From Microbispora catharanthi (GTDB lineage: Bacteria; Actinomycetota; Actinomycetes; Streptosporangiales; Streptosporangiaceae): 64,000 bases of DNA. The DNA lies in contig NZ_VDMA02000006.1 in NCBI RefSeq assembly GCF_006334915.2, positions 310,001 through 374,000 on the forward strand. Reading direction: 5' to 3'. How positions within the stretch are numbered: the first letter of the stretch is position 1; the number at the start of each line of letters is the position of its first letter. Shown here piece by piece: positions 1 to 64,000 of the stretch. The notes beneath the pieces were generated by a model. That model did no database searches. It was given only the letters and a program-made list of their open reading frames with translations, and had not been told where the DNA came from. Position numbers and translations under genes: made by a program.

Positions 1-438
1 GTACCGCAGCCCCCACCTGATCTGGGTCTGCGGGTTGAACCGCCAGTCGCTGGCGACGTAGCCCATCTTCCGCCCGGGCAGCGCCTGCGGGATGCCGTAG
101 GCGCCCGAGCCCTGGTTGTAGGCCCGGTGGTCCCAGTTGCTCTCCCTGGTCCACAGGCTGTCCAGGCACTGGAACTGCTCGCCCGACCACGTGTGGCGGG
201 TGACGAGCCGGAAGGCGTACGCCTTGCTGCGGATCTTCGCCGGCGCCTGGCGGAACCGGGGCGGCTGCGCCGCCACCCGCGTCGTCCACACTCCGACGTG
301 GGTGACGGGCCGCACGCTCTCCCCGGTCCGCTCCGCGGCGGTCCACTCGTCGGCCCACGCCACTCCGCTTCCGCCACCGGTGACGGTGGCCGCGATGACG
401 GCGGCGACTGTGTTGCGTAGAACGCTTCTGCTGTCCAA
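1..438 (-). CDS. Secreted transglycosylase-like (lysozyme-fold) protein, 3' end cut by window
   Basis: Reading from a TTG at 438 gives 146 codons that run off the left edge. The N-terminus is a signal peptide (hydrophobic residues about 9-28, likely cleavage after VAWA near 29). After a low-complexity linker comes a transglycosylase-like module with CLDSLWTRESNWDHRA at 91-106, where E99 is the expected catalytic acid, followed by GAYGIPQALPG (113-122) and an NPQTQIRWGLRY ending. Family members normally end about 20 residues later, so little is missing. The predicted role is cleavage of cell-wall peptidoglycan outside the cell. The TTG start is chosen because an AAGGA box lies about 6 nt upstream on the minus strand and no ATG/GTG fits. 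Function is by family resemblance only. Confidence 0.75.
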   Translation of the reverse strand, partial: MDSRSVLRNTVAAVIAATVTGGGSGVAWADEWTAAERTGESVRPVTHVGVWTTRVAAQPPRFRQAPAKIRSKAYAFRLVTRHTWSGEQFQCLDSLWTRESNWDHRAYNQGSGAYGIPQALPGRKMGYVASDWRFNPQTQIRWGLRY

Positions 439-752
439 ATCGGTCCTTGTCGTCGGGTCGCGTGCGGAAGGCGGGCGCGCGTGGCGCCCGCCGCGCGGCC
501 GCGCGCCCATGGCGTGGGCGCCGCCGTCCGCTCGGCCCGCACCGGATCACCACAAGCTTCCGGCGGGCACCGCGACGGGTCCTCACGCGGATTGAAATAC
601 GGCCGCCCGCCTCCCCGGCGGCATCCGCGGCACCTCGCGGACGGTTCTTTGCCGATCCGCCCCCCAACGCCGACCGTTCCCGGAGGCGCGGCTTACCGTG
701 CACGGCGCGCCCTGCGGCGAGAACGGACGGGACGCTCGTTTAGGGTGCGGAC
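439..752. other. Intergenic region between divergent genes
   Basis: This 314-bp spacer separates the divergent transglycosylase and glutathione peroxidase genes. I looked for a c-di-AMP (ydaO-type) riboswitch, because such elements often precede actinomycete cell-wall hydrolases, but saw no recognisable core on the minus strand. The only sites I can support are the -10 hexamer of the peroxidase gene and the AAGGA box of the transglycosylase gene. Confidence 0.5.
741..746 (+). promoter_or_regulatory. -10 hexamer TAGGGT of glutathione peroxidase gene
   Basis: TAGGGT fits the actinobacterial TANNNT pattern and ends 6 nt before the ATG at 753. No ribosome binding site lies between them, so a leaderless transcript is likely. 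No convincing -35 box is visible. Confidence 0.5.
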
Positions 753-1241
753 ATGAGCGTTCTCGATATTCCGGTGACCACGATCGACGGCGAGGGCACG
801 ACCCTCGGCGACCTGCTCGGCGGCGGGGCCGCCCTGGTGGTCAACGTGGCGTCCAGGTGCGGGCTGACCCCGCAGTACGAGGGCCTGGTCGCGCTCCAGC
901 GGGCGTACGCCGACCGGGGGTTCACCGTCGTCGGCGTGCCCTGCAACCAGTTCATGGGCCAGGAGCCCGGCTCGGCGGAGGAGATCAAGGAGTTCTGCTC
1001 CACGACCTACGGCGTGGACTTCCCGTTGCTGGAGAAGACCGAGGTCAACGGCCCGGGGCGGCATCCTCTCTACGTCGGGCTGACCGAGACCCCCGACGCG
1101 GAGGGCGAGGCGGGCGACATCCAGTGGAACTTCGAGAAGTTCCTGGTCGCCGCCGACGGCCAGGTGGTCGCCCGGTTCCGCCCCCGCGTCGTCCCCGAGG
1201 CCCCGGAGATCGCCGAGGCGATCGAGAAGGTCATCGCCTAG
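753..1241 (+). CDS. Glutathione peroxidase family protein (thioredoxin-type, Cys)
   Basis: A 162-residue thioredoxin-fold peroxidase that reduces H2O2 or organic hydroperoxides in the cytoplasm. The peroxidatic residue is Cys36 in NVASRCGLT. The rest of the catalytic tetrad is visible as Gln70 (PCNQFMGQEPG), Trp125 and Asn126 (IQWNFEKF). Cys82 (EFCSTTYGVDF) sits where 2-Cys GPx enzymes have the resolving cysteine, so thioredoxin is a more likely reductant than glutathione; actinomycetes use mycothiol. Length is normal for a bacterial GPx. The gene overlaps the convergent LacI gene by 11 bp and shares no operon. Transcription is probably leaderless from the -10 at 741-746. Confidence 0.9.
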   Translation: MSVLDIPVTTIDGEGTTLGDLLGGGAALVVNVASRCGLTPQYEGLVALQRAYADRGFTVVGVPCNQFMGQEPGSAEEIKEFCSTTYGVDFPLLEKTEVNGPGRHPLYVGLTETPDAEGEAGDIQWNFEKFLVAADGQVVARFRPRVVPEAPEIAEAIEKVIA

Positions 1242-2235
1242 GAACCGAGACCTTGGGCCCGCAGCTCGCCCGTACGACGAGCTGGGTGGGCAGCGTGACG
1301 GTCGGAGGACGCCTGCCCTGCCGCAGCACCAGCTCGGCGGCGCGGTAGCCGATGTCCTGGGCCGGCTGGGCGATCACGGTCAGCGGCGGGGAGCACAGCT
1401 CGGCCCAGGGCACGTCGTCGAACATGATGAGCGACACGTCCCTGGGGATGCGCACGTCCAGCTCGCGGGCGGCCAGCACGGCCGCCTCGCCGAGCACGTT
1501 GCCGCCCGCGATCACCGCGGTGACGTCCGGCCGGTGCTGCAGCAGGCCCGCGGCCGCGGCGTAGGCGGAGTCGCGGCTCGACCGGGCGTGCACGACCAGA
1601 TCCCGGTCGGCGGGCAGGCCCAGCGAGGCGATCGCGGCGCTGAACGCGGCGACCCGCTGCGACTGCCCGTGCCGGCCGAGATAGGCGATCTTGCGGTGGC
1701 CCAGCCCGGCCAGGTACTCGACGGCCGTCAGCACCCCCGCCCGGTCGTCGGGCACCACGCTGGGCACGTCGGCGCGCACCCGCCGGTCGGCGAACACGAC
1801 GTTCAGCCCCGCGCGCAGGGCGGGCGCCCACATCTCGCCGTCCCCGGACGGCACCGCGATCAGCCGGTCCATGCTCTGCTCGATGAGCGTGCCGATCAGC
1901 TCGGCCTCCCGTTCGGGATCGTCGCCGGTGACCCCCACCGTGACGGGCTCGCCGTACGAGCGCGCGCACGACAGCACGCCGTCGGTCAGCCGCGCGTAGA
2001 AGCTGTCGGTGATGTCGGGGACCAGCAGGCCGATGCCGCCCGTCCGCTGGCGCCTCAGGTTGCGTCCCAGCGCGCTCGGCCGGTAGTCGAGCCGCGCCGC
2101 CGCGGCGAGCACCTTCTCGCGGGTCTCCGCGCTCGCCGAGCCGCCCGACAGGACACGGGACACGGTGGCCACCCCGACCCCGGCCGCCTCCGCCACTTCC
2201 TTGATGGTTATCCGCCGCTGCGCTGGACCACTCAT
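1231..2235 (-). CDS. LacI family transcriptional regulator
   Basis: A 334-residue sugar-responsive repressor. The N-terminal helix-turn-helix is at about 8-32 (ITIKEVAEAAGVGVATVSRVLSG), followed by the hinge helix region (YRPSALGRNLRRQRTGGIGLLVPD) and a periplasmic-binding-protein-like effector domain to residue 334. It is divergent from the MsiK-like ATPase gene 126 bp away, so a role in carbohydrate uptake control is likely; the effector cannot be read from sequence. An inverted repeat covers the ATG, which implies autoregulation. No convincing RBS lies upstream, as expected if the operator/start region doubles as a leaderless 5' end. The 3' end overlaps the peroxidase gene by 11 bp. Confidence 0.9.
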   Translation of the reverse strand: MSGPAQRRITIKEVAEAAGVGVATVSRVLSGGSASAETREKVLAAAARLDYRPSALGRNLRRQRTGGIGLLVPDITDSFYARLTDGVLSCARSYGEPVTVGVTGDDPEREAELIGTLIEQSMDRLIAVPSGDGEMWAPALRAGLNVVFADRRVRADVPSVVPDDRAGVLTAVEYLAGLGHRKIAYLGRHGQSQRVAAFSAAIASLGLPADRDLVVHARSSRDSAYAAAAGLLQHRPDVTAVIAGGNVLGEAAVLAARELDVRIPRDVSLIMFDDVPWAELCSPPLTVIAQPAQDIGYRAAELVLRQGRRPPTVTLPTQLVVRASCGPKVSVPRR

Positions 2236-2260
2236 GGAAACGATTCCATCATGATTCCAT
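2234..2260. promoter_or_regulatory. Probable LacI-type operator overlapping the regulator's start codon
   Basis: ATGGAAACGATTCCAT (2234-2249) is a 16-bp inverted repeat with one mismatched position per arm. It resembles the GAAACG/CGTTTC cores of LacI-family operators. The half site GATTCCAT recurs at 2253-2260, exactly 11 bp (one helical turn) downstream. The first site contains the LacI gene's ATG (2235-2233 on the minus strand). Confidence 0.6.
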
Positions 2261-2279
2261 GGGTCGTGTCACCGAAATC

Positions 2280-2309
2280 TTGACAATAGGCGGTATTTCA
2301 CGGGACAGT
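2280..2309 (+). promoter_or_regulatory. Possible promoter of msiK-like gene
   Basis: TTGACA (2280-2285) is a consensus -35 box. A weak -10 (GACAGT, 2304-2309) follows after 18 bp. The LacI operator lies 20 bp upstream of the -35. The -10 is poor, so this is tentative. Confidence 0.35.
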
Positions 2310-2361
2310 CTTGAAAACGTATCCACTTCTTCTTGTTGTCTCGGAAGCGCGAAGGACTGGC

Positions 2362-3582
<1,221 letters not shown>

Positions 3583-3588
3583 CCCGGG

Positions 3589-4623
3589 TCACCCCCGCCG
3601 TACTACGGGCGGCGGGGGGTTTCCGGCGGAGCGCGGGCGCGGCACGCGCCCGCGCTGCCGGTCGTCACCGGCCGGCATCCACAAGGACGCCCACGCCCAC
3701 ATCGGGCGCGCGTAGATGAAGTCGTGCCGGAGGCGCGCACAGCAGAGCAGCGCGGTGGCGGTCGCGGCGGTGACCGCGGCCGCTGTGCTCGCGGGCACCC
3801 AGCCGAGCGCGACCGCGAGCCCGGCCGTCCCGGTGCCGGCCGAAACACCGCACAGCGCGGGCGCCGCATTCCGCGCCGGTCCCGCCGGCCGGCCCGCCCG
3901 CCGCGGACGGCGGACGGCGTACGCCCCGGCCCCCACGATCGCGGCCAGCGCCGGCAGCAGCAGCCCGGCCGCGACCACGGCTGTGCCGCGTCCGGCCGTC
4001 AGCCCGGCGGCCGTGCAGGTCAGGACGAATCCGGCGAACAGCGAGGCGGACGGCCCGAGCCGGACCCTGCCACGCGCCCTGCCGTACGGGAGGGCGCCGA
4101 GGCACGCCCCCGCCAGGGCGGCCGCGAGCGCCGCGAGGGACGGGTCGCCCAGCACGAGCGCCGTCCCGGCGAGGAACGCGCCGGTGACGGCGCCGACCGC
4201 GGCCAGCGCGCCGCCGAGCCGGTCGAGCAGCCCGTACGCGTTGGTCATCGCGACGATCCACATCACGCTGACCGGGCCGTCCAGCCAGTCGCCCGTCAGC
4301 GTCACCTGCACTCCGCACAGCACGACCCCGCCCGCCGCCACCGACTCCACGATGAGCCGCGTGACGAGCGGCAGCGCGCCCACGTCCGCGATGAGCCCGA
4401 GCAGCGCCACCGCGGCGGCGGCCAGCAGGACCGCGCTCACCCGCCGGTCGAGCGGGCCCATGGCCGTCATCGTGCCCGTCACCGCGGCGCCCGCCGTGGC
4501 CGCCGCCAGCGTCACCCCGCCCAGATAGGGGACCGCGCGCCGCACCGGCCGCAGGCCCGCGGCGGCGAGCAGGCAGGCGACCGCTCCCGCGAGCGCGGGC
4601 GCCAGCGCCGGGAGGGGCGTCAT
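3589..4623 (-). CDS. MraY/WecA-like polytopic membrane protein, catalytic motifs degenerate
   Basis: 344 residues with about ten hydrophobic segments and the topology of glycosyl-4 (MraY/WecA) polyprenyl-phosphate sugar-phosphate transferases. PxxGG is present as VPYLGG (31-36). The three acidic catalytic motifs are altered: the DDxxD site reads GLIADVGAL (77-84), the NxxNxxDGxDGL site reads NAYGLLDRLGGAL (128-140) and the GDSGSLF site reads LGPSASLF (189-196). The HxxHH loop is also absent. It may therefore be a non-catalytic partner or do different chemistry. It overlaps the upstream GT4 gene by an ATGA (4620-4623), so the two are translationally coupled. It is tail-to-tail with msiK, 6 bp apart. 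Confidence 0.65.
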   Translation of the reverse strand: MTPLPALAPALAGAVACLLAAAGLRPVRRAVPYLGGVTLAAATAGAAVTGTMTAMGPLDRRVSAVLLAAAAVALLGLIADVGALPLVTRLIVESVAAGGVVLCGVQVTLTGDWLDGPVSVMWIVAMTNAYGLLDRLGGALAAVGAVTGAFLAGTALVLGDPSLAALAAALAGACLGALPYGRARGRVRLGPSASLFAGFVLTCTAAGLTAGRGTAVVAAGLLLPALAAIVGAGAYAVRRPRRAGRPAGPARNAAPALCGVSAGTGTAGLAVALGWVPASTAAAVTAATATALLCCARLRHDFIYARPMWAWASLWMPAGDDRQRGRVPRPRSAGNPPPPVVRRG

Positions 4624-5789
4624 CGGCTGCCCACCTCCGACCGCGTCGCGCCGCGCAGCGCCCGGTAGAGGGCCTCGGTGTCGGCCACCAGCCGGTCCAC
4701 GCAGAACGCCCGCCCGGTCCACGCGCGGGCCGACTCGCCCATCCGCCGCGCCAGGCCGGGGTCCACCAGCAGCCGTACGACGTGGTCGGCCATCTCGTCC
4801 GAGTCCGGCTCGGTCAGGAATCCCGTGCGGCGGTCCATGACAACCTCGGGAACGCTGCCGACGCGCGTGGCCACCACCGGCAGGCCCGCCATGCCGGCCT
4901 CCACGAGCGCCAGCGGCGTGCCCTCGCTGTCGGAGGTGAGCAGCACCACGTCGGCCGCGGCGTACACGGTCTCGACGTCGCGCCGCCAGCCGAGCAGCCG
5001 GAAGGATTCCCACATCGGCATGACGGCCCGCTCCACCTCCTCCTTCAGCTCGCCGCTGCCGCAGACGAGGAACCGGGCACCGGGCAGCCGGGCCAGGACG
5101 GCCCTGGCGACCTCCGCGAGCCGGTCGGGCCGTTTGGCCTTCTTCAGCCGGCCGACGTACGCCACGACCGGCGCGTCCAGTGGGACGCCCAGCGCGGCGC
5201 GGGCCCGGGCACGCTCGGGCAGCGGGGCGAGCCCGGCGCCGGGCGGGATGACGACGTACTGCTCGGGCCGGCCGATCCCGGCCGCGAGGAGGTCGTCGCG
5301 CACCCGGGCGCCGACCGTGACGAGGTGGTCGGTCATCCTCGCCAGCCGGCGCTCGGTGCGGACGTAGACGGCCCGCCGCAGGCGGGAGAGCTGTCCGTCG
5401 AGGAGGTGGCCGTGGTAGCTGTGCACCCGGGCCGCCCCGACGCCCGACAGCCGCACCGCGAGGCGGCCGAGCGCGCCCGCCTTGGTGGTCCTGGTGTGCA
5501 CGATGTGCGGCCTGAACTCGCGCATCGCGTTCGTCAGCCGGAACAGGGCCCGGTAGTCGTCGGCCGGCTTGATCGCACGGCCGAGGCCCGGCACCCGGTG
5601 GACCGGGATCGTCACGTCGCGAAGCTGCAGGTGGTCGCCCTCGCCGCCGTCGACGTATCCGGTGTACAGGCGGTGGTCGAACTCCACCGGGCTGAGCCGC
5701 TCGCACAACCCGGTGACCTGGGTGGCGGGACCGCTCACGTTCATCCGGGCGATTATCTCCATGACACGAATCCGGTCGTCCGGTTTCAT
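4620..5789 (-). CDS. Glycosyltransferase family 4 (GT-B)
   Basis: 389 residues with the two-domain GT-B fold. The N-terminal acceptor domain includes VSGPATQVTGL near 18-28 and HTRTTKAGALGRLA near 98. The C-terminal nucleotide-sugar domain has YVGRLKKAKRPDRL and the E-x7-E retaining motif SEGTPLALVEAGMAGLPVVAT. It should transfer a sugar from a nucleotide donor to a lipid-linked or glycan acceptor at the inner face of the membrane. A strong GGAGGAG box precedes the ATG. It is the first gene of a two-gene operon with the MraY-like gene and is divergent from the UDP-sugar dehydrogenase-like gene. Donor and acceptor cannot be told from sequence. Confidence 0.85.
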   Translation of the reverse strand: MKPDDRIRVMEIIARMNVSGPATQVTGLCERLSPVEFDHRLYTGYVDGGEGDHLQLRDVTIPVHRVPGLGRAIKPADDYRALFRLTNAMREFRPHIVHTRTTKAGALGRLAVRLSGVGAARVHSYHGHLLDGQLSRLRRAVYVRTERRLARMTDHLVTVGARVRDDLLAAGIGRPEQYVVIPPGAGLAPLPERARARAALGVPLDAPVVAYVGRLKKAKRPDRLAEVARAVLARLPGARFLVCGSGELKEEVERAVMPMWESFRLLGWRRDVETVYAAADVVLLTSDSEGTPLALVEAGMAGLPVVATRVGSVPEVVMDRRTGFLTEPDSDEMADHVVRLLVDPGLARRMGESARAWTGRAFCVDRLVADTEALYRALRGATRSEVGSR

Positions 5790-5943
5790 GCTGGCTCCTC
5801 CCTGATCATGTCGGAGAAGCTAGTCCGCGGTCCCACCGCCGACGGGGCGCCCGGACGCCGCCGGAAGAGACTTTTCCCTATCCGTACCCAAGCCTTACAG
5901 CCATCCCGTCCGCCAATCCCGGGGGCGGCGGCGGGGTCGCTCC

Positions 5944-5949
5944 TACAGT
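5944..5949 (+). promoter_or_regulatory. -10 hexamer TACAGT of UDP-sugar dehydrogenase-like gene
   Basis: TACAGT ends 7 nt before the GTG at 5957 with no RBS between, so a leaderless transcript is likely. The same TACAGTTCG string precedes the MarR gene start. Confidence 0.5.
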
Positions 5950-5956
5950 TCGTAGC

Positions 5957-7180
5957 GTGGCGGAGAAGCTGGTGGTCGTGGGCCAGGGCCCGGCCGGGCT
6001 GCCCCTGGCGATGCGCGCCGTGGAGGCGGGATTCCGCGTCGTCGGCCTCGACGAGGACGAGTGGCGGGTCAAGCGGCTGAACGCGGGGGAGCCGTGCGCC
6101 GAGGGCGTCGGCGCCGCCGCGCTGGCCGCCGCACACGCCTCCGGCCGGTACGCGGCGAGCGCCGACGCGGCCGACGCCTCCGGGTTCGACGTCTGCGTGC
6201 TCACCTCGCCGGTGCGGATGCGGGGCGGCGCGCCCGACCTCGGCCCGCTCGGCTCGGCCGCCGGCCGGATCGTCCCGTTCCTGCGGCCGGGGGCGACCGT
6301 GGTGCTGGAGGGCACCGCCTATCCCGGCACCACGGAGGAGTTCGTACGGCCGCTGCTCGAACAGGGGTCGGGACTGCGCGCGGGGGACGACTTCCACCTC
6401 GGCCACAGTCCGCACCGGGCCGAGCCGGGCAATCCGCGCTGGCGGCTCGGCAACACGCCCAAGGTCGTCTCGGGCGTCGACGCGGCCTCGCTGCGGGCGG
6501 TGACGGACTTCTACGGCAGGCTGGTGCGGGAGACCGTCCCGGTCTCCTCGCCCCGGGTGTCGGAGCTGTGCGCGCTGCTGGAAAGCGCCCGCGCGCACGT
6601 CGGCGCGGCCCTGGCGAACGAGCTGTCGATCTTCGCCGCGCACCTCGGCGTCGACGTGTGGGAGGCGGTTGAGGCCGCCGCCTCCACGCCCTTCGGGCAC
6701 GCCGCCGTGGCGCCCTGCCCCGGGCTCGAGGACTCCTGCCTGCCGCTCGACGTGGCCTACCTGCCGTGGGGGATCCGGCGCGGCGTCGGGCGGGGATTCC
6801 GGCTGGTCGAGGCGGCCAACGACGTCAACGCGCACATGCCCGCCCATGTGGTCGACCGGCTCGGCCTCGCGCTCAACCGGAGGTGCCGCTCGATCAGGGG
6901 CAGCAGGATCCTGCTGCTCGGGCTGTCGCCTGTCGAGGTCGCCAAGACGCTGTGCCGGCTCGGCGCCCGGGTGCGGGCCGCGGATCCGCATGCCGACGAT
7001 CTCGTCGTGCCGGCCGGGGTCGAGGTGGTCGAGCCGGACGCCGCGGAGATGGCCAGGGCCGACGCGGTCGTCGTGCTCGGCGGGCAGGACTGCTACGACT
7101 ACGACCTGGTCCAGCGGGCGAGCCGGTTCGTCTTCGACACCCGGGGCCGCTGCCGCGGCCCGAACGTCGAGCGGCTGTGA
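5957..7180 (+). CDS. UDP-sugar (WbpA-like) dehydrogenase homologue with altered active site
   Basis: 407 residues laid out like UDP-GlcNAc/UDP-glucose 6-dehydrogenases. The NAD-binding loop is VVGQGPAGLPLA (8-18), followed by EGTAYPGTTEE (118-128), a central helix NELSIFAAHLGVD, and a C-terminal UDP-binding domain. The thiohemiacetal cysteine is probably Cys261 (EDSCLPLDVAYLP), but the usual GGHC context reads EDSC. The catalytic helix motif E-x2-K-x3-N reads ELCALLES (203-210), so the general-acid Lys and oxyanion Asn are Ala206 and Ser210. Normal four-electron oxidation is therefore doubtful. The gene is divergent from the GT4/MraY-like operon and probably belongs to the same glycan pathway. 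Start GTG is supported by the -10 at 5944. Confidence 0.7.
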   Translation: MAEKLVVVGQGPAGLPLAMRAVEAGFRVVGLDEDEWRVKRLNAGEPCAEGVGAAALAAAHASGRYAASADAADASGFDVCVLTSPVRMRGGAPDLGPLGSAAGRIVPFLRPGATVVLEGTAYPGTTEEFVRPLLEQGSGLRAGDDFHLGHSPHRAEPGNPRWRLGNTPKVVSGVDAASLRAVTDFYGRLVRETVPVSSPRVSELCALLESARAHVGAALANELSIFAAHLGVDVWEAVEAAASTPFGHAAVAPCPGLEDSCLPLDVAYLPWGIRRGVGRGFRLVEAANDVNAHMPAHVVDRLGLALNRRCRSIRGSRILLLGLSPVEVAKTLCRLGARVRAADPHADDLVVPAGVEVVEPDAAEMARADAVVVLGGQDCYDYDLVQRASRFVFDTRGRCRGPNVERL

Positions 7181-7181
7181 G

Positions 7182-7931
7182 TCAGCGGTAGCGCAGCTTC
7201 GCCATGCGGCCGACCAGGTTGAGCGGCAGGAGCCTGGCGAGCGCCGCGACCGCCTTGTAACGGGCCGACGGCACGCTCACCCAGGCCCCGCGGGCCAGGT
7301 CGCGCATCGCGTCGGCGGCGACGCGGTCGGCCGACAGCCACGCGAAGCGCGGCAGGCCGGACATGTCGAGCTTGGCCCGGTCGTGGAACTCGGTCCGCAC
7401 GAACCCCGGGCACAGCGCCATCACCCGCACGCCGTGCCGGTTGACCATGTTGGCCGCCGAGGCGCTGTAGTTCACCACCCACGACTTCGTGGCGCTGTAG
7501 GTGCCGCCGGGGAGGAACGCCGCGACCGAGGCCACGTTGATCACCCCGCCCCGCCTCTTGGAGATCATGTACGGCAGGGCCGCCCGGGTCAGCCGCAGCA
7601 CCGCCTCGCAGTGCAGTCGCAGCATCCGGACCTCGTCCTCCACGGGGGTGTCGAGGAAGCCCCCGGGGTGCCCGAACCCGGCGTTGTTGACCAGCAGGTC
7701 GATGCCGGAGCGCAGCCGCTCCTCGGCCGCCGCCATCCCCTCCTCCGTGGTCAGGTCGGCGTGCAGCGGCTCGACCGGCACGCCGTACCGCTTGTGCAGG
7801 GCCTCGGCGGAGGCGGCGAGCCGCTCCTCGTCGCGGGCCACCAGGACCAGGGAGAATCCGTCGGCGGCCAGGCGGCGCGCGAAGGCGGCGCCGATCCCGG
7901 CGGTCGCGCCGGTGATGAGTGCGGTGGGCAT
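7182..7931 (-). CDS. Short-chain dehydrogenase/reductase
   Basis: 249 residues, a classical SDR. The cofactor loop is TGATAGIG (7-14), followed by NNAG (82-85), and the catalytic Ser135, Tyr145 and Lys149 (YSATK). Arg33 (VLVARDEERL) after the second strand suggests NADP(H). The C-terminal part (RYKAVAALARLLPLNLVGRMAKL) is typical of the DltE-like/COG0300 subgroup. The substrate is unknown. ATG at 7931 starts immediately before the Rossmann strand; an upstream GTG would only add ten non-homologous residues. It is tail-to-tail with the dehydrogenase-like gene at 7180 with one base between the stop codons. Confidence 0.85.
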   Translation of the reverse strand: MPTALITGATAGIGAAFARRLAADGFSLVLVARDEERLAASAEALHKRYGVPVEPLHADLTTEEGMAAAEERLRSGIDLLVNNAGFGHPGGFLDTPVEDEVRMLRLHCEAVLRLTRAALPYMISKRRGGVINVASVAAFLPGGTYSATKSWVVNYSASAANMVNRHGVRVMALCPGFVRTEFHDRAKLDMSGLPRFAWLSADRVAADAMRDLARGAWVSVPSARYKAVAALARLLPLNLVGRMAKLRYR

Positions 7932-7982
7932 GACGGCAGCGTACCCACCGCACGGGTCCACCCGTCCGGCCCGTAGCGGCGG

Positions 7983-8309
7983 TCACACCTCGGCGGCGCG
8001 GCTGATCAGCTCCTCCACCTTCGCGCTGAGCCGGGCGGCACGGGGCCACCCGGCGTACAGGGTGAGGAACACGACCGTCTCGCGCAGTTCGGCCGGGGTC
8101 AGCTCGCCCGAGCGCAGGGCGGTGTCGAGGTGCAGTTCGAGCATGTCGTCCATGTCCTGGCCGACGAGCAGGCCGAGCAGCAGCAACCGCCGTTCCCTGA
8201 CCGTGAGGACCTGCCGGGACCACACCTCGGAGAACATGCGCTCCGCCGTCACCCCGAAGAAGCCGTCCGGCCCCTCGCCGGTGCCGTCTTCTTCGTAGAC
8301 CTGCTTCAT
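7983..8309 (-). CDS. Carboxymuconolactone decarboxylase-like (CMD) protein
   Basis: 108 residues of the AhpD/CMD fold: helical, with LTVRERRLLLLGLLVG, a central HLDTALRSGELTPAELRE segment and VVFLTLYAGWPRA near the end. It lacks a CxxC peroxidase motif, so it resembles the 4-carboxymuconolactone decarboxylase branch rather than AhpD; many such proteins have no known substrate. The start at MKQVYEED is preferred because GGGAGGG lies 7 nt upstream; an ATG at 8345 would extend it by 12 residues. It lies 51 bp upstream of the SDR gene on the same strand and may be cotranscribed with it. Confidence 0.75.
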   Translation of the reverse strand: MKQVYEEDGTGEGPDGFFGVTAERMFSEVWSRQVLTVRERRLLLLGLLVGQDMDDMLELHLDTALRSGELTPAELRETVVFLTLYAGWPRAARLSAKVEELISRAAEV

Positions 8310-8654
8310 GTGCGCCAGCCCTCCCACGGTGATTCCTGACGGCATGCATCAAGTTGTCGTGTTCGAGGCAGTCAGGCGTTACATGATCTGCTCATCCGAC
8401 ACCGGCCGATCTCACCGCGCGGGTCTTCCCCTGCTTTCGCCGGTCGTCCATTGGGTATCGCCATCAGAGGGCCACCGGGGGCGGATGCCGGTGCCGGCCG
8501 GGCGTTGCGAGCAGCTTCCGTATAACAGGAACAACCAAGATCCGAGAAAGATTCGGTCTAGTTTTCCGGCCCATCGCAGATTTACCGTTGAGAGGGATAG
8601 TTGGAAAACGGGCACTACTACCTCGTAGACCCGCAAAGCGGAGGTTGGGCCCTG
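8310..8654. other. Intergenic region between divergent CMD and lipoprotein genes
   Basis: This 345-bp spacer has lower GC than its surroundings, especially 8510-8600, as expected for promoters. TATAAC (8521-8526) is a plausible -10, but no matching -35 is seen. A second possible start (TTG 8601 with GAGAGGG upstream) for the lipoprotein gene lies here. No other gene or RNA is evident. Confidence 0.4.
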
Positions 8655-9356
8655 GTGGAAAGACCGCGGGTAAGGATCGGGGTGGTGGGAACGGTCGTGG
8701 GGGCGGCGGTGGCCGCCTCCTTGCTGTCCGGCTGTGCCGGCGCCGAATACACCTACGTACGCGACGATTCGGGCGGCACCTACTTCAAGGTCCCCGCGTC
8801 ATGGCGGCAGATCGACCAGAAGACACTCGACAAGGAGGTCTTCGGCGACACGGAGTCGGCCAGCGCCCAGCTCGCGAAGCAGGCGCTGTGGACGGCGGCG
8901 TTCGACGCTTATGACGAGCCATCCCTCATGCACCTGGTTCAGGGTTCGGCCGGCGCCGAGGACAAGCCCTTCGTGTTCGCGAAGGTGCAGAAGCTCAGCG
9001 AGGACGACCAGAACGCGGTGTCGCTCGACGCTCTGCGCCTGTCTCAACCGATTCCGGTGCCGGTGACGAAAGAGCAGCAGCAGGCGATTGAGGCGAGCGG
9101 CTTTTCGGGCTTCGAGTTGCTGGCCGACGAGGTGCTGCCCGTCACGGACGGCGTCCGGGGCGTCCACAGCGTCTACAACTACCGGGTGGGAAGCGGGCCG
9201 GTGCAGACGTTCGACAAGACCGCCTATCTGTCGGCCGACGGGACGACGGTCTCCACCCTTCTGATCCGCTGCTCGCCCGCGTGCTACAGGAAGCGGGCCA
9301 CGGAGATCGCCACCGTCGTCAAGTCCTTCAAGGTCAAGCACCTCATCAACCCGTGA
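8655..9356 (+). CDS. Putative lipoprotein paired with FtsH-like protease
   Basis: 233 residues from GTG 8655, which has GCGGAGG 10 nt upstream. A lipoprotein signal peptide is clear: basic n-region MERPRVRIG, hydrophobic core, lipobox LLSGC with Cys27 as the lipidated residue. The mature part is an alpha/beta domain with no motif I recognise. It contains WRQIDQKTLDKEVFG near 46 and a two-Cys segment RCSPACYRKRATEIATVVKSF near the end, the latter typical of actinobacterial extracytoplasmic lipoproteins. The next gene starts 13 bp downstream, so the two form an operon. The protein should sit on the outer face of the membrane holding the protease, and could be its adaptor, substrate or inhibitor. 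Confidence 0.7.
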   Translation: MERPRVRIGVVGTVVGAAVAASLLSGCAGAEYTYVRDDSGGTYFKVPASWRQIDQKTLDKEVFGDTESASAQLAKQALWTAAFDAYDEPSLMHLVQGSAGAEDKPFVFAKVQKLSEDDQNAVSLDALRLSQPIPVPVTKEQQQAIEASGFSGFELLADEVLPVTDGVRGVHSVYNYRVGSGPVQTFDKTAYLSADGTTVSTLLIRCSPACYRKRATEIATVVKSFKVKHLINP

Positions 9357-9369
9357 AGGAGCCCCTCAT

Positions 9370-12351
9370 ATGAGCACGGCCCTCCCACCGAAGCACCACG
9401 AGGGGCTTCGCGAGCCGGGGTCGGGTCCGGTGGACCGCGACCCTCGCACCAGGAAACGTCTGCCGCTGTGGGACCGGACCAAGTTCCTGATCCTGCTCGC
9501 CGTCGCGTTCGGCGTGCTGCTCTGGAACCAGATCGCGACGTACGAGGGCATCATCTCCCTCTACGACGCCTTGGTGATGACCGTCAGGGACGCGTCCTGG
9601 GTCCTGTGGCTGGCGGGCATCGAGGTGGTCCGGCAGATCCACTTCCTCATCAGCGAGCGCTCGGCCGGCTACCACCGGTTCTGGACGCACAAGGTCTTCG
9701 GCGGCTGGAACCGCTGGACCCACCGCAGGTTCAACGACTGGAACCGCTACCGCATCGCGCGGGCCGTCAAGTGGGTCGTCTGGATCGCGGTCATCGCGCT
9801 GGTGCTGGGCAAGGTGCAGCAGGTCTCGCCGCTGGAGGCGCTGTACAGCGTGCCGGCCACCGTGTGGGGCTTCCTCCCCATGGTCCTGCAGATCGTGCTG
9901 CTCATGGTGCTCGCCGTCGGGCAGTTCGTCGCGATCTTCTGGTTCCTGTCGCGGGGCGGTGTCGACGTCTACTACCCCGACGACATCAAGACCCGCTTCT
10001 CCGACGTCTGGGGCCAGGACCACGTCGTGGAGCGGGTCAAGGAGAACATCGTCTTCCTGGAGAAGCCGGACGAGATCGAGGCCAGGGGCGGCTACGTGCC
10101 CAGCGGCATCCTGCTGTGGGGCCCGCCCGGCACCGGCAAGACGCTGATGGCCGAGGCGGTCGCGGGCTCGACCGGCAAGCCGTACGTGTTCGTCGACCCG
10201 GGCGCGTTCATCAACATGTTCTTCGGCGTCGGCGTCCTGAAGGTCAAGTCGCTGTTCCGCAAGCTGCGCAAACTGGCCCTGCGGTACGGCGGCGTCATCG
10301 TCTTCTTCGACGAGGCCGACTCGCTCGGCAACCGCGGGGCGCTGGCGCAGGGCGGACCCGGTGGCTGGGGCAGGTCGGTGCCGGCGCCGTTCGGCCCTGC
10401 GTCCTTTGAGGGGGCCGGCTGCAACGGCTTCGCCTACCTCGACCCGCACACCCGCACCGCGCTCGGGCGTCACGCCGCCGGCCCGGCCGGCGAGGCCGCG
10501 CCCGCGCGGATGCCGCGCACCGGCGCCTTCGTCAACCGCCTGATGTACGGCGGGGGCATGGGCGGCGGTGGCGGCATGGGGACACTGGAGGCGCTGCTCA
10601 CCGAGATCTCCGGCCTGAAGAAGCCGCGCGGATTCGTCAACCGCTACGTGCGCAGGCTGCTCGGCATGCGGCCCAAGCCGCCGCCGAAGTACCGCATCCT
10701 CATCATGATGGCCACCAACCTGCCCGAGGCCCTGGACGAGGCGCTGCTGCGGCCCGGCCGCATCGACCGCATCTACAAGGTCGGCTATCCCTCGAAGGCG
10801 GGCCGGATCCGCACGTACAAGGGCTACTTCGACAAGGTCAGCCACCAGCTCAACGACGAGCAGATCGACAAGCTGGCCACGATAACGCCGTACGCCACCG
10901 GCGCGACGATCAAGGACCTGGTCAACGAGTCGCTGATCACCGCGATCCGGGACGGCCGCGAGACCATCACCTGGTCGGACGTCATGCGGGCCAAGCGGCT
11001 CAAGCAGCTCGGGCCGCCCGAGGACGTCGAGTACATCGAGCGTGAGCGGCACGCGGTCGCGGTGCACGAGGCGTGCCACGCGGTCGCCGCCTACCGCACC
11101 CGTCACCACCTGGAGATCGACCTGGCGACGATCGAGAAGGGTGCCGACTACCTCGGCATGGTGGCCAGCATCAAGCCGGAGGACCAGTTCACCCGATGGA
11201 AGTCGGAGTACGAGGCCGACATCATGGTGTCCCTCGCCTCGCTGGCGGGGGAGCGGATGTTCTTCGGCGAGGACAACTCCTCCGGCGTCTCCGGCGACCT
11301 GCAGAGCGCGACCGCGATCACCGGGCTGATGGAGGCCCACTGGGGCATGGGCATCGGGGTGGCCTCGCTGCCGGCGCTGCAGGAGCTCGGCCTGCGCGAG
11401 GGCAAGGCGGCCCAGCCGCAGCCCGGGGGCGGCGGCACCGGCTTCACCGGCACCCCGGCGGGCGGGCGCGACGAGATGGTGCCCGACATGCTCCCCGAGC
11501 GCATCGAGTTCAACCTCAGCCGGCTGCTGGAGAAGACGGCCGAGCTGCTGCGCGAGAACCGCCGCGAGGTGCTGTCGGTCGCGCACGCGCTGGAACAGCA
11601 CAAGACGCTCAACGGCGACGACGTGGTCGCGGTCATCGAGGGCAGGATGGGCCCGCTGATCGACGGCAGCGCCTACACCTCCGACGAGTTCTACGAGGAG
11701 ATCGAGGCATACCACACGGCCGCGGCGGCGGCCCACAAGGCGCACAGCGAGGTTCCCGTCGAGCTCCCGCTGCCCCGGACGCGGGTGATCGAGGCGTCGG
11801 TCGTGGCGGCGTCCTCGGGCGGCGCCGCGCCGGTGCTGGTCGCCCCGCCGCCGAACGGCCTGGCCGGCGGCAACGGGCACGCCCCGGCGGTGCAGCCCGG
11901 CGTGGCGCAGCCGGACTTCGTGCCCTGGAACGGCGCGCCGCCACCGGTCTCCCCGGCTCCGCTGCTCGGGGGGTCGCCCGGCGCGCCGTCCCGCACGTCG
12001 TACGGCGCGTTGTGGGCGGTCGTCGGCGTCGTCGTGGCGGTGGTGCTGCTCACGCTGCTGGGGGTGCTGCTCTTCGCCTCGCCGCGGGGCGCGGCCGGCG
12101 CCGGGGCCGCCGCCGCCGTCGGGGGCGTGCCCGCCGGAACGGCCGTGCTGCTGGCCGTCGCGCTGGTCGCGGTGATCGGCGGCATCGCGGTCGCGGCCCT
12201 GCTGGTCCGGTCCCATCAGACGGGGCGGCGGCGGGCCGAGGAGGCCAGAGACCGGGCAGCCGAACGGGCGCAGTTGCTCGCGGCGGCCATGGACCCCGAG
12301 GTCGCGATGCGGCTGCTCGGCTACGACGGCAGGCGAGGCCCGGAGGCCTGA
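9370..12351 (+). CDS. Membrane AAA ATPase/zinc metalloprotease, FtsH-like, with C-terminal membrane extension
   Basis: 993 residues. The N-terminal 200 residues have three or four membrane segments. The AAA domain has Walker A GPPGTGKT (251-258), Walker B FFDEAD (D314, E315), sensor-1 Asn450 and the arginine-finger region ALLRPGRID. About 85 extra residues, glycine-rich in part (GGGMGGGGGMG), sit between Walker B and sensor 1. The M41 peptidase part has HEACH (566-570), matching HExxH, and Asp643 (VSGDLQSAT) as likely third zinc ligand, so proteolysis should be intact. After residue 750 an Ala/Pro-rich linker leads to two further membrane segments (about 879-905 and 922-947) not found in canonical FtsH. 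AAGGAG 8 nt before the ATG supports the start. Cotranscribed with the lipoprotein gene. Confidence 0.85.
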   Translation: MSTALPPKHHEGLREPGSGPVDRDPRTRKRLPLWDRTKFLILLAVAFGVLLWNQIATYEGIISLYDALVMTVRDASWVLWLAGIEVVRQIHFLISERSAGYHRFWTHKVFGGWNRWTHRRFNDWNRYRIARAVKWVVWIAVIALVLGKVQQVSPLEALYSVPATVWGFLPMVLQIVLLMVLAVGQFVAIFWFLSRGGVDVYYPDDIKTRFSDVWGQDHVVERVKENIVFLEKPDEIEARGGYVPSGILLWGPPGTGKTLMAEAVAGSTGKPYVFVDPGAFINMFFGVGVLKVKSLFRKLRKLALRYGGVIVFFDEADSLGNRGALAQGGPGGWGRSVPAPFGPASFEGAGCNGFAYLDPHTRTALGRHAAGPAGEAAPARMPRTGAFVNRLMYGGGMGGGGGMGTLEALLTEISGLKKPRGFVNRYVRRLLGMRPKPPPKYRILIMMATNLPEALDEALLRPGRIDRIYKVGYPSKAGRIRTYKGYFDKVSHQLNDEQIDKLATITPYATGATIKDLVNESLITAIRDGRETITWSDVMRAKRLKQLGPPEDVEYIERERHAVAVHEACHAVAAYRTRHHLEIDLATIEKGADYLGMVASIKPEDQFTRWKSEYEADIMVSLASLAGERMFFGEDNSSGVSGDLQSATAITGLMEAHWGMGIGVASLPALQELGLREGKAAQPQPGGGGTGFTGTPAGGRDEMVPDMLPERIEFNLSRLLEKTAELLRENRREVLSVAHALEQHKTLNGDDVVAVIEGRMGPLIDGSAYTSDEFYEEIEAYHTAAAAAHKAHSEVPVELPLPRTRVIEASVVAASSGGAAPVLVAPPPNGLAGGNGHAPAVQPGVAQPDFVPWNGAPPPVSPAPLLGGSPGAPSRTSYGALWAVVGVVVAVVLLTLLGVLLFASPRGAAGAGAAAAVGGVPAGTAVLLAVALVAVIGGIAVAALLVRSHQTGRRRAEEARDRAAERAQLLAAAMDPEVAMRLLGYDGRRGPEA

Positions 12352-12368
12352 GACGTCCTGCGATTTCG

Positions 12369-12406
12369 ATCCCCGGCGGGCACGGCCCGCCGGGGATCGG
12401 CGTTTT
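12369..12406 (+). terminator. Intrinsic terminator after the FtsH-like gene
   Basis: A perfect 13-bp stem (ATCCCCGGCGGGC / GCCCGCCGGGGAT, loop ACG, 12369-12397) is followed within a few bases by CGTTTT. It lies 18 bp past the stop codon. Confidence 0.85.
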
Positions 12407-12427
12407 CCGGCCACTATTCACTTCAGT

Positions 12428-12452
12428 AACTTAATTAAGTTTCTGATACAGT
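12428..12452 (+). promoter_or_regulatory. MarR operator palindrome and -10 box
   Basis: AACTTAATTAAGTT (12428-12441) is a perfect 14-bp palindrome, strikingly AT-rich here. The -10 TACAGT follows at 12447-12452, 7 nt before the GTG start of the MarR gene. The palindrome occupies the -35/-10 spacer, so bound repressor would block RNA polymerase. Autoregulation is the natural reading. Confidence 0.75.
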
Positions 12453-12459
12453 TCGCCGC

Positions 12460-12975
12460 GTGCCTGAGTTCGCCGAGCTGAGCATCGCCGGTCTGACCCG
12501 CGTGCTCGAAGACTTCACCCGCATGCACATCCGGCTGCCCGCGGAGCGGCGGCTGAGCTTCACGACCCTGTCCGTGCTCCACACGCTGGCGGGCGACGGA
12601 CCCAAGCGGCTCACCGAACTCGCCGGCAGCGAACAGGTCACGCAGTCGGCGATCACCCAGATGGTGACCAAGCTGGAGCGTGAGGGCCTGGTGGAGCGTC
12701 ACCCCGATCCGTCGGACGGCCGGGCGGTCCTCGTCAGCGTCACGGCCGCGGGCGCGGCGATCGTGGACGGACGGCGCGCCGAGCGCATGGCCCGGCTCTC
12801 CGAGCTCGCCGACCGGCTCACGGAGGCGGAGCGGACGGCCATCGCGGCGGCGCTGCCCGCGCTGGCCCGCATGGTCGAACTGCACTCCACCGCGATCGGG
12901 GACTCACCGATCGAAAGGGAAGCCTGTGCGGGCGACTCCGGCACGGACACGCCGCGCGACAGTGCGAGGAGATGA
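12460..12975 (+). CDS. MarR family transcriptional regulator
   Basis: 171 residues with a winged helix-turn-helix. The DNA-recognition part is KRLTELAGSEQVTQSAITQMVTKLEREGLVERHPDPSDGRAVLVSVTAAG (about 49-98), with the wing DPSDGRA. Flanking helices form the dimer interface. It likely binds the AACTTAATTAAGTT palindrome at its own promoter and controls itself and the epoxide hydrolase gene, whose ATG lies 3 bp after this stop codon. The inducer is probably a small lipophilic or phenolic molecule, as for most MarR proteins; that is inference. The GTG start fits a leaderless transcript. Confidence 0.9.
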   Translation: MPEFAELSIAGLTRVLEDFTRMHIRLPAERRLSFTTLSVLHTLAGDGPKRLTELAGSEQVTQSAITQMVTKLEREGLVERHPDPSDGRAVLVSVTAAGAAIVDGRRAERMARLSELADRLTEAERTAIAAALPALARMVELHSTAIGDSPIEREACAGDSGTDTPRDSARR

Positions 12976-12978
12976 ACG

Positions 12979-14229
12979 ATGCACCCCACGACCACCCCGT
13001 CCGCCGAGGCCCGGCCGTTCCCGCTGGAGCCCGCGCCGATCCACGTGCCCGACGAGGTGCTCGCCGACCTGCGGCGGCGCCTGGAACTGACCCGCCTGCC
13101 GGACGACGCGGGCAACGACGACTGGCGCTACGGCGTGAGCGCCGCCTACCTGCGGGAACTCGTCGACTACTGGCGCGACGGCTACGACTGGCGGGCGGCC
13201 GAGGCCGCGATCAACGCCTACGAGCACTACCGCGTCGAGATCGAGGGCGTGCCGGTCCACTTCATGCGCAGGCCCGGCGCCGGTCCCGCCCCCACACCGC
13301 TGATCCTCACCCACGGCTGGCCCTGGACGTTCTGGCACTGGTCCAAGGTCGTCGATCCGCTGGCCGACCCCGGCGCGTACGGCGGCGACCCCGCCGAGGC
13401 GTTCGACGTGATCGTGCCCTCGTTTCCCGGCTTCGGGTTCTCCACCCCGCTGCCGGGCCACCTCGGCATGAACTTCTGGAAGGTCGCCGACCTCTGGCAC
13501 ACGCTGATGACCGACACGCTCGGCTACGAGAGGTACGGCGCGGCGGGCTGCGACGTCGGAGCCATGGTGACCGGACAGCTCGGCCACAAGTACGCCGACG
13601 AGCTGCACGCCATCCACATCGGGTCGGGCCAGAAGCTCACGTTGTTCAACGGCGACCGGGGCTGGGATCTCAGCGGCGGCAAGCCCATCCCCGACGGCCT
13701 GCCCGCCGACGTCCACGCCCAGGTCGTCGCGTGGGAGAGGCGGTTCGCCGTCCACCTCGCCGCGCATGTGCTCGCCCCGAGCACGCTCGCCCACGGGTTG
13801 TCCGACTCGCCCGCAGGGATGCTCGCCTGGATACTGGAGCGCTGGGCGAACTGGAGCGACAACGGCGGCGACGTCGAGACCGTCTTCACCAAGGACGACC
13901 TGCTCACCCACGCCATGATCTTCTGGGTGACCAACTCCATCGGCACGTCGATACGGACCTACGCCAACAACAACCGCTACCCCTGGACCCCGTCCCATGA
14001 GCGGCAGCCGGTCGTCGAGGCGCCCACCGGCATCACCTTCGTCGGCTACGAGAACCCGCCCGGCGTGAGCACGGACCAGCGGGTGCGGCACTTCCTCGAC
14101 GGCGACCGCGCCGGCTGGTACAACCTCGTCAACCCCAACGCCCACGACCGCGGCGGCCACTTCATCCCCTGGGAGATTCCCGGCGAGTGGGTGGACGACC
14201 TGCGGCGAACCTTCCGGGGCCGGCGCTGA
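12979..14229 (+). CDS. Epoxide hydrolase, alpha/beta fold with EHN domain
   Basis: 416 residues. The N-terminal EHN region (about 15-125) has FPLEPAPIHVPDEVLADLRRRL and W-rich LPDDAGNDDWRYG, typical of microsomal-type epoxide hydrolases. The oxyanion motif is HGWPWTFW (112-119), the nucleophile is Asp192 in AAGCDVGAMV and the general base is His394 in HDRGGHFIPWE. A cap domain lies between. It opens epoxides to diols, probably for detoxification or catabolism. GAGGAG is 7 nt before the ATG. It is coupled with the MarR gene, suggesting induction by the substrate or a related lipophile. Confidence 0.88.
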   Translation: MHPTTTPSAEARPFPLEPAPIHVPDEVLADLRRRLELTRLPDDAGNDDWRYGVSAAYLRELVDYWRDGYDWRAAEAAINAYEHYRVEIEGVPVHFMRRPGAGPAPTPLILTHGWPWTFWHWSKVVDPLADPGAYGGDPAEAFDVIVPSFPGFGFSTPLPGHLGMNFWKVADLWHTLMTDTLGYERYGAAGCDVGAMVTGQLGHKYADELHAIHIGSGQKLTLFNGDRGWDLSGGKPIPDGLPADVHAQVVAWERRFAVHLAAHVLAPSTLAHGLSDSPAGMLAWILERWANWSDNGGDVETVFTKDDLLTHAMIFWVTNSIGTSIRTYANNNRYPWTPSHERQPVVEAPTGITFVGYENPPGVSTDQRVRHFLDGDRAGWYNLVNPNAHDRGGHFIPWEIPGEWVDDLRRTFRGRR

Positions 14230-14430
14230 CCCGTCCTGCCCCGGCGGGGACCTGGGCGAACGGACTGTCCGGCGGTAATTCTGGTTCGGCCACGACTTTG
14301 TCCTACCTCATGCGAAAGTCGTTGAAACATGTACGTAACTTCTTCCCACTCGTGACCAAAGAGGGTAACTTGGCGCCCACTTGAGGCCGTCGTCACCTTC
14401 CGGCGTACGACCCCGCCTTCGTCACCGGAC

Positions 14431-14460
14431 CCGTGGCCCACCCCTGAGGGTGGGCCACGG
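14431..14460 (+). terminator. Strong hairpin in the leader of the ThuA gene
   Basis: A 13-bp perfect stem (CCGTGGCCCACCC / GGGTGGGCCACGG, loop CTGA) lies 200 bp after the epoxide hydrolase stop and 34 bp before the ThuA ATG. It has no T-tract. It could end the upstream operon, or act as an attenuator or stability element if the ThuA promoter lies upstream. The rest of 14230-14494 shows AT-richer promoter-like sequence (14280-14350) but no unambiguous -35/-10 pair. Confidence 0.5.
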
Positions 14461-14494
14461 CGTCCAGGGCGCACGAGATGGAGGACTGTCACCC

Positions 14495-15286
14495 ATGTCA
14501 CGTAAGCGACTACTCGCTCTGGCGGCGCTGTCCGCGATCGTCGCGCCGGCGTTCGTCGGCGTCAGCGCGCATGCGGCCGGCGCGGACGACTCCGCGTTCC
14601 GCGTGCTGGTCTTCTCCAAGACCACCGCCTTCCGCCACGACTCGATCCCCGCCGGTGTCGCTGCGATCCAGAAGCTCGGCCAGGAGAACGGCTTCGCGGT
14701 GGACGTGACGGAGGACGCCGCCCAGTTCACCGACGCGAACCTGGCCAAGTATCAGACCGTCGTCTTCATGTCCACGACCGGCGACCCGCTGGGCCAGCCC
14801 GAGCAGAAGGCGGCGTTCGAGCGCTACATCGAGAACGGCGGAGGATTCGCCGGCGTGCACGCCGCCGGGGACTCGGGCTACACCTGGGCCTGGTACGGCG
14901 GCCTCGTCGGCGCCTACTTCCGCAACCACCCGGCACAGCAGTACGCCACGGTGAAGATCGTCGGCCAGGGCGCGGCGTCCAACCGCGGGCTGCCGAACCG
15001 CTGGAACCGCTGGGACGAGTGGTACAACTACCGCACCAACCCGCGCGACGCCGGGGTGCGCGTGCTCGCCGCCCTCGACGAGACGTCCTACAACCCCGGC
15101 TCCGGCGCCATGGGCGACCACCCGATCGCCTGGTGCCACAACTACGACGGCGGGCGCGCCTGGTACACGGGCATGGGCCACACCAAGGAGGCCTACAGCG
15201 ACCCGCTGTTCCTGAAGCACCTGCTCGGCGGCATCCAGATGACCGCCGGAGCGGCGAGCTTCCCCTGCGACCCCCACGACGACTGA
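14495..15286 (+). CDS. Secreted ThuA-like domain protein
   Basis: 263 residues beginning with a Sec signal peptide (MSRKRLLALAALSAIVAP, likely cleavage at AHA-AG near 27). The mature part is a ThuA (trehalose-utilisation-like, glutamine-amidotransferase-like fold) domain: RVLVFSKTTAFRHDSIPAG, YQTVVFMSTTGDPL, FERYIENGGGFAGVHAAGD and HPIAWCHNYDGGRAWYTGMGHTKEAYSDPLFLKHLLGGI. Such domains occur in secreted actinomycete glycan-degradation proteins, often fused to sugar-binding modules; the activity is not established. GGAGG 10 nt upstream supports this ATG over an upstream in-frame one at 14381. Confidence 0.85.
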   Translation: MSRKRLLALAALSAIVAPAFVGVSAHAAGADDSAFRVLVFSKTTAFRHDSIPAGVAAIQKLGQENGFAVDVTEDAAQFTDANLAKYQTVVFMSTTGDPLGQPEQKAAFERYIENGGGFAGVHAAGDSGYTWAWYGGLVGAYFRNHPAQQYATVKIVGQGAASNRGLPNRWNRWDEWYNYRTNPRDAGVRVLAALDETSYNPGSGAMGDHPIAWCHNYDGGRAWYTGMGHTKEAYSDPLFLKHLLGGIQMTAGAASFPCDPHDD

Positions 15287-15372
15287 GCACGCGCGGGGAG
15301 CGTTCCACCGCGTGACGGGCGACCGGCGGTGCCGGGGCCGATGCCCTGAGGCACCCGGGTGAGGCACGTGAC

Positions 15373-15410
15373 GGGCACGCCGTCCGGTGTGGTCACCGGG
15401 CGGCGTGCCC
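15373..15410. terminator. Bidirectional terminator hairpin
   Basis: GGGCACGCCG (15373-15382) pairs with CGGCGTGCCC (15401-15410), with a further inner stem (CCGGT/ACCGG). It sits between the convergent ThuA and aldehyde dehydrogenase genes and could terminate both. It has no T-run, as is common in actinomycetes. Confidence 0.65.
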
Positions 15411-15414
15411 ACGC

Positions 15415-15507
15415 GTGTCAGGGCCGCGGTCGCGGGGCGGCGATCGGTCCTCGGGTGTCAGGGCCGCGGTCGCGGGGCGGCGATCGGTCCTCGGGTGTCA
15501 GAGCCGG
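15415..15507. repeat. 40-bp perfect tandem duplication at the 3' end of the aldehyde dehydrogenase gene
   Basis: Two identical 40-bp units (15415-15454 and 15455-15494) start with GTGTCAGGGCCG. A third partial copy, GTGTCAGAGCCGG (15495-15507), contains the gene's stop codon (TCA on the plus strand) and last codons. The array therefore looks like repeated copying of the gene's own end into its 3' flank. Confidence 0.9.
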
Positions 15508-17003
15508 AAGCCCAGGTCGGGCGTGATCTCCGCCACGTCCATCTGGGCCTTCTGCAGGCGGCCCGAGTAGTCCCAGTTCATCGCCTGCCAGCGGGTGAAC
15601 TGGTCGAGCACCCACATGCCGCTCTGCCTGCTGCCGTTGCCCGACTTGCCGTTCCCGCCGAACGGCAGGTGGGCCTCCGCGCCGGAGGTGGAGTTGTTGA
15701 CGCTGACCATGCCGGCCGACACGCCCTCGCGGAACCGGAACACCGCCTTCGGGTCGGTGGTGTAGATGGACGACGACAGGCCGTATCCCGGCCGGTTGGC
15801 CAGGGCGATCGCCTCGTCGAGGGTGGAGAACGTCGTCACGCCCACGATCGGGCCGAACGTCTCCTCCAGGAACAGCCGGTCGTCGGGGCGGACGCCGTCC
15901 ACCACGACGGGGTGGTAGTAGAGGCCCTCGCCGTCCATCCGGCCGACCGGGCCCGGCAGCACGGTGTGGTGCGGCTGGATCCAGCCCAGGTACTCCTCGT
16001 ATCGCTCGGCGAACTTGTGGTCGAGCAGCGGGCCGTACAGCACGTCGCCGTTCGGGTCGCCGATCTTCGCGTCGCGCACGGCGGCGGTGAACCGGCGCAG
16101 GAACTCGTCGTGGACGTCCTCGTGGACGATGACCGTGCCGAGGGAGGTGCACCGCTGACCGGCGGTGCCGAAGCCGGAGAACAGGGCGCCCTCGGCGGCG
16201 AGGTCGAGATCGGCGTCCGGCATGACGACCATCGGGTTCTTGCCGCCGAGCTCCAGACAGGGTGACTGCAGGTGCCGCCCGCACAGCTCGCCGACGGCCC
16301 GGCCGACCGCGCTCGATCCGGTGAAGCCGACCTTCTGCACGGTGCCCTCGCCGAGCGCGCGATCAAGGCCCTCGTATGTCTGGGCGCCGTCGGCGAAGAC
16401 GAGGTTGAGCACGCCGTCGGGCAGTCCGGCCGCCGCGAACAGCCGGTAGAGCGCGTGCGCGGAGGCCGCGGCGTATTCCGCGGGCTTCCACACCACCGCG
16501 TTGCCGCACAGCAGCGCCGGAACCAGATACCACGAGGGGACGGCCACCGGGAAGTTGCCCGCCGTCACGACCGCCGCCACGCCGACCGGGACGCGGAAGG
16601 TGAACAGGCTCTTGTCGGGCATCTCCGACGGCACGGTCTGCCCGTAGAGACGGCGGCCCTCGCCGAGGAAGAAGTCGCAGGTGTCCACGATCTCGCGGAC
16701 CTCGCCCAGCGCCTCGGCGTACGGCTTGCCGATCTCCTCGGTCACCAGCCGGGCCAGCGCCTCGGTGTTGGCCTCGACCAGGCGGCCGATCGACGCGATT
16801 ACCCGTCCGCGCACCGGTGCGGGGACGCGCGCCCACTCCCGCTGGGCAGCCGCCGCGGCGCGGCAGGCGCCGGCGAAGTCGTCCGCGCCGGCGAGCAGGA
16901 TGGTCGCCACCGTCTCCGAAGGCCGCGCCGGGTTCACGGACTCGTACGGCGTGCCCGAAGAGAGCTCCTCACCCGCGACGACGGAAACGATCTGCAGAGC
17001 CAC
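15498..17003 (-). CDS. NAD(P)-dependent aldehyde dehydrogenase
   Basis: 501 residues of the ALDH superfamily. Cofactor and substrate motifs include TAGNFPVAVPSWYLVPALLCGNAVVWKPAEY, GFTGSSAVGR, general-base Glu in CLELGGKNP (about 251) and catalytic Cys285 in GTAGQRCTSLG. The LEETFGPIVGV and PFGGNGKSGNG segments complete the fold. The sequence around the Cys resembles semialdehyde dehydrogenases (ALDH7/aminoadipic-semialdehyde type). The substrate is unknown; 2-oxoglutarate semialdehyde is one candidate given the xylan genes nearby. It lies 38 bp downstream of the LAL regulator on the same strand and may be cotranscribed. Confidence 0.85.
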   Translation of the reverse strand: MALQIVSVVAGEELSSGTPYESVNPARPSETVATILLAGADDFAGACRAAAAAQREWARVPAPVRGRVIASIGRLVEANTEALARLVTEEIGKPYAEALGEVREIVDTCDFFLGEGRRLYGQTVPSEMPDKSLFTFRVPVGVAAVVTAGNFPVAVPSWYLVPALLCGNAVVWKPAEYAAASAHALYRLFAAAGLPDGVLNLVFADGAQTYEGLDRALGEGTVQKVGFTGSSAVGRAVGELCGRHLQSPCLELGGKNPMVVMPDADLDLAAEGALFSGFGTAGQRCTSLGTVIVHEDVHDEFLRRFTAAVRDAKIGDPNGDVLYGPLLDHKFAERYEEYLGWIQPHHTVLPGPVGRMDGEGLYYHPVVVDGVRPDDRLFLEETFGPIVGVTTFSTLDEAIALANRPGYGLSSSIYTTDPKAVFRFREGVSAGMVSVNNSTSGAEAHLPFGGNGKSGNGSRQSGMWVLDQFTRWQAMNWDYSGRLQKAQMDVAEITPDLGFRL

Positions 17004-17041
17004 CGCTGACCTCCGGAATTGTTGCTGGTGCCGGGCCTCGA

Positions 17042-20014
17042 TTACACAGTATTTCCGTCCGCGGCGCCCGGCGACAGCCCCTCCTGCAGGGCGACGGCGG
17101 CAGCCTGGGTGCGGCTGGTCACGCCGAGCTTGGCCAGGATGTTCGAGACGTGCACGCTGACCGTCTTCTGCGAGATGAACAGCCGCGCGCCGATCTCCCG
17201 GTTGGCCAGACCGTCCGCGACGTGGGCCAGCACCTCCCGCTCGCGGGCGGTGAGCGCGGACAGCCGCCGCCCCGGCTCCCGTGCCACTCTCGGCGGCTCA
17301 CCGGCGGCGATCTCCTGTGCGTCACCGTCGTGGGCGGCGGGAGAGGCCGTGGGAATGGCCGCCGTCGGGTCGGGGAATCCGGCCCGCGCCCCGACCGCCC
17401 TGAGCGTCTCGAGGAAGGGCCGGGCTCCCAGCGCGGCAGCCACGTGCACTGCGCGCTCCCACTCGGCGCGGGCCGCCGCGCGGTCACCCGTCCGCAGCAG
17501 GCTCTCGGCCAGGCGCCACCGCGACCGCGCCTCCTCGTAGACGAAGCCGAAGCCGAAGGCCGCGGTGGCGCGCCGCCAGACCTCCGGATCCTCCGTGCCG
17601 TGAGCGCGGTGCCACTCGGCCTCCGCCCGGGCCAGCCAGGCGACCCCTTCCGGCCCCAGCCTGCCGCGCGGGCCGTTCGGCCCGTTCTCCGCCGCCCACC
17701 GCGCCCGGCGCAGCAGGTCGTCGCAGGGCTTGCCGGTCCTGCCGAGGTCGGCCAGCGCCCACAGGCCGGTGGCCGCGATGCGGATCACACTGGGATCGAA
17801 CGGCTCGAGCGCCGCGACGATCGCGTCGACGTGGTCGAGCGCGGTCTGCGGGTCGCCGCGCCACAGCGCCTGCTCGGCCGCCATGCCGCGCGCCATGTAG
17901 CCGATCAGCGCGTCCGACCAGAAGCGGGACAGCCACCGCAGTCTCTCGTCGGCGCCCGGGCGCCCCCGGCCCACCTCGGCGAAGAGGGCGAACGACGACA
18001 GCTGGGCCTCGGCCCTGGTGCCGACCCGGACGCCGAACCCTCCCGCCAGCCGCTCCGCGGCGTCCCAGTCGCCGTCGGCGTAGTGCACCAGGTAGTGCAG
18101 GAAACGCAGGTCGGTGCCGAACGTGCTCCAGGTGAGCCCGGTCTCCCCGGCGAGCCGTACGCCGTCCTCGGTGATGCGGGCGGCCACCGCGAGGGCGCCG
18201 TTCTCGTAATGGATGCGGGCGAGGTTGAAGCGCGCCCGCAGGTCGATGGACAGGTCGCCCGAGGGGCGGCGGGTGGCGCGCGTGAGCAGGTCGACGGCGC
18301 GCTCGACGCTGCTCCCGAACTCCTCCTCGATCAGGGCGAGCGAGACGAGGGCGCTGACCTCCGCGTCGTGGGCGCCGGTCGCCTCCGCGACCTCCAGCGC
18401 CCTGGACGCCGTCGCCGCCGCCTCCTCGTCGTGGTATTGCCTGAAGAGGGCGCGGGCGTAGGTGGCCAGGGCCCTGGCCAACAGCGGGCTGTGCGGTGCG
18501 ATGTCCACCGCCTCCCGGGCGGCCGCGACCGCCTCGGCCTCGTCGCCGCCCGCGTCCGCCAGATAGTAGGACAGGCGCTCGCCGGTCTCCGCGATCAGGA
18601 CCGGGTCGCTCGCCTCGCGGCGCAGCCGCCGCACCTGTTCCGCCGCCCGGTGGTAGTCGCCGGCCGCGGCCGCCGCCGCGGCGCTGGCCAGCGCGATCCT
18701 CGCCCTGTGCTCCCCGGCCAGCCGTTCGGCCTCCGGCACCTGGTCCCAGACCTCGAGCGCGCGCTCGAAGTGCCGGTGCGCCTCCGCCGGCGCGCCGAGC
18801 CCGGCGGCCAGCCGCCCGGCCTCCACCGACGCCCGCAGCGCGCCCGGCAAATCGTGCCCGGCGAGATGGTGATGGGCCAGCTCGGCGGGGGCGCCGCCGC
18901 GTTCGGCGAGCAGCGCGGCGAACGCGGTGTGCAGGCGGGTCCGCTCGCCCGGCAGCAGGTCGTCGTAGACGGCCTCCTGGAGGAGCGCGTGCCGGAACGT
19001 GTAACCGTCGCTGCCCGCCGTGAGCAGCCGCTGCGAGACGATCTCGCGCAGCGCGTCCTCCAGCGGCAGGTCGCCGAGCCCGGTCGCGTCGCGCAGCAGG
19101 TCGTGGCCGACCCGGCGGCCGGCCACCGCGGCGACCCGCAGCACCTGACGGGCGGTCTCCGACAGGGTCTCCACCCGGGCGAGCAGCAGGTCGGCCAGCG
19201 TTCCGGGCAGCCGAGCCCGTTCGGCGCCGGCCGCCAGGAGTTCCTCGGCGAAGAACGGGTTGCCCCCGGCGCGCTCGATAACGGTGGTCAGGCCGTGTCC
19301 CGCCACCGGGCCCGCGGGGCCCTCGCCGTACCGGTCGAGGACGGCGAGATACTCCGCCATCTCGTCGTCGCCGAGCGGTGGCAGCTCGACGGAGGTGACC
19401 AGCGGCAGCCGCCGCAGCTCGGCCAGGACCGGACGCAGCGGGTGGCGGCGGTGGAGGTCGTCCGTGCGGTAGGTGCCGACGAGGCAGACCCGCTCGCGCT
19501 GCAGCATGCGGGTGAGGAAGACGAGCAGGTCCCGGGTCGAGCGGTCGGCCCAGTGCAGGTCCTCGAACACGAACAGGACCGGCTGCCGTCCGGCCACCTC
19601 CGACAGCATGTCGAGCACCGAGCCGAACAGGCGCTGCTGGGCGAGCCCCCCGGTGGTCCCCTCCGCCGGGCCCGCCTCGTCGCCGGGCAGCAGCCGCCGC
19701 AGCGCGGGACGGGCCGTGACGGCCGGACCGACCGGCCCGTCGGCGTCGGCGGCGGCGCCGCGCAGGGCGTCCGCGAGCGGCAGGTAGGGCAGGGCGTCGC
19801 CGAGCTCGGCGCACTGGCCGGTGAGCGTCACGAAGCCCCGCCGCTGCGCGAGGTCGCACAGCTCGGTGACGATCCGGGTCTTGCCGATCCCCGCGTCGCC
19901 GCCCACCAGAGCGACCCCCGCGAGCCCGGCCGTGGCGGCGTCGAGCACGCCCACGAGCCGATCGAGCTCTGCGGAACGCCCGATCAGCACCCTTTGGGGC
20001 GTACGCGCAACCAC
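17042..20014 (-). CDS. LAL-type LuxR family regulator with AAA ATPase domain
   Basis: 990 residues from GTG 20014. The N-terminal ATPase starts IGRSAELDRLVGVLDAA, with Walker A GGDAGIGKT and Walker B-like VLFVFEDLHWAD. A long TPR-like helical middle section follows, and a C-terminal LuxR helix-turn-helix (LTAREREVLAHVADGLANREIGARLFISQKTVSVHVSNILAKL). These STAND-like regulators sense a ligand and activate nearby catabolic or secondary-metabolic genes. The start is chosen because it sits just before the conserved GRSAEL and 7 nt after a -10 (CATACT); the frame stays open upstream to 20335, so a longer N-terminus cannot be excluded. Aldehyde dehydrogenase lies downstream and xylanase is divergent; both are plausible targets. 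Confidence 0.85.
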   Translation of the reverse strand: MVARTPQRVLIGRSAELDRLVGVLDAATAGLAGVALVGGDAGIGKTRIVTELCDLAQRRGFVTLTGQCAELGDALPYLPLADALRGAAADADGPVGPAVTARPALRRLLPGDEAGPAEGTTGGLAQQRLFGSVLDMLSEVAGRQPVLFVFEDLHWADRSTRDLLVFLTRMLQRERVCLVGTYRTDDLHRRHPLRPVLAELRRLPLVTSVELPPLGDDEMAEYLAVLDRYGEGPAGPVAGHGLTTVIERAGGNPFFAEELLAAGAERARLPGTLADLLLARVETLSETARQVLRVAAVAGRRVGHDLLRDATGLGDLPLEDALREIVSQRLLTAGSDGYTFRHALLQEAVYDDLLPGERTRLHTAFAALLAERGGAPAELAHHHLAGHDLPGALRASVEAGRLAAGLGAPAEAHRHFERALEVWDQVPEAERLAGEHRARIALASAAAAAAAGDYHRAAEQVRRLRREASDPVLIAETGERLSYYLADAGGDEAEAVAAAREAVDIAPHSPLLARALATYARALFRQYHDEEAAATASRALEVAEATGAHDAEVSALVSLALIEEEFGSSVERAVDLLTRATRRPSGDLSIDLRARFNLARIHYENGALAVAARITEDGVRLAGETGLTWSTFGTDLRFLHYLVHYADGDWDAAERLAGGFGVRVGTRAEAQLSSFALFAEVGRGRPGADERLRWLSRFWSDALIGYMARGMAAEQALWRGDPQTALDHVDAIVAALEPFDPSVIRIAATGLWALADLGRTGKPCDDLLRRARWAAENGPNGPRGRLGPEGVAWLARAEAEWHRAHGTEDPEVWRRATAAFGFGFVYEEARSRWRLAESLLRTGDRAAARAEWERAVHVAAALGARPFLETLRAVGARAGFPDPTAAIPTASPAAHDGDAQEIAAGEPPRVAREPGRRLSALTAREREVLAHVADGLANREIGARLFISQKTVSVHVSNILAKLGVTSRTQAAAVALQEGLSPGAADGNTV

Positions 20015-20021
20015 GCAGGTG

Positions 20022-20027
20022 AGTATG
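20022..20027 (-). promoter_or_regulatory. -10 hexamer CATACT of LAL regulator gene
   Basis: On the minus strand CATACT ends 7 nt before the GTG at 20014, with no RBS between. It is consistent with a leaderless transcript and supports the chosen start. Confidence 0.45.
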
Positions 20028-20256
20028 ACACGCGACCCCGACAGAACCGGTTCCGCGCTTCCGCCCGCCTCGGCATCGCACGCCGCCGCATCCGGCCCCG
20101 AAGCGTCATCCGAAAGTCTGCTGAACTTTTCAGCGTCGGCCGAACCGTCCGTCGAGCGGTTCGATCGCATCGCCATACCTTCCACCAGGCTGAATGCTTC
20201 CTCTCGTGCGATGCCGGGTGGAATGTGCTTTTCCGGATCATTTCGGGTGACGTTGA

Positions 20257-21513
<1,257 letters not shown>

Positions 21514-21561
21514 CGCCCGGGGCCGCGATCCCCGCCTGATGATCCTTTCCTTCCGGTGAGG

Positions 21562-21598
21562 AGGCTCCGGTGCGGCGGCATCCGCCGCGCCGGAGCCT
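21562..21598 (+). terminator. Terminator after xylanase gene
   Basis: AGGCTCCGG and GCGGCGG pair with CCGCCGC and CCGGAGCCT (one internal mismatch, loop of three). This is a 16-17 bp stem 48 bp past the stop codon, followed by TCCCT. The remaining 21599-21763 holds the next gene's leader. Confidence 0.8.
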
Positions 21599-21763
21599 TC
21601 CCTGACGGGGCATCCCGTGGGCATCCGGTGCCGATGCCGGCGTAGGGCTCTGGGAACCGCCAGCGCGGGAGCGGGGCCTTCCCTCCCGGGCCGTCTCCTA
21701 CCACGATGGGCCGCAGCAGTTGCCGATGGAGAAACAGTCGTCGACTCGTGAAGGCACATACTG

Positions 21764-22633
21764 ATGCGACTTGTTCGTGGTTACCTCGCCGGTGATGCCG
21801 GCGCCTCGGGCCCCGCACGCTGGGCCGTCCGTGACGAGGAGGGCGACCGCCTGCTTCCCGAGGACTTCTCACTCGGGGAGGCGCTCTCGTCCGGTCTCGG
21901 CCACTTCCGCCGATCCCTCGCGGCGGAGACGGGTGAGGCCGCGACACTGGCCTCGCTCGCGGCCCCCGTGGACCACTGGACGGAGGTCTGGGCCGCGGGG
22001 GTCACCTACCGTAGATCGCGGGAGGCGCGCAGAGAGGAGAGCCGCGCCCCCGACGTCTACGAGATGGTCTACGACGCTCCCCGCCCCGAGCTGTTCTTCA
22101 AGTCGCTCGGCTGGCGGGTGCGCGGGCATGGGCAGGCGATCGCCGTAAGGCCCGACTCGTCCTGGGACGTCCCGGAGCCGGAGCTGGCCGTGGTCGTCTG
22201 CGCGAACGGGGAGATCGCCGGTTACACCATTTGCGACGACGTGAGCTCCCGTTCAATCGAGGGCGAGAACCCGCTGTACCTCCCGCAGGCGAAGGTCTAC
22301 CTCGGCGGAACCGCGCTGGGGCCTGGCATCCGCCCCGCCTGGGAGGTGCCGGACCCCTACGCCCTCGGCATCCGTCTCGGCATCTCGCGCGACTCCCGGG
22401 AGATCTGGACGGGCTCGGCGAGCACCCGCCTGCTCCACCGGCGGATCGACGATCTCGTCGAACACCTCCTGCGCGCCGACCGCTATCCGCACGGGGTGAT
22501 CCTGGCCACCGGCACCTGCCTCGTGCCCGAGTCGGACTTCACGCTGACCCCCGGCGACGAGGTGCGCATCGAGATCGACGGTCTGGGCCGCCTCGTCACC
22601 CCCGTGGGCGCGGTCACGGACATCGACCCCTGA
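21764..22633 (+). CDS. Fumarylacetoacetate hydrolase family protein, 2-keto-3-deoxy-pentonate dehydratase-like
   Basis: 289 residues with the FAH fold. Metal ligands are probably Glu138 and Glu140 in [10 protein letters not shown] and Asp159 in TICDDVSSR; Lys113 in ELFFKS is the usual active-site lysine. The segments [28 protein letters not shown] and [15 protein letters not shown] are characteristic of the branch containing 2-dehydro-3-deoxy-D-arabinonate/xylonate dehydratases rather than true fumarylacetoacetases. That would place it in oxidative (Weimberg-type) pentose catabolism, consistent with the xylanase upstream. GAAGG precedes the ATG. The substrate is inferred from family and context. 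Confidence 0.75.
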
Positions 22634-22702
22634 TCGGGAGAGCCGGCCGGCTCGGCGTTAACCGGTCGCGGGCGATCCCCGGGGACCGCCCGGCTCATGT
22701 CC

Positions 22703-23248
22703 TCATTGGCCGGTGGCGCCGTCGATCCGCTCGCGGAGCAGGTCGGCGTGCCCGTTGTGGCGCGCGTACTCGGCGATCATGCCGACCAGGACGCGGCGCA
22801 GCGAGACCGGCTGTCCGGTGGCGCGGTGGACACCGGTCTCGTCCAATGAGCGGGCGGCGGAGACGATCTCGCGGGAGCGCGCGCACTCCGCCCGCCACAC
22901 GGCGAACGCCTCCTCGACGTCCCCGTCCAGATCCTCGAAGTCCTGGTCGGGGTCGTCGTCGGAGTAATAAAGGAGCGGGACGTCCTCGCCGGCGAACTGG
23001 ATGCGGAACCACCACCGCTCCACGCCCCCGAGGTGCCGGAGGATCCCGTGGAGGCTGAGCACGGACGGCGGCACCCCCTTGTCCGACAGCCGATCCTTCG
23101 GGATGCCCGAGCACTTCAGCGCGAACGTCTCGCGGTGCCAGTCGAGGAAGGCCGTGAGGATCTCCCGCTCGTCGCCGACGAGGGGAGGGGTGGACCGGGA
23201 ATCGTCGTCCCACTTCTTCGAGTAGTTGGCCTCGGGTATCTCGCTCAT
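22703..23248 (-). CDS. DinB/DUF664-like protein
   Basis: 181 residues forming a four-helix DinB-type bundle. His residues in the usual metal-binding positions are LHGILRHLGGVERWW (His67/His72) and EYARHNGHADLLRERIDG (His164, His167). The last stretch is a hallmark of the actinobacterial DUF664 branch, related to mycothiol-dependent S-transferases. It is probably a cytoplasmic thiol-dependent transferase or detoxification protein; the substrate is unknown. The ATG at 23248 begins just before MSEIPEANYSKK; longer upstream frames have no homology-like sequence. It is divergent from the methyltransferase gene. Confidence 0.75.
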   Translation of the reverse strand: MSEIPEANYSKKWDDDSRSTPPLVGDEREILTAFLDWHRETFALKCSGIPKDRLSDKGVPPSVLSLHGILRHLGGVERWWFRIQFAGEDVPLLYYSDDDPDQDFEDLDGDVEEAFAVWRAECARSREIVSAARSLDETGVHRATGQPVSLRRVLVGMIAEYARHNGHADLLRERIDGATGQ

Positions 23249-23438
23249 GGGCCCGACCCTGCCAGACGTCGCCGACATTTCCGCCCGGGCGCCGGACACG
23301 GAGGCACACTCAGCCGCCGGGAGCCTGCCCCCGGCCGTCCGCCCGAGGATCCGTGCGAGGTGCGTGATCCCCCCTGCGGGGGAGGAGGACCGGCGGCGAC
23401 TTCGGCAAAGTGGCAGGGTGAATGAGGAGCCACGACGG

Positions 23439-24143
23439 ATGTCATCGCATGACCAGCCGTCGCTCAAGGGCCGAGAGGTCCAGCGGACGTTCGACAAAGT
23501 CACCGACTACTACGACCGGATGAATCGCCTCATGACACTGGGACGGCATGCCGCCTGGTGTCGTGACGTCGCGGCGAGCGCGGGAGTCCCTCCAGGTGGA
23601 AGCCTGCTCGACATCGCCACCGGAACCGGCGTCATCGCTCTTGCGGCACTGGAGAGGTATCCGGGCTCGGCCGTCTTCGCCGTCGATTTCTCGGAGCGGA
23701 TGCTGGCGGAAGCGGCGAACAAGCCGGGGGCGTCCGCCGTCACCTGGCAGCATGCGGATGCGAACGATCTGCCCTTCGATGACGAGTCATTTGATGCCGT
23801 CACGCATGGTTACCTCCTCCGCAACGTCGATGATGTCGAGCGCGTGCTCGAAGAGCAGCACCGGGTGCTCAAACCCGGAGGCCGGGTCGTCATTCTGGAG
23901 ACCTGCCCACCACGAGGGCTGCTCCGCTACCCGGTGAGCCTGGGAGTTCGGGTGATGATCCCCCTTCTCGGCCAGATGGTCGCGCGCGATCGTGAGTCGT
24001 ACGCATACCTGCAAAGATCCACGCTGGGATTCATGACCCCGCAGGAGGTCGTCGCGATCCTGCGTCGAGTCGGCTTCGTCTCCATGGCGTGGAAGAAGAG
24101 GTTCTTCGGCACTCACATGATCATCTCGGCGCGGAAGCGGTAG
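23439..24143 (+). CDS. UbiE/MenG-like SAM-dependent methyltransferase
   Basis: 234 residues with the UbiE/COQ5 layout: VQRTFDKVTDYYDRMNRLMTLGRHAAWCR (about 14-42), SAM-binding LLDIATGTGVIALAAL (56-71), acidic VDFSERML, DANDLPFDDESFDAVTHGYLLRNVDD and LKPGGRVVILETCPP. It may act on menaquinone precursors, but it has no men neighbours and many actinomycetes carry extra UbiE-like methyltransferases, so the substrate is uncertain. The start is chosen for GAGGAG ending 9 nt before the ATG; GTG 23418 is an alternative. Third-position GC is lower than in neighbouring genes (many GAT, CGT, CAT codons), a mild sign of separate ancestry. Confidence 0.8.
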   Translation: MSSHDQPSLKGREVQRTFDKVTDYYDRMNRLMTLGRHAAWCRDVAASAGVPPGGSLLDIATGTGVIALAALERYPGSAVFAVDFSERMLAEAANKPGASAVTWQHADANDLPFDDESFDAVTHGYLLRNVDDVERVLEEQHRVLKPGGRVVILETCPPRGLLRYPVSLGVRVMIPLLGQMVARDRESYAYLQRSTLGFMTPQEVVAILRRVGFVSMAWKKRFFGTHMIISARKR

Positions 24144-24289
24144 CCGTCGTAAGGCGCCGCTGATCCTCCGGCGCCGGGCGAACCGCCGGATCACCGTGCG
24201 CGGCGGGCCCGGGCTCGCCGCGGCGAGGGTGTCCTCCGGACACCGTCTCCCCGGACCGTGAACTGGCCCGACTTCACGAGCGAGCCTAA

Positions 24290-25327
24290 ATGTCGGAGCG
24301 CGTGGCTACTGTGCGGCGCGTGGAGGAACGGTGGGGCGGGGCCGCGACCCGGAACACGGGCGACGCCGAGGCGGGCCGCGGCCGGGCCGGCGCCGAGGGC
24401 GGTGACCGGGCGGCGGCCAGGCGCACCCAGGCCGAGCAGCGGGAGAGCAGGGTCGGCGCGGGCCTGTCGGAGCTGGAGCGGTGGCTGGCCGACCAGATCG
24501 GGCAGGGGATCGCGCAGGCGCGACAGACGGGGCCGGCCGACTGGGACGACCTCGCCAGGCGACTGGTCGACGCGCAGGCGCCGGGTGTGGCGGGGGCGGT
24601 CACCCGGCTCTCGCGGGTGCTCGGCGCCGAGGACTGGCCGGGCCTTCTGCTCGGTGAGTACGCGCTGCTTCATCTGCTCGCGGTCGCCTATCGCCGCGCC
24701 GCGGCGCTGCCCGAGCCGTTGCGGCAGACCGTGCGGGCGCGGGTCGGCTTCTCCGTCACCAGGGAGTCCGTCCTGGCCACCCCGGCGGTGCCCGACCACT
24801 GGGATGTCGTCGGCTGCCGGGACGAGGAGCAGGACCGGCTGGTCGCCCGGCGCGTGTGGCTGGCGGGGCGGACGACGGGCCGCCTGGCGATGGTGCTGTC
24901 GTTCGCGCCTGCCGGGCAGCCGCTCGAGTCGTTTCCGCCGCCGGGCACGACGATCGACGCCGACCTGGCCTTCTACCCGGGGGCGTCGCCGCTGCGCGCC
25001 CTGGTCGCCGAGCGACGGGGCCTCGTCGACGCGGGGCCGCCCCCGGGGACGAAGGTCTCCCAGGTGCCCGCGCTGATCGCGGAGGTGCTCGCGGCCGATC
25101 CCTGGACCGACTCCTGGCCGCTGGTGCTCGACGGAGCCGTCCCCTGCCCGGACGGGCTCGCGGACGACGAGGGGAACGCGCTGCCGCTGCATCCGTCCGC
25201 GGGTGTCCCGTGGCGGCTGCTGGCCGTCTCCGGCGGGCGGCCGGTGACGGTCGCCGCCGAATGGACGCCGCGCGGGCTGCTCCCGCTGACGGCGTGGAAC
25301 GAGGACGGCGGGGTGGTGCGGTTATGA
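24290..25327 (+). CDS. C-terminal SWIM-protein-like gene lacking the SWIM zinc finger
   Basis: 345 residues. The middle (LSELERWLADQIGQGIAQARQTGPADWDDLARRLVDAQAPGVAGAVTRLSRVLG) and the rest match, as I recall, the part after the CxCx(n)CxH SWIM finger in larger actinomycete SWIM-domain proteins encoded in this same gene order. No Cys/His finger is present in the first 60 residues, which are Ala/Arg/Glu-rich. Role unknown; SWIM proteins bind DNA or protein. The stop overlaps the next start (ATGA at 25324), so it is coupled to the DUF5691-like gene. ATG 24290 has no clear RBS; GTG 24302 is possible. It is the first gene of the five-gene MoxR/VWA cluster. Confidence 0.6.
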   Translation: MSERVATVRRVEERWGGAATRNTGDAEAGRGRAGAEGGDRAAARRTQAEQRESRVGAGLSELERWLADQIGQGIAQARQTGPADWDDLARRLVDAQAPGVAGAVTRLSRVLGAEDWPGLLLGEYALLHLLAVAYRRAAALPEPLRQTVRARVGFSVTRESVLATPAVPDHWDVVGCRDEEQDRLVARRVWLAGRTTGRLAMVLSFAPAGQPLESFPPPGTTIDADLAFYPGASPLRALVAERRGLVDAGPPPGTKVSQVPALIAEVLAADPWTDSWPLVLDGAVPCPDGLADDEGNALPLHPSAGVPWRLLAVSGGRPVTVAAEWTPRGLLPLTAWNEDGGVVRL

Positions 25328-26709
25328 CGCGGGCCGCTTCCGGCGGATGGGAGGCCGGGCGGGTTTCGTGGGAGGAACTGGTGTCCACCGCGCTGGTCGG
25401 CGCCGACCGCCGCGCCGTCCCGCCGGAGAGCCTCCTGGAGCGGGCCGCCGAGCAGGTGGTCCGGATGCGCGCGGGGCGGCGGCCGGGCAGGGGCAGGCCG
25501 CCGGCCCCGGCGGCGGCGGAGACGCTGCCACTCGTGCCCGGGGCCGCCGCGGACCGGCTGGCCCGGATGCTCGCGGGTGAGCAGGGGAGGCTGCTGACCG
25601 AGTGGCTGGAGACGGCGGCCGCGCGGCGGGTGCGGGTCCCGGCCGAGATGATCCCCGGGCTGCTCGACCTCGGGGCGCGGGACCGGTCGATCCGCGCCTG
25701 CCTGGGGGCGGTCGCCGGAGCCCGGGGCCGCTGGCTCGCCGGTCTCAACTCCGCCTGGGCCTATCTGCTGGCGGAGCCGGCGCAGGTGCCGCCCGACGAG
25801 GTGTGGGAGCTCGGCACGAGCGGCGACAGGCGTGCCTTCCTGACCGTGTTGCGGCGCCGCGACCCCGCTGCCGCGCGGGAGCTGCTCGAACGCGGCTGGA
25901 GCGCGGAGACGCCGGAGGAGCGTGCCGTCTTCGTGACGATCCTCGCGGACGGCCTCGGCATGGCCGACGAGCCGTTCCTGGAGGCGGTGCTCGACGACCG
26001 GCGCCGCGAGGTGCGGCAGGCCGCCGCCGACCTCCTCACCCGCCTGCCGCGGTCGCGGCTGGCCCTCCGCATGACCGCACGGGCGCGCCGTTTCGTGACC
26101 AGGAACGGCTCCGGGCTCCGGGCGGAGCCGCCGCCGGCCTGCGACGGAGCGATGGAGCGCGACGGTGTCAGGGCGCGGCCACCCGCCGGGATGGAGACGC
26201 GGGGCTGGTGGCTGCAGCAGGTGGTGGCGCACACGCCGCTGTCGTTCTGGCCGGGTCACCTCGGCATGCCGCCGGACGAGATCGCCGGGGCCCGGATCGG
26301 CGACTGGGAGCGGGAGGTCCGCATGGGCTGGACCAGGGCCGCGATCCTGCAGCGGGACGCGACCTGGGCGCGTGCCCTGTTCGAGGCCGAGCCGCTGACC
26401 GACCTGCTGGCGGTGCTCCCGCCGGAGGAGCGGTCCCACCGGGCTGCCGAGCTGGTGGCGGGCCATCCGGTGGACGGCCAGATGGTCATGATGCTGGGCG
26501 GCGTGCCGCGGCCGTGGGGGCACCGGCTGGCGAGAGCCGTGCTCAAGAAGATCGTCGAGACCACGCGGACGCAGCCGTGGAACGCCGGCGAGCTGATCCG
26601 GCTGGCGGGGGAGCGGTTCCACCCCGCGATGCACGAGCACGCCGGGGAGGTCCCCGAACTGGCCGCGACCCTGCGGTTCCGCTTCGACATGCTCAAGGAG
26701 CTTGCATGA
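25324..26709 (+). CDS. DUF5691-like helical-repeat protein of the MoxR/VWA cluster
   Basis: 461 residues. It begins with SWEELVSTALVGADRRAVP, the usual opening of DUF5691 proteins. The central part has HEAT-like helical repeats (RRRDPAAARELLERGWSAETPEERAVFVTILADGLGMADEPFLEAVLDDRRREVRQAAADLL, about 178-238). The C-terminus has MVMMLGGVPRPWGHRLARAVLKKI and ends ELAATLRFRFDMLKEL. There are no catalytic motifs or membrane segments, so a scaffold or substrate-recognition role in the cluster is plausible but unproven. Both ends overlap neighbours by ATGA (25324-25327 and 26706-26709). The family name is from memory of similar loci. Confidence 0.7.
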   Translation: MTRAASGGWEAGRVSWEELVSTALVGADRRAVPPESLLERAAEQVVRMRAGRRPGRGRPPAPAAAETLPLVPGAAADRLARMLAGEQGRLLTEWLETAAARRVRVPAEMIPGLLDLGARDRSIRACLGAVAGARGRWLAGLNSAWAYLLAEPAQVPPDEVWELGTSGDRRAFLTVLRRRDPAAARELLERGWSAETPEERAVFVTILADGLGMADEPFLEAVLDDRRREVRQAAADLLTRLPRSRLALRMTARARRFVTRNGSGLRAEPPPACDGAMERDGVRARPPAGMETRGWWLQQVVAHTPLSFWPGHLGMPPDEIAGARIGDWEREVRMGWTRAAILQRDATWARALFEAEPLTDLLAVLPPEERSHRAAELVAGHPVDGQMVMMLGGVPRPWGHRLARAVLKKIVETTRTQPWNAGELIRLAGERFHPAMHEHAGEVPELAATLRFRFDMLKELA

Positions 26710-27773
26710 CCAGCGTTCTGCGCCCGCACGCGGAGGACCAGTTCGCCGACGAGCTGGTGATCCTCGCGAAGACCGACGACCGGCCACGCCCGCCGGGCTG
26801 GCGGCTGTCGCCCTGGGCGGTGACGACCTACGTGCTGGGGGACGGCGGCCAGATCACGCCGAAGTACATCGGCCCGCGCAGGATCGTCGAGGTCGCGGTG
26901 GCGACGCTCGCCACCGACAGGGCGCTGCTGCTGCTCGGCGTGCCCGGCACGGCCAAGACCTGGCTGTCCGAGCACCTCGCCGCGGCGATCAGCGGTGACT
27001 CGACCCTGCTCGTGCAGGGCACGGCCGGCACGGCGGAGGAGGCCGTCCGCTACGGGTGGAACTACGCGCGGCTCCTGTCGGAGGGCCCTTCCCACGGGGC
27101 GCTGACGCCGAGCCCGATCATGCGCGCGATGGCGGAGGGACGGCTGGCCCGGGTCGAGGAGCTCACCCGCATGCCGTCCGACGTCCAGGACGCCCTGATC
27201 ACCGTGCTGTCGGAGAAGACGCTGCCGATCCCTGAGCTGGGGGAGGAGGTGCAGGCGGCCAAGGGCTTCAACGTCATCGCCACCGCCAACGACCGCGACC
27301 GCGGGGTCAACGACCTGTCGAGCGCGCTGCGCAGGCGGTTCAACACCGTCGTGCTGCCGGTCCCCGCCACCACGGAGGAGGAGGTCGGCATCGTGGCCCG
27401 CCGCGTGGCGCAGCTCGGCCGCTCCCTGGAGCTGCCCGAGACCGTGACCGGGCTGGAGGAGATCCGCCGCGTGGTGACGGTCTTCCGGGAGCTGCGCGCG
27501 GGCGTGACCTCCGACGGGCGGACCAAGGTCAAGTCGCCCAGCGGCACGCTCAGCACGGCGGAGGCCATCTCGGTCGTCACCAACGGGATCGTGCTCGCCG
27601 CCCACTTCGGGGACGGCGTGCTGCGCCCGGCCGACGTCGCGGGCGGCATCCTGGGGGCGGTGGTCCAGGACCCGGTGTCCGATCGCGTGGTCTGGCAGGA
27701 GTACCTGGAGACGGTCGTCCGCGACCGCGACGACTGGCGCGACTTCTACCGGGCCTGCCGCGATGCCGGCTGA
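26706..27773 (+). CDS. MoxR-type AAA+ ATPase
   Basis: 355 residues. Walker A is GVPGTAKT (78-85), Walker B is LARVEELTRMP with Glu151/Glu152 (Glu in place of the usual Asp), sensor 1 is Asn195 (IATANDRDRG) and the arginine-finger region is LSSALRRRF (204-212). The insertion PIPELGEEVQAAKGF is the helix-2/pre-sensor-1 hairpin typical of MoxR/chelatase ATPases. MoxR ATPases act as chaperones or remodellers with VWA partners, and a VWA gene lies two genes downstream. The start overlaps the upstream stop (ATGA) and the end overlaps the DUF5682-like start by 11 bp. Cytoplasmic; substrate unknown. Confidence 0.88.
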   Translation: MTSVLRPHAEDQFADELVILAKTDDRPRPPGWRLSPWAVTTYVLGDGGQITPKYIGPRRIVEVAVATLATDRALLLLGVPGTAKTWLSEHLAAAISGDSTLLVQGTAGTAEEAVRYGWNYARLLSEGPSHGALTPSPIMRAMAEGRLARVEELTRMPSDVQDALITVLSEKTLPIPELGEEVQAAKGFNVIATANDRDRGVNDLSSALRRRFNTVVLPVPATTEEEVGIVARRVAQLGRSLELPETVTGLEEIRRVVTVFRELRAGVTSDGRTKVKSPSGTLSTAEAISVVTNGIVLAAHFGDGVLRPADVAGGILGAVVQDPVSDRVVWQEYLETVVRDRDDWRDFYRACRDAG

Positions 27774-30135
27774 GATCGCCGCCGGCGCCTCGTCCGGGCC
27801 GGGGGCGCCGGTGCCGGAGGTGCCGGTGCCGGGTTCGTCTGTGCCGCCGGGTTCGTCTGTGCCGCGTTTGTCGGTGCTGGGGGTGCGGCACCACGGGCCG
27901 GGATCGGCCAGGGCCGTGCGTGACGAGCTGAACAGGATCAGGCCCGATCTGGTGCTCGTCGAGGGCCCGCCCGAAGCCGACGGCCTGGTGGCGCTCGCCG
28001 CCGATCCCGGCATGCGCCCGCCCGTCGCGCTGCTGGCGTACGTGCCGGGGGAGCCGTCGCGGGCCGCCTTCTGGCCGTTCGCGGAGTTCTCGCCGGAGTG
28101 GCAGGCGATCGCCTACGCCGCCCGGGCGGGCGTCGAGGCGCGCTTTTGCGACCTGCCCGCCGCGCACGGTCTCGCGCTCGACGCCGACCCCGTACGCCGC
28201 GATCCCATCGGCGAACTCGCCCGCGCGGCGGGCTACGACGACCCGGAGCGGTGGTGGGAGGACCTGGTCGAGCACCGGGGCGAGGCCGGGACTCTCGACG
28301 TGGTCGCCGAGGCGATGAGGGCCGTGCGCGAGGGGCACGTCGCGGAAGGTGTCGAGGCCCGGCGCGAGGCGTACATGCGCAGGACGCTGCGGAAGGCGGC
28401 GCGAGAGGGCTTCGCCCGGATCGCGGTGGTCTGCGGGGCCTGGCACCTGCCCGCGCTGTCCCCGCCCGCCCTGTCCCTGCCCACGCTGTCCCTGCCCGCG
28501 CTGTCCCCGCCCGGAGGCCGCGCCCGCGGGAGCGGCCTGCCCGCCGGGTCCGGCCCGGACGCGCCGGACGGGCCCCGCCGGCTGCCCTCCCCGGCCGAGG
28601 ACGATCGGCTGCTGCGCGGTCTGCCCAAGGTCAGGATCGAGATGACGTGGGTGCCGTGGACCCACGGACGGCTCGCCGCGGGGGCGGGCTACGGCGCGGG
28701 CGTCGCCGCGCCCGGGTGGTACGAGCACCTGTTCACGGCGCCCGACCGCCCGGTGGAGCGCTGGCTCGCCCGAGCCGCCGCGATCCTGCGGGAGGAGGAC
28801 CTGCCCGTCTCCTCCGCGCACGTCATCGAGGCCGTACGGCTGGCCGAGGGGCTGGCGGCGCTGCGCGGTAGGCCGCTCGCCGGGCTGTCGGAGGTCACCG
28901 AGGCGGTCAGGGCGGTGCTGTGCGGCGGCGACGAGCTGCCGGTCGAGCTGGTGCAGCGGCGGATGGTCGTGGGGGAGCGGCTCGGGCGGGTGCCGGACGC
29001 CACGCCGATGGTGCCGCTGCGGCGGGACCTGCGCGACGAGCAGCGGCGGTTGCGCATGAAGCCCGAGGCGATGTCCGGGGAGCACGACCTCGACCTGCGC
29101 AGGCCGCTCGACCTCGGCCGAAGCCGGCTGTTGCACCGGCTCGCCCTGCTGGACGTGCCCTGGGGGACGCCACGGCGGGCCCGGAGCAAGGGGACGTTCA
29201 AGGAGTCCTGGTCGCTGGAGTGGCGTCCGGAGCTCGACGTGGCCCTGGTCGAGGCCGCCGTGTGGGGGATCACGGTCGAGGCGGCGGCGACCGCCCGCGT
29301 CCGCAACCTCGCGGGCGGCGCGGGCCTGCCCGAGTTGTCCGCGCTGGTCGAGCGCTGCCTGCTCGCCCACCTGCCGGACGCGCTGCCGTACGTCCTGGGG
29401 CGGATCGAGGACCGGGCGGCGCTCGACGGCGAGGTGCGCCATCTCATGGGGGCGCTGCCCGCGCTCGTGCGGGCCCGCCGGTACGGGGACGTGCGCGGCA
29501 CCGAGGGGCTCGCGGGCGTCACCGAGTCGATGCTCGCGCGGATCTGCGCAGGGCTGTCCCCCGCCCTCACAGGACTGGACGAGGACGCGGCCCGCCAGAT
29601 GGCGGCGCTGATGGACGGCGTCCACACCGCGGCCGGGTTGATGGGGAGCGGCCGGTGGCTCGCGACGCTGACCGGGATCTCCGGGCGCGACGACCTGCCG
29701 GGGCTGCTCGACGGCCGGATCGTGCGGATCCTGTTCGACGCCGAGGCGCTGGGGGACGACGTGGCCGCCCGCATGGCGCGGTCGATGTCGCCCGGCAACC
29801 CCCCGGCCCGGTCGGCGGCCTGGATGGAGGGATTCCTGTCCGGGGGCGGCCTGCTGCTCGTCCACGACCCGCGCCTGCTCGCCACCGTGGACGCCTGGCT
29901 CACCGGCCTGTCACCCGAGGCGTTCGTCGACGTGCTGCCGTTGCTGCGGCGCACGTTCGGCGCGTTCCCGGCGCCGGAGCGGCGGATGATCGGCGGGCGG
30001 GTCCGCTCCGGCGCCGCACCGCGTCCCGGTTCGCCGGGCGGTGACGAGGGGGCGGACTACGACGACGGGCTGGCGGCGGGAGCCGTGCGGACCGTGCGCG
30101 ACATCCTGGGACGCGGGACGGGCGGGAGGCCATGA
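27763..30135 (+). CDS. DUF5682-like protein with paired GxxH motifs
   Basis: 790 residues. The N-terminal domain opens LSVLGVRHHGPGSARAVRDELNRIRPDLVLVEGPPEADGL: a GxxH at 40-43, then Glu67. A second GxxH (GAWH, 225-228) lies in IAVVCGAWHLPAL. This pair plus the acidic residue is the signature of the TIKI/TraB/ChaN-like superfamily of putative metallohydrolases. The proline-rich insert 232-246 comes from a 15-bp tandem repeat. The remaining 500 residues are mostly helical with no known motif. It overlaps the ATPase gene by 11 bp and the VWA start by ATGA (30132-30135). The enzymatic function is my inference; no experimental role is known to me. Confidence 0.7.
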   Translation: MPAEIAAGASSGPGAPVPEVPVPGSSVPPGSSVPRLSVLGVRHHGPGSARAVRDELNRIRPDLVLVEGPPEADGLVALAADPGMRPPVALLAYVPGEPSRAAFWPFAEFSPEWQAIAYAARAGVEARFCDLPAAHGLALDADPVRRDPIGELARAAGYDDPERWWEDLVEHRGEAGTLDVVAEAMRAVREGHVAEGVEARREAYMRRTLRKAAREGFARIAVVCGAWHLPALSPPALSLPTLSLPALSPPGGRARGSGLPAGSGPDAPDGPRRLPSPAEDDRLLRGLPKVRIEMTWVPWTHGRLAAGAGYGAGVAAPGWYEHLFTAPDRPVERWLARAAAILREEDLPVSSAHVIEAVRLAEGLAALRGRPLAGLSEVTEAVRAVLCGGDELPVELVQRRMVVGERLGRVPDATPMVPLRRDLRDEQRRLRMKPEAMSGEHDLDLRRPLDLGRSRLLHRLALLDVPWGTPRRARSKGTFKESWSLEWRPELDVALVEAAVWGITVEAAATARVRNLAGGAGLPELSALVERCLLAHLPDALPYVLGRIEDRAALDGEVRHLMGALPALVRARRYGDVRGTEGLAGVTESMLARICAGLSPALTGLDEDAARQMAALMDGVHTAAGLMGSGRWLATLTGISGRDDLPGLLDGRIVRILFDAEALGDDVAARMARSMSPGNPPARSAAWMEGFLSGGGLLLVHDPRLLATVDAWLTGLSPEAFVDVLPLLRRTFGAFPAPERRMIGGRVRSGAAPRPGSPGGDEGADYDDGLAAGAVRTVRDILGRGTGGRP
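28456..28515 (+). repeat. 15-bp tandem repeat coding an LSxPx array
   Basis: Four imperfect 15-bp units, each beginning CTGTCC, encode LSPPA-LSLPT-LSLPA-LSPPG directly after the second GxxH of the DUF5682-like protein. Length is likely to vary between strains by slippage. Confidence 0.85.
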
Positions 30136-31268
30136 TGGGCGGCGAGGACGAGCGGCTGCGCCGATGGCGGCTGGTGCTGGGCGGCGCGGCGGAGGGAACG
30201 CTGGAGGGAGCGGACGCCCGGATGGACGCCGCCCTCACGGCCCTCTACGACGGGCAGGAACGGCGCGGCGCCGGTCTCGGCGCGTCCGCGCCGCGGGTGG
30301 CCCGATGGCTGGGGGACATCAGGGAGTACTTCCCCGCAGGCGTCGTGCAGGTCATGCAGAAGGACGCCATCGAGCGGCTCGACCTGACCCGGCTGCTGCT
30401 GGAGCCCGAGATGCTGGAGGCCGTCGAGCCCGACGTGCACCTGGTGGGCACGCTGCTGTCGCTGAGCCGGCTGATGCCGGAGCGGGCCCGCGAGTCGGCC
30501 AGGGCCGTCGTCCGCACGGTCGTGCGGGAGCTGGAGGCGCGGCTCACGCGGCGCACTCTTACGGCCGTCGGCGGCGCGCTCGACCGCTCGGCCAGGACCC
30601 ACCGGCCCAGGAGGGCGGCCGAGGTCGACTGGAACCGTACGATCCGGGCGAACCTGCGCAACTACCTCCCCGAGCGGAAGACCGTCGTGCCGTCCCGGCT
30701 GGTCGGGTACGCCCGCGGGCAGCGGGCCGTCCAGCGGGAGGTCGTGCTGGCCGTCGACCAGAGCGGCTCGATGGCCGCCTCGGTGGTGTACGCGGGCGTC
30801 TTCGCCGCGGTGCTCGCCTCGATGCGTTCGCTCAAGACCTCGTTCGTGGCCTTCGACACGGCCGTGGCCGACCTGACCGACCGGCTGCGCGACCCCGTCG
30901 AGGTGCTGTTCGGCACCCAGCTCGGCGGCGGCACCGACATCAACCGGGCGGTGGCCTACTGCCAGAACCTCGTCACCCGGCCGGCCGACACGATCTTCCT
31001 GCTGGTCAGCGACCTGTACGAGGGCGGGCCGCGGGAGGAGATGCTGCGCAGGATCGCCGCCATGACCGCCGCCGGGGTCCAGGTGATCGTGCTGCTCGCA
31101 CTGTCGGACGAGGGGGCGCCGCAGTACGACCACGACAACGCCGCGGCGCTGGCCGCGATGGGCGTGCCGGCCTTCGCCTGCACACCGGACGCCTTTCCCG
31201 GCCTCATGGCGGCCGCCATCGAGCGCCGGTCCTACGACCAAGGTCGCATTTTCGCGTCAGGACGGTGA
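30132..31268 (+). CDS. VWA domain protein, partner of MoxR ATPase
   Basis: 378 residues. A helical N-terminal half (about 1-195, including DIREYFPAGVVQVMQKDAIERLDL) precedes a von Willebrand A domain with a complete MIDAS: Asp209-x-Ser211-x-Ser213 (VDQSGSM), Thr268 (GGGTDIN) and Asp294 (LVSDLYEGG). No signal peptide or membrane segment is seen, so it is cytoplasmic, as expected for a MoxR partner. It is the last gene of the coupled cluster; its ATG overlaps the upstream stop. It probably presents a metal-bound ligand or substrate to the MoxR-type ATPase. Confidence 0.88.
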   Translation: MMGGEDERLRRWRLVLGGAAEGTLEGADARMDAALTALYDGQERRGAGLGASAPRVARWLGDIREYFPAGVVQVMQKDAIERLDLTRLLLEPEMLEAVEPDVHLVGTLLSLSRLMPERARESARAVVRTVVRELEARLTRRTLTAVGGALDRSARTHRPRRAAEVDWNRTIRANLRNYLPERKTVVPSRLVGYARGQRAVQREVVLAVDQSGSMAASVVYAGVFAAVLASMRSLKTSFVAFDTAVADLTDRLRDPVEVLFGTQLGGGTDINRAVAYCQNLVTRPADTIFLLVSDLYEGGPREEMLRRIAAMTAAGVQVIVLLALSDEGAPQYDHDNAAALAAMGVPAFACTPDAFPGLMAAAIERRSYDQGRIFASGR

Positions 31269-31272
31269 TTTG

Positions 31273-31278
31273 TAATGT
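31273..31278 (+). promoter_or_regulatory. -10 hexamer TAATGT of MFS gene
   Basis: TAATGT ends 7 nt before the ATG at 31286 and only 5 bp after the VWA stop codon, with no RBS. This suggests the MFS gene has its own leaderless promoter rather than belonging to the cluster. Confidence 0.45.
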
Positions 31279-31285
31279 CCGTATC

Positions 31286-32653
31286 ATGTCTTCGGTAATG
31301 ACCGCCCCAGCAGCCGTCTTCAGTCAGCGCTACCGTGCCCTGAGCGTCGGGATCGTGGCCCTGGTGATGCTCGTGGCGTTCGAGTATCTGGCGGTGGCCA
31401 CCGCGATGCCCCTGATCGGCCGGGAGCTGAACGGCTACCACCTGTACGGCCTCGCGTTCAGCGGCGGCATGGCGGCCAACGTCATCGCCACGGTGGTGGG
31501 CGGGCGCTGGAGCGACGCACGGGGGCCGTTCCCCGCCTTGTGGACGGGAGTGGCGGGATTCGTCGCCGGCCTGGCCGTCTCCGGGTTCGCGCCCGCCATG
31601 GAGGTCTTCCTCGTCGGGCGCTTCCTCCAGGGACTCGGCGGCGGTCTGTTCAACGTGGCGCTGTACGTCCTCGTCGCCCAGGCGTACCCCTCCGCCATGC
31701 ACCCGCGCGTGTTCTCCGCGCTGGCCGCGGCGTGGGTGCTGCCGTCCGTGGTCGGCCCGGCCGTCACCGGCTTCGTGGCGGAGACCTGGAGCTGGCGCTT
31801 GATCTTCCTGGGCGTGGCGGTGCTGTCGGTCCCCGCCGCGCTGATCATGTGGCGGGGACTGCCCGCCACGGGCGGGCAGCCGAGGGAGGCGATGGGCCGG
31901 GCCTTCCTGCCCCGGTTCGCCTGGGGCGTGTGCGCCGCGATCGGCGCGGCCCTGCTGCAGTACGGCAGCGGCGCGGCGGGTGCGGGGATCGTCCTGGCGG
32001 TCGCCGGAGTGGCGGTCCTCGCGCTGGCGCTGCCGAAACTGCTGCCCAAGGGGACGCTGCGGGCGGCCCGCGGGCTGCCCACCGTGATCGCGCTGCGCGG
32101 CCTGGCGGCCGGATCGTTCTTCGCCGCCGAGGTGTTCGTGCCGCTGATGCTGGTGCAGGAGCGGGGCCTGAACACGGCCGAGGCCGGGCTCGCGCTCACC
32201 GGAGGGGCCCTCGCCTGGTCGCTCGGCTCGTGGATCCAGGGCCGCAGGCCCCACGCGCGGGCGCTGACCATCCGCATCGGCGCGACGCTGATCGCCGTCG
32301 GCATCTGCGTCACCGCTCTGATCGTCATCCCCGCCACGCCGGCCGTCGTGGTCTTCGCGGGCTGGGTGGTGGCGGGCCTGGGCATCGGAATGGTCTTCCC
32401 GACGTTGTCGGTGCTGGTGCTGGAGTTGTCCGCGCCGGGGGAGGAGGGCCGCAACAGCGCGTCGCTGAGCATCGGCGAGTCGGTCTTCTCCGTCGTCGCC
32501 GTCGCGATCACGGGGGCCGTGTTCGCCGCGTACGGGGGCCGGCCGTGGGTCTACGTGACGTGCCTGGGCCTGCTCGTCGTCATGGCGGGCACGGCCACTC
32601 TCGTCGGCGGCCGTTTCGAGCACCGCCGCGAAGCGGGCACCATGGAGGTCTAG
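31286..32653 (+). CDS. Major facilitator superfamily transporter
   Basis: 455 residues with 12 or more hydrophobic segments. Motif A-like GGRWSDARGPFPAL lies between the second and third segments, and GRFLQGLGGGLFNVALYVLVAQAYP resembles the TM4/TM5 motifs of drug:H+ antiporters (DHA). It sits in the cell membrane and probably exports small molecules; the substrate is unknown. Start ATG 31286 fits the -10 at 31273; an ATG 12 bp further is also possible. It follows the VWA gene by 17 bp but probably has its own promoter. Confidence 0.85.
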   Translation: MSSVMTAPAAVFSQRYRALSVGIVALVMLVAFEYLAVATAMPLIGRELNGYHLYGLAFSGGMAANVIATVVGGRWSDARGPFPALWTGVAGFVAGLAVSGFAPAMEVFLVGRFLQGLGGGLFNVALYVLVAQAYPSAMHPRVFSALAAAWVLPSVVGPAVTGFVAETWSWRLIFLGVAVLSVPAALIMWRGLPATGGQPREAMGRAFLPRFAWGVCAAIGAALLQYGSGAAGAGIVLAVAGVAVLALALPKLLPKGTLRAARGLPTVIALRGLAAGSFFAAEVFVPLMLVQERGLNTAEAGLALTGGALAWSLGSWIQGRRPHARALTIRIGATLIAVGICVTALIVIPATPAVVVFAGWVVAGLGIGMVFPTLSVLVLELSAPGEEGRNSASLSIGESVFSVVAVAITGAVFAAYGGRPWVYVTCLGLLVVMAGTATLVGGRFEHRREAGTMEV

Positions 32654-32761
32654 GGAATCCCGGGAATCCCGCCGTGGAGCAGGCCGGCCGGACGCAGCGC
32701 ACCCGAGGCGCCGCCGGGACGGCCTTCGGCGGGATCCGGGGGAAGAAGCGAGGGGATCCGA

Positions 32762-33757
32762 GTGCCGCGTGTCCGGGAGCTGGAGGTCTTCAGGATGACC
32801 CTGCCGTACGGCAGGCGTCCCGAGACCGTCCTGATAAAGATCACGGACTACGGCGGCATGGTCGGCTGGGGCGAGGCCGTCGATCCCGCCGAGGCCGGGC
32901 CGCTCGAGCGGGGCCTGCCCGCGCTCGTCGGCCTCGACTGGGAGCACCCCTCGGAGCTGGGGGAGATCCCCGGCGGCGCGGCCGGTGACATGGCCTGCTG
33001 GGACCTGTGGGGCCGCATGAACGGCGTCCCGCTCTCCCACGCCCTCGGCGGCAGCCGCACGTCGCTGATCGCGACCGTCAGGCTGGCGGCGGACCGGTCC
33101 CTGGAGAGCATGGTCGCCCGGGTGAACCGGCACGTGTGCGCGGGCTACGGCCACGTGACGCTGGACGTCCACCCCGGCTGGGACGTCGAGCCGCTGCGCG
33201 CCGTGCGCGCCGCCTATCCCGGCCTGGCCATCGCGGTGGACGGGCGCGGCGCCTACACGGAGATCGCGCAGCTGGAGGCGCTGGACGCCTACGGGGTGGT
33301 GGCCATCGAACGCCCCTTCAAGGACCTGCTGACCAGCGCCGACCTGCAGGACCGGGTGTCCGCCGCGGTCGCGGTCGAGGTGACCTCCGTGTCCGACCTC
33401 GACGAGGCGGTGAGCCTCAAAGCGGGCCGGGCGCTGCTGCTGCGCCCCGCGAAGTTCGGCTCGCTCGGCGCCGTACGGCTCGCGCACGACCGCGCGGTGG
33501 AGGCGGGGTGGGACATCGTCTGCGCCGGTGGCCTCGGCGCGGGGCTGGCCCGGGCCGCGACGGTCGCCGTCGCCAGCCTGCCCGGCTGCTCTCTGCCCAG
33601 CGACGTGGCCGAGCCGCCGCGAAGCGCCCAGGTGGTGCTCCCGCCGGTCGGCGCGTCCGGAGGAGTCGTCGCCGTGCCGCTCACCCAGCCCGGTCTCGGG
33701 CACACGGTGGACGAGGACCGGGTGCGCCGCATGGCCCGCGAGTCGTTCCGCGTCTGA
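32762..33757 (+). CDS. Enolase-superfamily (muconate-cycloisomerase/OSBS-like) protein lacking catalytic lysines
   Basis: 331 residues with an N-terminal capping domain (1-100, ending DLWGRMNGVPLSHALGG) and a TIM-barrel. Metal-ligand positions are Asp160 (IAVDGRGAY), Glu183 (VAIERPF) and Glu206 in place of the usual third Asp (VAVEVTS). The KxK general-base site reads HVTLDVHPGWD, so both lysines are replaced (Thr133, Asp135). The opposite lysine position reads LLLRPAKFG (Arg228, with Lys231 nearby). Usual racemase, cycloisomerase or OSBS chemistry looks unlikely without change of mechanism. GTG start with GAGGGG 6 nt upstream. It follows the MFS gene by 108 bp in the same direction. Confidence 0.7.
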   Translation: MPRVRELEVFRMTLPYGRRPETVLIKITDYGGMVGWGEAVDPAEAGPLERGLPALVGLDWEHPSELGEIPGGAAGDMACWDLWGRMNGVPLSHALGGSRTSLIATVRLAADRSLESMVARVNRHVCAGYGHVTLDVHPGWDVEPLRAVRAAYPGLAIAVDGRGAYTEIAQLEALDAYGVVAIERPFKDLLTSADLQDRVSAAVAVEVTSVSDLDEAVSLKAGRALLLRPAKFGSLGAVRLAHDRAVEAGWDIVCAGGLGAGLARAATVAVASLPGCSLPSDVAEPPRSAQVVLPPVGASGGVVAVPLTQPGLGHTVDEDRVRRMARESFRV

Positions 33758-33937
33758 CAGTGATGACGCACTCATCGAACGGGTGGCCTCACAGGAACCC
33801 GCCCTTCATCGGTCACTCGGCCGGCTGAGGCGAGGAGAACCCGGCGGCGGCCGTCGAGGCTTGCGTGCACGACAAGCCGCTGCACGCGGGCTTCCGTGAG
33901 GAGGACGCGCGACCGGCGCGGACGAGAAGAGACGGGC

Positions 33938-35461
33938 TCAGCGTGCCATCGCCGTATGCGGCGCCCCGCAGCCGTCGTCGATCGGGCTGGGCGTCCCCGG
34001 CGGCGAGAGCACGGGCGTGGGGGAGGGCGGCGGCAGGAAGTGCCGATGCCGGTGCGGCCCCAGCGCGGGCGGGGAGCCGGACGGCGTGGCGGAAGGGCCG
34101 GCCTGGGCGTGGACCGAGGCGCGGATCGCCCTGGCCGTGAGCAGCCGGATCCGGTCCCAGTCGGGATAGGCGGTGTTGATCAGGGGCGGCACGAACTGCA
34201 GGCTGGTGATCGCGGCGTGTTTGACCTTCCAGGCCAGCGGCACCAGGTGCTCCAGCATGGGCCGGGGCACGTCGGTGCTGATGATCCTGCGCGTGGCCGC
34301 CGCGATCTCGGTGAACCGCGTCAGCACCGTGGCCGGGTCGGCCTGGGAGAGCAGGGCCCCGAGAACGCAGCGCTGCCGGTGCATCCGGTCGAAGTCGTCG
34401 CTGAAGGTGCGGGAGCGGGCGTACCACAGCGCCTCGGTGCCGTTCAGCCGCCGGGTGCCCGCCCTGACGGTGCCCTCGTTGTGCAGGCCGTACACGATGT
34501 CGCGGTCCACCGCCACCACGAGCCCGCCGAGGGCGTCGATCATCTTCGCGAAGCCCCAGATGTTGACCAGGGCGTACCAGTCGATCCGCAGGCCCAGGAT
34601 GTGGCCGACCGTCTCCTTGAGGACCTCGGCGCCCATGTGCCGCCGCCCGCCGAACAGCTCGGGGTGGTCGTCGGCGTACTGCCACACCGAGAACAGCAGG
34701 TCCTCGCGCCAGCCGGGGCGATACTCCGGAAGCTGGAAACCGAAGGGGAACCGGGCGGCCATGGCGCTGCCCGGGGGGAAACGGACGTGCTCCAGGTTGC
34801 GCGGCAGGCCGAGCAGCACGGTGTTGCCGGTCCGTACGTCCACGCTGGCGACGTTGATGCTGTCGGTGCGCATCCCGATCCGGTTGTCGCCCCAGTCGCC
34901 GCCGAGCAGGAGCACGTTGACCCGGTCGCGGCCGGCCCACGGGTCGTCCCGGCGTACGGCGCCGCCCGCCTGGGCGGTCCCGCCCGGCGCGGCGAACAGC
35001 GAGTCGAGGGTCTGCTCGGACACGCGGGCATACCGGGCGGCGATCGCGAACGGCACCGCGACGACGACCGCGAGCACGCCCGCGGCCAGCCCGGTGAGGA
35101 TCTGCCCCTTGCGGGGCAGCCGCCCGGGACGCAGGACGACGTACGAACGGACGACCAGCCAGAACCAGGCGACGGCACAGGCCGCGAACACCAGGGAGAT
35201 CTGGCCCAGCCAGCCCAGCGCGCGCCCGGCGAGGCCCGCGTCCGCGCCGACGGCCAGGCACGCGACGGCGACGACCACGGTCAGGTAGCCGCCGAGCAGG
35301 AGCAGCCCGGTGCGCCACCGGCCCGCTCGAAGGTGGGCCGCGCCGGGCAGCACCGCCGACAGCGCCACCCAGCCGATGAGCGCGGCGGCTCTGAACACCG
35401 GCCCGCTGCGACGCGTCGCCGGCGAGGCGCCGTTCCGGGGTGCCAGATCAGGGGTGACCAC
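33938..35461 (-). CDS. LytR-CpsA-Psr (LCP) family cell-wall glycopolymer transferase
   Basis: 507 residues. The N-terminal 145 residues carry four membrane segments, more than the single one of classical LCP proteins. The extracellular LCP domain (about 180-435) has RTDSINVASVDVRTGNTVLLGLPRNLEHVRFPPG, with Asp and Arg for pyrophosphate/Mg binding, and ALWYARSRTFSDDFDRMHRQRCVLGALLSQ. A Pro/Ser-rich tail follows. LCP enzymes attach teichoic acids or polysaccharides to peptidoglycan from polyprenyl-pyrophosphate donors. Start GTG 35461 is the only good option and lacks an RBS. The 180 bp after the stop (33758-33937) show nothing I can name. Confidence 0.88.
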   Translation of the reverse strand: MVTPDLAPRNGASPATRRSGPVFRAAALIGWVALSAVLPGAAHLRAGRWRTGLLLLGGYLTVVVAVACLAVGADAGLAGRALGWLGQISLVFAACAVAWFWLVVRSYVVLRPGRLPRKGQILTGLAAGVLAVVVAVPFAIAARYARVSEQTLDSLFAAPGGTAQAGGAVRRDDPWAGRDRVNVLLLGGDWGDNRIGMRTDSINVASVDVRTGNTVLLGLPRNLEHVRFPPGSAMAARFPFGFQLPEYRPGWREDLLFSVWQYADDHPELFGGRRHMGAEVLKETVGHILGLRIDWYALVNIWGFAKMIDALGGLVVAVDRDIVYGLHNEGTVRAGTRRLNGTEALWYARSRTFSDDFDRMHRQRCVLGALLSQADPATVLTRFTEIAAATRRIISTDVPRPMLEHLVPLAWKVKHAAITSLQFVPPLINTAYPDWDRIRLLTARAIRASVHAQAGPSATPSGSPPALGPHRHRHFLPPPSPTPVLSPPGTPSPIDDGCGAPHTAMAR

Positions 35462-35560
35462 GCGTCAATTGAAGCGACACCGGCCGCAGAAAACCCGTGA
35501 CCGGCCCGAGCCGGAGCAGTCCATACCGGCATTTGACCGAGGCTCGACCTGGGGCTCGAC

Positions 35561-37066
35561 CTACCAGGGGAAGGCGAACAGGCCGTAGTAGGCGGCGGTC
35601 AGCAGCAGCAGCGCGGTCCCGCCGAGCACGCCGGCGAGCACGCTCTTCTGCCAGGGCGTCGGCTCCCAGCCGTCCCGCAGGCCGCCGATCACCGCCGCGA
35701 ACGTCGTGACCGTCTGCACGAGCATCAGGATGGCGAGCAGGCGCACGACCAGCCATCCGGCTTGCACGGCGGGCCAGGCGCCGGCCTGGTTGACCGAGAA
35801 CAGCACGATGAGCGTGATGAACGCCAGGACGGCGGCGAGCTCCCCGAGGCCGGTCCAGGCCATCCGGCGCAGCCGCCGCCGGATGGCCGGCCACAGCCGC
35901 ACGTTGGCCTCCACCCTGGCCTGCAGTCGCAGGTCGCGCCCGCGCAGCCGGACGACCATCTCGGTCACCGGCGCCGCGACGTACCCCACCGCGGCCAGGC
36001 AGAGCGCGAGCCACAGGAACGTGCTGTCCCCCCACCACGGCGCGGCCGGCACATCGGCCGCCTCGAAGCGCTGCACCGGCGTCGCTCCCGCGATCGCCAC
36101 CGGGGACCTGGCCGTACGCGGCAGGTCCTTCATCCAGTTGGCCAGCGTGGGCAGATAGTCCGCCGCGTACGGCCCGCCGCGGATCCGCATGGCGTGGTCG
36201 GCCCCGGCGAGGAAGCGGATCGTGTAGTCGGTGTTGCCGCCCTCGGCCAGGGCGCCGGTGAGCGTCTCGGTGCTCTCCACGAACGGGATGGACGGGTCGT
36301 CGGTGCCGTACAGCGCGAGGACGGGCTGGGTGATCCCGCGCAGGGCGGGCACCCCGTCGTAACGCAGGAAGTCGAAGCCGACCCCGCCCATCGCCCGGGT
36401 GAGCAGGTCGCGTACGCCGGTCGGGGCGTGCAGGCGCAGCAGTTGCTCGTTCAGCGCCCAGGCGACCTGGCGCAGCGGTGAGACGTTCGGAGAGGAGACC
36501 AGGACCACGAACGCGGCCTGCGGATCACGCTCGGCGGCGATCGGGACGACCCAGCCGCCCTCGCTGACGCCCCACAGGCCGGCTCGCGCCGGGTCGACGT
36601 CGGGCCGCCCGCGCAGCACCCGCAGCATGCGCAGGGCGTCGTCGGCGAGCAGACCGAAATCGCGGCTGCGGAAGGAGTAGCCCACCGTCCGCTTGTCGTA
36701 GGCCAGCGTCACGATGCCCGCCTGGGCCAGCCACTCGGCCTGCTGGGTGAACTCCCCGCCGTCGCCCGACCCCGAGCCCTGCACGAACACCATCGCGGGG
36801 TGGCGTCCCGGGGACAGGGGCGCTTTGATCGTCGCCTTCAGCGTCTCGTTCTTCGCCGGCACGAGCAGCGACTCGGTACGGAACCGGCCGGTGCGGGTGA
36901 CCGGCCGCGCTTCGCCGGCGGGCTGGGGAGGTAAGTCGCGAAACTGAGGCGAAGTGGACAGAGGTGGGGGATCGAAGGCCGGTGGGGAGAGCATGTAACC
37001 GACTGCGGCGAGCACCACCATCAGCACACCGGCGATCACCCCGAGAGTGCCCCGGCCGACGTTCAT
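35561..37066 (-). CDS. Membrane-anchored alpha/beta hydrolase
   Basis: 501 residues. A signal anchor (9-26) is followed by an extracytoplasmic alpha/beta hydrolase domain: VFVQGSGSGDGGEF (oxyanion region), nucleophile elbow GVSEGGWVVP, acid Asp in LYGTDDPSIPF and His in FLAGADHAMRIRGGPY. The C-terminal 150 residues have four membrane segments and a basic loop. Secreted peptidase or esterase activity is likely, but the substrate is unknown. GGGGGAG about 8 nt upstream of ATG 37066 fixes the start; an upstream frame to 37195 overlaps the sbcD promoter and is not used. It is divergent from sbcD and lies 99 bp upstream of the LCP gene on the same strand. Confidence 0.8.
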   Translation of the reverse strand: MNVGRGTLGVIAGVLMVVLAAVGYMLSPPAFDPPPLSTSPQFRDLPPQPAGEARPVTRTGRFRTESLLVPAKNETLKATIKAPLSPGRHPAMVFVQGSGSGDGGEFTQQAEWLAQAGIVTLAYDKRTVGYSFRSRDFGLLADDALRMLRVLRGRPDVDPARAGLWGVSEGGWVVPIAAERDPQAAFVVLVSSPNVSPLRQVAWALNEQLLRLHAPTGVRDLLTRAMGGVGFDFLRYDGVPALRGITQPVLALYGTDDPSIPFVESTETLTGALAEGGNTDYTIRFLAGADHAMRIRGGPYAADYLPTLANWMKDLPRTARSPVAIAGATPVQRFEAADVPAAPWWGDSTFLWLALCLAAVGYVAAPVTEMVVRLRGRDLRLQARVEANVRLWPAIRRRLRRMAWTGLGELAAVLAFITLIVLFSVNQAGAWPAVQAGWLVVRLLAILMLVQTVTTFAAVIGGLRDGWEPTPWQKSVLAGVLGGTALLLLTAAYYGLFAFPW

Positions 37067-37179
37067 GAGGCCGCTCCCCCATGCGTACTCGCGATACCGA
37101 ACCCAGGCTAAGTCATTACTCCTCCTTTGCGTCATACACCAGAGGGGCGGTTGGGGCCGCGTTTGTCGGCGGGACCTGT

Positions 37180-37185
37180 TAGCTT
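37180..37185 (+). promoter_or_regulatory. -10 hexamer TAGCTT of sbcD
   Basis: TAGCTT ends 8 nt before the sbcD ATG, with no RBS. It is consistent with a leaderless sbcDC transcript. Confidence 0.4.
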
Positions 37186-37193
37186 CCTGCGAC

Positions 37194-38294
37194 ATGCGTG
37201 TCCTGCACAGCTCCGACTGGCATCTCGGCCGGTCGTTCCACCGCGAGAGCCTGCTCGGCGCCCAGGCCGCGTTCGTCGACCACCTGGTCGAGACCGTGCG
37301 GGCCGAGCGTGTGGACGTCGTGGTGGTCTCCGGCGACGTCTACGACCGTGCCCTGCCTCCCGTCGACGCGGTCGCGCTGTGCAACGAGGCGCTGGCCAGG
37401 CTCAAGGCCCTCGGCGTGCACACCGTGCTGATCAGCGGCAACCACGACTCCGCCGTACGGCTGGGCTTCGGCGCCGACCTCATGGAGCGGGTGCACCTGC
37501 GCACCGACCCCGGCAGGGCCTGGGAGCCGGTCGTGATCGGTGACGTGGCCTTCTTCGGCATCCCCTACCTCGAGCCCGAGCTGGTCAGGGGGCCGTGGGA
37601 GCTGGCCGAGCGCAGCCACACCGCCGCCGTCACGTACGCGATGGACCGTGTGCGGGCGCATCCGGCGGCGCGCAGGGTCGTGCTCGCCCACGCGTTCGTC
37701 ACCGGGGGAGAGGCCAGCGACAGCGAGCGGGACATCAGCGTCGGCGGGGTCTCGCACGTGCCGCTGAGCGCGTTCTCCGGGGTCGACTACGTGGCGCTGG
37801 GGCACCTGCACGGCCGTCAGGTGATGAGCGAGACGGTCCGCTACAGCGGCTCGCCGATCGCCTACTCCTTCTCCGAGGCCGGCCACACCAAGGGCTCCTG
37901 GCTGGCCGACCTCGACGCGGGCCGGACGGAGTTCGTCCCCGCCCCCGTGCCCCGGCCGGTGAGCACGGTGCGGGGCCGCATCGACGACCTGTTGACCGAC
38001 GGCCGTTTCGAGCGGTACGAGGACCACTGGCTGCAGGTGACGCTGATTGATCCGGTGCGGCCGCGCGAGGCGATGGAGCGCCTGCGCCGGCGCTTCCCGC
38101 ACACGCTGGCGCTCGCCTTCCAGCCGGACGGCGTGCCGGAGGGACCGGCGGGCCGGGCGAGGATCGCCGGCCGGGCCGAGATCGAGGTGGCGCTCGACTT
38201 CGTCCGCGAGGTCCGCGGTGAGCCCGCGGACGACGACGAACGGCGCCTGCTGCGGGAGGCGGTCGAGGCGTGCCGTATCAAGGAGAGCGCGTGA
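37194..38294 (+). CDS. sbcD: Exonuclease SbcCD subunit D (Mre11 family nuclease)
   Basis: 366 residues. Phosphoesterase motifs appear in order: SSDWHLG (7-13), VVVSGDVYDRA, LISGNHDSAVRL, VLAHAF and ALGHLHGRQ. These supply the two-metal site. SbcD is the 3'-5' dsDNA exonuclease and ssDNA endonuclease of the SbcCD (Mre11-Rad50) complex, which opens hairpins and processes DNA ends. The C-terminal domain (270-366) binds SbcC. ATG 37194 follows a -10 by 8 nt. sbcC starts 96 bp downstream on the same strand. Confidence 0.95.
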   Translation: MRVLHSSDWHLGRSFHRESLLGAQAAFVDHLVETVRAERVDVVVVSGDVYDRALPPVDAVALCNEALARLKALGVHTVLISGNHDSAVRLGFGADLMERVHLRTDPGRAWEPVVIGDVAFFGIPYLEPELVRGPWELAERSHTAAVTYAMDRVRAHPAARRVVLAHAFVTGGEASDSERDISVGGVSHVPLSAFSGVDYVALGHLHGRQVMSETVRYSGSPIAYSFSEAGHTKGSWLADLDAGRTEFVPAPVPRPVSTVRGRIDDLLTDGRFERYEDHWLQVTLIDPVRPREAMERLRRRFPHTLALAFQPDGVPEGPAGRARIAGRAEIEVALDFVREVRGEPADDDERRLLREAVEACRIKESA

Positions 38295-38351
38295 GCGAGC
38301 GGAGCGAGCGAACCGGGAGGCACAGTGCGAGCGGAGCGAATCGGTAGGCAC
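38295..38351 (+). repeat. Two GCGAGCGGAGCGA repeats between sbcD and sbcC
   Basis: GCGAGCGGAGCGAGCGAACCGGGAGGCAC begins at 38295 and a shorter version, GCGAGCGGAGCGAATCGGTAGGCAC, begins at 38327. Each half is GAGCGAGC-like and partly palindromic. Such GAGCGAGCGGAGCGAGC-type units recur between genes in some actinomycetes, as I recall. Confidence 0.6.
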
Positions 38352-38390
38352 CAGCGGCCTGCCCGGACCGTGGACGAGTGAGGAGGTCCG

Positions 38391-41300
38391 GTGAGGCTGC
38401 ATCGACTGCGCCTGGTCGCGTTCGGGTCGTTTCCCGGGGCGGAGGAGGTCGACTTCGACGCGCTCGGCGAGGCGGGCCTGTTCCTGATCCACGGGCCGAC
38501 CGGCGCCGGCAAGACGACCGTGCTCGACGCCGTCTGCTACGCCCTGTACGGCAGGGTGCCCGGCCAGCGGGAGAGCGCCAGGAGCCTGCGCTGTGACCAC
38601 GCGCCGCCCGACCGCGGGCCGTCGGTCACGCTGGAGCTGACGATCCGGGGCAGGCGCCTGCGCATCACCCGTTCGCCCGCCTGGATGCGGCCGAAGCTGC
38701 GGGGATCCGGCCTGGTTGAGGAGAAGGCCAAGGCCCGGATCGAGGAGCTGACCGAGCCGGGCGGGCAGTGGATCGTACGCAGCACCCGCAGCGACGAGGC
38801 CGGCGACTTCGTGAACGCGCTGACGGGCATGACCGCGGCCCAGTTCTGCCAGGTCGCGATGCTGCCGCAGGGCGAGTTCGCGAAGTTCCTGCGGGCCGGC
38901 GGCGAGGAGCGGCGCGAGCTGCTGGAGCGGCTGTTCTCCGTACGGGTGTTCGGCGACATGGAGCGGTGGCTGGCCGACCACCGCACGCGCGCGTGGCGGG
39001 AGGCGCAGGAGCTGGGCCAGCGGGTCGAGTCGGTGCTCGACCGCATGCGCGGCGCGGCGGGCGACGGCCTGCCGCTGCCCGAGGACGCCGACGACCCCGC
39101 GGTCTGGGCGGGGGAGGTGCTCGACCTCGCCCGCGGGGCGCTCGCCGACGCGGTCGCGGCCCGCGCGGCGAGCCAGGAGGCGCTGCTGTCGGCCCGCGCC
39201 CGCCTGGAGGAGGGCAGGGCCCTGGCCGACCGGCAGCGCAGGCACGCCGCCGCCCTCGCCCGGCGGCAGGAGCTCGACGCGGCGGCGGACGAGCGGTCGG
39301 ACCTGGAGGCGATGCTCGACGAGGCCGCCCGGGCCGATCGGGTGGCGCCGCTGATCCGGCAGGCCGCCCAGCGGGCGGAGGCCGCCGCCAAGGCGCGGCG
39401 GGTGGCGGCCGACGCCGTGCTCCGCGCGCTACCGGGCGGCGGGCCGGGGCGCAACGGGGAACCGGGCGTGAAGCGGCCGGGCGAGCGTGCGGGCGCGGAG
39501 TGGCCGGAGGTCACGCGGCCGGGTGACATGTGGCCGGAGGCCGAGAGCGTCGTCGCCCGGCCCGGCCCGCAGGGACCGGACCCGGAGCGGATGGACCCGG
39601 AGCGGCCGGACCCCGAGCGGATAGACCCGGAGCGGCTGGCCGTGCTGGAGCGGGAGCGGCGCGACGAGGTCGCCCGGGTGCGTCAGATCCTTCCGGAGGA
39701 GGCGCGCCTGCGGCAGGTGCGAAGCGAGCGCGCGGACGCCGAACGCGGGCTGGCGGAGTTGACCGAGGAGGAGGCGGAGCTGACCCGGCGGCTGGCGGCC
39801 CTGCCCGCCGAGCGGCTCGACGCCGAGGAACGGCTCGCCCGGGCGCGCACGGCGGCGGCGAGCCTGCCGGGCCTGACGGCCGCCAGGGACGCCGCGCTCC
39901 GGCTGCGGGAGGTCACCGGGCAGGCCGCACGGCTGGACGCCGAACTGGCGCGGCTCGCCGAGGACGAGGTGCGGGCGCTGGCCGCGCAGGCCGAACTGCC
40001 GGAGTCGCTGGCCGGCGCCGAGGAGCGGCTCAGGGGCTTACGCGACATGGCCGCGCGCGTCCCCGCGCTGGAGGCCGCCGCTCATATGGCGGGGGAGCGG
40101 CTGGAGGCGGCGCGGTTGCGCGACGCCTTGACCGCCGATCTTGAGCGGGCCGAGCACGACCGGCGCGCGGCCGTCGACCTGGCCCAGGAGCGTCGCGACC
40201 GGCTCCAGGAGGTCCGCCAGGCCAGGATCGACGGAATGGCCGCCGAACTGGCGGCCGCGCTCGTGGCCGGGGCGCCCTGCGCCGTCTGCGGCGCCACCGA
40301 GCACCCCCGTCCCGCCGCGCCCGCCGGACGGGCCGCGACCGCGGACGACGAGCAGGCGGCGCAGGAGGCGTTCGAGGCCGCGCAGCGGGCCCGCGAGGAG
40401 GCGGAGACGAGCGTCGCCGCCCTCTCGTCTCGGCTCGGCGACGCGGCGGCGCGCGCCGGCGACCTGTCCCAGGAGGACGCGTCCGCCACCCTCGCGGACG
40501 CCCGCGAGGAGCTGGCACGGCTGCGCGCGGCCGAGACGGCGGTCGCGGCTGCGGAGGCGGAGGCCGGGCGGCTCGCGGCGGAGCTGGAGTCGGCCCGAGA
40601 GCGGGCCGCGGAGCTGACCGGGCTGCTGACCGAGATCAGGACCAGGCGGGACGCCCTGATCGCGGAGGGGGAGCGGCTCGCCGCCGGTCTGCAGGGCGAC
40701 CTCGCGACGGCGGAGGCGGACCTGGAACGCGCCCGGTCCCTGGCCGCGGCCGAGGAGGAACTGACCGCCCGCGCCGCCCGGCTCGCGGCCGAGCTGGAGG
40801 AGCTGGGCGCGCGGGCCGCGCGCACCGGCGCGGCGTTCGCCGAGGCGCGCGCGCACCGGGACAGGCTGGAGGCCGACGAGCGCAGGCTGGCCGAGGTGAT
40901 CGACGGCTCCCGGGGCGAGGACCTTTCGCTCGCCGCCCGCCTCGACCGGCTGAGCGAGGAGGCGGACCTGCTCAGGGAGGCCGCCGAGGCGGCGGCCGAG
41001 GCGGCCGCCGCCGACCGCGAGAGCGAGACGGCGCTGGTCGAGACGGCCAGGGCGGCCACCGGCGAGGGGTTCGCGAGCGTGGAGCACGCGGCGGCCGCCG
41101 TGCGCACGCCGGAGGAGCGGGAGGCGATGTCCGAGCGGCTGGGACACCTGGACGCCGAGCGGGCCACGGTCGAGGGGCTGCTCGCCGATCCCGAACTGGT
41201 CGCGGCGGCGGCCGAGCCCGCCGCGGACCTGCCGGAGCTGGAAGCCGGCCACGAGCGGACCGAGCGGGACCACACCGCCCGCACCTCGGCGCGCGACCGG

Positions 41301-41939
41301 GCGAAGGGCAGGCTCGACCAGCTCACGGGGCTCGCCGGCGAACTGGACGCGGCGCTGCGCGCCTACCGGCCCGCGGAGGAACGGCACCGCCTGGCGCGCC
41401 GGCTCGCCGAGCTGGCGACCGGCACGTCCGGCGACAACCGGTGGCACATGAGGCTGTCGGCGTACGTGCTGGGCGAGCGCCTCCGCCAGGTCGTCGACGC
41501 GGCGAACGAGCGCCTCGACCGCATGTCGAGCGGGCGCTACCTGCTGCGGCACGACCTGAACCGGTCCGCGGGCGACCGGGGCCGGTCGGGCGGCGGACTG
41601 GGCCTGCGCGTGCTCGACGCCTGGACCGGCGTGGAACGCGACCCGGCCACGCTCTCCGGCGGCGAGAGCTTCATCACCTCGCTCGCCCTGGCGCTGGGGC
41701 TGGCCGACGTGGTGACCGCCGAGGCGGGCGGCGCGGAGATCGGCAGCCTCTTCGTGGACGAGGGCTTCGGCACCCTCGACGACGAGACGCTCGACGACGT
41801 GCTCGACATCCTCGACGGCCTGCGCGAGGGCGGCCGGGCCGTCGGCGTGGTCAGCCACGTCGCCGAGCTTCGGGTGCGCATCCCCGCCCAGCTCCGCGTG
41901 GTCAAGGGCCGTTCCGGCTCCACCCTGTCGCACCGCTGA
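38391..41939 (+). CDS. sbcC: Exonuclease SbcCD subunit C (Rad50 family ATPase)
   Basis: 1182 residues of Rad50/SMC architecture. Walker A GPTGAGKT (35-42) and the Q-loop region (MTAAQFCQVAMLPQGEFAKFL) are near the N-terminus. A very long Glu/Ala/Arg coiled coil follows, with the zinc hook Cys630-x-x-Cys633 (PCAVCG) at its midpoint. The C-terminal lobe has signature LSGGES (1088-1093) and Walker B LFVDEGFGTLD (Asp1123, Glu1124). It partners SbcD in end processing. The first coiled-coil arm has an odd Pro/Gly-rich interruption (about 345-415) containing a DPERx tandem repeat. GTG start with GAGGAGG close upstream. Confidence 0.93.
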   Translation: MRLHRLRLVAFGSFPGAEEVDFDALGEAGLFLIHGPTGAGKTTVLDAVCYALYGRVPGQRESARSLRCDHAPPDRGPSVTLELTIRGRRLRITRSPAWMRPKLRGSGLVEEKAKARIEELTEPGGQWIVRSTRSDEAGDFVNALTGMTAAQFCQVAMLPQGEFAKFLRAGGEERRELLERLFSVRVFGDMERWLADHRTRAWREAQELGQRVESVLDRMRGAAGDGLPLPEDADDPAVWAGEVLDLARGALADAVAARAASQEALLSARARLEEGRALADRQRRHAAALARRQELDAAADERSDLEAMLDEAARADRVAPLIRQAAQRAEAAAKARRVAADAVLRALPGGGPGRNGEPGVKRPGERAGAEWPEVTRPGDMWPEAESVVARPGPQGPDPERMDPERPDPERIDPERLAVLERERRDEVARVRQILPEEARLRQVRSERADAERGLAELTEEEAELTRRLAALPAERLDAEERLARARTAAASLPGLTAARDAALRLREVTGQAARLDAELARLAEDEVRALAAQAELPESLAGAEERLRGLRDMAARVPALEAAAHMAGERLEAARLRDALTADLERAEHDRRAAVDLAQERRDRLQEVRQARIDGMAAELAAALVAGAPCAVCGATEHPRPAAPAGRAATADDEQAAQEAFEAAQRAREEAETSVAALSSRLGDAAARAGDLSQEDASATLADAREELARLRAAETAVAAAEAEAGRLAAELESARERAAELTGLLTEIRTRRDALIAEGERLAAGLQGDLATAEADLERARSLAAAEEELTARAARLAAELEELGARAARTGAAFAEARAHRDRLEADERRLAEVIDGSRGEDLSLAARLDRLSEEADLLREAAEAAAEAAAADRESETALVETARAATGEGFASVEHAAAAVRTPEEREAMSERLGHLDAERATVEGLLADPELVAAAAEPAADLPELEAGHERTERDHTARTSARDRAKGRLDQLTGLAGELDAALRAYRPAEERHRLARRLAELATGTSGDNRWHMRLSAYVLGERLRQVVDAANERLDRMSSGRYLLRHDLNRSAGDRGRSGGGLGLRVLDAWTGVERDPATLSGGESFITSLALALGLADVVTAEAGGAEIGSLFVDEGFGTLDDETLDDVLDILDGLREGGRAVGVVSHVAELRVRIPAQLRVVKGRSGSTLSHR
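39576..39635 (+). repeat. 15-bp tandem repeat coding (x)DPER array within sbcC
   Basis: Four 15-bp units encode PDPER-MDPER-PDPER-IDPER (residues 396-415). The array breaks the predicted coiled coil of SbcC. Confidence 0.9.
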
Positions 41940-42164
41940 GCTTCCGCGCTTGTCCCACCGGCTCCGGCGGTTCCGCCTGCCGTGGGGTGTGAGGCGCCCA
42001 ACCGCACGACGCCCACATCCTGAGGACCGCAACCCGCCGGCTGACCTCCCCGCCCGCGGCGCTCCCGCAGTCCGACGGCCCGGGTCAGGGGCAAGAGCGG
42101 TCACGGGCAAGAGAAGGTCAAGCACTCTGCAACCGTGCGGACCTATCAACGGTTTGCAAGGCCC

Positions 42165-42188
42165 GCGGAGCCCACCACGGGGCTCCGC
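42165..42188 (+). terminator. Hairpin downstream of sbcC
   Basis: GCGGAGCCC pairs with GGGCTCCGC across a 6-nt loop. It lies 225 bp past the sbcC stop and 46 bp before the next ATG, so it may end sbcC transcription or be part of the next gene's leader. The rest of the 294-bp gap (41940-42233) shows no gene. Confidence 0.5.
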
Positions 42189-42233
42189 CAGACCGGCTGA
42201 GCGGCACAGCGACCGATGAGAAATGAGCATGTC

Positions 42234-42683
42234 ATGAAGAGCATCCGCAGGAGCACGGTCATGGTCGTCACCGTGGGCGCCCTCGCCCTCGGCCTGTCGC
42301 TCCCCACGGGAACGGCCAACGCGTCCGCCGGCTACAAGACGTTCACCTGGAAGCACGGCTCCACCGCGGGTGACTGCACGATGTACAGCGGCGGCGCCGG
42401 CTGGACGGCCCCGACATGGACGCTCTACCCGGACGGCACGGCCTGGTTCGACGCCACGCTCACCAGCATGTCAGGTGACGACGCCTGGCTGATGTGGGCA
42501 CATCTCAAGGACGAGAACGGCGCACTGCTCGCCGACATACGCATACCCGGCAGCACCAGCACCAAGTTCGTCAAGAACCTGCCCCTCGCCTGGCCGCGGA
42601 AGTATCGATGGCTGGCCGAAGGCAGGTTCGACCCCAGCTTGTACCCCCTGATCAAGGGGATGTCGCTGAGCAAGCACTGCTGA
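42234..42683 (+). CDS. Small secreted protein, unknown function
   Basis: 149 residues. A Sec signal peptide (MKSIRRSTVMVVTVGALALGLSLPTGTANA, cleavage after 30) leaves a 119-residue mature domain. It has two cysteines only (Cys48 and the C-terminal Cys149), likely one disulphide. The pattern TAPTWTLYPDGTAWFDATLTSMSGDDAWLMWAHL is beta-rich. It resembles small secreted actinomycete proteins annotated as DUF6294, from memory and not checked. Function unknown. Start ATG 42234 is chosen for the clean signal peptide; ATG 42216 would add six residues. Confidence 0.7.
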   Translation: MKSIRRSTVMVVTVGALALGLSLPTGTANASAGYKTFTWKHGSTAGDCTMYSGGAGWTAPTWTLYPDGTAWFDATLTSMSGDDAWLMWAHLKDENGALLADIRIPGSTSTKFVKNLPLAWPRKYRWLAEGRFDPSLYPLIKGMSLSKHC

Positions 42684-42751
42684 GCGTCGGCCACCGCCGA
42701 GGACCCGCCGGAGCGCCGGGCGGGGAGAGGGCCGGACGGGCCGGGCTCGGC

Positions 42752-44065
42752 TCACCAAAGGGCGAGCGAACGGGTCAGGATGCCGGCGAGATCCTCCTCC
42801 CGCACGGGCCTGGGAGAGGTGGTGAGCAGCCGCTGCTGCTTCATCGCCCCTTCCACCAGCGCCGGCACGTCGGCCTCCGCGTATCCCACCCCGCCGATGC
42901 CGTTCGGGATGCCGACGTCGCGCATGAGCGCGGCCAGCACGCCGGGCAGGAACTCCGCCGGCTCGTCAGGCACGGCCGCCGTGGGATCGAGCAGCCCGGC
43001 CACGCGCAGGTGCCGCGCCGGGGCCGCCTCGAAGGTGAACCGGAACGCCTCCGGCGCGGTCAGCGCCACGGCCATTCCGTGCGGCACCATCGGCTCGCCG
43101 CCGGGATAGCCACGCGGGTGGAAGTCCTTCACCCGGCCCGCGATCGGATAGGCGTTGGCGTGCGGGATGTGCACGCCCGCGTTGCCGAATCCGAGCCCCG
43201 CGAACGTCGCCGCCAGCGCCATCGCGCCCCTCGCCTCCACGTCGTCGCCGTGCCGTACGGCGGTGCGGAACGAGCCCGCGAGCAGCCGGATCGCCTGCTC
43301 CGCCCACATGTCCGCCACCGGGTTCGACCCGCAGTACGGCACGCGCTCCTCCGGCCGCCTGCGCTCGTAGGAGGTGTACGGCCGGGCGGTGTAGCTCTCC
43401 AGGGCGTGACAGAGGATGTCCATCCCCGCCGCGGCGGTCACCTCGGGCGGTTGCGTCATCGTGAGGTCCGGGTCCACGACGGCCAGCACGGGACGGAGGC
43501 GGGCGTGGCTGATCCCCGTCTTGACCTTCAGGCCGAGCACGTCGAGCACGCAGATCGTGGTGCTCTCCGAGCCGGTGCCCGTGGTCGTGGGCACCGCGAC
43601 CAGCGGCTTGAGCGGCCGGGAGGGGGCGCGCCCGGCGCCGATCGGCGCGTTGACGTAGTCCATCAGCTCGCCCGGATTCGTCGTCAGCAGGTTGACGGCC
43701 TTGGCCGTGTCGATGCTCGACCCGCCGCCGACGGCGACGAAGGCGTCCCACGGGCCGCTCGCGCGGGCGTGCCCGATCGCCGCGAGCAGGCTCTCGTCGG
43801 TGGGCTCGACGTGCACGCCGTCGTACACCTCCGCGTGCATGCCGAACCCGGCGATCTGTTCGGCGATCCGCGCCGGGGCGCCCGTCGCCGCCACGCCCGC
43901 GTCGGTCATCACCAGCACGCGGCGCACGCCGTACTGCCCGAGGTCGAAGCCGATCTCGGCGGACGCGCCGGGGCCGAACTTCAGGGCGGGCGCGCCGTAC
44001 GTGAAGACGGACTCGGGGTTGCTCGGCACGATCACGATCGCGGGGCCTTTCACTCGCGGGGTCAT
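42752..44065 (-). CDS. Iron-containing alcohol dehydrogenase, hydroxyacid-oxoacid transhydrogenase-like
   Basis: 437 residues of the Fe-ADH family. The NAD loop is AVGGGSSIDTAKAVNLL, followed by PTTTGTGSESTTICVL. Metal-binding histidines occur in GMDILCHALESYTARPY, VHIPHANAYPI and MVPHGMAVALT. The features YVNAPIGAGR and YCGSNPVADMWAEQAI match the ADHFE1-type hydroxyacid-oxoacid transhydrogenase branch (4-hydroxybutyrate + 2-oxoglutarate to succinate semialdehyde + 2-hydroxyglutarate). Cofactor would be recycled internally. It is divergent from an FCD-GntR regulator with a shared palindrome between. The start at MTPRVKG is chosen by homology; no clear RBS. Confidence 0.82.
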   Translation of the reverse strand: MTPRVKGPAIVIVPSNPESVFTYGAPALKFGPGASAEIGFDLGQYGVRRVLVMTDAGVAATGAPARIAEQIAGFGMHAEVYDGVHVEPTDESLLAAIGHARASGPWDAFVAVGGGSSIDTAKAVNLLTTNPGELMDYVNAPIGAGRAPSRPLKPLVAVPTTTGTGSESTTICVLDVLGLKVKTGISHARLRPVLAVVDPDLTMTQPPEVTAAAGMDILCHALESYTARPYTSYERRRPEERVPYCGSNPVADMWAEQAIRLLAGSFRTAVRHGDDVEARGAMALAATFAGLGFGNAGVHIPHANAYPIAGRVKDFHPRGYPGGEPMVPHGMAVALTAPEAFRFTFEAAPARHLRVAGLLDPTAAVPDEPAEFLPGVLAALMRDVGIPNGIGGVGYAEADVPALVEGAMKQQRLLTTSPRPVREEDLAGILTRSLALW

Positions 44066-44121
44066 GAGGGCACAGGCCGGCATGCCCACGCGGCGCGCGG
44101 CACACCCGATGGGCAACCTGG

Positions 44122-44139
44122 CATGTAGCATGCTGCATG
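44122..44139. promoter_or_regulatory. Probable GntR operator between divergent genes
   Basis: CATGTAGCATGCTGCATG is an 18-bp inverted repeat with one mismatched pair. It lies between the transhydrogenase gene (minus) and the GntR gene (plus) and probably binds the GntR product, controlling both. Confidence 0.6.
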
Positions 44140-44190
44140 TCAATGCGCCGCCGTACGCGGGCGAGCCCATTCCCGGAGGGTGGTCAGACG

Positions 44191-44913
44191 GTGCGAGCGG
44201 TCGCCGGCACGTCCAGTCTCACCGAGCAGGTCATCGAGGCGGTCAGGGAGGCCATCCACACGGGGGAGCTGCGGCCGGGAGAGCTCTATTCGGTGTATCG
44301 GCTGGCCGAGCAGCTCAACGTCTCCCGCACCCCCGTACGCGAGGCGATGCTCCGGCTGGCGGAGGCCGGCCTGGTGCGGTTCGAGCGGAGCCGGGGTTTC
44401 CGGGTGCTGCGCCGCGACCCCAGGGAGATCGCCGAGGTGTTCCACCTGCGGCTGCTGCTCGAGGTGCCGGCGACCAGGCGGGCGGCCCGCCATGCCGGTC
44501 CAGGCCTCTCCCGCGCGCTGCGCGAGGAGCTGGAGGCCATGCGCGCCGCGGCGGCCGACCACGACGAGCCGCGGTTCATGCGGCACGACCGGGCGTTCCA
44601 CGACGCGATCCTCGCCGCGGGGGCCAACCGGCGCCTCGCCGAGGTCGTCGCCGGGCTCAGGGACGCCACGGTGACGCTGGGCGCCTCCACCGTGGACCGC
44701 TCCCGCTCGCTGGCGGACGTCGCAGCGGAGCACGAGCCGATCCTCGCCGCCGTCCTCGGGGGCGACCCGGACGCCGCCGCCGCGGCGATGCGCGGCCACG
44801 TGGCCCACACCGGCGAGCTCCTCGTGGCCCAGGCCGCCGCCGAGAACGGCCGGCCCGCCGACCCCGCCGACATCGCCCTCATCCGCGACGCAACGGACGA
44901 ATCTACAACGTAA
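44191..44913 (+). CDS. GntR family (FCD domain) transcriptional regulator
   Basis: 240 residues. The winged HTH is at about 7-72 (LTEQVIEAVREAIHTGELRPGELYSVYRLAEQLNVSRTPVREAMLRLAEAGLVRF). The C-terminal FCD effector domain is all-helical with Asp/His metal-binding positions (HDRAFHDAIL, AEHEPILAAV, GHVAHTG). FCD regulators usually sense carboxylates. GGAGGG 10 nt before GTG 44191 supports this start over ATG 44137, which would lie inside the operator palindrome. Divergent from the transhydrogenase gene, its likely target. Confidence 0.88.
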   Translation: MRAVAGTSSLTEQVIEAVREAIHTGELRPGELYSVYRLAEQLNVSRTPVREAMLRLAEAGLVRFERSRGFRVLRRDPREIAEVFHLRLLLEVPATRRAARHAGPGLSRALREELEAMRAAAADHDEPRFMRHDRAFHDAILAAGANRRLAEVVAGLRDATVTLGASTVDRSRSLADVAAEHEPILAAVLGGDPDAAAAAMRGHVAHTGELLVAQAAAENGRPADPADIALIRDATDESTT

Positions 44914-44950
44914 AGGACCCGGGCGGGCCGCAGCGACGAGCGACCGCGCA

Positions 44951-44956
44951 CATGAT
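44951..44956 (+). promoter_or_regulatory. -10 hexamer CATGAT of threonine dehydratase-like gene
   Basis: CATGAT ends 6 nt before the ATG at 44963 with no RBS; a leaderless start is likely. Confidence 0.35.
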
Positions 44957-44962
44957 CGGAAC

Positions 44963-45949
44963 ATGGACGAGAACCGATCGGTGCGAACCGTCGTCATCCC
45001 CCGGCACGACGATCTGGAGAACGCCAGGCGGGTGGTGCGGGCCCACCTGCGCCCCACACCCGTGGACCTGGGCGCGGGCACGGCCGGTGACCCCACGCTG
45101 AAGCTGGAGAGCCTGCAGCCCACGGGGTCGTTCAAGGTCCGCGGCGCGCTCAACGCCGTGGCCGCCGCACCCGCACCCCGTGTGGTGACGGCGTCGGCCG
45201 GCAACCACGGGCTGGGCGTCGCCTTCGCCGCGAACGCGCTCGGCGGCAAGGCCACGGTGGTGGTCCCGAGGACCGCGTCGGCGGCGAAGACGGACCGGCT
45301 GCGCCGCCAGGACGTTGACCTGGTGTGCGCCGGAGAGAGCTTCGACGAGGCGGAGGAACACGCGCTCGCGCTCGCCGAGGCGTCGGGGTGGTGCTACATA
45401 TCGGCTTACAACGATCCGTACGTCATCGCGGGTCAGGGCACGATCGGACACGAGCTGGACGAGCAGCTCGACGGGCCGTTGACCGTGGTGTGCCCGGTCG
45501 GGGGCGGAGGGCTCGCCTCCGGGCTGGCGCTGTGGGCCGCGGGCCGCGCGGACGTACGCGTCGTCGGCGTGGAGGCCGCGGCCTCCACCGCCGTGTCCGC
45601 GGCGGTCGCCGCGGGCCGCCGTGTGCCCGTCGAGGCCGGCCCGACCCTCGCCGACGGCCTGGCCGGGAACATCGAGCCCGGATCGGTCACCGTCGGCCTC
45701 GTCGCGCAATATGTGCATCAACTGGTCACGGTGACCGAGGACGAGATCCGCGCCGCGCTGCGCTACCTGGCCGCCGAGCGTGGATACGTCGCCGAGGGCG
45801 CGGGAGCGGTGCCGGTCGCCGCCCTGCTCGCCGGGAAGGTCGCCGCGTACGGACGGGTCGTGGCGGTGGTCTCGGGCCGCAACATCACCGCCGCCGCGCT
45901 CGCGTCCGTCCTCGCGGCCGGTGAGGCGGAACCGGCCGCGTCGTCGTGA
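44963..45949 (+). CDS. PLP-dependent threonine/serine dehydratase-like enzyme
   Basis: 328 residues of fold-type II PLP enzymes. The Schiff-base lysine is Lys58 in PTGSFKVRGA, the substrate loop is SAGNHGLG (78-85) and the phosphate-binding glycine loop is VGGGG (179-183). No ACT regulatory domain is present, so it is of the catabolic or serine/threonine-racemase type. Likely reaction: threonine to 2-oxobutyrate or serine to pyruvate. It follows the GntR gene by 49 bp but has its own probable -10. Confidence 0.85.
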   Translation: MDENRSVRTVVIPRHDDLENARRVVRAHLRPTPVDLGAGTAGDPTLKLESLQPTGSFKVRGALNAVAAAPAPRVVTASAGNHGLGVAFAANALGGKATVVVPRTASAAKTDRLRRQDVDLVCAGESFDEAEEHALALAEASGWCYISAYNDPYVIAGQGTIGHELDEQLDGPLTVVCPVGGGGLASGLALWAAGRADVRVVGVEAAASTAVSAAVAAGRRVPVEAGPTLADGLAGNIEPGSVTVGLVAQYVHQLVTVTEDEIRAALRYLAAERGYVAEGAGAVPVAALLAGKVAAYGRVVAVVSGRNITAAALASVLAAGEAEPAASS

Positions 45950-46082
45950 ACCCTGGGCCGTGTTCGGCAACCGGGAGCGGGGCATCCGGTTCCCGCCGTT
46001 CGGCCCTGAGCATCTCATCAACTCGCTGCACCACCTGGCCGAGCTTGTCTCCGACAGGTGACGCCGTCGTCCACGATGACCA

Positions 46083-46478
46083 TCAGTGCGACATCGAGAG
46101 CGCGCCGACGGCCCGCACCGCCGCCGGGTCGTCGGCGAAGAACCGCACCCGCCGTACGGCCGCCGCCGAGCGCACGGCCGTCATCCAAGGGCGGCGCGGG
46201 CGGGGCACCTCGATCGGTTCGCGCAGCTCGGCCACGATGTTCGTCTGGGACGAGACCGCGAGGGCGAGTTCGCCGTCCGCAAGGCACACGAGTCTCTTCT
46301 CGTCGTAGCGGCGGTCGATCCGCGCCGACGCGATGAGCTCCGCCGGGACGTCCAGGCTGAACAGCCGGCCGTACCGCAGGCGCAGCCCGTCCGGCGACAC
46401 GGTGTGCGGCCGGCGGGCGCAGCTCACCATGACGCCGAGGACGCCGACGGCCGACGACGCGTCGAGTGCCAGGATCAC
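46083..46478 (-). CDS. Hypothetical protein, probably the C-terminal part of a membrane protein
   Basis: 131 residues from GTG 46478, which overlaps the MerR stop (GTGA). An N-terminal hydrophobic stretch (LALDASSAVGVLGVMV) precedes a soluble beta domain with PDGLRLRYGRLFSLDVPAELIASARIDRRYDEKRLVCLADGELALAVSSQTNIVAELREP and FFADDPAAVRAV. From memory, longer actinomycete proteins have this domain after several membrane segments, so this gene looks 5'-truncated. A one-base shift would join it in frame to the MerR gene. GTG 46490 is an alternative start. Function unknown. Confidence 0.5.
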   Translation of the reverse strand: MILALDASSAVGVLGVMVSCARRPHTVSPDGLRLRYGRLFSLDVPAELIASARIDRRYDEKRLVCLADGELALAVSSQTNIVAELREPIEVPRPRRPWMTAVRSAAAVRRVRFFADDPAAVRAVGALSMSH

Positions 46479-47134
46479 CAGGCGCGGCACGTCCGGCAGC
46501 CCGAACCGGCGCAGCAGCAGGGCAGGTGGGCGGCGAAGTCGGCGGCGAGGGCGCCGACGCGGGGATCGGCGGGGTCGGCGCGGTCCAGCTCCGCCAGCCT
46601 CCGATACAACGCCTCAGCCCGGGCCAGCGCCTCCGGCGTGATCATGGGCCGCATCAGCTCCAGCAGGCGGTCCCGGTCCTCCGGCTCCGCCGCGGTGTCG
46701 AGGAGGGCGAGCAGCTCGGCGTCGGCCGCCGCGAACGGGGAGTCACGCACGGGCTCGAGGCACCGCAGGAACTCGGCCATCCGCGGCGAGACGGCTCCGT
46801 CCGGCGACGGCGACTCCTCGCTCAGCAGCACGGCGAGCCGCTCGCGCCTGGCCCGGATCGCCGCCTCCTGACGGGCGAGGTCGGCGTCCAGTTCCAGCAG
46901 GATCTCCCGCAGCTCCCTGGCGGAGTCGCCGGCCAGCACGTCGCGCACCTCGTCCAGCGACAGGCCCAGCTCGGTCAGCCTGCGGGCCCGGGCGAGGCGG
47001 AGCGCGTCGCGCAGGCCGTACTCGCGGTAGCCGTTGACCCGCCTCGGCGGCTCGGGCAGCACGCCCTGGTGGTGGTAGTGCCGCACGGTACGGGTGGACA
47101 CCCCGGCCAGCGCGGCGAGTTCTCCGATCCGCAT
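46475..47134 (-). CDS. MerR family transcriptional regulator
   Basis: 219 residues. The N-terminal winged helix is MRIGELAALAGVSTRTVRHYHHQGVLPEPPRRVNGYREYGLRDALRLARARRLTELGLSLDEV, followed by a coiled-coil dimerisation helix (about 85-120) and a helical effector region. The last residues (HLPCCCAGSGCRTCRAW) look frame-shifted: the adjacent frame reads LLLRRFGLPDVPRLVIL. The -35/-10 spacing at its promoter is 19 bp with an inverted repeat, the hallmark of MerR-activated promoters, so it probably activates itself. It lies 41 bp downstream of the M50-like gene. Confidence 0.8.
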   Translation of the reverse strand: MRIGELAALAGVSTRTVRHYHHQGVLPEPPRRVNGYREYGLRDALRLARARRLTELGLSLDEVRDVLAGDSARELREILLELDADLARQEAAIRARRERLAVLLSEESPSPDGAVSPRMAEFLRCLEPVRDSPFAAADAELLALLDTAAEPEDRDRLLELMRPMITPEALARAEALYRRLAELDRADPADPRVGALAADFAAHLPCCCAGSGCRTCRAW

Positions 47135-47140
47135 GCCCTC

Positions 47141-47171
47141 ATTAGAGATGTTGCCGTCGCGTCAAGGTCAA
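47141..47171 (-). promoter_or_regulatory. MerR-type promoter with 19-bp spacer
   Basis: On the minus strand TTGACC (47171-47166) and TCTAAT (47146-47141) are separated by 19 bp. TTGACG-CGA-CGGCAA, an inverted repeat with one mismatch, fills the spacer. The ATG at 47134 lies 6 nt after the -10, so the transcript is leaderless. Confidence 0.75.
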
Positions 47172-47175
47172 CGGC

Positions 47176-47895
47176 TCACAGAGGCAGCCAGCGGGCGGTG
47201 AGGAGATAGCCGCCGTAGACGAGCGCGGCGGCGGAGACGACCAGGAACAGCAGCACCCAGAGCGTGCCGGGCACGCGGGTCAGCCGGGCGAGCTGGTCGG
47301 CGTCGGAGTCCGGGGCGCGGCCGAGGCGGCGCTTGGTCTGCAGCTCCAGGATCGGCCGCACACCGCCGAGCAGCAGGAACCACGCGGCGGCGTACGCGCA
47401 GGCCGACTGGACGTGGGGCGGGGCGAACCACGACAGCGCGAAGACCGCGCCGCCCACGGCGAGCACCGACACGGCGCCGAAGAAGTTCCTGATCATCAGC
47501 AGCATGCAGGTCAGCAGCGTGAGCACGGCCCACAGCAGCATCGTGATCCGCCCGCCGGAGACCAGCCAGGCCGATCCGAGCCCGATCAGGGAGGGCGCGA
47601 CGTACCCCGCCGCGGCCGTGGCGATCATGCCGGGCCCCGTCGGCCTGCCCCTGGTGAGCGTCACGCCCGAGGTGTCCGAGTGGAGGCGGATGCCCCGCAG
47701 CTTGCGCCGGGTCAGCACCGCGACCAGCGCGTGGCCCCCCTCGTGCGCGATCGTGATCAGGCCGCGGGAGATGTGCCACGACGCCGGGTAGGCGACGACG
47801 GCGAGAGCGGCGAACCCGGACAGGACGACCAGCCAGAGCGGGGGCGCGATCTGGGTGGCGGTCAGGTGGTTCCACAGGGGCTTCAGGGGGTTCAC
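47176..47895 (-). CDS. M50-family-like membrane zinc metalloprotease
   Basis: 239 residues with five or six membrane segments. The zinc motif HEGGH (51-55) lies in a membrane-embedded helix (RGLITIAHEGGHALVAVLTRRKLRGI), as in the M50B-like branch of site-2 proteases. A later acidic loop (LGRAPDSDADQLARL) may hold the third ligand; the classical NxxPxxxxDG motif is not obvious. It could cleave membrane-bound regulators, but many actinomycete members are uncharacterised. Leaderless start likely: -10 TACGAT is 7 nt before GTG 47895. Upstream of, and in the same direction as, the MerR gene. Confidence 0.8.
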   Translation of the reverse strand: MNPLKPLWNHLTATQIAPPLWLVVLSGFAALAVVAYPASWHISRGLITIAHEGGHALVAVLTRRKLRGIRLHSDTSGVTLTRGRPTGPGMIATAAAGYVAPSLIGLGSAWLVSGGRITMLLWAVLTLLTCMLLMIRNFFGAVSVLAVGGAVFALSWFAPPHVQSACAYAAAWFLLLGGVRPILELQTKRRLGRAPDSDADQLARLTRVPGTLWVLLFLVVSAAALVYGGYLLTARWLPL

Positions 47896-47902
47896 CCCCG
47901 AG

Positions 47903-47908
47903 ATCGTA
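47903..47908 (-). promoter_or_regulatory. -10 hexamer TACGAT of M50-like gene
   Basis: On the minus strand TACGAT ends 7 nt before GTG 47895. No RBS intervenes. Confidence 0.45.
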
Positions 47909-47990
47909 CGGCCCGCCGCACCGGCCCGTGCTCCCCGTGCTTCGGTCCTCGGTCCGTACGGTCCGCCTGAGTAAGGGTGACGATGGTGGT

Positions 47991-47996
47991 TACCTT
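47991..47996 (+). promoter_or_regulatory. -10 hexamer TACCTT of corA-like gene
   Basis: TACCTT ends 6 nt before GTG 48003. No RBS intervenes, so a leaderless start is likely. Confidence 0.45.
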
Positions 47997-48002
47997 CTAT
48001 GT

Positions 48003-49148
48003 GTGGCTGAGCGGCGTATGCGTGGACTACGTGGATTGAGCGGATTGAGTGGGCTGATGAGGGCGAAACCGGAGCATGCTCCCGAGCACTCCATGGACCC
48101 CCGTGCGGACGAGGGGGAGACGTTCAGGCAGAGCGTGATCGACAACGCGGTGTACGTGGACGGCGAGCGCGTGGACTCGCCGCTGTCGCTGGGCGACGCG
48201 ATCGCCTCGCTGCGCTCGCGGCCGAATGCGATGGCGTGGATCGGCCTCTACCGGCCGGAGGAGGCCGAGCTGATCAAGGCGGCCGAGGAGTTCGGCCTGC
48301 ACGAGCTCGCCATCGAGGACGCCATCGTCGCCCACCAGCGGCCCAAGGCCGATCGGTACGGCGACACGCTGTTCGTCGTGCTGCGGGCGGCACAGTATCT
48401 CGACAAACCCGAGAAGGTCGCCTTCGGCGAGCTGCACGTCTTCGTCGGCCCCGACTTCGTGCTGACCGTACGGCACAGCGAGGCGCCCGACCTGTCCAAG
48501 GTGCGCCGGCGCATGGAGTCGGACCCCGACCTGCTCCGCCAGGGGCCGCAGGCCGTGCTGTACGCGATCCTCGACGTGGTGGTGGACGGATACGCGCCGG
48601 TGGTCGCCGGGCTGCAGAACGACATCGACGAGATCGAGGTGCAGGTCTTCGGCGGCGACCCCGCCGCGCCCAGGCGCATCTACAGCCTGTCGCGGGAGGT
48701 CATCGAGTTCCAGCGGGCGACCAGCCCGTTGGTCCCGATGCTCGACGGCTTCATCGCGGGCTCTCCCAAATACGGCGTGAACGAGGAGCTGCAGCGCTAC
48801 CTGCGCGACGTGTCCGACCACGCCATCACGGTCACCGAGCGTGTTGCGGGCTTCCGGCAGATGCTCCAGGACATCCTCGTCGTCAACTCCACACTCGTCA
48901 GCCAGCAGCAGAACGAGGAGATGACCAAGCTCACGGCCGCGAGCATCGCCCAGGGCGACGAGGTCAAGAAGATCTCGGCGTGGGCGGCCATCCTGTTCGC
49001 CCCGACGCTGGTCGGCACGATCTACGGGATGAACTTCGACCACATGCCCGAGCTGCACTGGCTGCTCGGATACCCCGTGGCGATCATGCTCATGGGCGTC
49101 GTCTGTCTCACGCTCTACCTGGTCTTCAAACGCCGCGACTGGCTCTGA
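48003..49148 (+). CDS. corA: CorA-type magnesium/cobalt transporter
   Basis: 381 residues. A large N-terminal cytoplasmic domain (GLHELAIEDAIVAHQRPKADRYGDTLFVVLRAA) and long stalk helix lead to two C-terminal membrane segments. The selectivity motif YGMNF (341-345) lies between them, then FKRRDWL at the end. Pentameric Mg2+ (Co2+, Ni2+) channel in the cell membrane. GTG 48003 is chosen for its 6-nt distance from the -10; ATG 48018 is also possible. A short GLRGLSGLSGLM repeat at the N-terminus is not conserved in CorA. Confidence 0.92.
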   Translation: MAERRMRGLRGLSGLSGLMRAKPEHAPEHSMDPRADEGETFRQSVIDNAVYVDGERVDSPLSLGDAIASLRSRPNAMAWIGLYRPEEAELIKAAEEFGLHELAIEDAIVAHQRPKADRYGDTLFVVLRAAQYLDKPEKVAFGELHVFVGPDFVLTVRHSEAPDLSKVRRRMESDPDLLRQGPQAVLYAILDVVVDGYAPVVAGLQNDIDEIEVQVFGGDPAAPRRIYSLSREVIEFQRATSPLVPMLDGFIAGSPKYGVNEELQRYLRDVSDHAITVTERVAGFRQMLQDILVVNSTLVSQQQNEEMTKLTAASIAQGDEVKKISAWAAILFAPTLVGTIYGMNFDHMPELHWLLGYPVAIMLMGVVCLTLYLVFKRRDWL

Positions 49149-49171
49149 GCCTCCTGGGGCCGGGCGCGGCC

Positions 49172-49218
49172 TTGTCGTGCCAACTATCTAGATATATCGT
49201 TTACGTATCTCGATAGTT
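49172..49218 (+). promoter_or_regulatory. PadR promoter bracketed by a long inverted repeat
   Basis: TTGTCG (-35, 49172-49177) and TATCGT (-10, 49195-49200) are 17 bp apart. The arms AACTATCTAGATA (49182-49194) and TATCTCGATAGTT (49206-49218) are inverted repeats with one mismatch and flank the -10. GGAGG follows at 49219, so the second arm ends at the RBS. A bound PadR dimer would block this promoter. Confidence 0.8.
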
Positions 49219-49228
49219 GGAGGATACG

Positions 49229-49786
49229 TTGCACGATGAGATGTGGCCTCCGGCGGCCCCGTTCGCACCGCCTCCGCCACCCCACCTCGATCTCCCGCTC
49301 CCGCCGGTTCCACCCGAACCCCCGCTCGGTGTGCCGCCCGCGCTGGGCCCGCGCGTACGGCGGGGCGACGTCCGCGCGGCCCTGCTGCGCCTGCTGACGG
49401 AGGAGCCGCGCAACGGCTACCAGATGATCGAGGAGATCGCGCGGCGCAGCGGGGGAGTGTGGCGGCCCAGCCCCGGCTCCGTCTACCCCGCCCTCCAGCA
49501 GATGGAGGACGAGGGGCTGGTCAGCGGGGTGGAGGCCGGCGGCAGCCGTACGTACCGGCTGACGGAGGAGGGGCGGCGGCAGGCCGACGAACGGGCCGAG
49601 CCGTGGGCCGACGTGTGCCGCAGCCTGCCGGAGGACCGGCACGAGCTGCGGATGCTGTGGGGGCAGCTGAACGAGGCGTTCGTCCACCTCACCCACGTCG
49701 CGGACGACCGCCAGGTCGCCGCGACCAAGAAGCTGCTCAAGAGCACCAGGCAGGCGATGTTCCGGATCCTCGCGGAGGACGCATGA
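49229..49786 (+). CDS. PadR family transcriptional regulator
   Basis: 185 residues. After a proline-rich N-terminus (about 35 residues), the winged HTH reads RRGDVRAALLRLLTEEPRNGYQMIEEIARRSGGVWRPSPGSVYPALQQMEDEGLVSGVEAGGSRTYRLTEEG, the standard PadR core. A short C-terminal helix follows. It should repress the ABC exporter genes it overlaps (ATGA at 49783) from the palindromic promoter upstream, with release by the exported compound. TTG 49229 is chosen because GGAGG ends 5 nt before it; ATG 49241 is too far. Confidence 0.9.
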   Translation: MHDEMWPPAAPFAPPPPPHLDLPLPPVPPEPPLGVPPALGPRVRRGDVRAALLRLLTEEPRNGYQMIEEIARRSGGVWRPSPGSVYPALQQMEDEGLVSGVEAGGSRTYRLTEEGRRQADERAEPWADVCRSLPEDRHELRMLWGQLNEAFVHLTHVADDRQVAATKKLLKSTRQAMFRILAEDA

Positions 49787-50760
49787 ACACCGCGGTGGAG
49801 GTGCGCGGGCTGCGCAAGAACTACGGCGAGGTCGAGGCCGTCAAGGGCGTCGGCTTCGAGGTGGCGCCCGGCGAGGTGTTCGGCTTCCTCGGACCGAACG
49901 GCGCGGGGAAGACCACCACGATCAGCATGCTGTGCACGCTGGTCACCCCGACGGGCGGCACGGCGCACGTCGCGGGGTACGACGTGGTGAAGCAGCGTGA
50001 CGAGGTGCGCCGCAACATCGGCCTGGTCTTCCAGGACCCGACCCTGGACGGCTACCTCACCGCCGAGCAGAACCTGCGCTTCCACGCCGAGCTGTACGGC
50101 GTGCCGAAGGAGGTGCTCGGCGACCGGATGCGCCAGGTGCTGGAGATGGTCGGGCTGTGGGACCGCAAGGACAGCAAGGTCATGACGTTCTCCGGTGGCA
50201 TGAAGCGCCGCCTGGAGATCGCCCGTGGCCTGCTGCACTCGCCCCGCGTGCTGTTCCTGGACGAGCCCACGGTGGGCCTGGACCCGCAGACGCGCTCGGC
50301 CATCTGGGGGTACATCGACAAGCTGCGTCACAGCGAGGACATCACGATCTTCATGACGACGCACTACATGGACGAGGCCGAGTACTGCGACCGCATCGCG
50401 ATCATCGACCACGGCGAGATCGTCGTGATCGACTCGCCGGAGGCGCTGAAGGCGAGCGTGGGCAAGGACCGGGTGCAGATCCAGACCGGCGACGACGAGC
50501 GGGCCATCGGATTGCTCAAGGAGAGGTTCGGTGTCGACGCCGCCGTGCGCGAGGGCCAGGTGACGTTCGCGGTGGCGTCCGGGGAGGAGTTCGTGCCCCG
50601 GCTGTTCGCCGGCCTCGGCGTGCCGATCCGGTCGGTGAGCGTGTCACGCCCGTCGCTCGACGACGTCTTCATGTCCTACACCGGCTCCACGATCCGCGAC
50701 GCCGAGTCGTCGGGCGCGGGCAACCAGTGGATGCGGGCGAGAGCCATGCGGGGAAGGTGA
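49783..50760 (+). CDS. DrrA-type ABC exporter ATPase
   Basis: 325 residues. Walker A is GPNGAGKT (37-44), Q-loop FQDPTLDGYLT, signature FSGGMKRR, Walker B VLFLDEPTVGLDPQTR and H-loop TTHYMDEAEYCDR. The C-terminal 80 residues are the DrrA-type extension (VSRPSLDDVFMSYTGSTIRD). It powers a multidrug or antibiotic exporter together with the next gene's permease, 4 bp downstream. Start overlaps the PadR stop. Confidence 0.92.
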   Translation: MNTAVEVRGLRKNYGEVEAVKGVGFEVAPGEVFGFLGPNGAGKTTTISMLCTLVTPTGGTAHVAGYDVVKQRDEVRRNIGLVFQDPTLDGYLTAEQNLRFHAELYGVPKEVLGDRMRQVLEMVGLWDRKDSKVMTFSGGMKRRLEIARGLLHSPRVLFLDEPTVGLDPQTRSAIWGYIDKLRHSEDITIFMTTHYMDEAEYCDRIAIIDHGEIVVIDSPEALKASVGKDRVQIQTGDDERAIGLLKERFGVDAAVREGQVTFAVASGEEFVPRLFAGLGVPIRSVSVSRPSLDDVFMSYTGSTIRDAESSGAGNQWMRARAMRGR

Positions 50761-50764
50761 GCCG

Positions 50765-51619
50765 ATGACGACCGACGTGGTCCGGGTCAGCGTGCCGCGC
50801 GCGAGCGGCGGCCACGACCTGCGTGCGATCAAGGTGGTTCTGCACCGGGAGATGCTGCGGTTCGCGAACGACCGCACCAGGATCGTCTCCTCGCTGGTCC
50901 AGCCCGTGCTGTGGCTGTTCGTGATGGGCACCGGGCTCGGCACGCTCGTGCGCGGGTCGATCCCCGGCGTCGACTTCCGCACGTTCATGTACCCCGGCAT
51001 GATCTCCATGACGGTGATCATGACGGCGATGTTCTCGGCCGGTTCGATCGTCTGGGACCGCGAGTTCGGCTTCCTGCGCGAGATGCTGGTCGCGCCGGTC
51101 AGCCGGGGCGCGATCGTGATCGGCAAGTGCCTCGGAGGCGCCGTCGTCGCCTGCCTGCAGGGTGTGATCATCCTCGCTCTCGCGGGGCTGGTCGGCGTGC
51201 CGTACTCGCCGATGCTGATCCTCACGCTGCTCGGCGAGATGTTCCTGGCCGCCTTCACGATCACGGCGTTCGGTGTGACGCTGGCCGCCAGGATGCGCAA
51301 CATGCAGAGCTTCTTCGGCGTGATGCAGATGGCGATCATGCCGATGATGTTCCTGTCGGGCGCGATGTTCCCGCTGGCCAACCTGCCGTCGTGGCTGCAC
51401 GTGCTGACCACGGTCAACCCGCTGACGTACGCGGTGGACCCGATGCGCCGGGCGGTCTTCGGCCACCTCGCCGTGCCGCCGCGGGTGGACGCGATGCTCA
51501 ACCCCGGAGTGAGCTGGTTCGGCCACAGGCTGTCGGTGCCGCTCGAACTCGGCCTGGTCGCCGCGATCGGCGCCGCCCTGCTCGGCGTGGCCGTCCTCCA
51601 GTTCCGTCGTACGGACTGA
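50765..51619 (+). CDS. ABC-2 type exporter permease (DrrB-like)
   Basis: 284 residues with six membrane segments. It contains the ABC-2 signature region (LVAPVSRGAIVIGKCLGGAVVACLQG) and FLSGAMFPLANLPSWLHVLTTVNPLTYAVDPMRRAVFG. It forms the membrane channel of the exporter with the DrrA-like ATPase and is regulated by PadR. GGGGAAGG lies 6-8 nt before the ATG. It is convergent with the UbiB-like gene, 14 bp apart. Confidence 0.92.
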   Translation: MTTDVVRVSVPRASGGHDLRAIKVVLHREMLRFANDRTRIVSSLVQPVLWLFVMGTGLGTLVRGSIPGVDFRTFMYPGMISMTVIMTAMFSAGSIVWDREFGFLREMLVAPVSRGAIVIGKCLGGAVVACLQGVIILALAGLVGVPYSPMLILTLLGEMFLAAFTITAFGVTLAARMRNMQSFFGVMQMAIMPMMFLSGAMFPLANLPSWLHVLTTVNPLTYAVDPMRRAVFGHLAVPPRVDAMLNPGVSWFGHRLSVPLELGLVAAIGAALLGVAVLQFRRTD

Positions 51620-51633
51620 ACGGCCGCGCCGGG

Positions 51634-53592
51634 TCACTCCTCCCGGCGCTCCCGGAAGATCGCCACGAGCACGCGCAGCGCGAGGATGGCGCTCACCACC
51701 AGCAGGTTGTAGCCGATGAGCTGGTAGAGCGTGACGGCGGGGGTCACCCGCGGCCCGCGCTCCGAGTCGAGCAGCAGCACGGCCATGATCCCCGCGGTGG
51801 CCGCCAGCACCGTCAGGAGTGCCTGGTGGAGCAGGCCGGTCATGTGCCGCCGGTCCCGGGCGTCGGCGAACAGCCGCACGTTGACGCTGAACCTGCCGCT
51901 CTCCGCCGCTCCGACGATGCGGTCCACGCTCCGGGGCAGCCGCCGCAGCAGGGGCAGCAGGCGCACCGCCTCCTGGGCCACCGCGGCGCGGATCTCCTCC
52001 CGGCCGCCGGGCGGGGACAGGCGGCGGCCGGCGAAATCCCGCGCCTCCTTCACGATGTCGAACCCGGGCGCGAGGCCGGTGAGCGTGCCCTCGATCGTCC
52101 CGAGCGCCCGGAACACCGCCGCCACCTCCGGCGGCACCGAGAGCTTGTGGGCGAAGACCAGGCGGAACAGGTCGGCGAACATCCGGGAGTCCGGGACGAT
52201 GCCGGGCACCAGGTGCCGGGCCATGAAGCGGCCGATCTCGCGCTCCAGCTCGCGCTCGTCGATCTCGTCCGGCCGGGGGACCAGCTCCAGCAGGGCGTCG
52301 CCGACGCCCGCGGGGTCGGCCAGGTCCAGCGCGGCGAGCAGGCGCTGGAGCGCGGCCCGGAGGGCGCCGTCGAGACGTCCGACGGACCCGTAGTCCAGCA
52401 GGGCGACGCCCCCGCCGGACAGCAGCATGATGTTCCCCGGATGGGGGTCGGCGTGGAACACGCCGTTCAGCAGGATCTGCTCCAGCAGCGCGTGCAGCAC
52501 GGCCCTGGCGGCCTCCTCGCGTTCGGCGGGGCCGAGGCCGTCCTGACCGGTGGCGAGCGGAACGCCGTCCAGCCGCTCCATCACGAGGAGGCAGCGGCCG
52601 CTCAGCCGCGGATGGGGCACGGGCGACCGTACGGCCGAGTCCTTCGACGTCGCGGCGACGGCGGCCATGTTCGCCGCCTCGACCCGGAAGTCGAGCTCCT
52701 CGCGCAGCGCCTCGGCGAACCCCCGGGCGAGGTCGCCGACGCCCACCCCGCGGGCCCATCGCGTGCGCCGCTCCGCCGTACGGGCGAGGCGGGCCACGAT
52801 GTCCAGATCCCTCTCCACCACGGGGGCGATCCCGGGCCGCTGGACCTTGACCACCACTTCCTCTCCCGACCGCAGCCGCGCGAGGTGGACCTGCGCGATC
52901 GACGCCGCCGCCAGCGGCTTCCGCTCGAACGAGGCGAAGACCTCCTCCACCGGCCCGCCGAGTTCTCCGGTGACGACGCGCTCGATCTCCTCCCAGGGTG
53001 CGGGCTCGACCCGGTCCTGGAGCAGGCGCAGTTCCTCGACGAACTCGGGCGGCAGCAGGTCGCCGCGGGTGGACAGGATCTGCCCCAGCTTCACGAACGT
53101 GACCCCGCCCTCGTCGAGTGCCTCGCGCAGCGAGCGGGCCAGCCGTAAGCGGCTGGAGGGGGCGCCCAGGTCGGGGTCGCGGCCGCGCAGATAGGGGCCG
53201 AGGCCGTGGCGGATGAGAATGCGGGTGATGCGCAGATAGCGTCGTGACCGTCCTGCTCGCCGCCGGATCGCGGCCACCGCCTCCAAGGGGCCCGGGATCG
53301 AGCCCGTCGGCACCAGGGCCTCGGCGATCGCCAGGAACACCATCGAGGCCAGCAGCGCGCAGGCGTACGCGAGGATGATGAACCACATCGGGGTGATTCC
53401 GGCATGGTCACCCACCACCGGGCCGACCAGGGCCTGTGAGACCGGGCCGAACAGCACGACGGCGAGGGCGGCGCCGAGCAGTGTGCGGACCGTCCCGAAG
53501 CGCAGGCCGAGAAGCCGCCGGGCGGCCAGGGCGAAGGCCGCGACCATCACGACGGCCGTCACCGCGAAGGCGATCAATATCAACGCGTCCAA
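51634..53592 (-). CDS. UbiB/ABC1 family atypical protein kinase-like ATPase
   Basis: 652 residues. Two N-terminal membrane segments (about 3-24 and 38-90) precede the kinase-like domain. UbiB-specific motifs are KxGQ (K168-Q171 in FVKLGQILSTRGDLL), the alanine-rich loop AAASIAQVH (228-236), Lys249 (VVVKVQRPG), HADPHPGN (380-387) and Asp400 (LLDYGS). Two further membrane helices lie at the C-terminus. UbiB proteins are membrane ATPases linked to quinone or lipid homeostasis; the role here is unknown. Start TTG 53592 is chosen for the upstream -10 and GGGGGC box; the frame is open to 53691. Confidence 0.85.
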   Translation of the reverse strand: MDALILIAFAVTAVVMVAAFALAARRLLGLRFGTVRTLLGAALAVVLFGPVSQALVGPVVGDHAGITPMWFIILAYACALLASMVFLAIAEALVPTGSIPGPLEAVAAIRRRAGRSRRYLRITRILIRHGLGPYLRGRDPDLGAPSSRLRLARSLREALDEGGVTFVKLGQILSTRGDLLPPEFVEELRLLQDRVEPAPWEEIERVVTGELGGPVEEVFASFERKPLAAASIAQVHLARLRSGEEVVVKVQRPGIAPVVERDLDIVARLARTAERRTRWARGVGVGDLARGFAEALREELDFRVEAANMAAVAATSKDSAVRSPVPHPRLSGRCLLVMERLDGVPLATGQDGLGPAEREEAARAVLHALLEQILLNGVFHADPHPGNIMLLSGGGVALLDYGSVGRLDGALRAALQRLLAALDLADPAGVGDALLELVPRPDEIDERELEREIGRFMARHLVPGIVPDSRMFADLFRLVFAHKLSVPPEVAAVFRALGTIEGTLTGLAPGFDIVKEARDFAGRRLSPPGGREEIRAAVAQEAVRLLPLLRRLPRSVDRIVGAAESGRFSVNVRLFADARDRRHMTGLLHQALLTVLAATAGIMAVLLLDSERGPRVTPAVTLYQLIGYNLLVVSAILALRVLVAIFRERREE

Positions 53593-53630
53593 CCGTCGCC
53601 CCCGATGCCGTGCTCGCCGTGATCGCCGAA

Positions 53631-53636
53631 ACTCTA
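53631..53636 (-). promoter_or_regulatory. -10 hexamer TAGAGT of UbiB-like gene
   Basis: On the minus strand TAGAGT lies 38 nt upstream of TTG 53592, leaving room for a short leader with an RBS. No -35 is obvious. Confidence 0.4.
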
Positions 53637-53670
53637 GCCGTCCCGGCCGCTGGACGATCGCGGACGCGAA

Positions 53671-53703
53671 CCGGCCCGGGGCGTGCGGCACGCCCCGGGC
53701 CGG
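53671..53703 (-). terminator. Terminator after the secreted beta-domain protein gene
   Basis: A perfect 15-bp stem (CCGGCCCGGGGCGTG / CACGCCCCGGGCCGG, loop CGG) lies 12 bp past the stop codon on the minus strand. No T-run. Confidence 0.85.
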
Positions 53704-53715
53704 CTCAGTGATTGC

Positions 53716-55050
53716 CTAGCGCTTCACGCGCACCCAGTCGCTCCGGCTGGTGGAGCGATCGGCCTCGCCGTTCCCGGCGAAGACGACCTTCCAGTAGCCG
53801 GACGCCGACGCCTTGGTCTTGCCCCAGAACTTGCCGGTGCTGTTCGTCCACAGCGTCTTGACGTAGTGCCAGGAGCCGCCGGCCTTCTTGAACCACACGG
53901 ACACCCTCTGGTGGCCGTAGCCCTCCCAGCCGTCGTCCCAGGCCTGGAGCTTGCCCCGGAAGGTGAGGTACCGGTGATACCTGACCGGCTCCGGCGCGGC
54001 GTTGAACTGGACGACGCGGGTGTCGGCCTTGGGCGCGGGCGGAGGCGTCGGCCGGGGCACGCGGACCGTCACGTAGTCGGTCGCGCTCGCCGAGTGGCCC
54101 GCCCCGCCGGCGCCCTCGAACTCGGCCCGCCACCAGCCGGAGGTCCTGGCCGTGACGTCCGCGGAGAAGCGGCCGTAGGAGTCGGTCCAGTCGGAGGTGA
54201 CGTACTGCCAGCGGTAACCGCCGGCCGGCTTGAACAGGATCTTCACCTGCCGGCCCGGGTAGCCGCTCCAGCCGGCGAAGCCGGAGATCTCCAGCCGCCC
54301 GCGCAGGCGCAGGTCGTCACCGGCGTCGACGGGCTCGGGGGAGGCGTCGAATCCGGTGATCCGGGTGTGACTGGACTGGGCCCTGACGTCGACCCGGTCG
54401 CTGTCGCTCGTCGCGGGCTCGGCGTCGGAGGCGCCCTCGAACTCGGCGCGCCACCAGCCGCTCCTGTCCGCCCTGCGATCGACCGAGAAGCGGCCGTGCC
54501 GGTCGGTCGTCACCGAGCCGACCCGGCTGTAGGAGCCGCCGACCGGCTTGAAGGCGAGGTACACCCGCTGCCCGTCGTACGCCTGCCGGCCGTCGCCGTC
54601 CCGGTAGGTCAGCGCGCCGGTCAGCCTGATCCCGTCGCCCCGGTCGACGACGTCCGGCGCCGCGTCGAAGTCGAGGTCGGTGGTCCAGTGGACCTGGAAC
54701 TCCTTGCTCGCGGTGCCGCCGCCGGCCCGCACCTCCAGCTTCCAGACGCCCGGCTCGTCCCTGAACGTGAAGCCGTACGTGGCCGAGTAGGCGCCGGAGC
54801 CCGCGGGGGCGGGGTCCAGGGGGACGGCCCGGCCGTCGCGGTCGACGAGCCTGGCCGCGCCCTTGTCGGACGCCTTGTAGGTGAAGGTCGCCGTCGTGCC
54901 CGCGTCGCTGCCGACGACCACGGGACTGGGGGAGACGGCCAGGTCGCCGGGACCCGCCGCCGTCGCCGCGCCGGCGGTGGCCGGGAGCGCGACGAGGGCC
55001 GCCCCTCCCAGAACCACTGCCGCGATCGCGGCGTGAATGCGTTTCAACAT
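53716..55050 (-). CDS. Secreted multi-domain beta-sandwich protein
   Basis: 444 residues. A signal peptide (MLKRIHAAIAAVVLGGAALVALPATAGA, cleavage near 28) is followed by one divergent Ig-like domain and three repeated domains of about 95 residues. Each has the pattern VDRGDGIRLTGALTYRDGDG...GQRVYLAFKPVGGSYSRVGSVTTDRHGRFS...SGWWRAEFEG...SDSDRVDVR. These resemble bacterial cell-surface carboxypeptidase-regulatory/Ig-like repeats; no catalytic motif is seen. Likely an extracellular structural or adhesive protein. The start is chosen for the signal peptide and GGAAGG upstream. Confidence 0.7.
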   Translation of the reverse strand: MLKRIHAAIAAVVLGGAALVALPATAGAATAAGPGDLAVSPSPVVVGSDAGTTATFTYKASDKGAARLVDRDGRAVPLDPAPAGSGAYSATYGFTFRDEPGVWKLEVRAGGGTASKEFQVHWTTDLDFDAAPDVVDRGDGIRLTGALTYRDGDGRQAYDGQRVYLAFKPVGGSYSRVGSVTTDRHGRFSVDRRADRSGWWRAEFEGASDAEPATSDSDRVDVRAQSSHTRITGFDASPEPVDAGDDLRLRGRLEISGFAGWSGYPGRQVKILFKPAGGYRWQYVTSDWTDSYGRFSADVTARTSGWWRAEFEGAGGAGHSASATDYVTVRVPRPTPPPAPKADTRVVQFNAAPEPVRYHRYLTFRGKLQAWDDGWEGYGHQRVSVWFKKAGGSWHYVKTLWTNSTGKFWGKTKASASGYWKVVFAGNGEADRSTSRSDWVRVKR

Positions 55051-55242
55051 TCCGGTGAACCATCCTTCCGGTGGTTGAACGCGGCCTGAGGGTGCCACGT
55101 CATTCATAACGAGTAGACGGGCGAATACCGGCAATGGTTGAGCCCTCTTACTTATCGTCATCGATTCGTGTCAAAAGGCGTGATCCATAACCGTCTGGTG
55201 TACGGAGTTGTCGCTGTGCGGGACGGAGCGTGCATCGTGCGA

Positions 55243-55248
55243 CATAAT
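55243..55248 (+). promoter_or_regulatory. -10 hexamer CATAAT of E1 dehydrogenase gene
   Basis: CATAAT (5 of 6 to TATAAT) ends 7 nt before GTG 55256 with no RBS. A leaderless start is likely. The 205-bp divergent gap also holds the promoter of the secreted protein gene. Confidence 0.55.
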
Positions 55249-55255
55249 CGGCCGT

Positions 55256-57469
55256 GTGGTGCGGGACGCTGTGGAGACGCATTTCGCCGAGGCCGTCGGG
55301 GCGCTGACCCCCGGACCCTCCCGGGATCCGGACCTGCCGGTGCGGCCGGGCACGGGCCTGACGGGGACGCGGTGCCGTGAACTGTTCGCCGTGCAGCTCG
55401 GCAGCCGGCTCCTCGACGTCGCCGCCCGCCTCATGCGTGAGCGAGACGAGGGCTTCTACACGATCGGGTCGTCGGGGCACGAGGGCAACGCCGCCGTGGC
55501 GGCCGCGCTCCGTGTAGACGACCCCGCGCTCCTGCACTACCGGTCCGGCGCCTTCTACCTGACCCGTTCGGCTCAGGCCGGGCGGCTGGCCGAGGAGGGG
55601 CTGCGCGACGTGCTGCTGGGGATCGCGGCGTCGGCCGAGGAGCCGATCGCGGGCGGCCGGCACAAGGTTTTCGGCCACCCCGGCCTCGCCGTCATCCCGC
55701 AGACCTCCACGATCGCCAGCCACCTGCCGCGCGCGGTCGGCGTCGGCTTCGCGATCGAGCGGGCGCGCATGCTCGGGCTGCCCTCGCCCTGGCCCGGGGA
55801 CGCCGTCGCCGTCTGCAGCTTCGGCGACGCGTCGATGAACCACGCCTCCGCGCTGACCGGGCTGAACACCGCCGCGTACGGCCGCTTCCGCGGGCTGCAG
55901 ATCCCGGTGCTCTTCGTGTGTGAGGACAACGGCCTCGGCATCAGCGTGAAGACCCCGCCGGAGTGGGTCGCGCAGGCCAGGCACCCCCTGCTGGAGTACT
56001 TCCAGGCCGACGGCGGCGACCTGGCCGAGACCTACGACGTGGCGCTGCGCGCCGTCGAGCACGTGCGCGTCAACCGCGCCCCGGCGTTCCTGCACCTGCG
56101 CACCGTCCGCCTGATGGGCCATGCGGGGTCCGACGTGGAGATCGGCTACCGCACCCGCCGGGAGATCGCCGCCGACCTGGACCGCGACCCCCTCGTCCGT
56201 ACGGCACGGCTGCTCGTGGAGGCGGGCCTGGCCGCGCCCGACGAGTTGCTCGCACGCTACGAGGCCGAGCGCGACCACGTGCTCAAGCTGGCGTCGGAGT
56301 GCGCGCGGCGGCCCCGGCTCGCGACGGCGGCGGAGGTGATGGCTCCGCTCGCGCCGCGCCGTCCCGAGGCGGTGGCCGCCGAGGCCCTGCGGTCCGCGCC
56401 CGCCGAGGCGCGCGAGCGCGCCTTCGCCACCCTGCCGGAGCAGGAGGGCAGGCTGACGGTCGCCCAGGCGGTCAACCGGGCGCTGGCCGACGCGATGGCG
56501 CTGGACCCCGGGGTCCTGGTGTTCGGCGAGGACGTGGCCCGCAAGGGCGGGGTGTACGGCGTCACGCGCGGGCTGCTGCGCAGGTTCGGGGCCGAGCGGG
56601 TCTTCGACATGCTCCTGGACGAGCAGGCGATCCTCGGCCTCGCGCTCGGTGCCGGGGTGTCGGGGCTGCTGCCGGTGCCGGAGATCCAATACCTGGCCTA
56701 CCTGCACAACGCCCTTGATCAGATTCGCGGCGAGGCGTCGACCATGCAGTTCTTCTCGCAGGGCGCGTATCGCAATCCCCTGGTCGTACGAGTCGCCTCA
56801 TATGCCTACCAAAAGGGCTTTGGGGGACATTTCCATAATGACAACTCAATTGCCGCATTGCGGGATATTCCCGGCGTGATCGTCGCCTCTCCGGCGCGGC
56901 CCGACGACGCGGCCGCGATGCTGCGCACCTGCCTGGCCGCCGCCCGCGCGGACGGCAGCGTCTGCGTGTTCCTCGAACCCATCGCGCTGTACCACACACG
57001 TGATCTCTTCGAGGAGGGCGACGACGGCTGGCTCACGCCGTACGCGCCGCCGGCGCGCTGGGACGAGACGCACGTCCCGGTCGGCCGCGCCCGCTCCTAC
57101 GGGGACGGCCGCGACCTGACCATCGTCACATACGGCAACGGCCTGCGGATGAGCCTGCGAGCGGCGGTCAAGCTCACGGCGGAGGACATGGGCTGCCGGG
57201 TGCTCGATCTGCGGTGGCTGTCGCCGCTGCCGGTCGACGACCTCATGCGCGCGGCCGAACTGACCGGGCGCGTGCTGATCGCCGACGAGACCCGCCACAG
57301 CGGCGGCGTCTCCGAGAGCGTGATCGCGGCGCTCGTCGACAACGGCTTCCGCGGCCCGATCGCCCGGGTGACCTCACAGGACAGCTTCGTGCCGCTCGGC
57401 CCGGCCGCCGACACCGTGCTGCTGTCGGAGTCCGACATCGAACGCGCCGCCCGCAAACTGCTCGGCTGA
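55256..57469 (+). CDS. Fused alpha/beta E1 component of a 2-oxoacid (branched-chain-type) dehydrogenase
   Basis: 737 residues combining both E1 subunits. The alpha half (about 1-345) has the TPP motif CSFGDASMNHASALTGLN...VLFVCEDNGLGISV and VRLMGHAGSD. The beta half (about 400-737) has GRLTVAQAVNRALADAMALDPGVLVFGEDVARKGGVYGVTRGL, the DEQAILGLALGAG loop and GFGGHFHNDNSIAAL. It decarboxylates a 2-oxoacid using TPP and Mg2+ and passes the acyl group to a lipoyl E2. No E2 or E3 gene is in the window, so it is an orphan E1. Codons 486-540 are unusually A/T-ending. Leaderless GTG start. Confidence 0.85.
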   Translation: MVRDAVETHFAEAVGALTPGPSRDPDLPVRPGTGLTGTRCRELFAVQLGSRLLDVAARLMRERDEGFYTIGSSGHEGNAAVAAALRVDDPALLHYRSGAFYLTRSAQAGRLAEEGLRDVLLGIAASAEEPIAGGRHKVFGHPGLAVIPQTSTIASHLPRAVGVGFAIERARMLGLPSPWPGDAVAVCSFGDASMNHASALTGLNTAAYGRFRGLQIPVLFVCEDNGLGISVKTPPEWVAQARHPLLEYFQADGGDLAETYDVALRAVEHVRVNRAPAFLHLRTVRLMGHAGSDVEIGYRTRREIAADLDRDPLVRTARLLVEAGLAAPDELLARYEAERDHVLKLASECARRPRLATAAEVMAPLAPRRPEAVAAEALRSAPAEARERAFATLPEQEGRLTVAQAVNRALADAMALDPGVLVFGEDVARKGGVYGVTRGLLRRFGAERVFDMLLDEQAILGLALGAGVSGLLPVPEIQYLAYLHNALDQIRGEASTMQFFSQGAYRNPLVVRVASYAYQKGFGGHFHNDNSIAALRDIPGVIVASPARPDDAAAMLRTCLAAARADGSVCVFLEPIALYHTRDLFEEGDDGWLTPYAPPARWDETHVPVGRARSYGDGRDLTIVTYGNGLRMSLRAAVKLTAEDMGCRVLDLRWLSPLPVDDLMRAAELTGRVLIADETRHSGGVSESVIAALVDNGFRGPIARVTSQDSFVPLGPAADTVLLSESDIERAARKLLG

Positions 57470-57636
57470 CCGGGAGAACGGGGCCTGAACCCGCGATCTT
57501 CATTGGTCTTCTCCACGGGGTTCATCCTGTGGTCATCCAGCCCCCGGTCGCCGTCATTTGAATAGTGCCACCTTCATGGGTGGCCGATGTCCCCGTCCAG
57601 CCCCTAGCCGCCCATTCCTCCGTATGTGGGTGGAAT

Positions 57637-59982
57637 ATGTATAAAACTAGCGGACTGGCGTTTATATCACGTCATGTCCCGATCGTCGTGATGGCCATCA
57701 TCATGGTGGTGTGCCTCGCTCCCGTCACACCGGCGCGAGCGGCCGCGCGGGATGTCACCATCACCCTCAGCGCCTCAGACCTCGGCGTGAACCCCGCCGT
57801 CCTGCGGGACATCGTCCCGGAGATGCAGGCGGAGATCACAGAGCACGGCGGACTGGGCGACACGCTCAAGCAGGCGATCGCGGACAGCCAAAGCCCGGTG
57901 AGCATCACCGTCGACACCTCGGTGTGGCCGAATTTCAGCGGCACGGTGAATGTGACCCCCGACGGCGCCGGCCTGGTCCTGACCATCCCGGCCGCGGAGA
58001 TCACCACCTCCGGCTTCTGGCAGCAGGTCGCCGCCACGGCGATCGCCTGGATCGTGGGATACGGGCTCAGGATGCTCTGCATCGGCTCCTTGACAGCCAG
58101 CGGGGTCCTCGCCGCGACCATTCCGCTGGTCTGCACCCCCCTTCAGACCACCGTCACCGGCATCATGGCGGCGCTCGTGACGCACGCGTTCGCGGGAGAC
58201 CTGGGCACCCCCGAGGCGACCAGGGACATCATCATCGCCGGGATACTCGGGCTGGCGGGGGGCTTCCTCTGGGAGAAGTACCTCGCCCCGTGGGCGAAGG
58301 CCAACCTCGCCGATGCCATCAAGAGGGCCGGGATCTGGATCAGGTCCCAGGTGCCCTGGCTCGACTCCTGGTTCGGAGGTGTGGTCGCCGGCAGGGTGGA
58401 GCAGCTCGGCTGGCGGTTCCAGGAGCTGGAGAACCTCATCGCCGAAGAGACGGCGGCATGGGCCGGGGTCACCTCGAACCTCCAGCGGAATGTGCGGATC
58501 ATGGCGTTGGGCGACTCGATCACCTACGGCGCGGGCAGTTCGAACGGAGGCGGTTACCGGTCGACTCTCGGCGACATGCTGAGAGAGGACGGGGCCACCG
58601 CCACGTTCGTCGGCTCACAGCACTCGGGCCCGGCGCCCGACGCCCACGAGGGACACTCCGGCTGGACGATCTCTCAGATCGCCGGCATCACGGACGCGGC
58701 GATGGCCACGTATGCGCCCAATGTCGTGCTGCTGCATATCGGCACCAACGACCTGAACAACAATGACGACCCGGACGGCGCACCGGCCAGGCTCGGCAGC
58801 CTCATCGACCAGATCTTCCGGGCCGACCCCAATGTGACCCTCCTGGTCTCGACCATCGTCCCGTCCAACTGGGGGGCGACCCAGGCGCGGATCCTGCGGT
58901 TCAACGAGGCGATCCGGTCGGAGACAGGGTCGCGGTGGGCCGCCGGCAAGCACGTCTACATGGTCAACATGAGTCCGGTGACGCTCACCGATCTGGCCGA
59001 CCTCCTGCACCCCAACGACTCCGGGTACCTGAAGATGGCGGCATTGTTCTACCGCGGCCTGGTGGACGTGGGGCGGGCCGGATGGATCGCAGGATCCGGC
59101 GGCGGGACGTCGGCTGCCGGTCCCGTCAAGGGCTGGTTTCCGCAAGGCACGATCGCGTCCGGGACCTTCGCCGAATTCAACGGGCGGGTCGTCTACGCCG
59201 ACATCAACGGCGACCGCAAGGCCGACTATCTTGAGATCAACGACGACAGCTCGGTCCGGGCCTGGCTGAACGGCGGTGCGAAGCCCGGTGGCGGGGACTG
59301 GTACTGGTGGCCGCAGGGCACTATCGCCGGTGGCGTCGGCGCGATCGGCATCCATGTCCACTTCACGGACATCAACGCCGACGGCCGGGCCGACTACCTG
59401 GTAGTCGGTTACGACGGCTCCGTCCAGGCCTGGCTGAACGGCGGTCCCAAGCCCGGTGGCGGGGACTGGTACTGGTGGCCGCAGGGCACTATCGCCGGTG
59501 GCGTCGGCGCATCCGCCAGCCATGTCCAGTTCGCCGACCTCGACGGCGACGGCCGGGCCGACTACCTGAAGGTCAATGACGACAGCTCGGTCCAGGCCTG
59601 GCTCAACGGCGGTCCCAAGCCCAGCGGCGGCGACTGGTACTGGTGGCCGCAGGGCACCGTCGCCGGCGGCGTCGGCGCGCCCGGAAGCCGGATCCGCTTC
59701 GCCCCGCTCTACGGCACCCGGTCCGCGGACTACGTCCGGATGGGCGGCCTCAGCGACCCCGGCGCCGCGGGATACGACAGCTCCGTTCAGGTCTGGCAGA
59801 ACGGCGGTCCCAAGCCGAGCGGGGGCGACTGGTACTGGATCCCCGGCGGACAGGTCGCCGGCGGCGTCGGCGTCGACGGCAGACAGATCCAGTTCGCCGA
59901 CCTCGACGGCGACGGCCGGGCCGACTACCTCGACGTCGATCCCCGAACCGGAGCCACCCGAGCCTGGACCAACTTCGGCTGA
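57637..59982 (+). CDS. Secreted SGNH (GDSL) hydrolase with C-terminal FG-GAP-like repeats
   Basis: 781 residues. A signal peptide (1-36, cleavage near ARA-AARD) is followed by an unknown N-terminal domain (40-285) with two or three hydrophobic segments. The SGNH esterase domain has block I ALGDSITYG (nucleophile Ser294), block III GTND (369-372) and the D-x-x-H dyad DLLH (Asp455, His458). The C-terminal 300 residues hold four FG-GAP/VCBS-like repeats with DxDGDGRADYL calcium-binding loops and GGDWYWWPQGTIAGG. Likely an exported or cell-surface carbohydrate or lipid esterase. Start ATG 57637 lies just after GGTGGA; the frame is open to 57565. Confidence 0.82.
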   Translation: MYKTSGLAFISRHVPIVVMAIIMVVCLAPVTPARAAARDVTITLSASDLGVNPAVLRDIVPEMQAEITEHGGLGDTLKQAIADSQSPVSITVDTSVWPNFSGTVNVTPDGAGLVLTIPAAEITTSGFWQQVAATAIAWIVGYGLRMLCIGSLTASGVLAATIPLVCTPLQTTVTGIMAALVTHAFAGDLGTPEATRDIIIAGILGLAGGFLWEKYLAPWAKANLADAIKRAGIWIRSQVPWLDSWFGGVVAGRVEQLGWRFQELENLIAEETAAWAGVTSNLQRNVRIMALGDSITYGAGSSNGGGYRSTLGDMLREDGATATFVGSQHSGPAPDAHEGHSGWTISQIAGITDAAMATYAPNVVLLHIGTNDLNNNDDPDGAPARLGSLIDQIFRADPNVTLLVSTIVPSNWGATQARILRFNEAIRSETGSRWAAGKHVYMVNMSPVTLTDLADLLHPNDSGYLKMAALFYRGLVDVGRAGWIAGSGGGTSAAGPVKGWFPQGTIASGTFAEFNGRVVYADINGDRKADYLEINDDSSVRAWLNGGAKPGGGDWYWWPQGTIAGGVGAIGIHVHFTDINADGRADYLVVGYDGSVQAWLNGGPKPGGGDWYWWPQGTIAGGVGASASHVQFADLDGDGRADYLKVNDDSSVQAWLNGGPKPSGGDWYWWPQGTVAGGVGAPGSRIRFAPLYGTRSADYVRMGGLSDPGAAGYDSSVQVWQNGGPKPSGGDWYWIPGGQVAGGVGVDGRQIQFADLDGDGRADYLDVDPRTGATRAWTNFG
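59281..59880 (+). repeat. 168-bp tandem near-identical repeats in the SGNH hydrolase gene
   Basis: The unit carrying AAGCCC...GGCGACTGGTACTGGTGG recurs at 59281, 59449 and 59617 (168-bp period, 56 residues) and at 59812 (195 bp, with a 27-bp insertion). Copies one and two are nearly identical over about 60 bp, implying recent duplication or gene conversion. Confidence 0.85.
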
Positions 59983-60064
59983 CGACATCGCGGACATCGG
60001 ACGACCGCTCTCCTGTCCCGCGGCCGGAAGCGCCGATCCGCCAGGGCCGGACGACGGGGGAGAT

Positions 60065-60655
60065 TCAGAGCCGGGACAGAGCGGCGCGGGCCATGGTGCG
60101 GAGCAGGTCGGCCATGGCCTCGGGCGCGAGCTCCCCGGCGCTGCGCGGGGTGGAGTTGAGCAGGCCGAAGACCGCGTGGGTGGCGGCGCGCAGCCGCGCG
60201 GGCGGGCACGCGGGGTGCAGTTCGGACAGCACCGTCACCCATTCCTCGACGTACAGCCGCTGCAGCCGCCGGATGGCCCGGCGGGCCTGCTCCGGCACGT
60301 TGTCCAGCTCGCGCTCGTGGACGCGGATGAGCGCGGGGTGAGTCAGCGCGAACTCGATGTGCCCGGACAGCAGCGCGTCGAGCGCCGCCTCCGCGGTGTC
60401 GGGGTCGGCGGTGGTGGCCAGCCGTGCCCCCTGCTCGCGCAGCCGCTCGCTGATGTCGAGCAGCATCTCGGCGAGCAGGGCCTCCTTGCCGCTGAAGTGC
60501 CGGTACAGCGCCGGCCCCGACACGCCCACGGCCGCGCCGATGTCCTCGATGGACACGCCGTGGAAGCCGCGTGCCGCGAAGAGGTCCGCGGCCGCTTCGA
60601 GGATCTCGGCCCGCCGATTGCGGGTAGGGGTCTTCACGGTCCTCCCGGTCGTCAC
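60065..60655 (-). CDS. TetR family transcriptional regulator
   Basis: 196 residues. The HTH (RRAEILEAAADLFAARGFHGVSIEDIGAAVGVSGPALYRHFSGKEALLAEML, about 14-64) is canonical. The all-helical C-terminal ligand domain resembles the SACE_7301-like branch that often sits beside acyl-CoA catabolism genes. It is divergent from the acyl-CoA carboxylase genes, with an 18-bp inverted repeat between, and probably represses them; an acyl-CoA is a plausible ligand. GTG 60655 lies 6 nt after a -10 (leaderless); GTG 60637 with GGGAGG is possible. Confidence 0.88.
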   Translation of the reverse strand: MTTGRTVKTPTRNRRAEILEAAADLFAARGFHGVSIEDIGAAVGVSGPALYRHFSGKEALLAEMLLDISERLREQGARLATTADPDTAEAALDALLSGHIEFALTHPALIRVHERELDNVPEQARRAIRRLQRLYVEEWVTVLSELHPACPPARLRAATHAVFGLLNSTPRSAGELAPEAMADLLRTMARAALSRL

Positions 60656-60661
60656 GGCACC

Positions 60662-60695
60662 ATGGTAGACGGAGTCTGTTAATGATGATTAACAT
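60662..60695. promoter_or_regulatory. Divergent TetR/carboxylase promoter with operator
   Basis: TGTTAAT-GATG-ATTAACA (60677-60694) is an inverted repeat with 7-bp perfect arms. On the plus strand a -10 TAACAT (60690-60695) overlaps its right arm and ends 6 nt before ATG 60702. On the minus strand TACCAT (60667-60662) ends 6 nt before GTG 60655. Both genes would be leaderless and both lie under one operator. Confidence 0.75.
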
Positions 60696-60701
60696 CCGAG
60701 C

Positions 60702-62276
60702 ATGAGTACGAGTGACTGGCCGGTGCTGGAGAGCCGGTGCGACCCGGGCGGCGAGCCGTACAAGCGCAACGCGGAGGCGAACGAACGCTTGGTGGCGGAC
60801 CTGCGGGAACGGCTCGCGGCGGCGGCGCGCGGCGGCCCCGAGCGGGCCAGGGCCAGGCACGTCCAGCGCGGCAAGCTGCTGCCCAGGGACCGCGTCGACA
60901 CGCTCCTCGACCCCGGCGGGCGCTTCCTGGAGCTGTCCCCGCTCGCGGCCACCGGCATGTACGACGACCAGGCCCCGGCCGCCGGGATCATCACCGGCGT
61001 GGGGCGGGTGAGCGGGCGCGAGGTCGTGATCGTGGCCAACGACGCCACCGTCAAGGGCGGCACGTACTACCCGATCACGGTCAAGAAGCACCTGCGCGCC
61101 CAGGAGGTCGCCCTCCACAACAACCTGCCGTGCGTGTACCTGGTCGACTCGGGCGGCGCCTTCCTGCCGAAACAGGACGAGGTCTTTCCCGACCGCGAGC
61201 ACTTCGGCCGCATCTTCTACAACCAGGCCACCATGTCGGCGCGGGGCATCCCGCAGATCGCGGCCGTGCTCGGCTCCTGCACCGCGGGCGGCGCGTACGT
61301 CCCGGCGATGAGCGACGAGGCCGTGATCGTCCGCAACCAGGGCACGATCTTCCTGGGCGGGCCGCCGCTGGTGAAGGCCGCCACCGGCGAGACCGTCACG
61401 GCCGAGGAACTGGGCGGCGGCGAGGTCCACGCCCGCGTCAGCGGTGTCACCGACCACCTCGCCGAGGACGACGCGCACGCCCTGAAGATCGTGCGGGACA
61501 TCGTGTCGACGCTCGCGCCGAAGAACCCCCGCCCCTGGGAGGTCGCGCCCGCCGAGCCGCCGCTGTGGGACCCGCGCGACCTGTACGGCATCGTCCCCCA
61601 GGACACCCGCCGGCCGTACGACGTGCGCGAGGTGATCGCCCGGGTGGTCGACGGCAGCAGGTTCCTCGAGTTCAAGGCCGAATACGGCCCGACCCTGGTC
61701 ACCGGGTTCGCCGGCATCCACGGGCACCCCGTGGGGATCGTGGCCAACAACGGCATCCTGTTCAGCGAGTCGGCGCTCAAGGGCGCCCACTTCATCGAAC
61801 TGTGCGACCGGCGGTCGATCCCGCTGGTGTTCCTGCAGAACATCAGCGGCTTCATGGTCGGCAAGGCGTACGAGGCCGGGGGCATCGCCAAGCACGGCGC
61901 GAAGATGGTGACGGCGGTCGCCTGCGCCCGGGTGCCGAAGTTCACGGTGATCATCGGCGGCTCGTTCGGCGCGGGCAACTACGCGATGGCAGGGCGCGCC
62001 TACTCGCCCCGCTTCCTGTGGATGTGGCCGAACGCCCGCATCTCGGTCATGGGCGGCGAACAGGCGGCCACCGTGCTCACCATGGTCGGCGACGCCGACG
62101 CCGACGAGATCCGGGCCCAGTACGAGCACCAGGGCAACCCCTACTACTCGACCGCGCGTCTGTGGGACGACGGGGTGATCGACCCGGCGGACACCAGGAC
62201 CGTCCTCGGCCTGGCGCTCGGCGCCGCCGCGAACGCCCCCCTCGAACCCGTCGGCTACGGCGTCTTCCGGATGTGA
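60702..62276 (+). CDS. Acyl-CoA carboxylase carboxyltransferase subunit (methylcrotonyl-CoA carboxylase beta-like)
   Basis: 524 residues of the biotin-dependent carboxyltransferase family with two crotonase-like halves. Acyl-CoA-binding segments include [37 protein letters not shown] and [34 protein letters not shown]; the carboxybiotin side has [43 protein letters not shown] and [38 protein letters not shown]. The [11 protein letters not shown] and [14 protein letters not shown] segments favour methylcrotonyl-CoA (leucine catabolism, LiuB/MccB) over propionyl-CoA. It precedes the biotin carboxylase subunit by 3 bp and is likely TetR-controlled. Confidence 0.88.
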
Positions 62277-62279
62277 GTG

Positions 62280-64000
62280 ATGTTCTCCAGTGTCCTGATC
62301 GCCAACCGGGGCGAGATCGCCGTCCGGATCATCCGTACGCTGCGGGCCCTGGGCGTGCGCGCCGTCGCCGTCCACAGTGACGCCGACCGCGACGCGCGCC
62401 ACGTGCGCGAGGCCGACCTCGCCGTACGGCTCCCGCGCGGTTACCTCGACATCGACGCGATCGTCGAGGCCGCCCGGACGAGCGGCGCCGAGGCCGTCCA
62501 CCCCGGGTATGGCTTCCTCGCCGAGAACGCCGAGTTCGCCCAGCGCTGCGCGCAGGAGGGCCTGGTGTTCGTCGGCCCGCCGGCCGGGGCCATCGAGGCC
62601 ATGGGCGACAAGATCCGGGCCAAGGAGACGGTCGCCCGCGCGGGCGTTCCGGTCGTGCCCGGCGGCGCGGAACCGCACGACGACCTGGCCGAGGTCGCCG
62701 AGCGCATCGGCTTCCCCGTGCTGATCAAGCCGTCCGCGGGCGGGGGCGGCAAGGGCATGCTGCGGGTCGAGTCCGCCGACGGCCTGGCCGCGGCCGTCGA
62801 GTCGGCCCGCCGTACGGCGACGGCGGCCTTCGGGGACGGCACCCTGCTGATCGAGCGGTTCGTGGACCGGCCCCGGCACATCGAGATCCAGGTCATGGCC
62901 GACGGCCACGGGAACGTCGTGCACCTCGGCGAGCGTGAGTGCAGCCTGCAGCGGCGGCACCAGAAGATCGTCGAGGAGGCGCCCTCGCCGCTGCTCGACG
63001 ACGAGACGCGGGCCCGCATGGGGGCGGCGGCGGTGCAGGCCGCCCGGTCGGTCGGCTACGTCGGCGCGGGGACGGTCGAGTTCATCGTCCCCGGCTCCCA
63101 TCCCGGCGACTTCTTCTTCATGGAGATGAACACGCGGCTGCAGGTCGAGCACCCGGTCACCGAGCTGGTCACGGGCCTCGACCTGGTCGAACTGCAACTG
63201 CGGATCGCCGCGGGAGAGTTGCTGCCGTTCGGGCAGGACGAGGTGCGCCTGCGCGGCCACGCCGTCGAGGCTCGCGTCTACGCCGAGGACCCGGCCCGCG
63301 ACTTCCTGCCGACCGGCGGCCGGATCCTGGCCCTGCGCGAGCCCGCGGGCGAGGGCGTGCGGTTCGACTCCGGGCTGACCGGCGGGATGGCCGTGGGCAG
63401 TGACTACGACCCGATGCTGGCCAAGGCGGTGGCCTGGGCCCCCGATCGGGCGGGCGCGCTCGCGACCCTCGACCGTGCGCTGGCCTCGACCGTGATCCTC
63501 GGGGTCACCACGAACATCGGGTTCCTGCGCGCGCTGCTGGCCGACCCCGAGGTCGCGGCCGGGCGCCTCGACACCGGGCTGGTCGAGCGGCGGCTCGGCG
63601 ACCTGGTGAGCGGCGAGGTGCCGGACGAGGTGCTGGCGGCGGCCGCGCTCGTCTTCCACTCCGGGTTCCACGTCTCCGGACGCACGACCGACGACCCGTG
63701 GGACGTGGCGGACGGGTGGCGCGTCGGAGAGCCCGCCTGGACCGTGCACCGGCTCGGCGTGCCCGTACGAGTGCGGGGCGCCGCCGGCGACGCGGAGATC
63801 GAAGTTAACGAGCGTTCACTCGGCCGGGTGCGGCTGGAGTGGACCGGCACCGATGAGGCGGCGGTCACCCTCGGCGGCGTCACCCGGAGGTACGCGGTGG
63901 CCCGGAACCGCGACACGGTGTGGCTCGCCGAGGGCGGCCGCGCATGGCCCGTCACCCGGCACGATCCCGGCGACCCGAAGGACCGGCAGGGTGGGGCGCT
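62280..64000 (+). CDS. Acyl-CoA carboxylase biotin carboxylase subunit (3' end beyond window)
   Basis: 573 codons visible, no stop. The biotin carboxylase domain starts [20 protein letters not shown] and has [13 protein letters not shown], the ATP-grasp glycine loop [23 protein letters not shown]-like [21 protein letters not shown] and [15 protein letters not shown]. After residue 450 comes the BT-like linker domain. The lysine-bearing biotinyl domain (AMKM motif) should lie past 64000. It forms the carboxylase with the upstream subunit. Start ATG 62280 comes 3 bp after the stop of the beta gene; GTG 62277 is also in frame. Confidence 0.9.

Follow-up and report, generated by a model that had tools for sequence, protein, structure and literature searches.

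A conserved five-gene MoxR-VWA cluster of Microbispora catharanthi with counterparts of Escherichia coli YehL, YehM and YehP

A chaperone role in maturing protein complexes has been suggested for MoxR proteins (PMC3893208), and the systems nearest to the locus described here all combine a MoxR ATPase with a VWA partner. NorQ and NorD serve nitric oxide reductase, and NorQD remodels to insert metal (PMC13036017); CoxD-CoxE is a comparable pair, and RavA-ViaA is a MoxR plus VWA operon. MoxR-vWA ternary systems, in which MoxR and vWA genes are accompanied by at least one more protein, are proposed to act in biological conflict and favour multicellular bacteria (PMC7159879). The closest counterpart is yehLMPQ of Escherichia coli, present in 5162 of 5426 complete E. 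coli genomes (about 95%). Among the open-licence papers searched we found none that assigns a function to the YehL branch of MoxR proteins, and none on DUF5682 or DUF5691.

We analysed a 64,000-nucleotide stretch of the M. catharanthi genome (the window), in which a first-pass annotation had placed five genes overlapping by 4 or 11 bp. Five open reading frames were confirmed at 24290-31268 on the forward strand (Table 1), with overlaps of 4, 4, 11 and 4 bases along the run, so that coordinates, strand and overlaps all agree with the annotation. Four of the five match Pfam above cut-off (DUF5691, 1.9e-133; AAA_5, 3.1e-38; DUF5682, 5e-261; VWA_CoxE, 2.4e-55), and for gene 1 Pfam gave nothing at E <= 0.1. 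Among the relatives, 54/71, 67/75, 46/80 and 54/79 loci offer a start codon at the 4-base overlap for the four gene pairs in turn, and the stop codons of genes 1 to 4 are compatible with such an overlap in 69/71, 74/75, 53/80 and 69/80; the stop of gene 5, after which no coupled gene follows, served as a control and would permit an overlap in any frame in 29 of 78 loci, which amounts to about one in eight if frames are random. The overlaps exceed chance. Their existence stands, and the accompanying statement that the five products must be made together goes further than overlaps can show. No promoter or terminator patterns were found.

Table 1. Features of the five-gene run (positions in the window)
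Feature	Position	Strand	Remark
Gene 1, SWIM-family protein without SWIM finger, helical middle plus probable tandem OB-fold C-terminal part	24290..25327	+	345 aa
Gene 1 residues 1-50, scar from in-frame loss of SWIM finger	24290..24439	+	dN/dS about 1 or more
Gene 1 OB-like beta-rich region, approximate	24788..25324	+	match to L007 model; offset of 97 residues estimated from lengths
Gene 2, DUF5691, HEAT-like helical repeats	25324..26709	+	461 aa
Gene 3, MoxR AAA+ ATPase, YehL type	26706..27773	+	355 aa
Walker A of gene 3, residues 78-85	26937..26960	+	
Walker B region of gene 3, residues 148-155, invariant Glu-Glu pair E151-E152	27147..27170	+	
Gene 4, DUF5682, TIKI/TraB-like N-terminal domain plus all-helical C-terminal part	27763..30135	+	790 aa
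First GX2H-type motif of gene 4, G40-H43	27880..27891	+	
Invariant E67 of gene 4	27961..27963	+	
Second GX2H motif of gene 4, G225-H228	28435..28446	+	
Mostly helical part of gene 4, about residues 317-781	28711..30105	+	
Gene 5, CoxE-type VWA protein, counterpart of YehP	30132..31268	+	378 aa
MIDAS DxSxS of gene 5, residues 209-213	30756..30770	+	

The proposal of a real five-gene system, for which lack of co-occurrence had been named beforehand as the refuting result, is borne out: the orthologues co-occur, and 70 of 80 actinomycete relatives carry the complete set in a single order. The other ten loci are either cut by contig ends (seven) or split into two divergent units (three), genes 1 and 2 being divergent from genes 3, 4 and 5. 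The five-gene order is also found in Deinococcus and Rhizobium; Methylosinus has the set with gene 5 broken, and the set of Fusobacterium has a protein of no Pfam family in place of gene 2. The SWIM and DUF5691 proteins are a single reading frame in Phytohabitans (L076) and Hymenobacter (L090), as are the DUF5682 and VWA proteins on a Streptomyces plasmid (L095). The divergent split separates the same two modules as these natural fusions. In a family taken to be Streptomycetaceae, 98 of 101 genomes carry DUF5691, as do 15 of 15 genomes of another sample; DUF5682, whatever its layout, was counted in 109 of 121. Within the sampled families the genes are near-universal rather than patchy, and the set is widespread in filamentous actinomycetes. 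Values of dN/dS (0.07-0.37 for genes 2-5 and 0.22-0.32 for the core of gene 1) reflect purifying selection, and a decaying cluster was rejected on the range of 0.07-0.37 found outside the gene-1 scar. Against one close relative (L004), the five genes show 87-97% identity and five neighbouring genes 89-98%; only gene 1 is slightly less conserved than the neighbours, the other four being on a par with them.

These distributions bear on the suggestion, made in the first-pass annotation, that the locus is linked to NTPase/VWA ternary conflict systems, that is, that it is an anti-phage system of the MoxR-vWA ternary kind. A MoxR and VWA pair with a large third protein does resemble the ternary layout, and strong conservation in families taken to be filamentous actinomycetes fits the multicellular bias (layout and bias as given in PMC7159879). 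A DUF5682 relative also occurs in 36 of 72,556 plasmid records, the profile of bpMoxR, a MoxR family of the ternary systems, falls just under its cut-off of 27 bits in the window (25.6) and just over it in Fusobacterium (30.1), and fvmX2, a domain of FtsH ternary systems, is matched by 2 of 46 DUF5682 C-terminal pieces (E 0.11 at best). However, the PADLOC matches are weak (best E 0.0049), VMAP, iSTAND, FtsH and beta-propeller domains are absent from the five proteins (Pfam, E <= 0.1), no variable effector was seen, and the words SWIM, Yeh and DUF56 do not occur in PMC7159879. The near-universal occurrence of DUF5691, DUF5682 and yehLMPQ and the neighbour-like identity to L004 also stand against this explanation, as do viral contigs without a MoxR relative in a pattern scan and phages with one unverified record among 50,697. 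We consider a conflict function improbable, and the link drawn earlier is not sustained.

The MoxR and VWA pair recognized in the first-pass annotation has intact Walker and MIDAS motifs, and the set is very probably a MoxR-VWA remodelling machine. By blastp the window MoxR protein is 42% identical to YehL over 356 columns (4e-81) and has no significant match to RavA (E 0.49); on this pairwise comparison with two E. coli proteins we place gene 3 by sequence in the YehL subfamily. The neighbourhood of that subfamily (DUF5682, VWA and SWIM genes) is present, the SWIM finger itself being lost in the window. A profile of the MoxR proteins matches midasin best among PDB entries (2e-29) and NorQ at 7e-6. 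The absence of a significant match to RavA separates the locus from RavA-ViaA and argues against a general stress or respiratory chaperone of that type, in which DUF5682 would be an inactive scaffold. The role of MoxR proteins in maturing protein complexes (PMC3893208) is in favour of such a chaperone, but the invariant His/Glu set of DUF5682 (see below) is not expected of a bare scaffold, and we think this explanation unlikely.

The direct counterpart, yehLMPQ, had been overlooked in the earlier reading. Besides MoxR and YehL, the pairs DUF5682/YehM (27%) and VWA/YehP (37%) align over nearly full length, the MoxR, DUF5682 and VWA genes are in the same order, and a SWIM protein is encoded in the same run. 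The E. coli run differs in that its SWIM gene is last, proteins with WGR and DUF4132 domains are encoded upstream, and the E. coli control genomes gave no DUF5691. A full correspondence of gene 1 to YehQ was rejected (the profile match is weak and confined to the SWIM finger), and DUF5691 gave nothing firm against YehQ (blastp E 0.003). DUF5691 is a HEAT-like helical repeat protein, in agreement with the helical scaffold proposed earlier.

The TIKI/TraB superfamily is defined by two GX2H motifs and a conserved Glu. DUF5682 has two GX2H-type motifs; H43, E67, G225 and H228 are invariant in 53 of 53 DUF5682 N-termini and G40 is kept in 90% or more, and the Glu follows the first His by 24 residues, as against 26 in E. 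coli YbaP. The motifs are present in 6 of 7 TraB-family proteins examined. Because TraB and ChaN are too few in the phylum for a profile (1 and 2 of 198 sampled genomes), relatives of YbaP were used as the TIKI-family comparison sequences. The hhalign score of DUF5682 against the TraB profile is 30.7, which none of 200 column-shuffled profiles reached (best 21.9), over 33 columns only (probability 12.9, P 0.0022). TraB is also the non-self Pfam family matched by most DUF5682 N-termini (7 of 53; best E 0.013, below cut-off), although better single E-values were obtained for RepB_primase_C (0.00036), CBM46 (0.0049) and Glyco_trans_4_4 (0.0094); it is not among the 25 families listed (of 26) for 46 C-terminal pieces. 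DUF5682 differs from TIKI, TraB and PrgY proteins in its long helical C-terminal part, and none of the TIKI families matches it above Pfam's cut-off. By sequence, DUF5682 had no PDB hit up to E 10; its structure model gave nothing at E <= 0.001 in Foldseek, and no TIKI-fold titles appear among the 50 matches listed (of 732), in which the helical part dominated. The TIKI fold lead thus stays under formal significance. The large protein with hydrolase-like motifs noted in the first pass is nevertheless recognizable in DUF5682, from the invariant residues and a profile score above all shuffles; a TIKI-like fold of its N-terminal domain is likely, and we give even weight to the prediction that it is an active hydrolase.

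The same His/Glu set could be a metal site, and with it a different reading has to be weighed, in which the MoxR-VWA pair serves to mature this site in DUF5682 itself, or the metal site of an unlinked enzyme, with genes 1 and 2 encoding adaptors. The precedent is NorQD (PMC13036017), and the NorQ match of the MoxR profile, the CoxE type of the VWA protein and the DUF5682-VWA fusion are consistent with it. On the other hand, the best PDB match is midasin rather than NorQ, to which the profile is only weakly alike, the partners differ from those of NorQ-NorD and CoxD-CoxE, and a SWIM/OB-like arm is not expected. Seven window neighbours were tested, and none accompanies the cluster in the majority of relatives (MFS and enolase-like genes come highest, with 28 and 30 of 80 loci), so that among those tested no target enzyme except DUF5682 is evident. 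Metal insertion or activation is possible, and we regard it as rather doubtful.

The description of gene 1 as SWIM-associated is true of its family and has to be amended for the window. The finger is kept in frame in 66 of 74 relatives and is detected by Pfam in 33 of 34 aligned family members (the window gene being one of the 34), but the finger (CxCx(n)CxH) is absent from the window gene, a loss that was missed in the first pass. Of 15 genomes of the genus, 14 gave no sign of the finger, which is therefore not needed for the rest. A shift of the finger to another frame or to a separate upstream gene was rejected, as six-frame searches of the window and of L004, L005, L006 and L014 gave no PSRK-type finger. 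The six-frame scan of the window contains one chance CxC..CxH pattern, with stops inside. For the remainder of the protein we used the structure model of a gene-1 relative (L007; pLDDT 89.7). HIN, RPA/SSB or LEF-3 proteins make up 24 of the 50 PDB matches listed by Foldseek (best E 0.06), and LEF-3 or ssDNA-binding proteins, by name, 7 of the 50 viral matches listed (best E 0.0059); none reaches E <= 0.001, and this model-based OB-fold lead stays under formal significance. Gene 1 belongs to SWIM proteins for which, to judge from the model, a tandem OB-fold is probable, and for its product as the nucleic-acid arm of a complex we see the balance as level.

Our preferred, though tentative, reading of the whole is a YehL-type complex for ATP-driven remodelling, equipped with a TIKI-like metallo-hydrolase and a nucleic-acid arm. 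The conserved operon, the intact MoxR and VWA motifs, the YehL, YehM and YehP counterparts and the fusions of genes 1-2 and 4-5 are evident from sequence. That the five products belong to one complex is probable. In such a complex a MoxR hexamer would pull on the VWA protein, whose bound peptide would come either from the target or from DUF5682. The work itself would be done by DUF5682, as a TIKI/TraB-like metallo-hydrolase (probably a protease) carried on a helical arm. DUF5691 would act as a HEAT-type scaffold holding the gene-1 protein, whose OB-like part, together with the SWIM finger where it is kept, would bring the complex to nucleic acid or nucleoprotein. With a hydrolase end on DUF5682 and a nucleic-acid arm on gene 1, the complex may thus remodel or cleave proteins bound to nucleic acid, as an ordinary cell function. 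More speculatively, and with low confidence, the locus might represent an undescribed and widely conserved AAA+ machine: its MoxR-VWA motor would set a TIKI-type metalloprotease on DNA- or RNA-bound proteins, with SWIM/OB-fold arms for targeting, and YehLMPQ, with WGR/DUF4132 proteins replacing DUF5691, would be a second branch of it.

Genes of the YehL branch, for which we found no role in the open-licence papers searched, are nonetheless common, being found in about 95% of complete E. coli genomes and, for DUF5691, in 98 of 101 genomes of the presumed Streptomycetaceae. The domain leads give concrete targets in the metal or hydrolase residues of DUF5682, in nucleic-acid binding by the gene-1 protein and in complexes of the fused pairs.

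The cluster is a real, conserved and uncharacterized machine of the MoxR-VWA kind. Its five genes lie on the + strand of a 9.25 Mb actinomycete genome and overlap by 4, 4, 11 and 4 bases; Pfam recognizes DUF5691, a MoxR-type AAA ATPase (AAA_5), DUF5682 and a CoxE-type VWA among the products, and gene 1, of the SWIM family, had no Pfam match. The closest relatives in the named collection are from Microbispora (the M. bryophytorum DUF5682 is 91% identical). Among the neighborhoods of the best 80 of 571 confirmed relatives by DUF5682, a narrow sample consisting entirely of actinomycetes, 70 hold the five genes on a single strand in a single order (a count that takes in L025 and L047, two loci where a contig end cuts the outermost gene). 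Outer genes are missing in seven loci because the contig ends there, and three loci (L055, L080 and L081) have genes 1 and 2 in divergent orientation to genes 3-5. A start codon giving a 4-base overlap is available in 54/71, 67/75, 46/80 and 54/79 of the successive gene pairs, counts in which the choice of start codon favors 4-base spacing wherever it is present; the inner gene ends permit such an overlap in 69/71, 74/75, 53/80 and 69/80 cases, and the last gene, a control with no coupled partner, permits it (in any frame) in 29/78 loci. The gene order also holds beyond the actinomycetes, in Rhizobium, Deinococcus (with a small additional gene ahead of DUF5682), Hymenobacter (genes 1 and 2 fused, plus a small additional gene), Methylosinus (VWA gene unannotated, with matches in several frames) and Fusobacterium (a 637-residue protein with no Pfam family at E<=0.01 takes the DUF5691 position).

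Fusions of the SWIM and DUF5691 proteins occur in Phytohabitans (L076) and in the Hymenobacter locus (L090; finger found by pattern and homology by tblastn, not by Pfam), and DUF5682 is fused to VWA on a Streptomyces plasmid (see table). The fused pairs match the divergent split and point to two modules in the cluster, 1+2 and 3+4+5.

Coordinates of features in the window and in related sets
Feature	Sequence	Position	Strand	Remark
Mycothiol-S-transferase (MST/DinB) gene	window	22703-23503	-	upstream of cluster; present in 4/80 loci
DUF5682-VWA fusion	Streptomyces sp. NBC_00984 plasmid (L095)	9941-13714		one 1257-residue protein
VWA gene	Methylosinus plasmid pOB3b3 (L091)	12217-13325		looks broken on the plasmid
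Second VWA-MoxR-DUF5682 set (L087)	window's own genome (G000), contig C44	205000-224500		products of 509, 371 and about 942 residues; flanking proteins without Pfam family at E<=0.01

DUF5691 was found in 15/15 genomes of the genus, in 71/296 of the class and in 98/101 genomes of the family of G076, a genome whose family we take to be Streptomycetaceae because in 11 of the 13 genomes of its genus MoxR shares 89-93% identity with the Streptomyces violascens protein; DUF5682 was found in 109/121 genomes of the window's family, other layouts counted in. No MoxR relative was found in viral contigs by a pattern-based scan, and one was present in 1 of 50,697 phage records, an unverified fecal scaffold; 36 of 72,556 plasmid records, some of them chromosome-sized, hold a DUF5682 relative. 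Of the genes downstream of the cluster, the MFS and enolase-like ones are found again in 28 and 30 of the 80 loci, respectively, and the upstream UbiE-type gene was found in no flank examined. Given this distribution across genomes, viral, phage and plasmid records, and flanks, the pattern fits an inherited cell function more than mobile defense. The only PADLOC matches were weak ones to the motor protein, with E 0.0049 at best. The MoxR on the fecal scaffold (MT835988.1, L126), which may be a bacterial fragment, is 52% identical to that of the window. Several of the 13 genomes in G076's genus carry further MoxR copies at 46-51% identity beside the 89-93% copy, which makes two or more YehL-like sets in a genome common in that genus.

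The E. coli counterparts are the Yeh proteins: MoxR is 42% identical to YehL, DUF5682 27% to YehM and VWA 37% to YehP, over nearly the full length, and MoxR had no significant match to RavA. In E. coli, unlike in the window, the SWIM protein comes after the set and WGR/DUF4132 genes come before it; an Iodobacter plasmid has this layout, and in Sinorhizobium the DUF4132 gene sits between DUF5682 and VWA. This second layout, with WGR/DUF4132 beside the MoxR, DUF5682, VWA and SWIM genes, was seen in the E. coli chromosome as well as in plasmids (L088, L093, L094 and L096). At least 80% of yehLMPQ is covered in 5162/5426 E. coli genomes.

In MoxR the Walker A residues, the Glu-Glu pair of the Walker B region, R210 and R211 are invariant across 20/20 aligned proteins; all 16 aligned VWA proteins share DxSxS and the later Asp, and the MIDAS Thr is not invariant. 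The commonest sub-threshold Pfam matches of DUF5691 are HEAT families (HEAT_2 in 13/33 members), and its best PDB matches are FliG (E 0.0023) and designed alpha-repeats.

For DUF5682, H43, E67, G225 and H228 are invariant in 53/53 N-termini and G40 is kept in at least 90%; the corresponding GX2H...GX2H layout occurs in six of seven TraB-family proteins compared, and was not seen by pattern in the seventh (L117). Pfam matched TraB in 7/53 N-termini (best E 0.013) and ChaN, a TIKI-superfamily member, in one of 53; better single E values came from the unrelated families RepB_primase_C (0.00036), CBM46 (0.0049) and Glyco_trans_4_4 (0.0094), and 46 C-terminal pieces had no TIKI family among the best 25 of 26 Pfam families. 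Profile comparison with TraB gave a score of 30.7, with a probability of 12.9, over 33 columns surrounding the second motif. Shuffling the profile columns 200 times gave 21.9 at best, reversing the profile gave 16.3, and five unrelated profiles gave at most 17.6. The best 50 of 732 Foldseek matches of the whole-protein model (pLDDT 79.5) are for the most part helical-repeat or otherwise helical proteins, and by title none of them has a TIKI fold, which counts against the TIKI reading. PMC12329661 calls TIKI proteins metalloproteases and elsewhere putative ones. The rival reading of the cluster as a metal-insertion machine is not far behind, since a TIKI-like enzyme would require a metal of its own.

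An in-frame CxC..CxH finger is present in 66 of 74 relatives of gene 1, mostly as CSCPSRKFPCKH; it lies in another frame in L046, is cut in L047, and is missing in L004, L005, L006, L014, L045 and L062. The last two belong to Actinoallomurus and one Actinomadura, and their losses are probably separate events. The finger region of M. corallina, used as query, recovered the full stretch in one of 15 genus genomes and a weak pre-finger fragment in one more; one genus genome matches a stretch of the M. corallina gene at 100% identity, and the remainder of gene 1 is found in 15/15. In the window, gene 1 has a relative-like start and then runs straight into the linker, the shape that would be expected of an in-frame deletion of the finger. 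Its dN/dS is 0.31-0.64 overall, 0.22-0.32 in the remaining core (five comparisons) and 1.0-2.5 in the first 50 residues, the last being a rough estimate from 46-50 codons. A model of the SWIM-bearing relative L007 (pLDDT 89.7) had no structural match at E 0.001; of its best 50 of 774 PDB matches, 24, many of them the same proteins, are HIN (16), RPA/SSB (6) or LEF-3 (2) domains, some assigned although their titles lack a domain name. Against viral structures LEF-3 ranked first (E 0.0059) and a viral SWIM protein second, and the best 50 of 610 matches include six named LEF-3 and one more ssDNA-binding protein. The HIN, RPA/SSB and LEF-3 matches are presumably OB-fold nucleic-acid binders, beyond what the titles state.

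In an ATP-driven remodeling complex, the reading we favor, the products of genes 1 and 2 would make up an arm that directs it to nucleic acid; in the E. coli-type sets the WGR domain, a DNA-binding module in PARP enzymes, points likewise to nucleic-acid targeting. DUF5682 would be the working enzyme. By analogy with described MoxR-VWA pairs, in which, according to PMC7159879 and PMC13036017, a peptide is captured by VWA and a shape change is imposed by the ATPase, the VWA protein would take hold of a peptide and the MoxR ATPase would drive the change in shape. The cluster is ordinary in its spread; what is new are the domain assignments and the natural loss of the SWIM finger.
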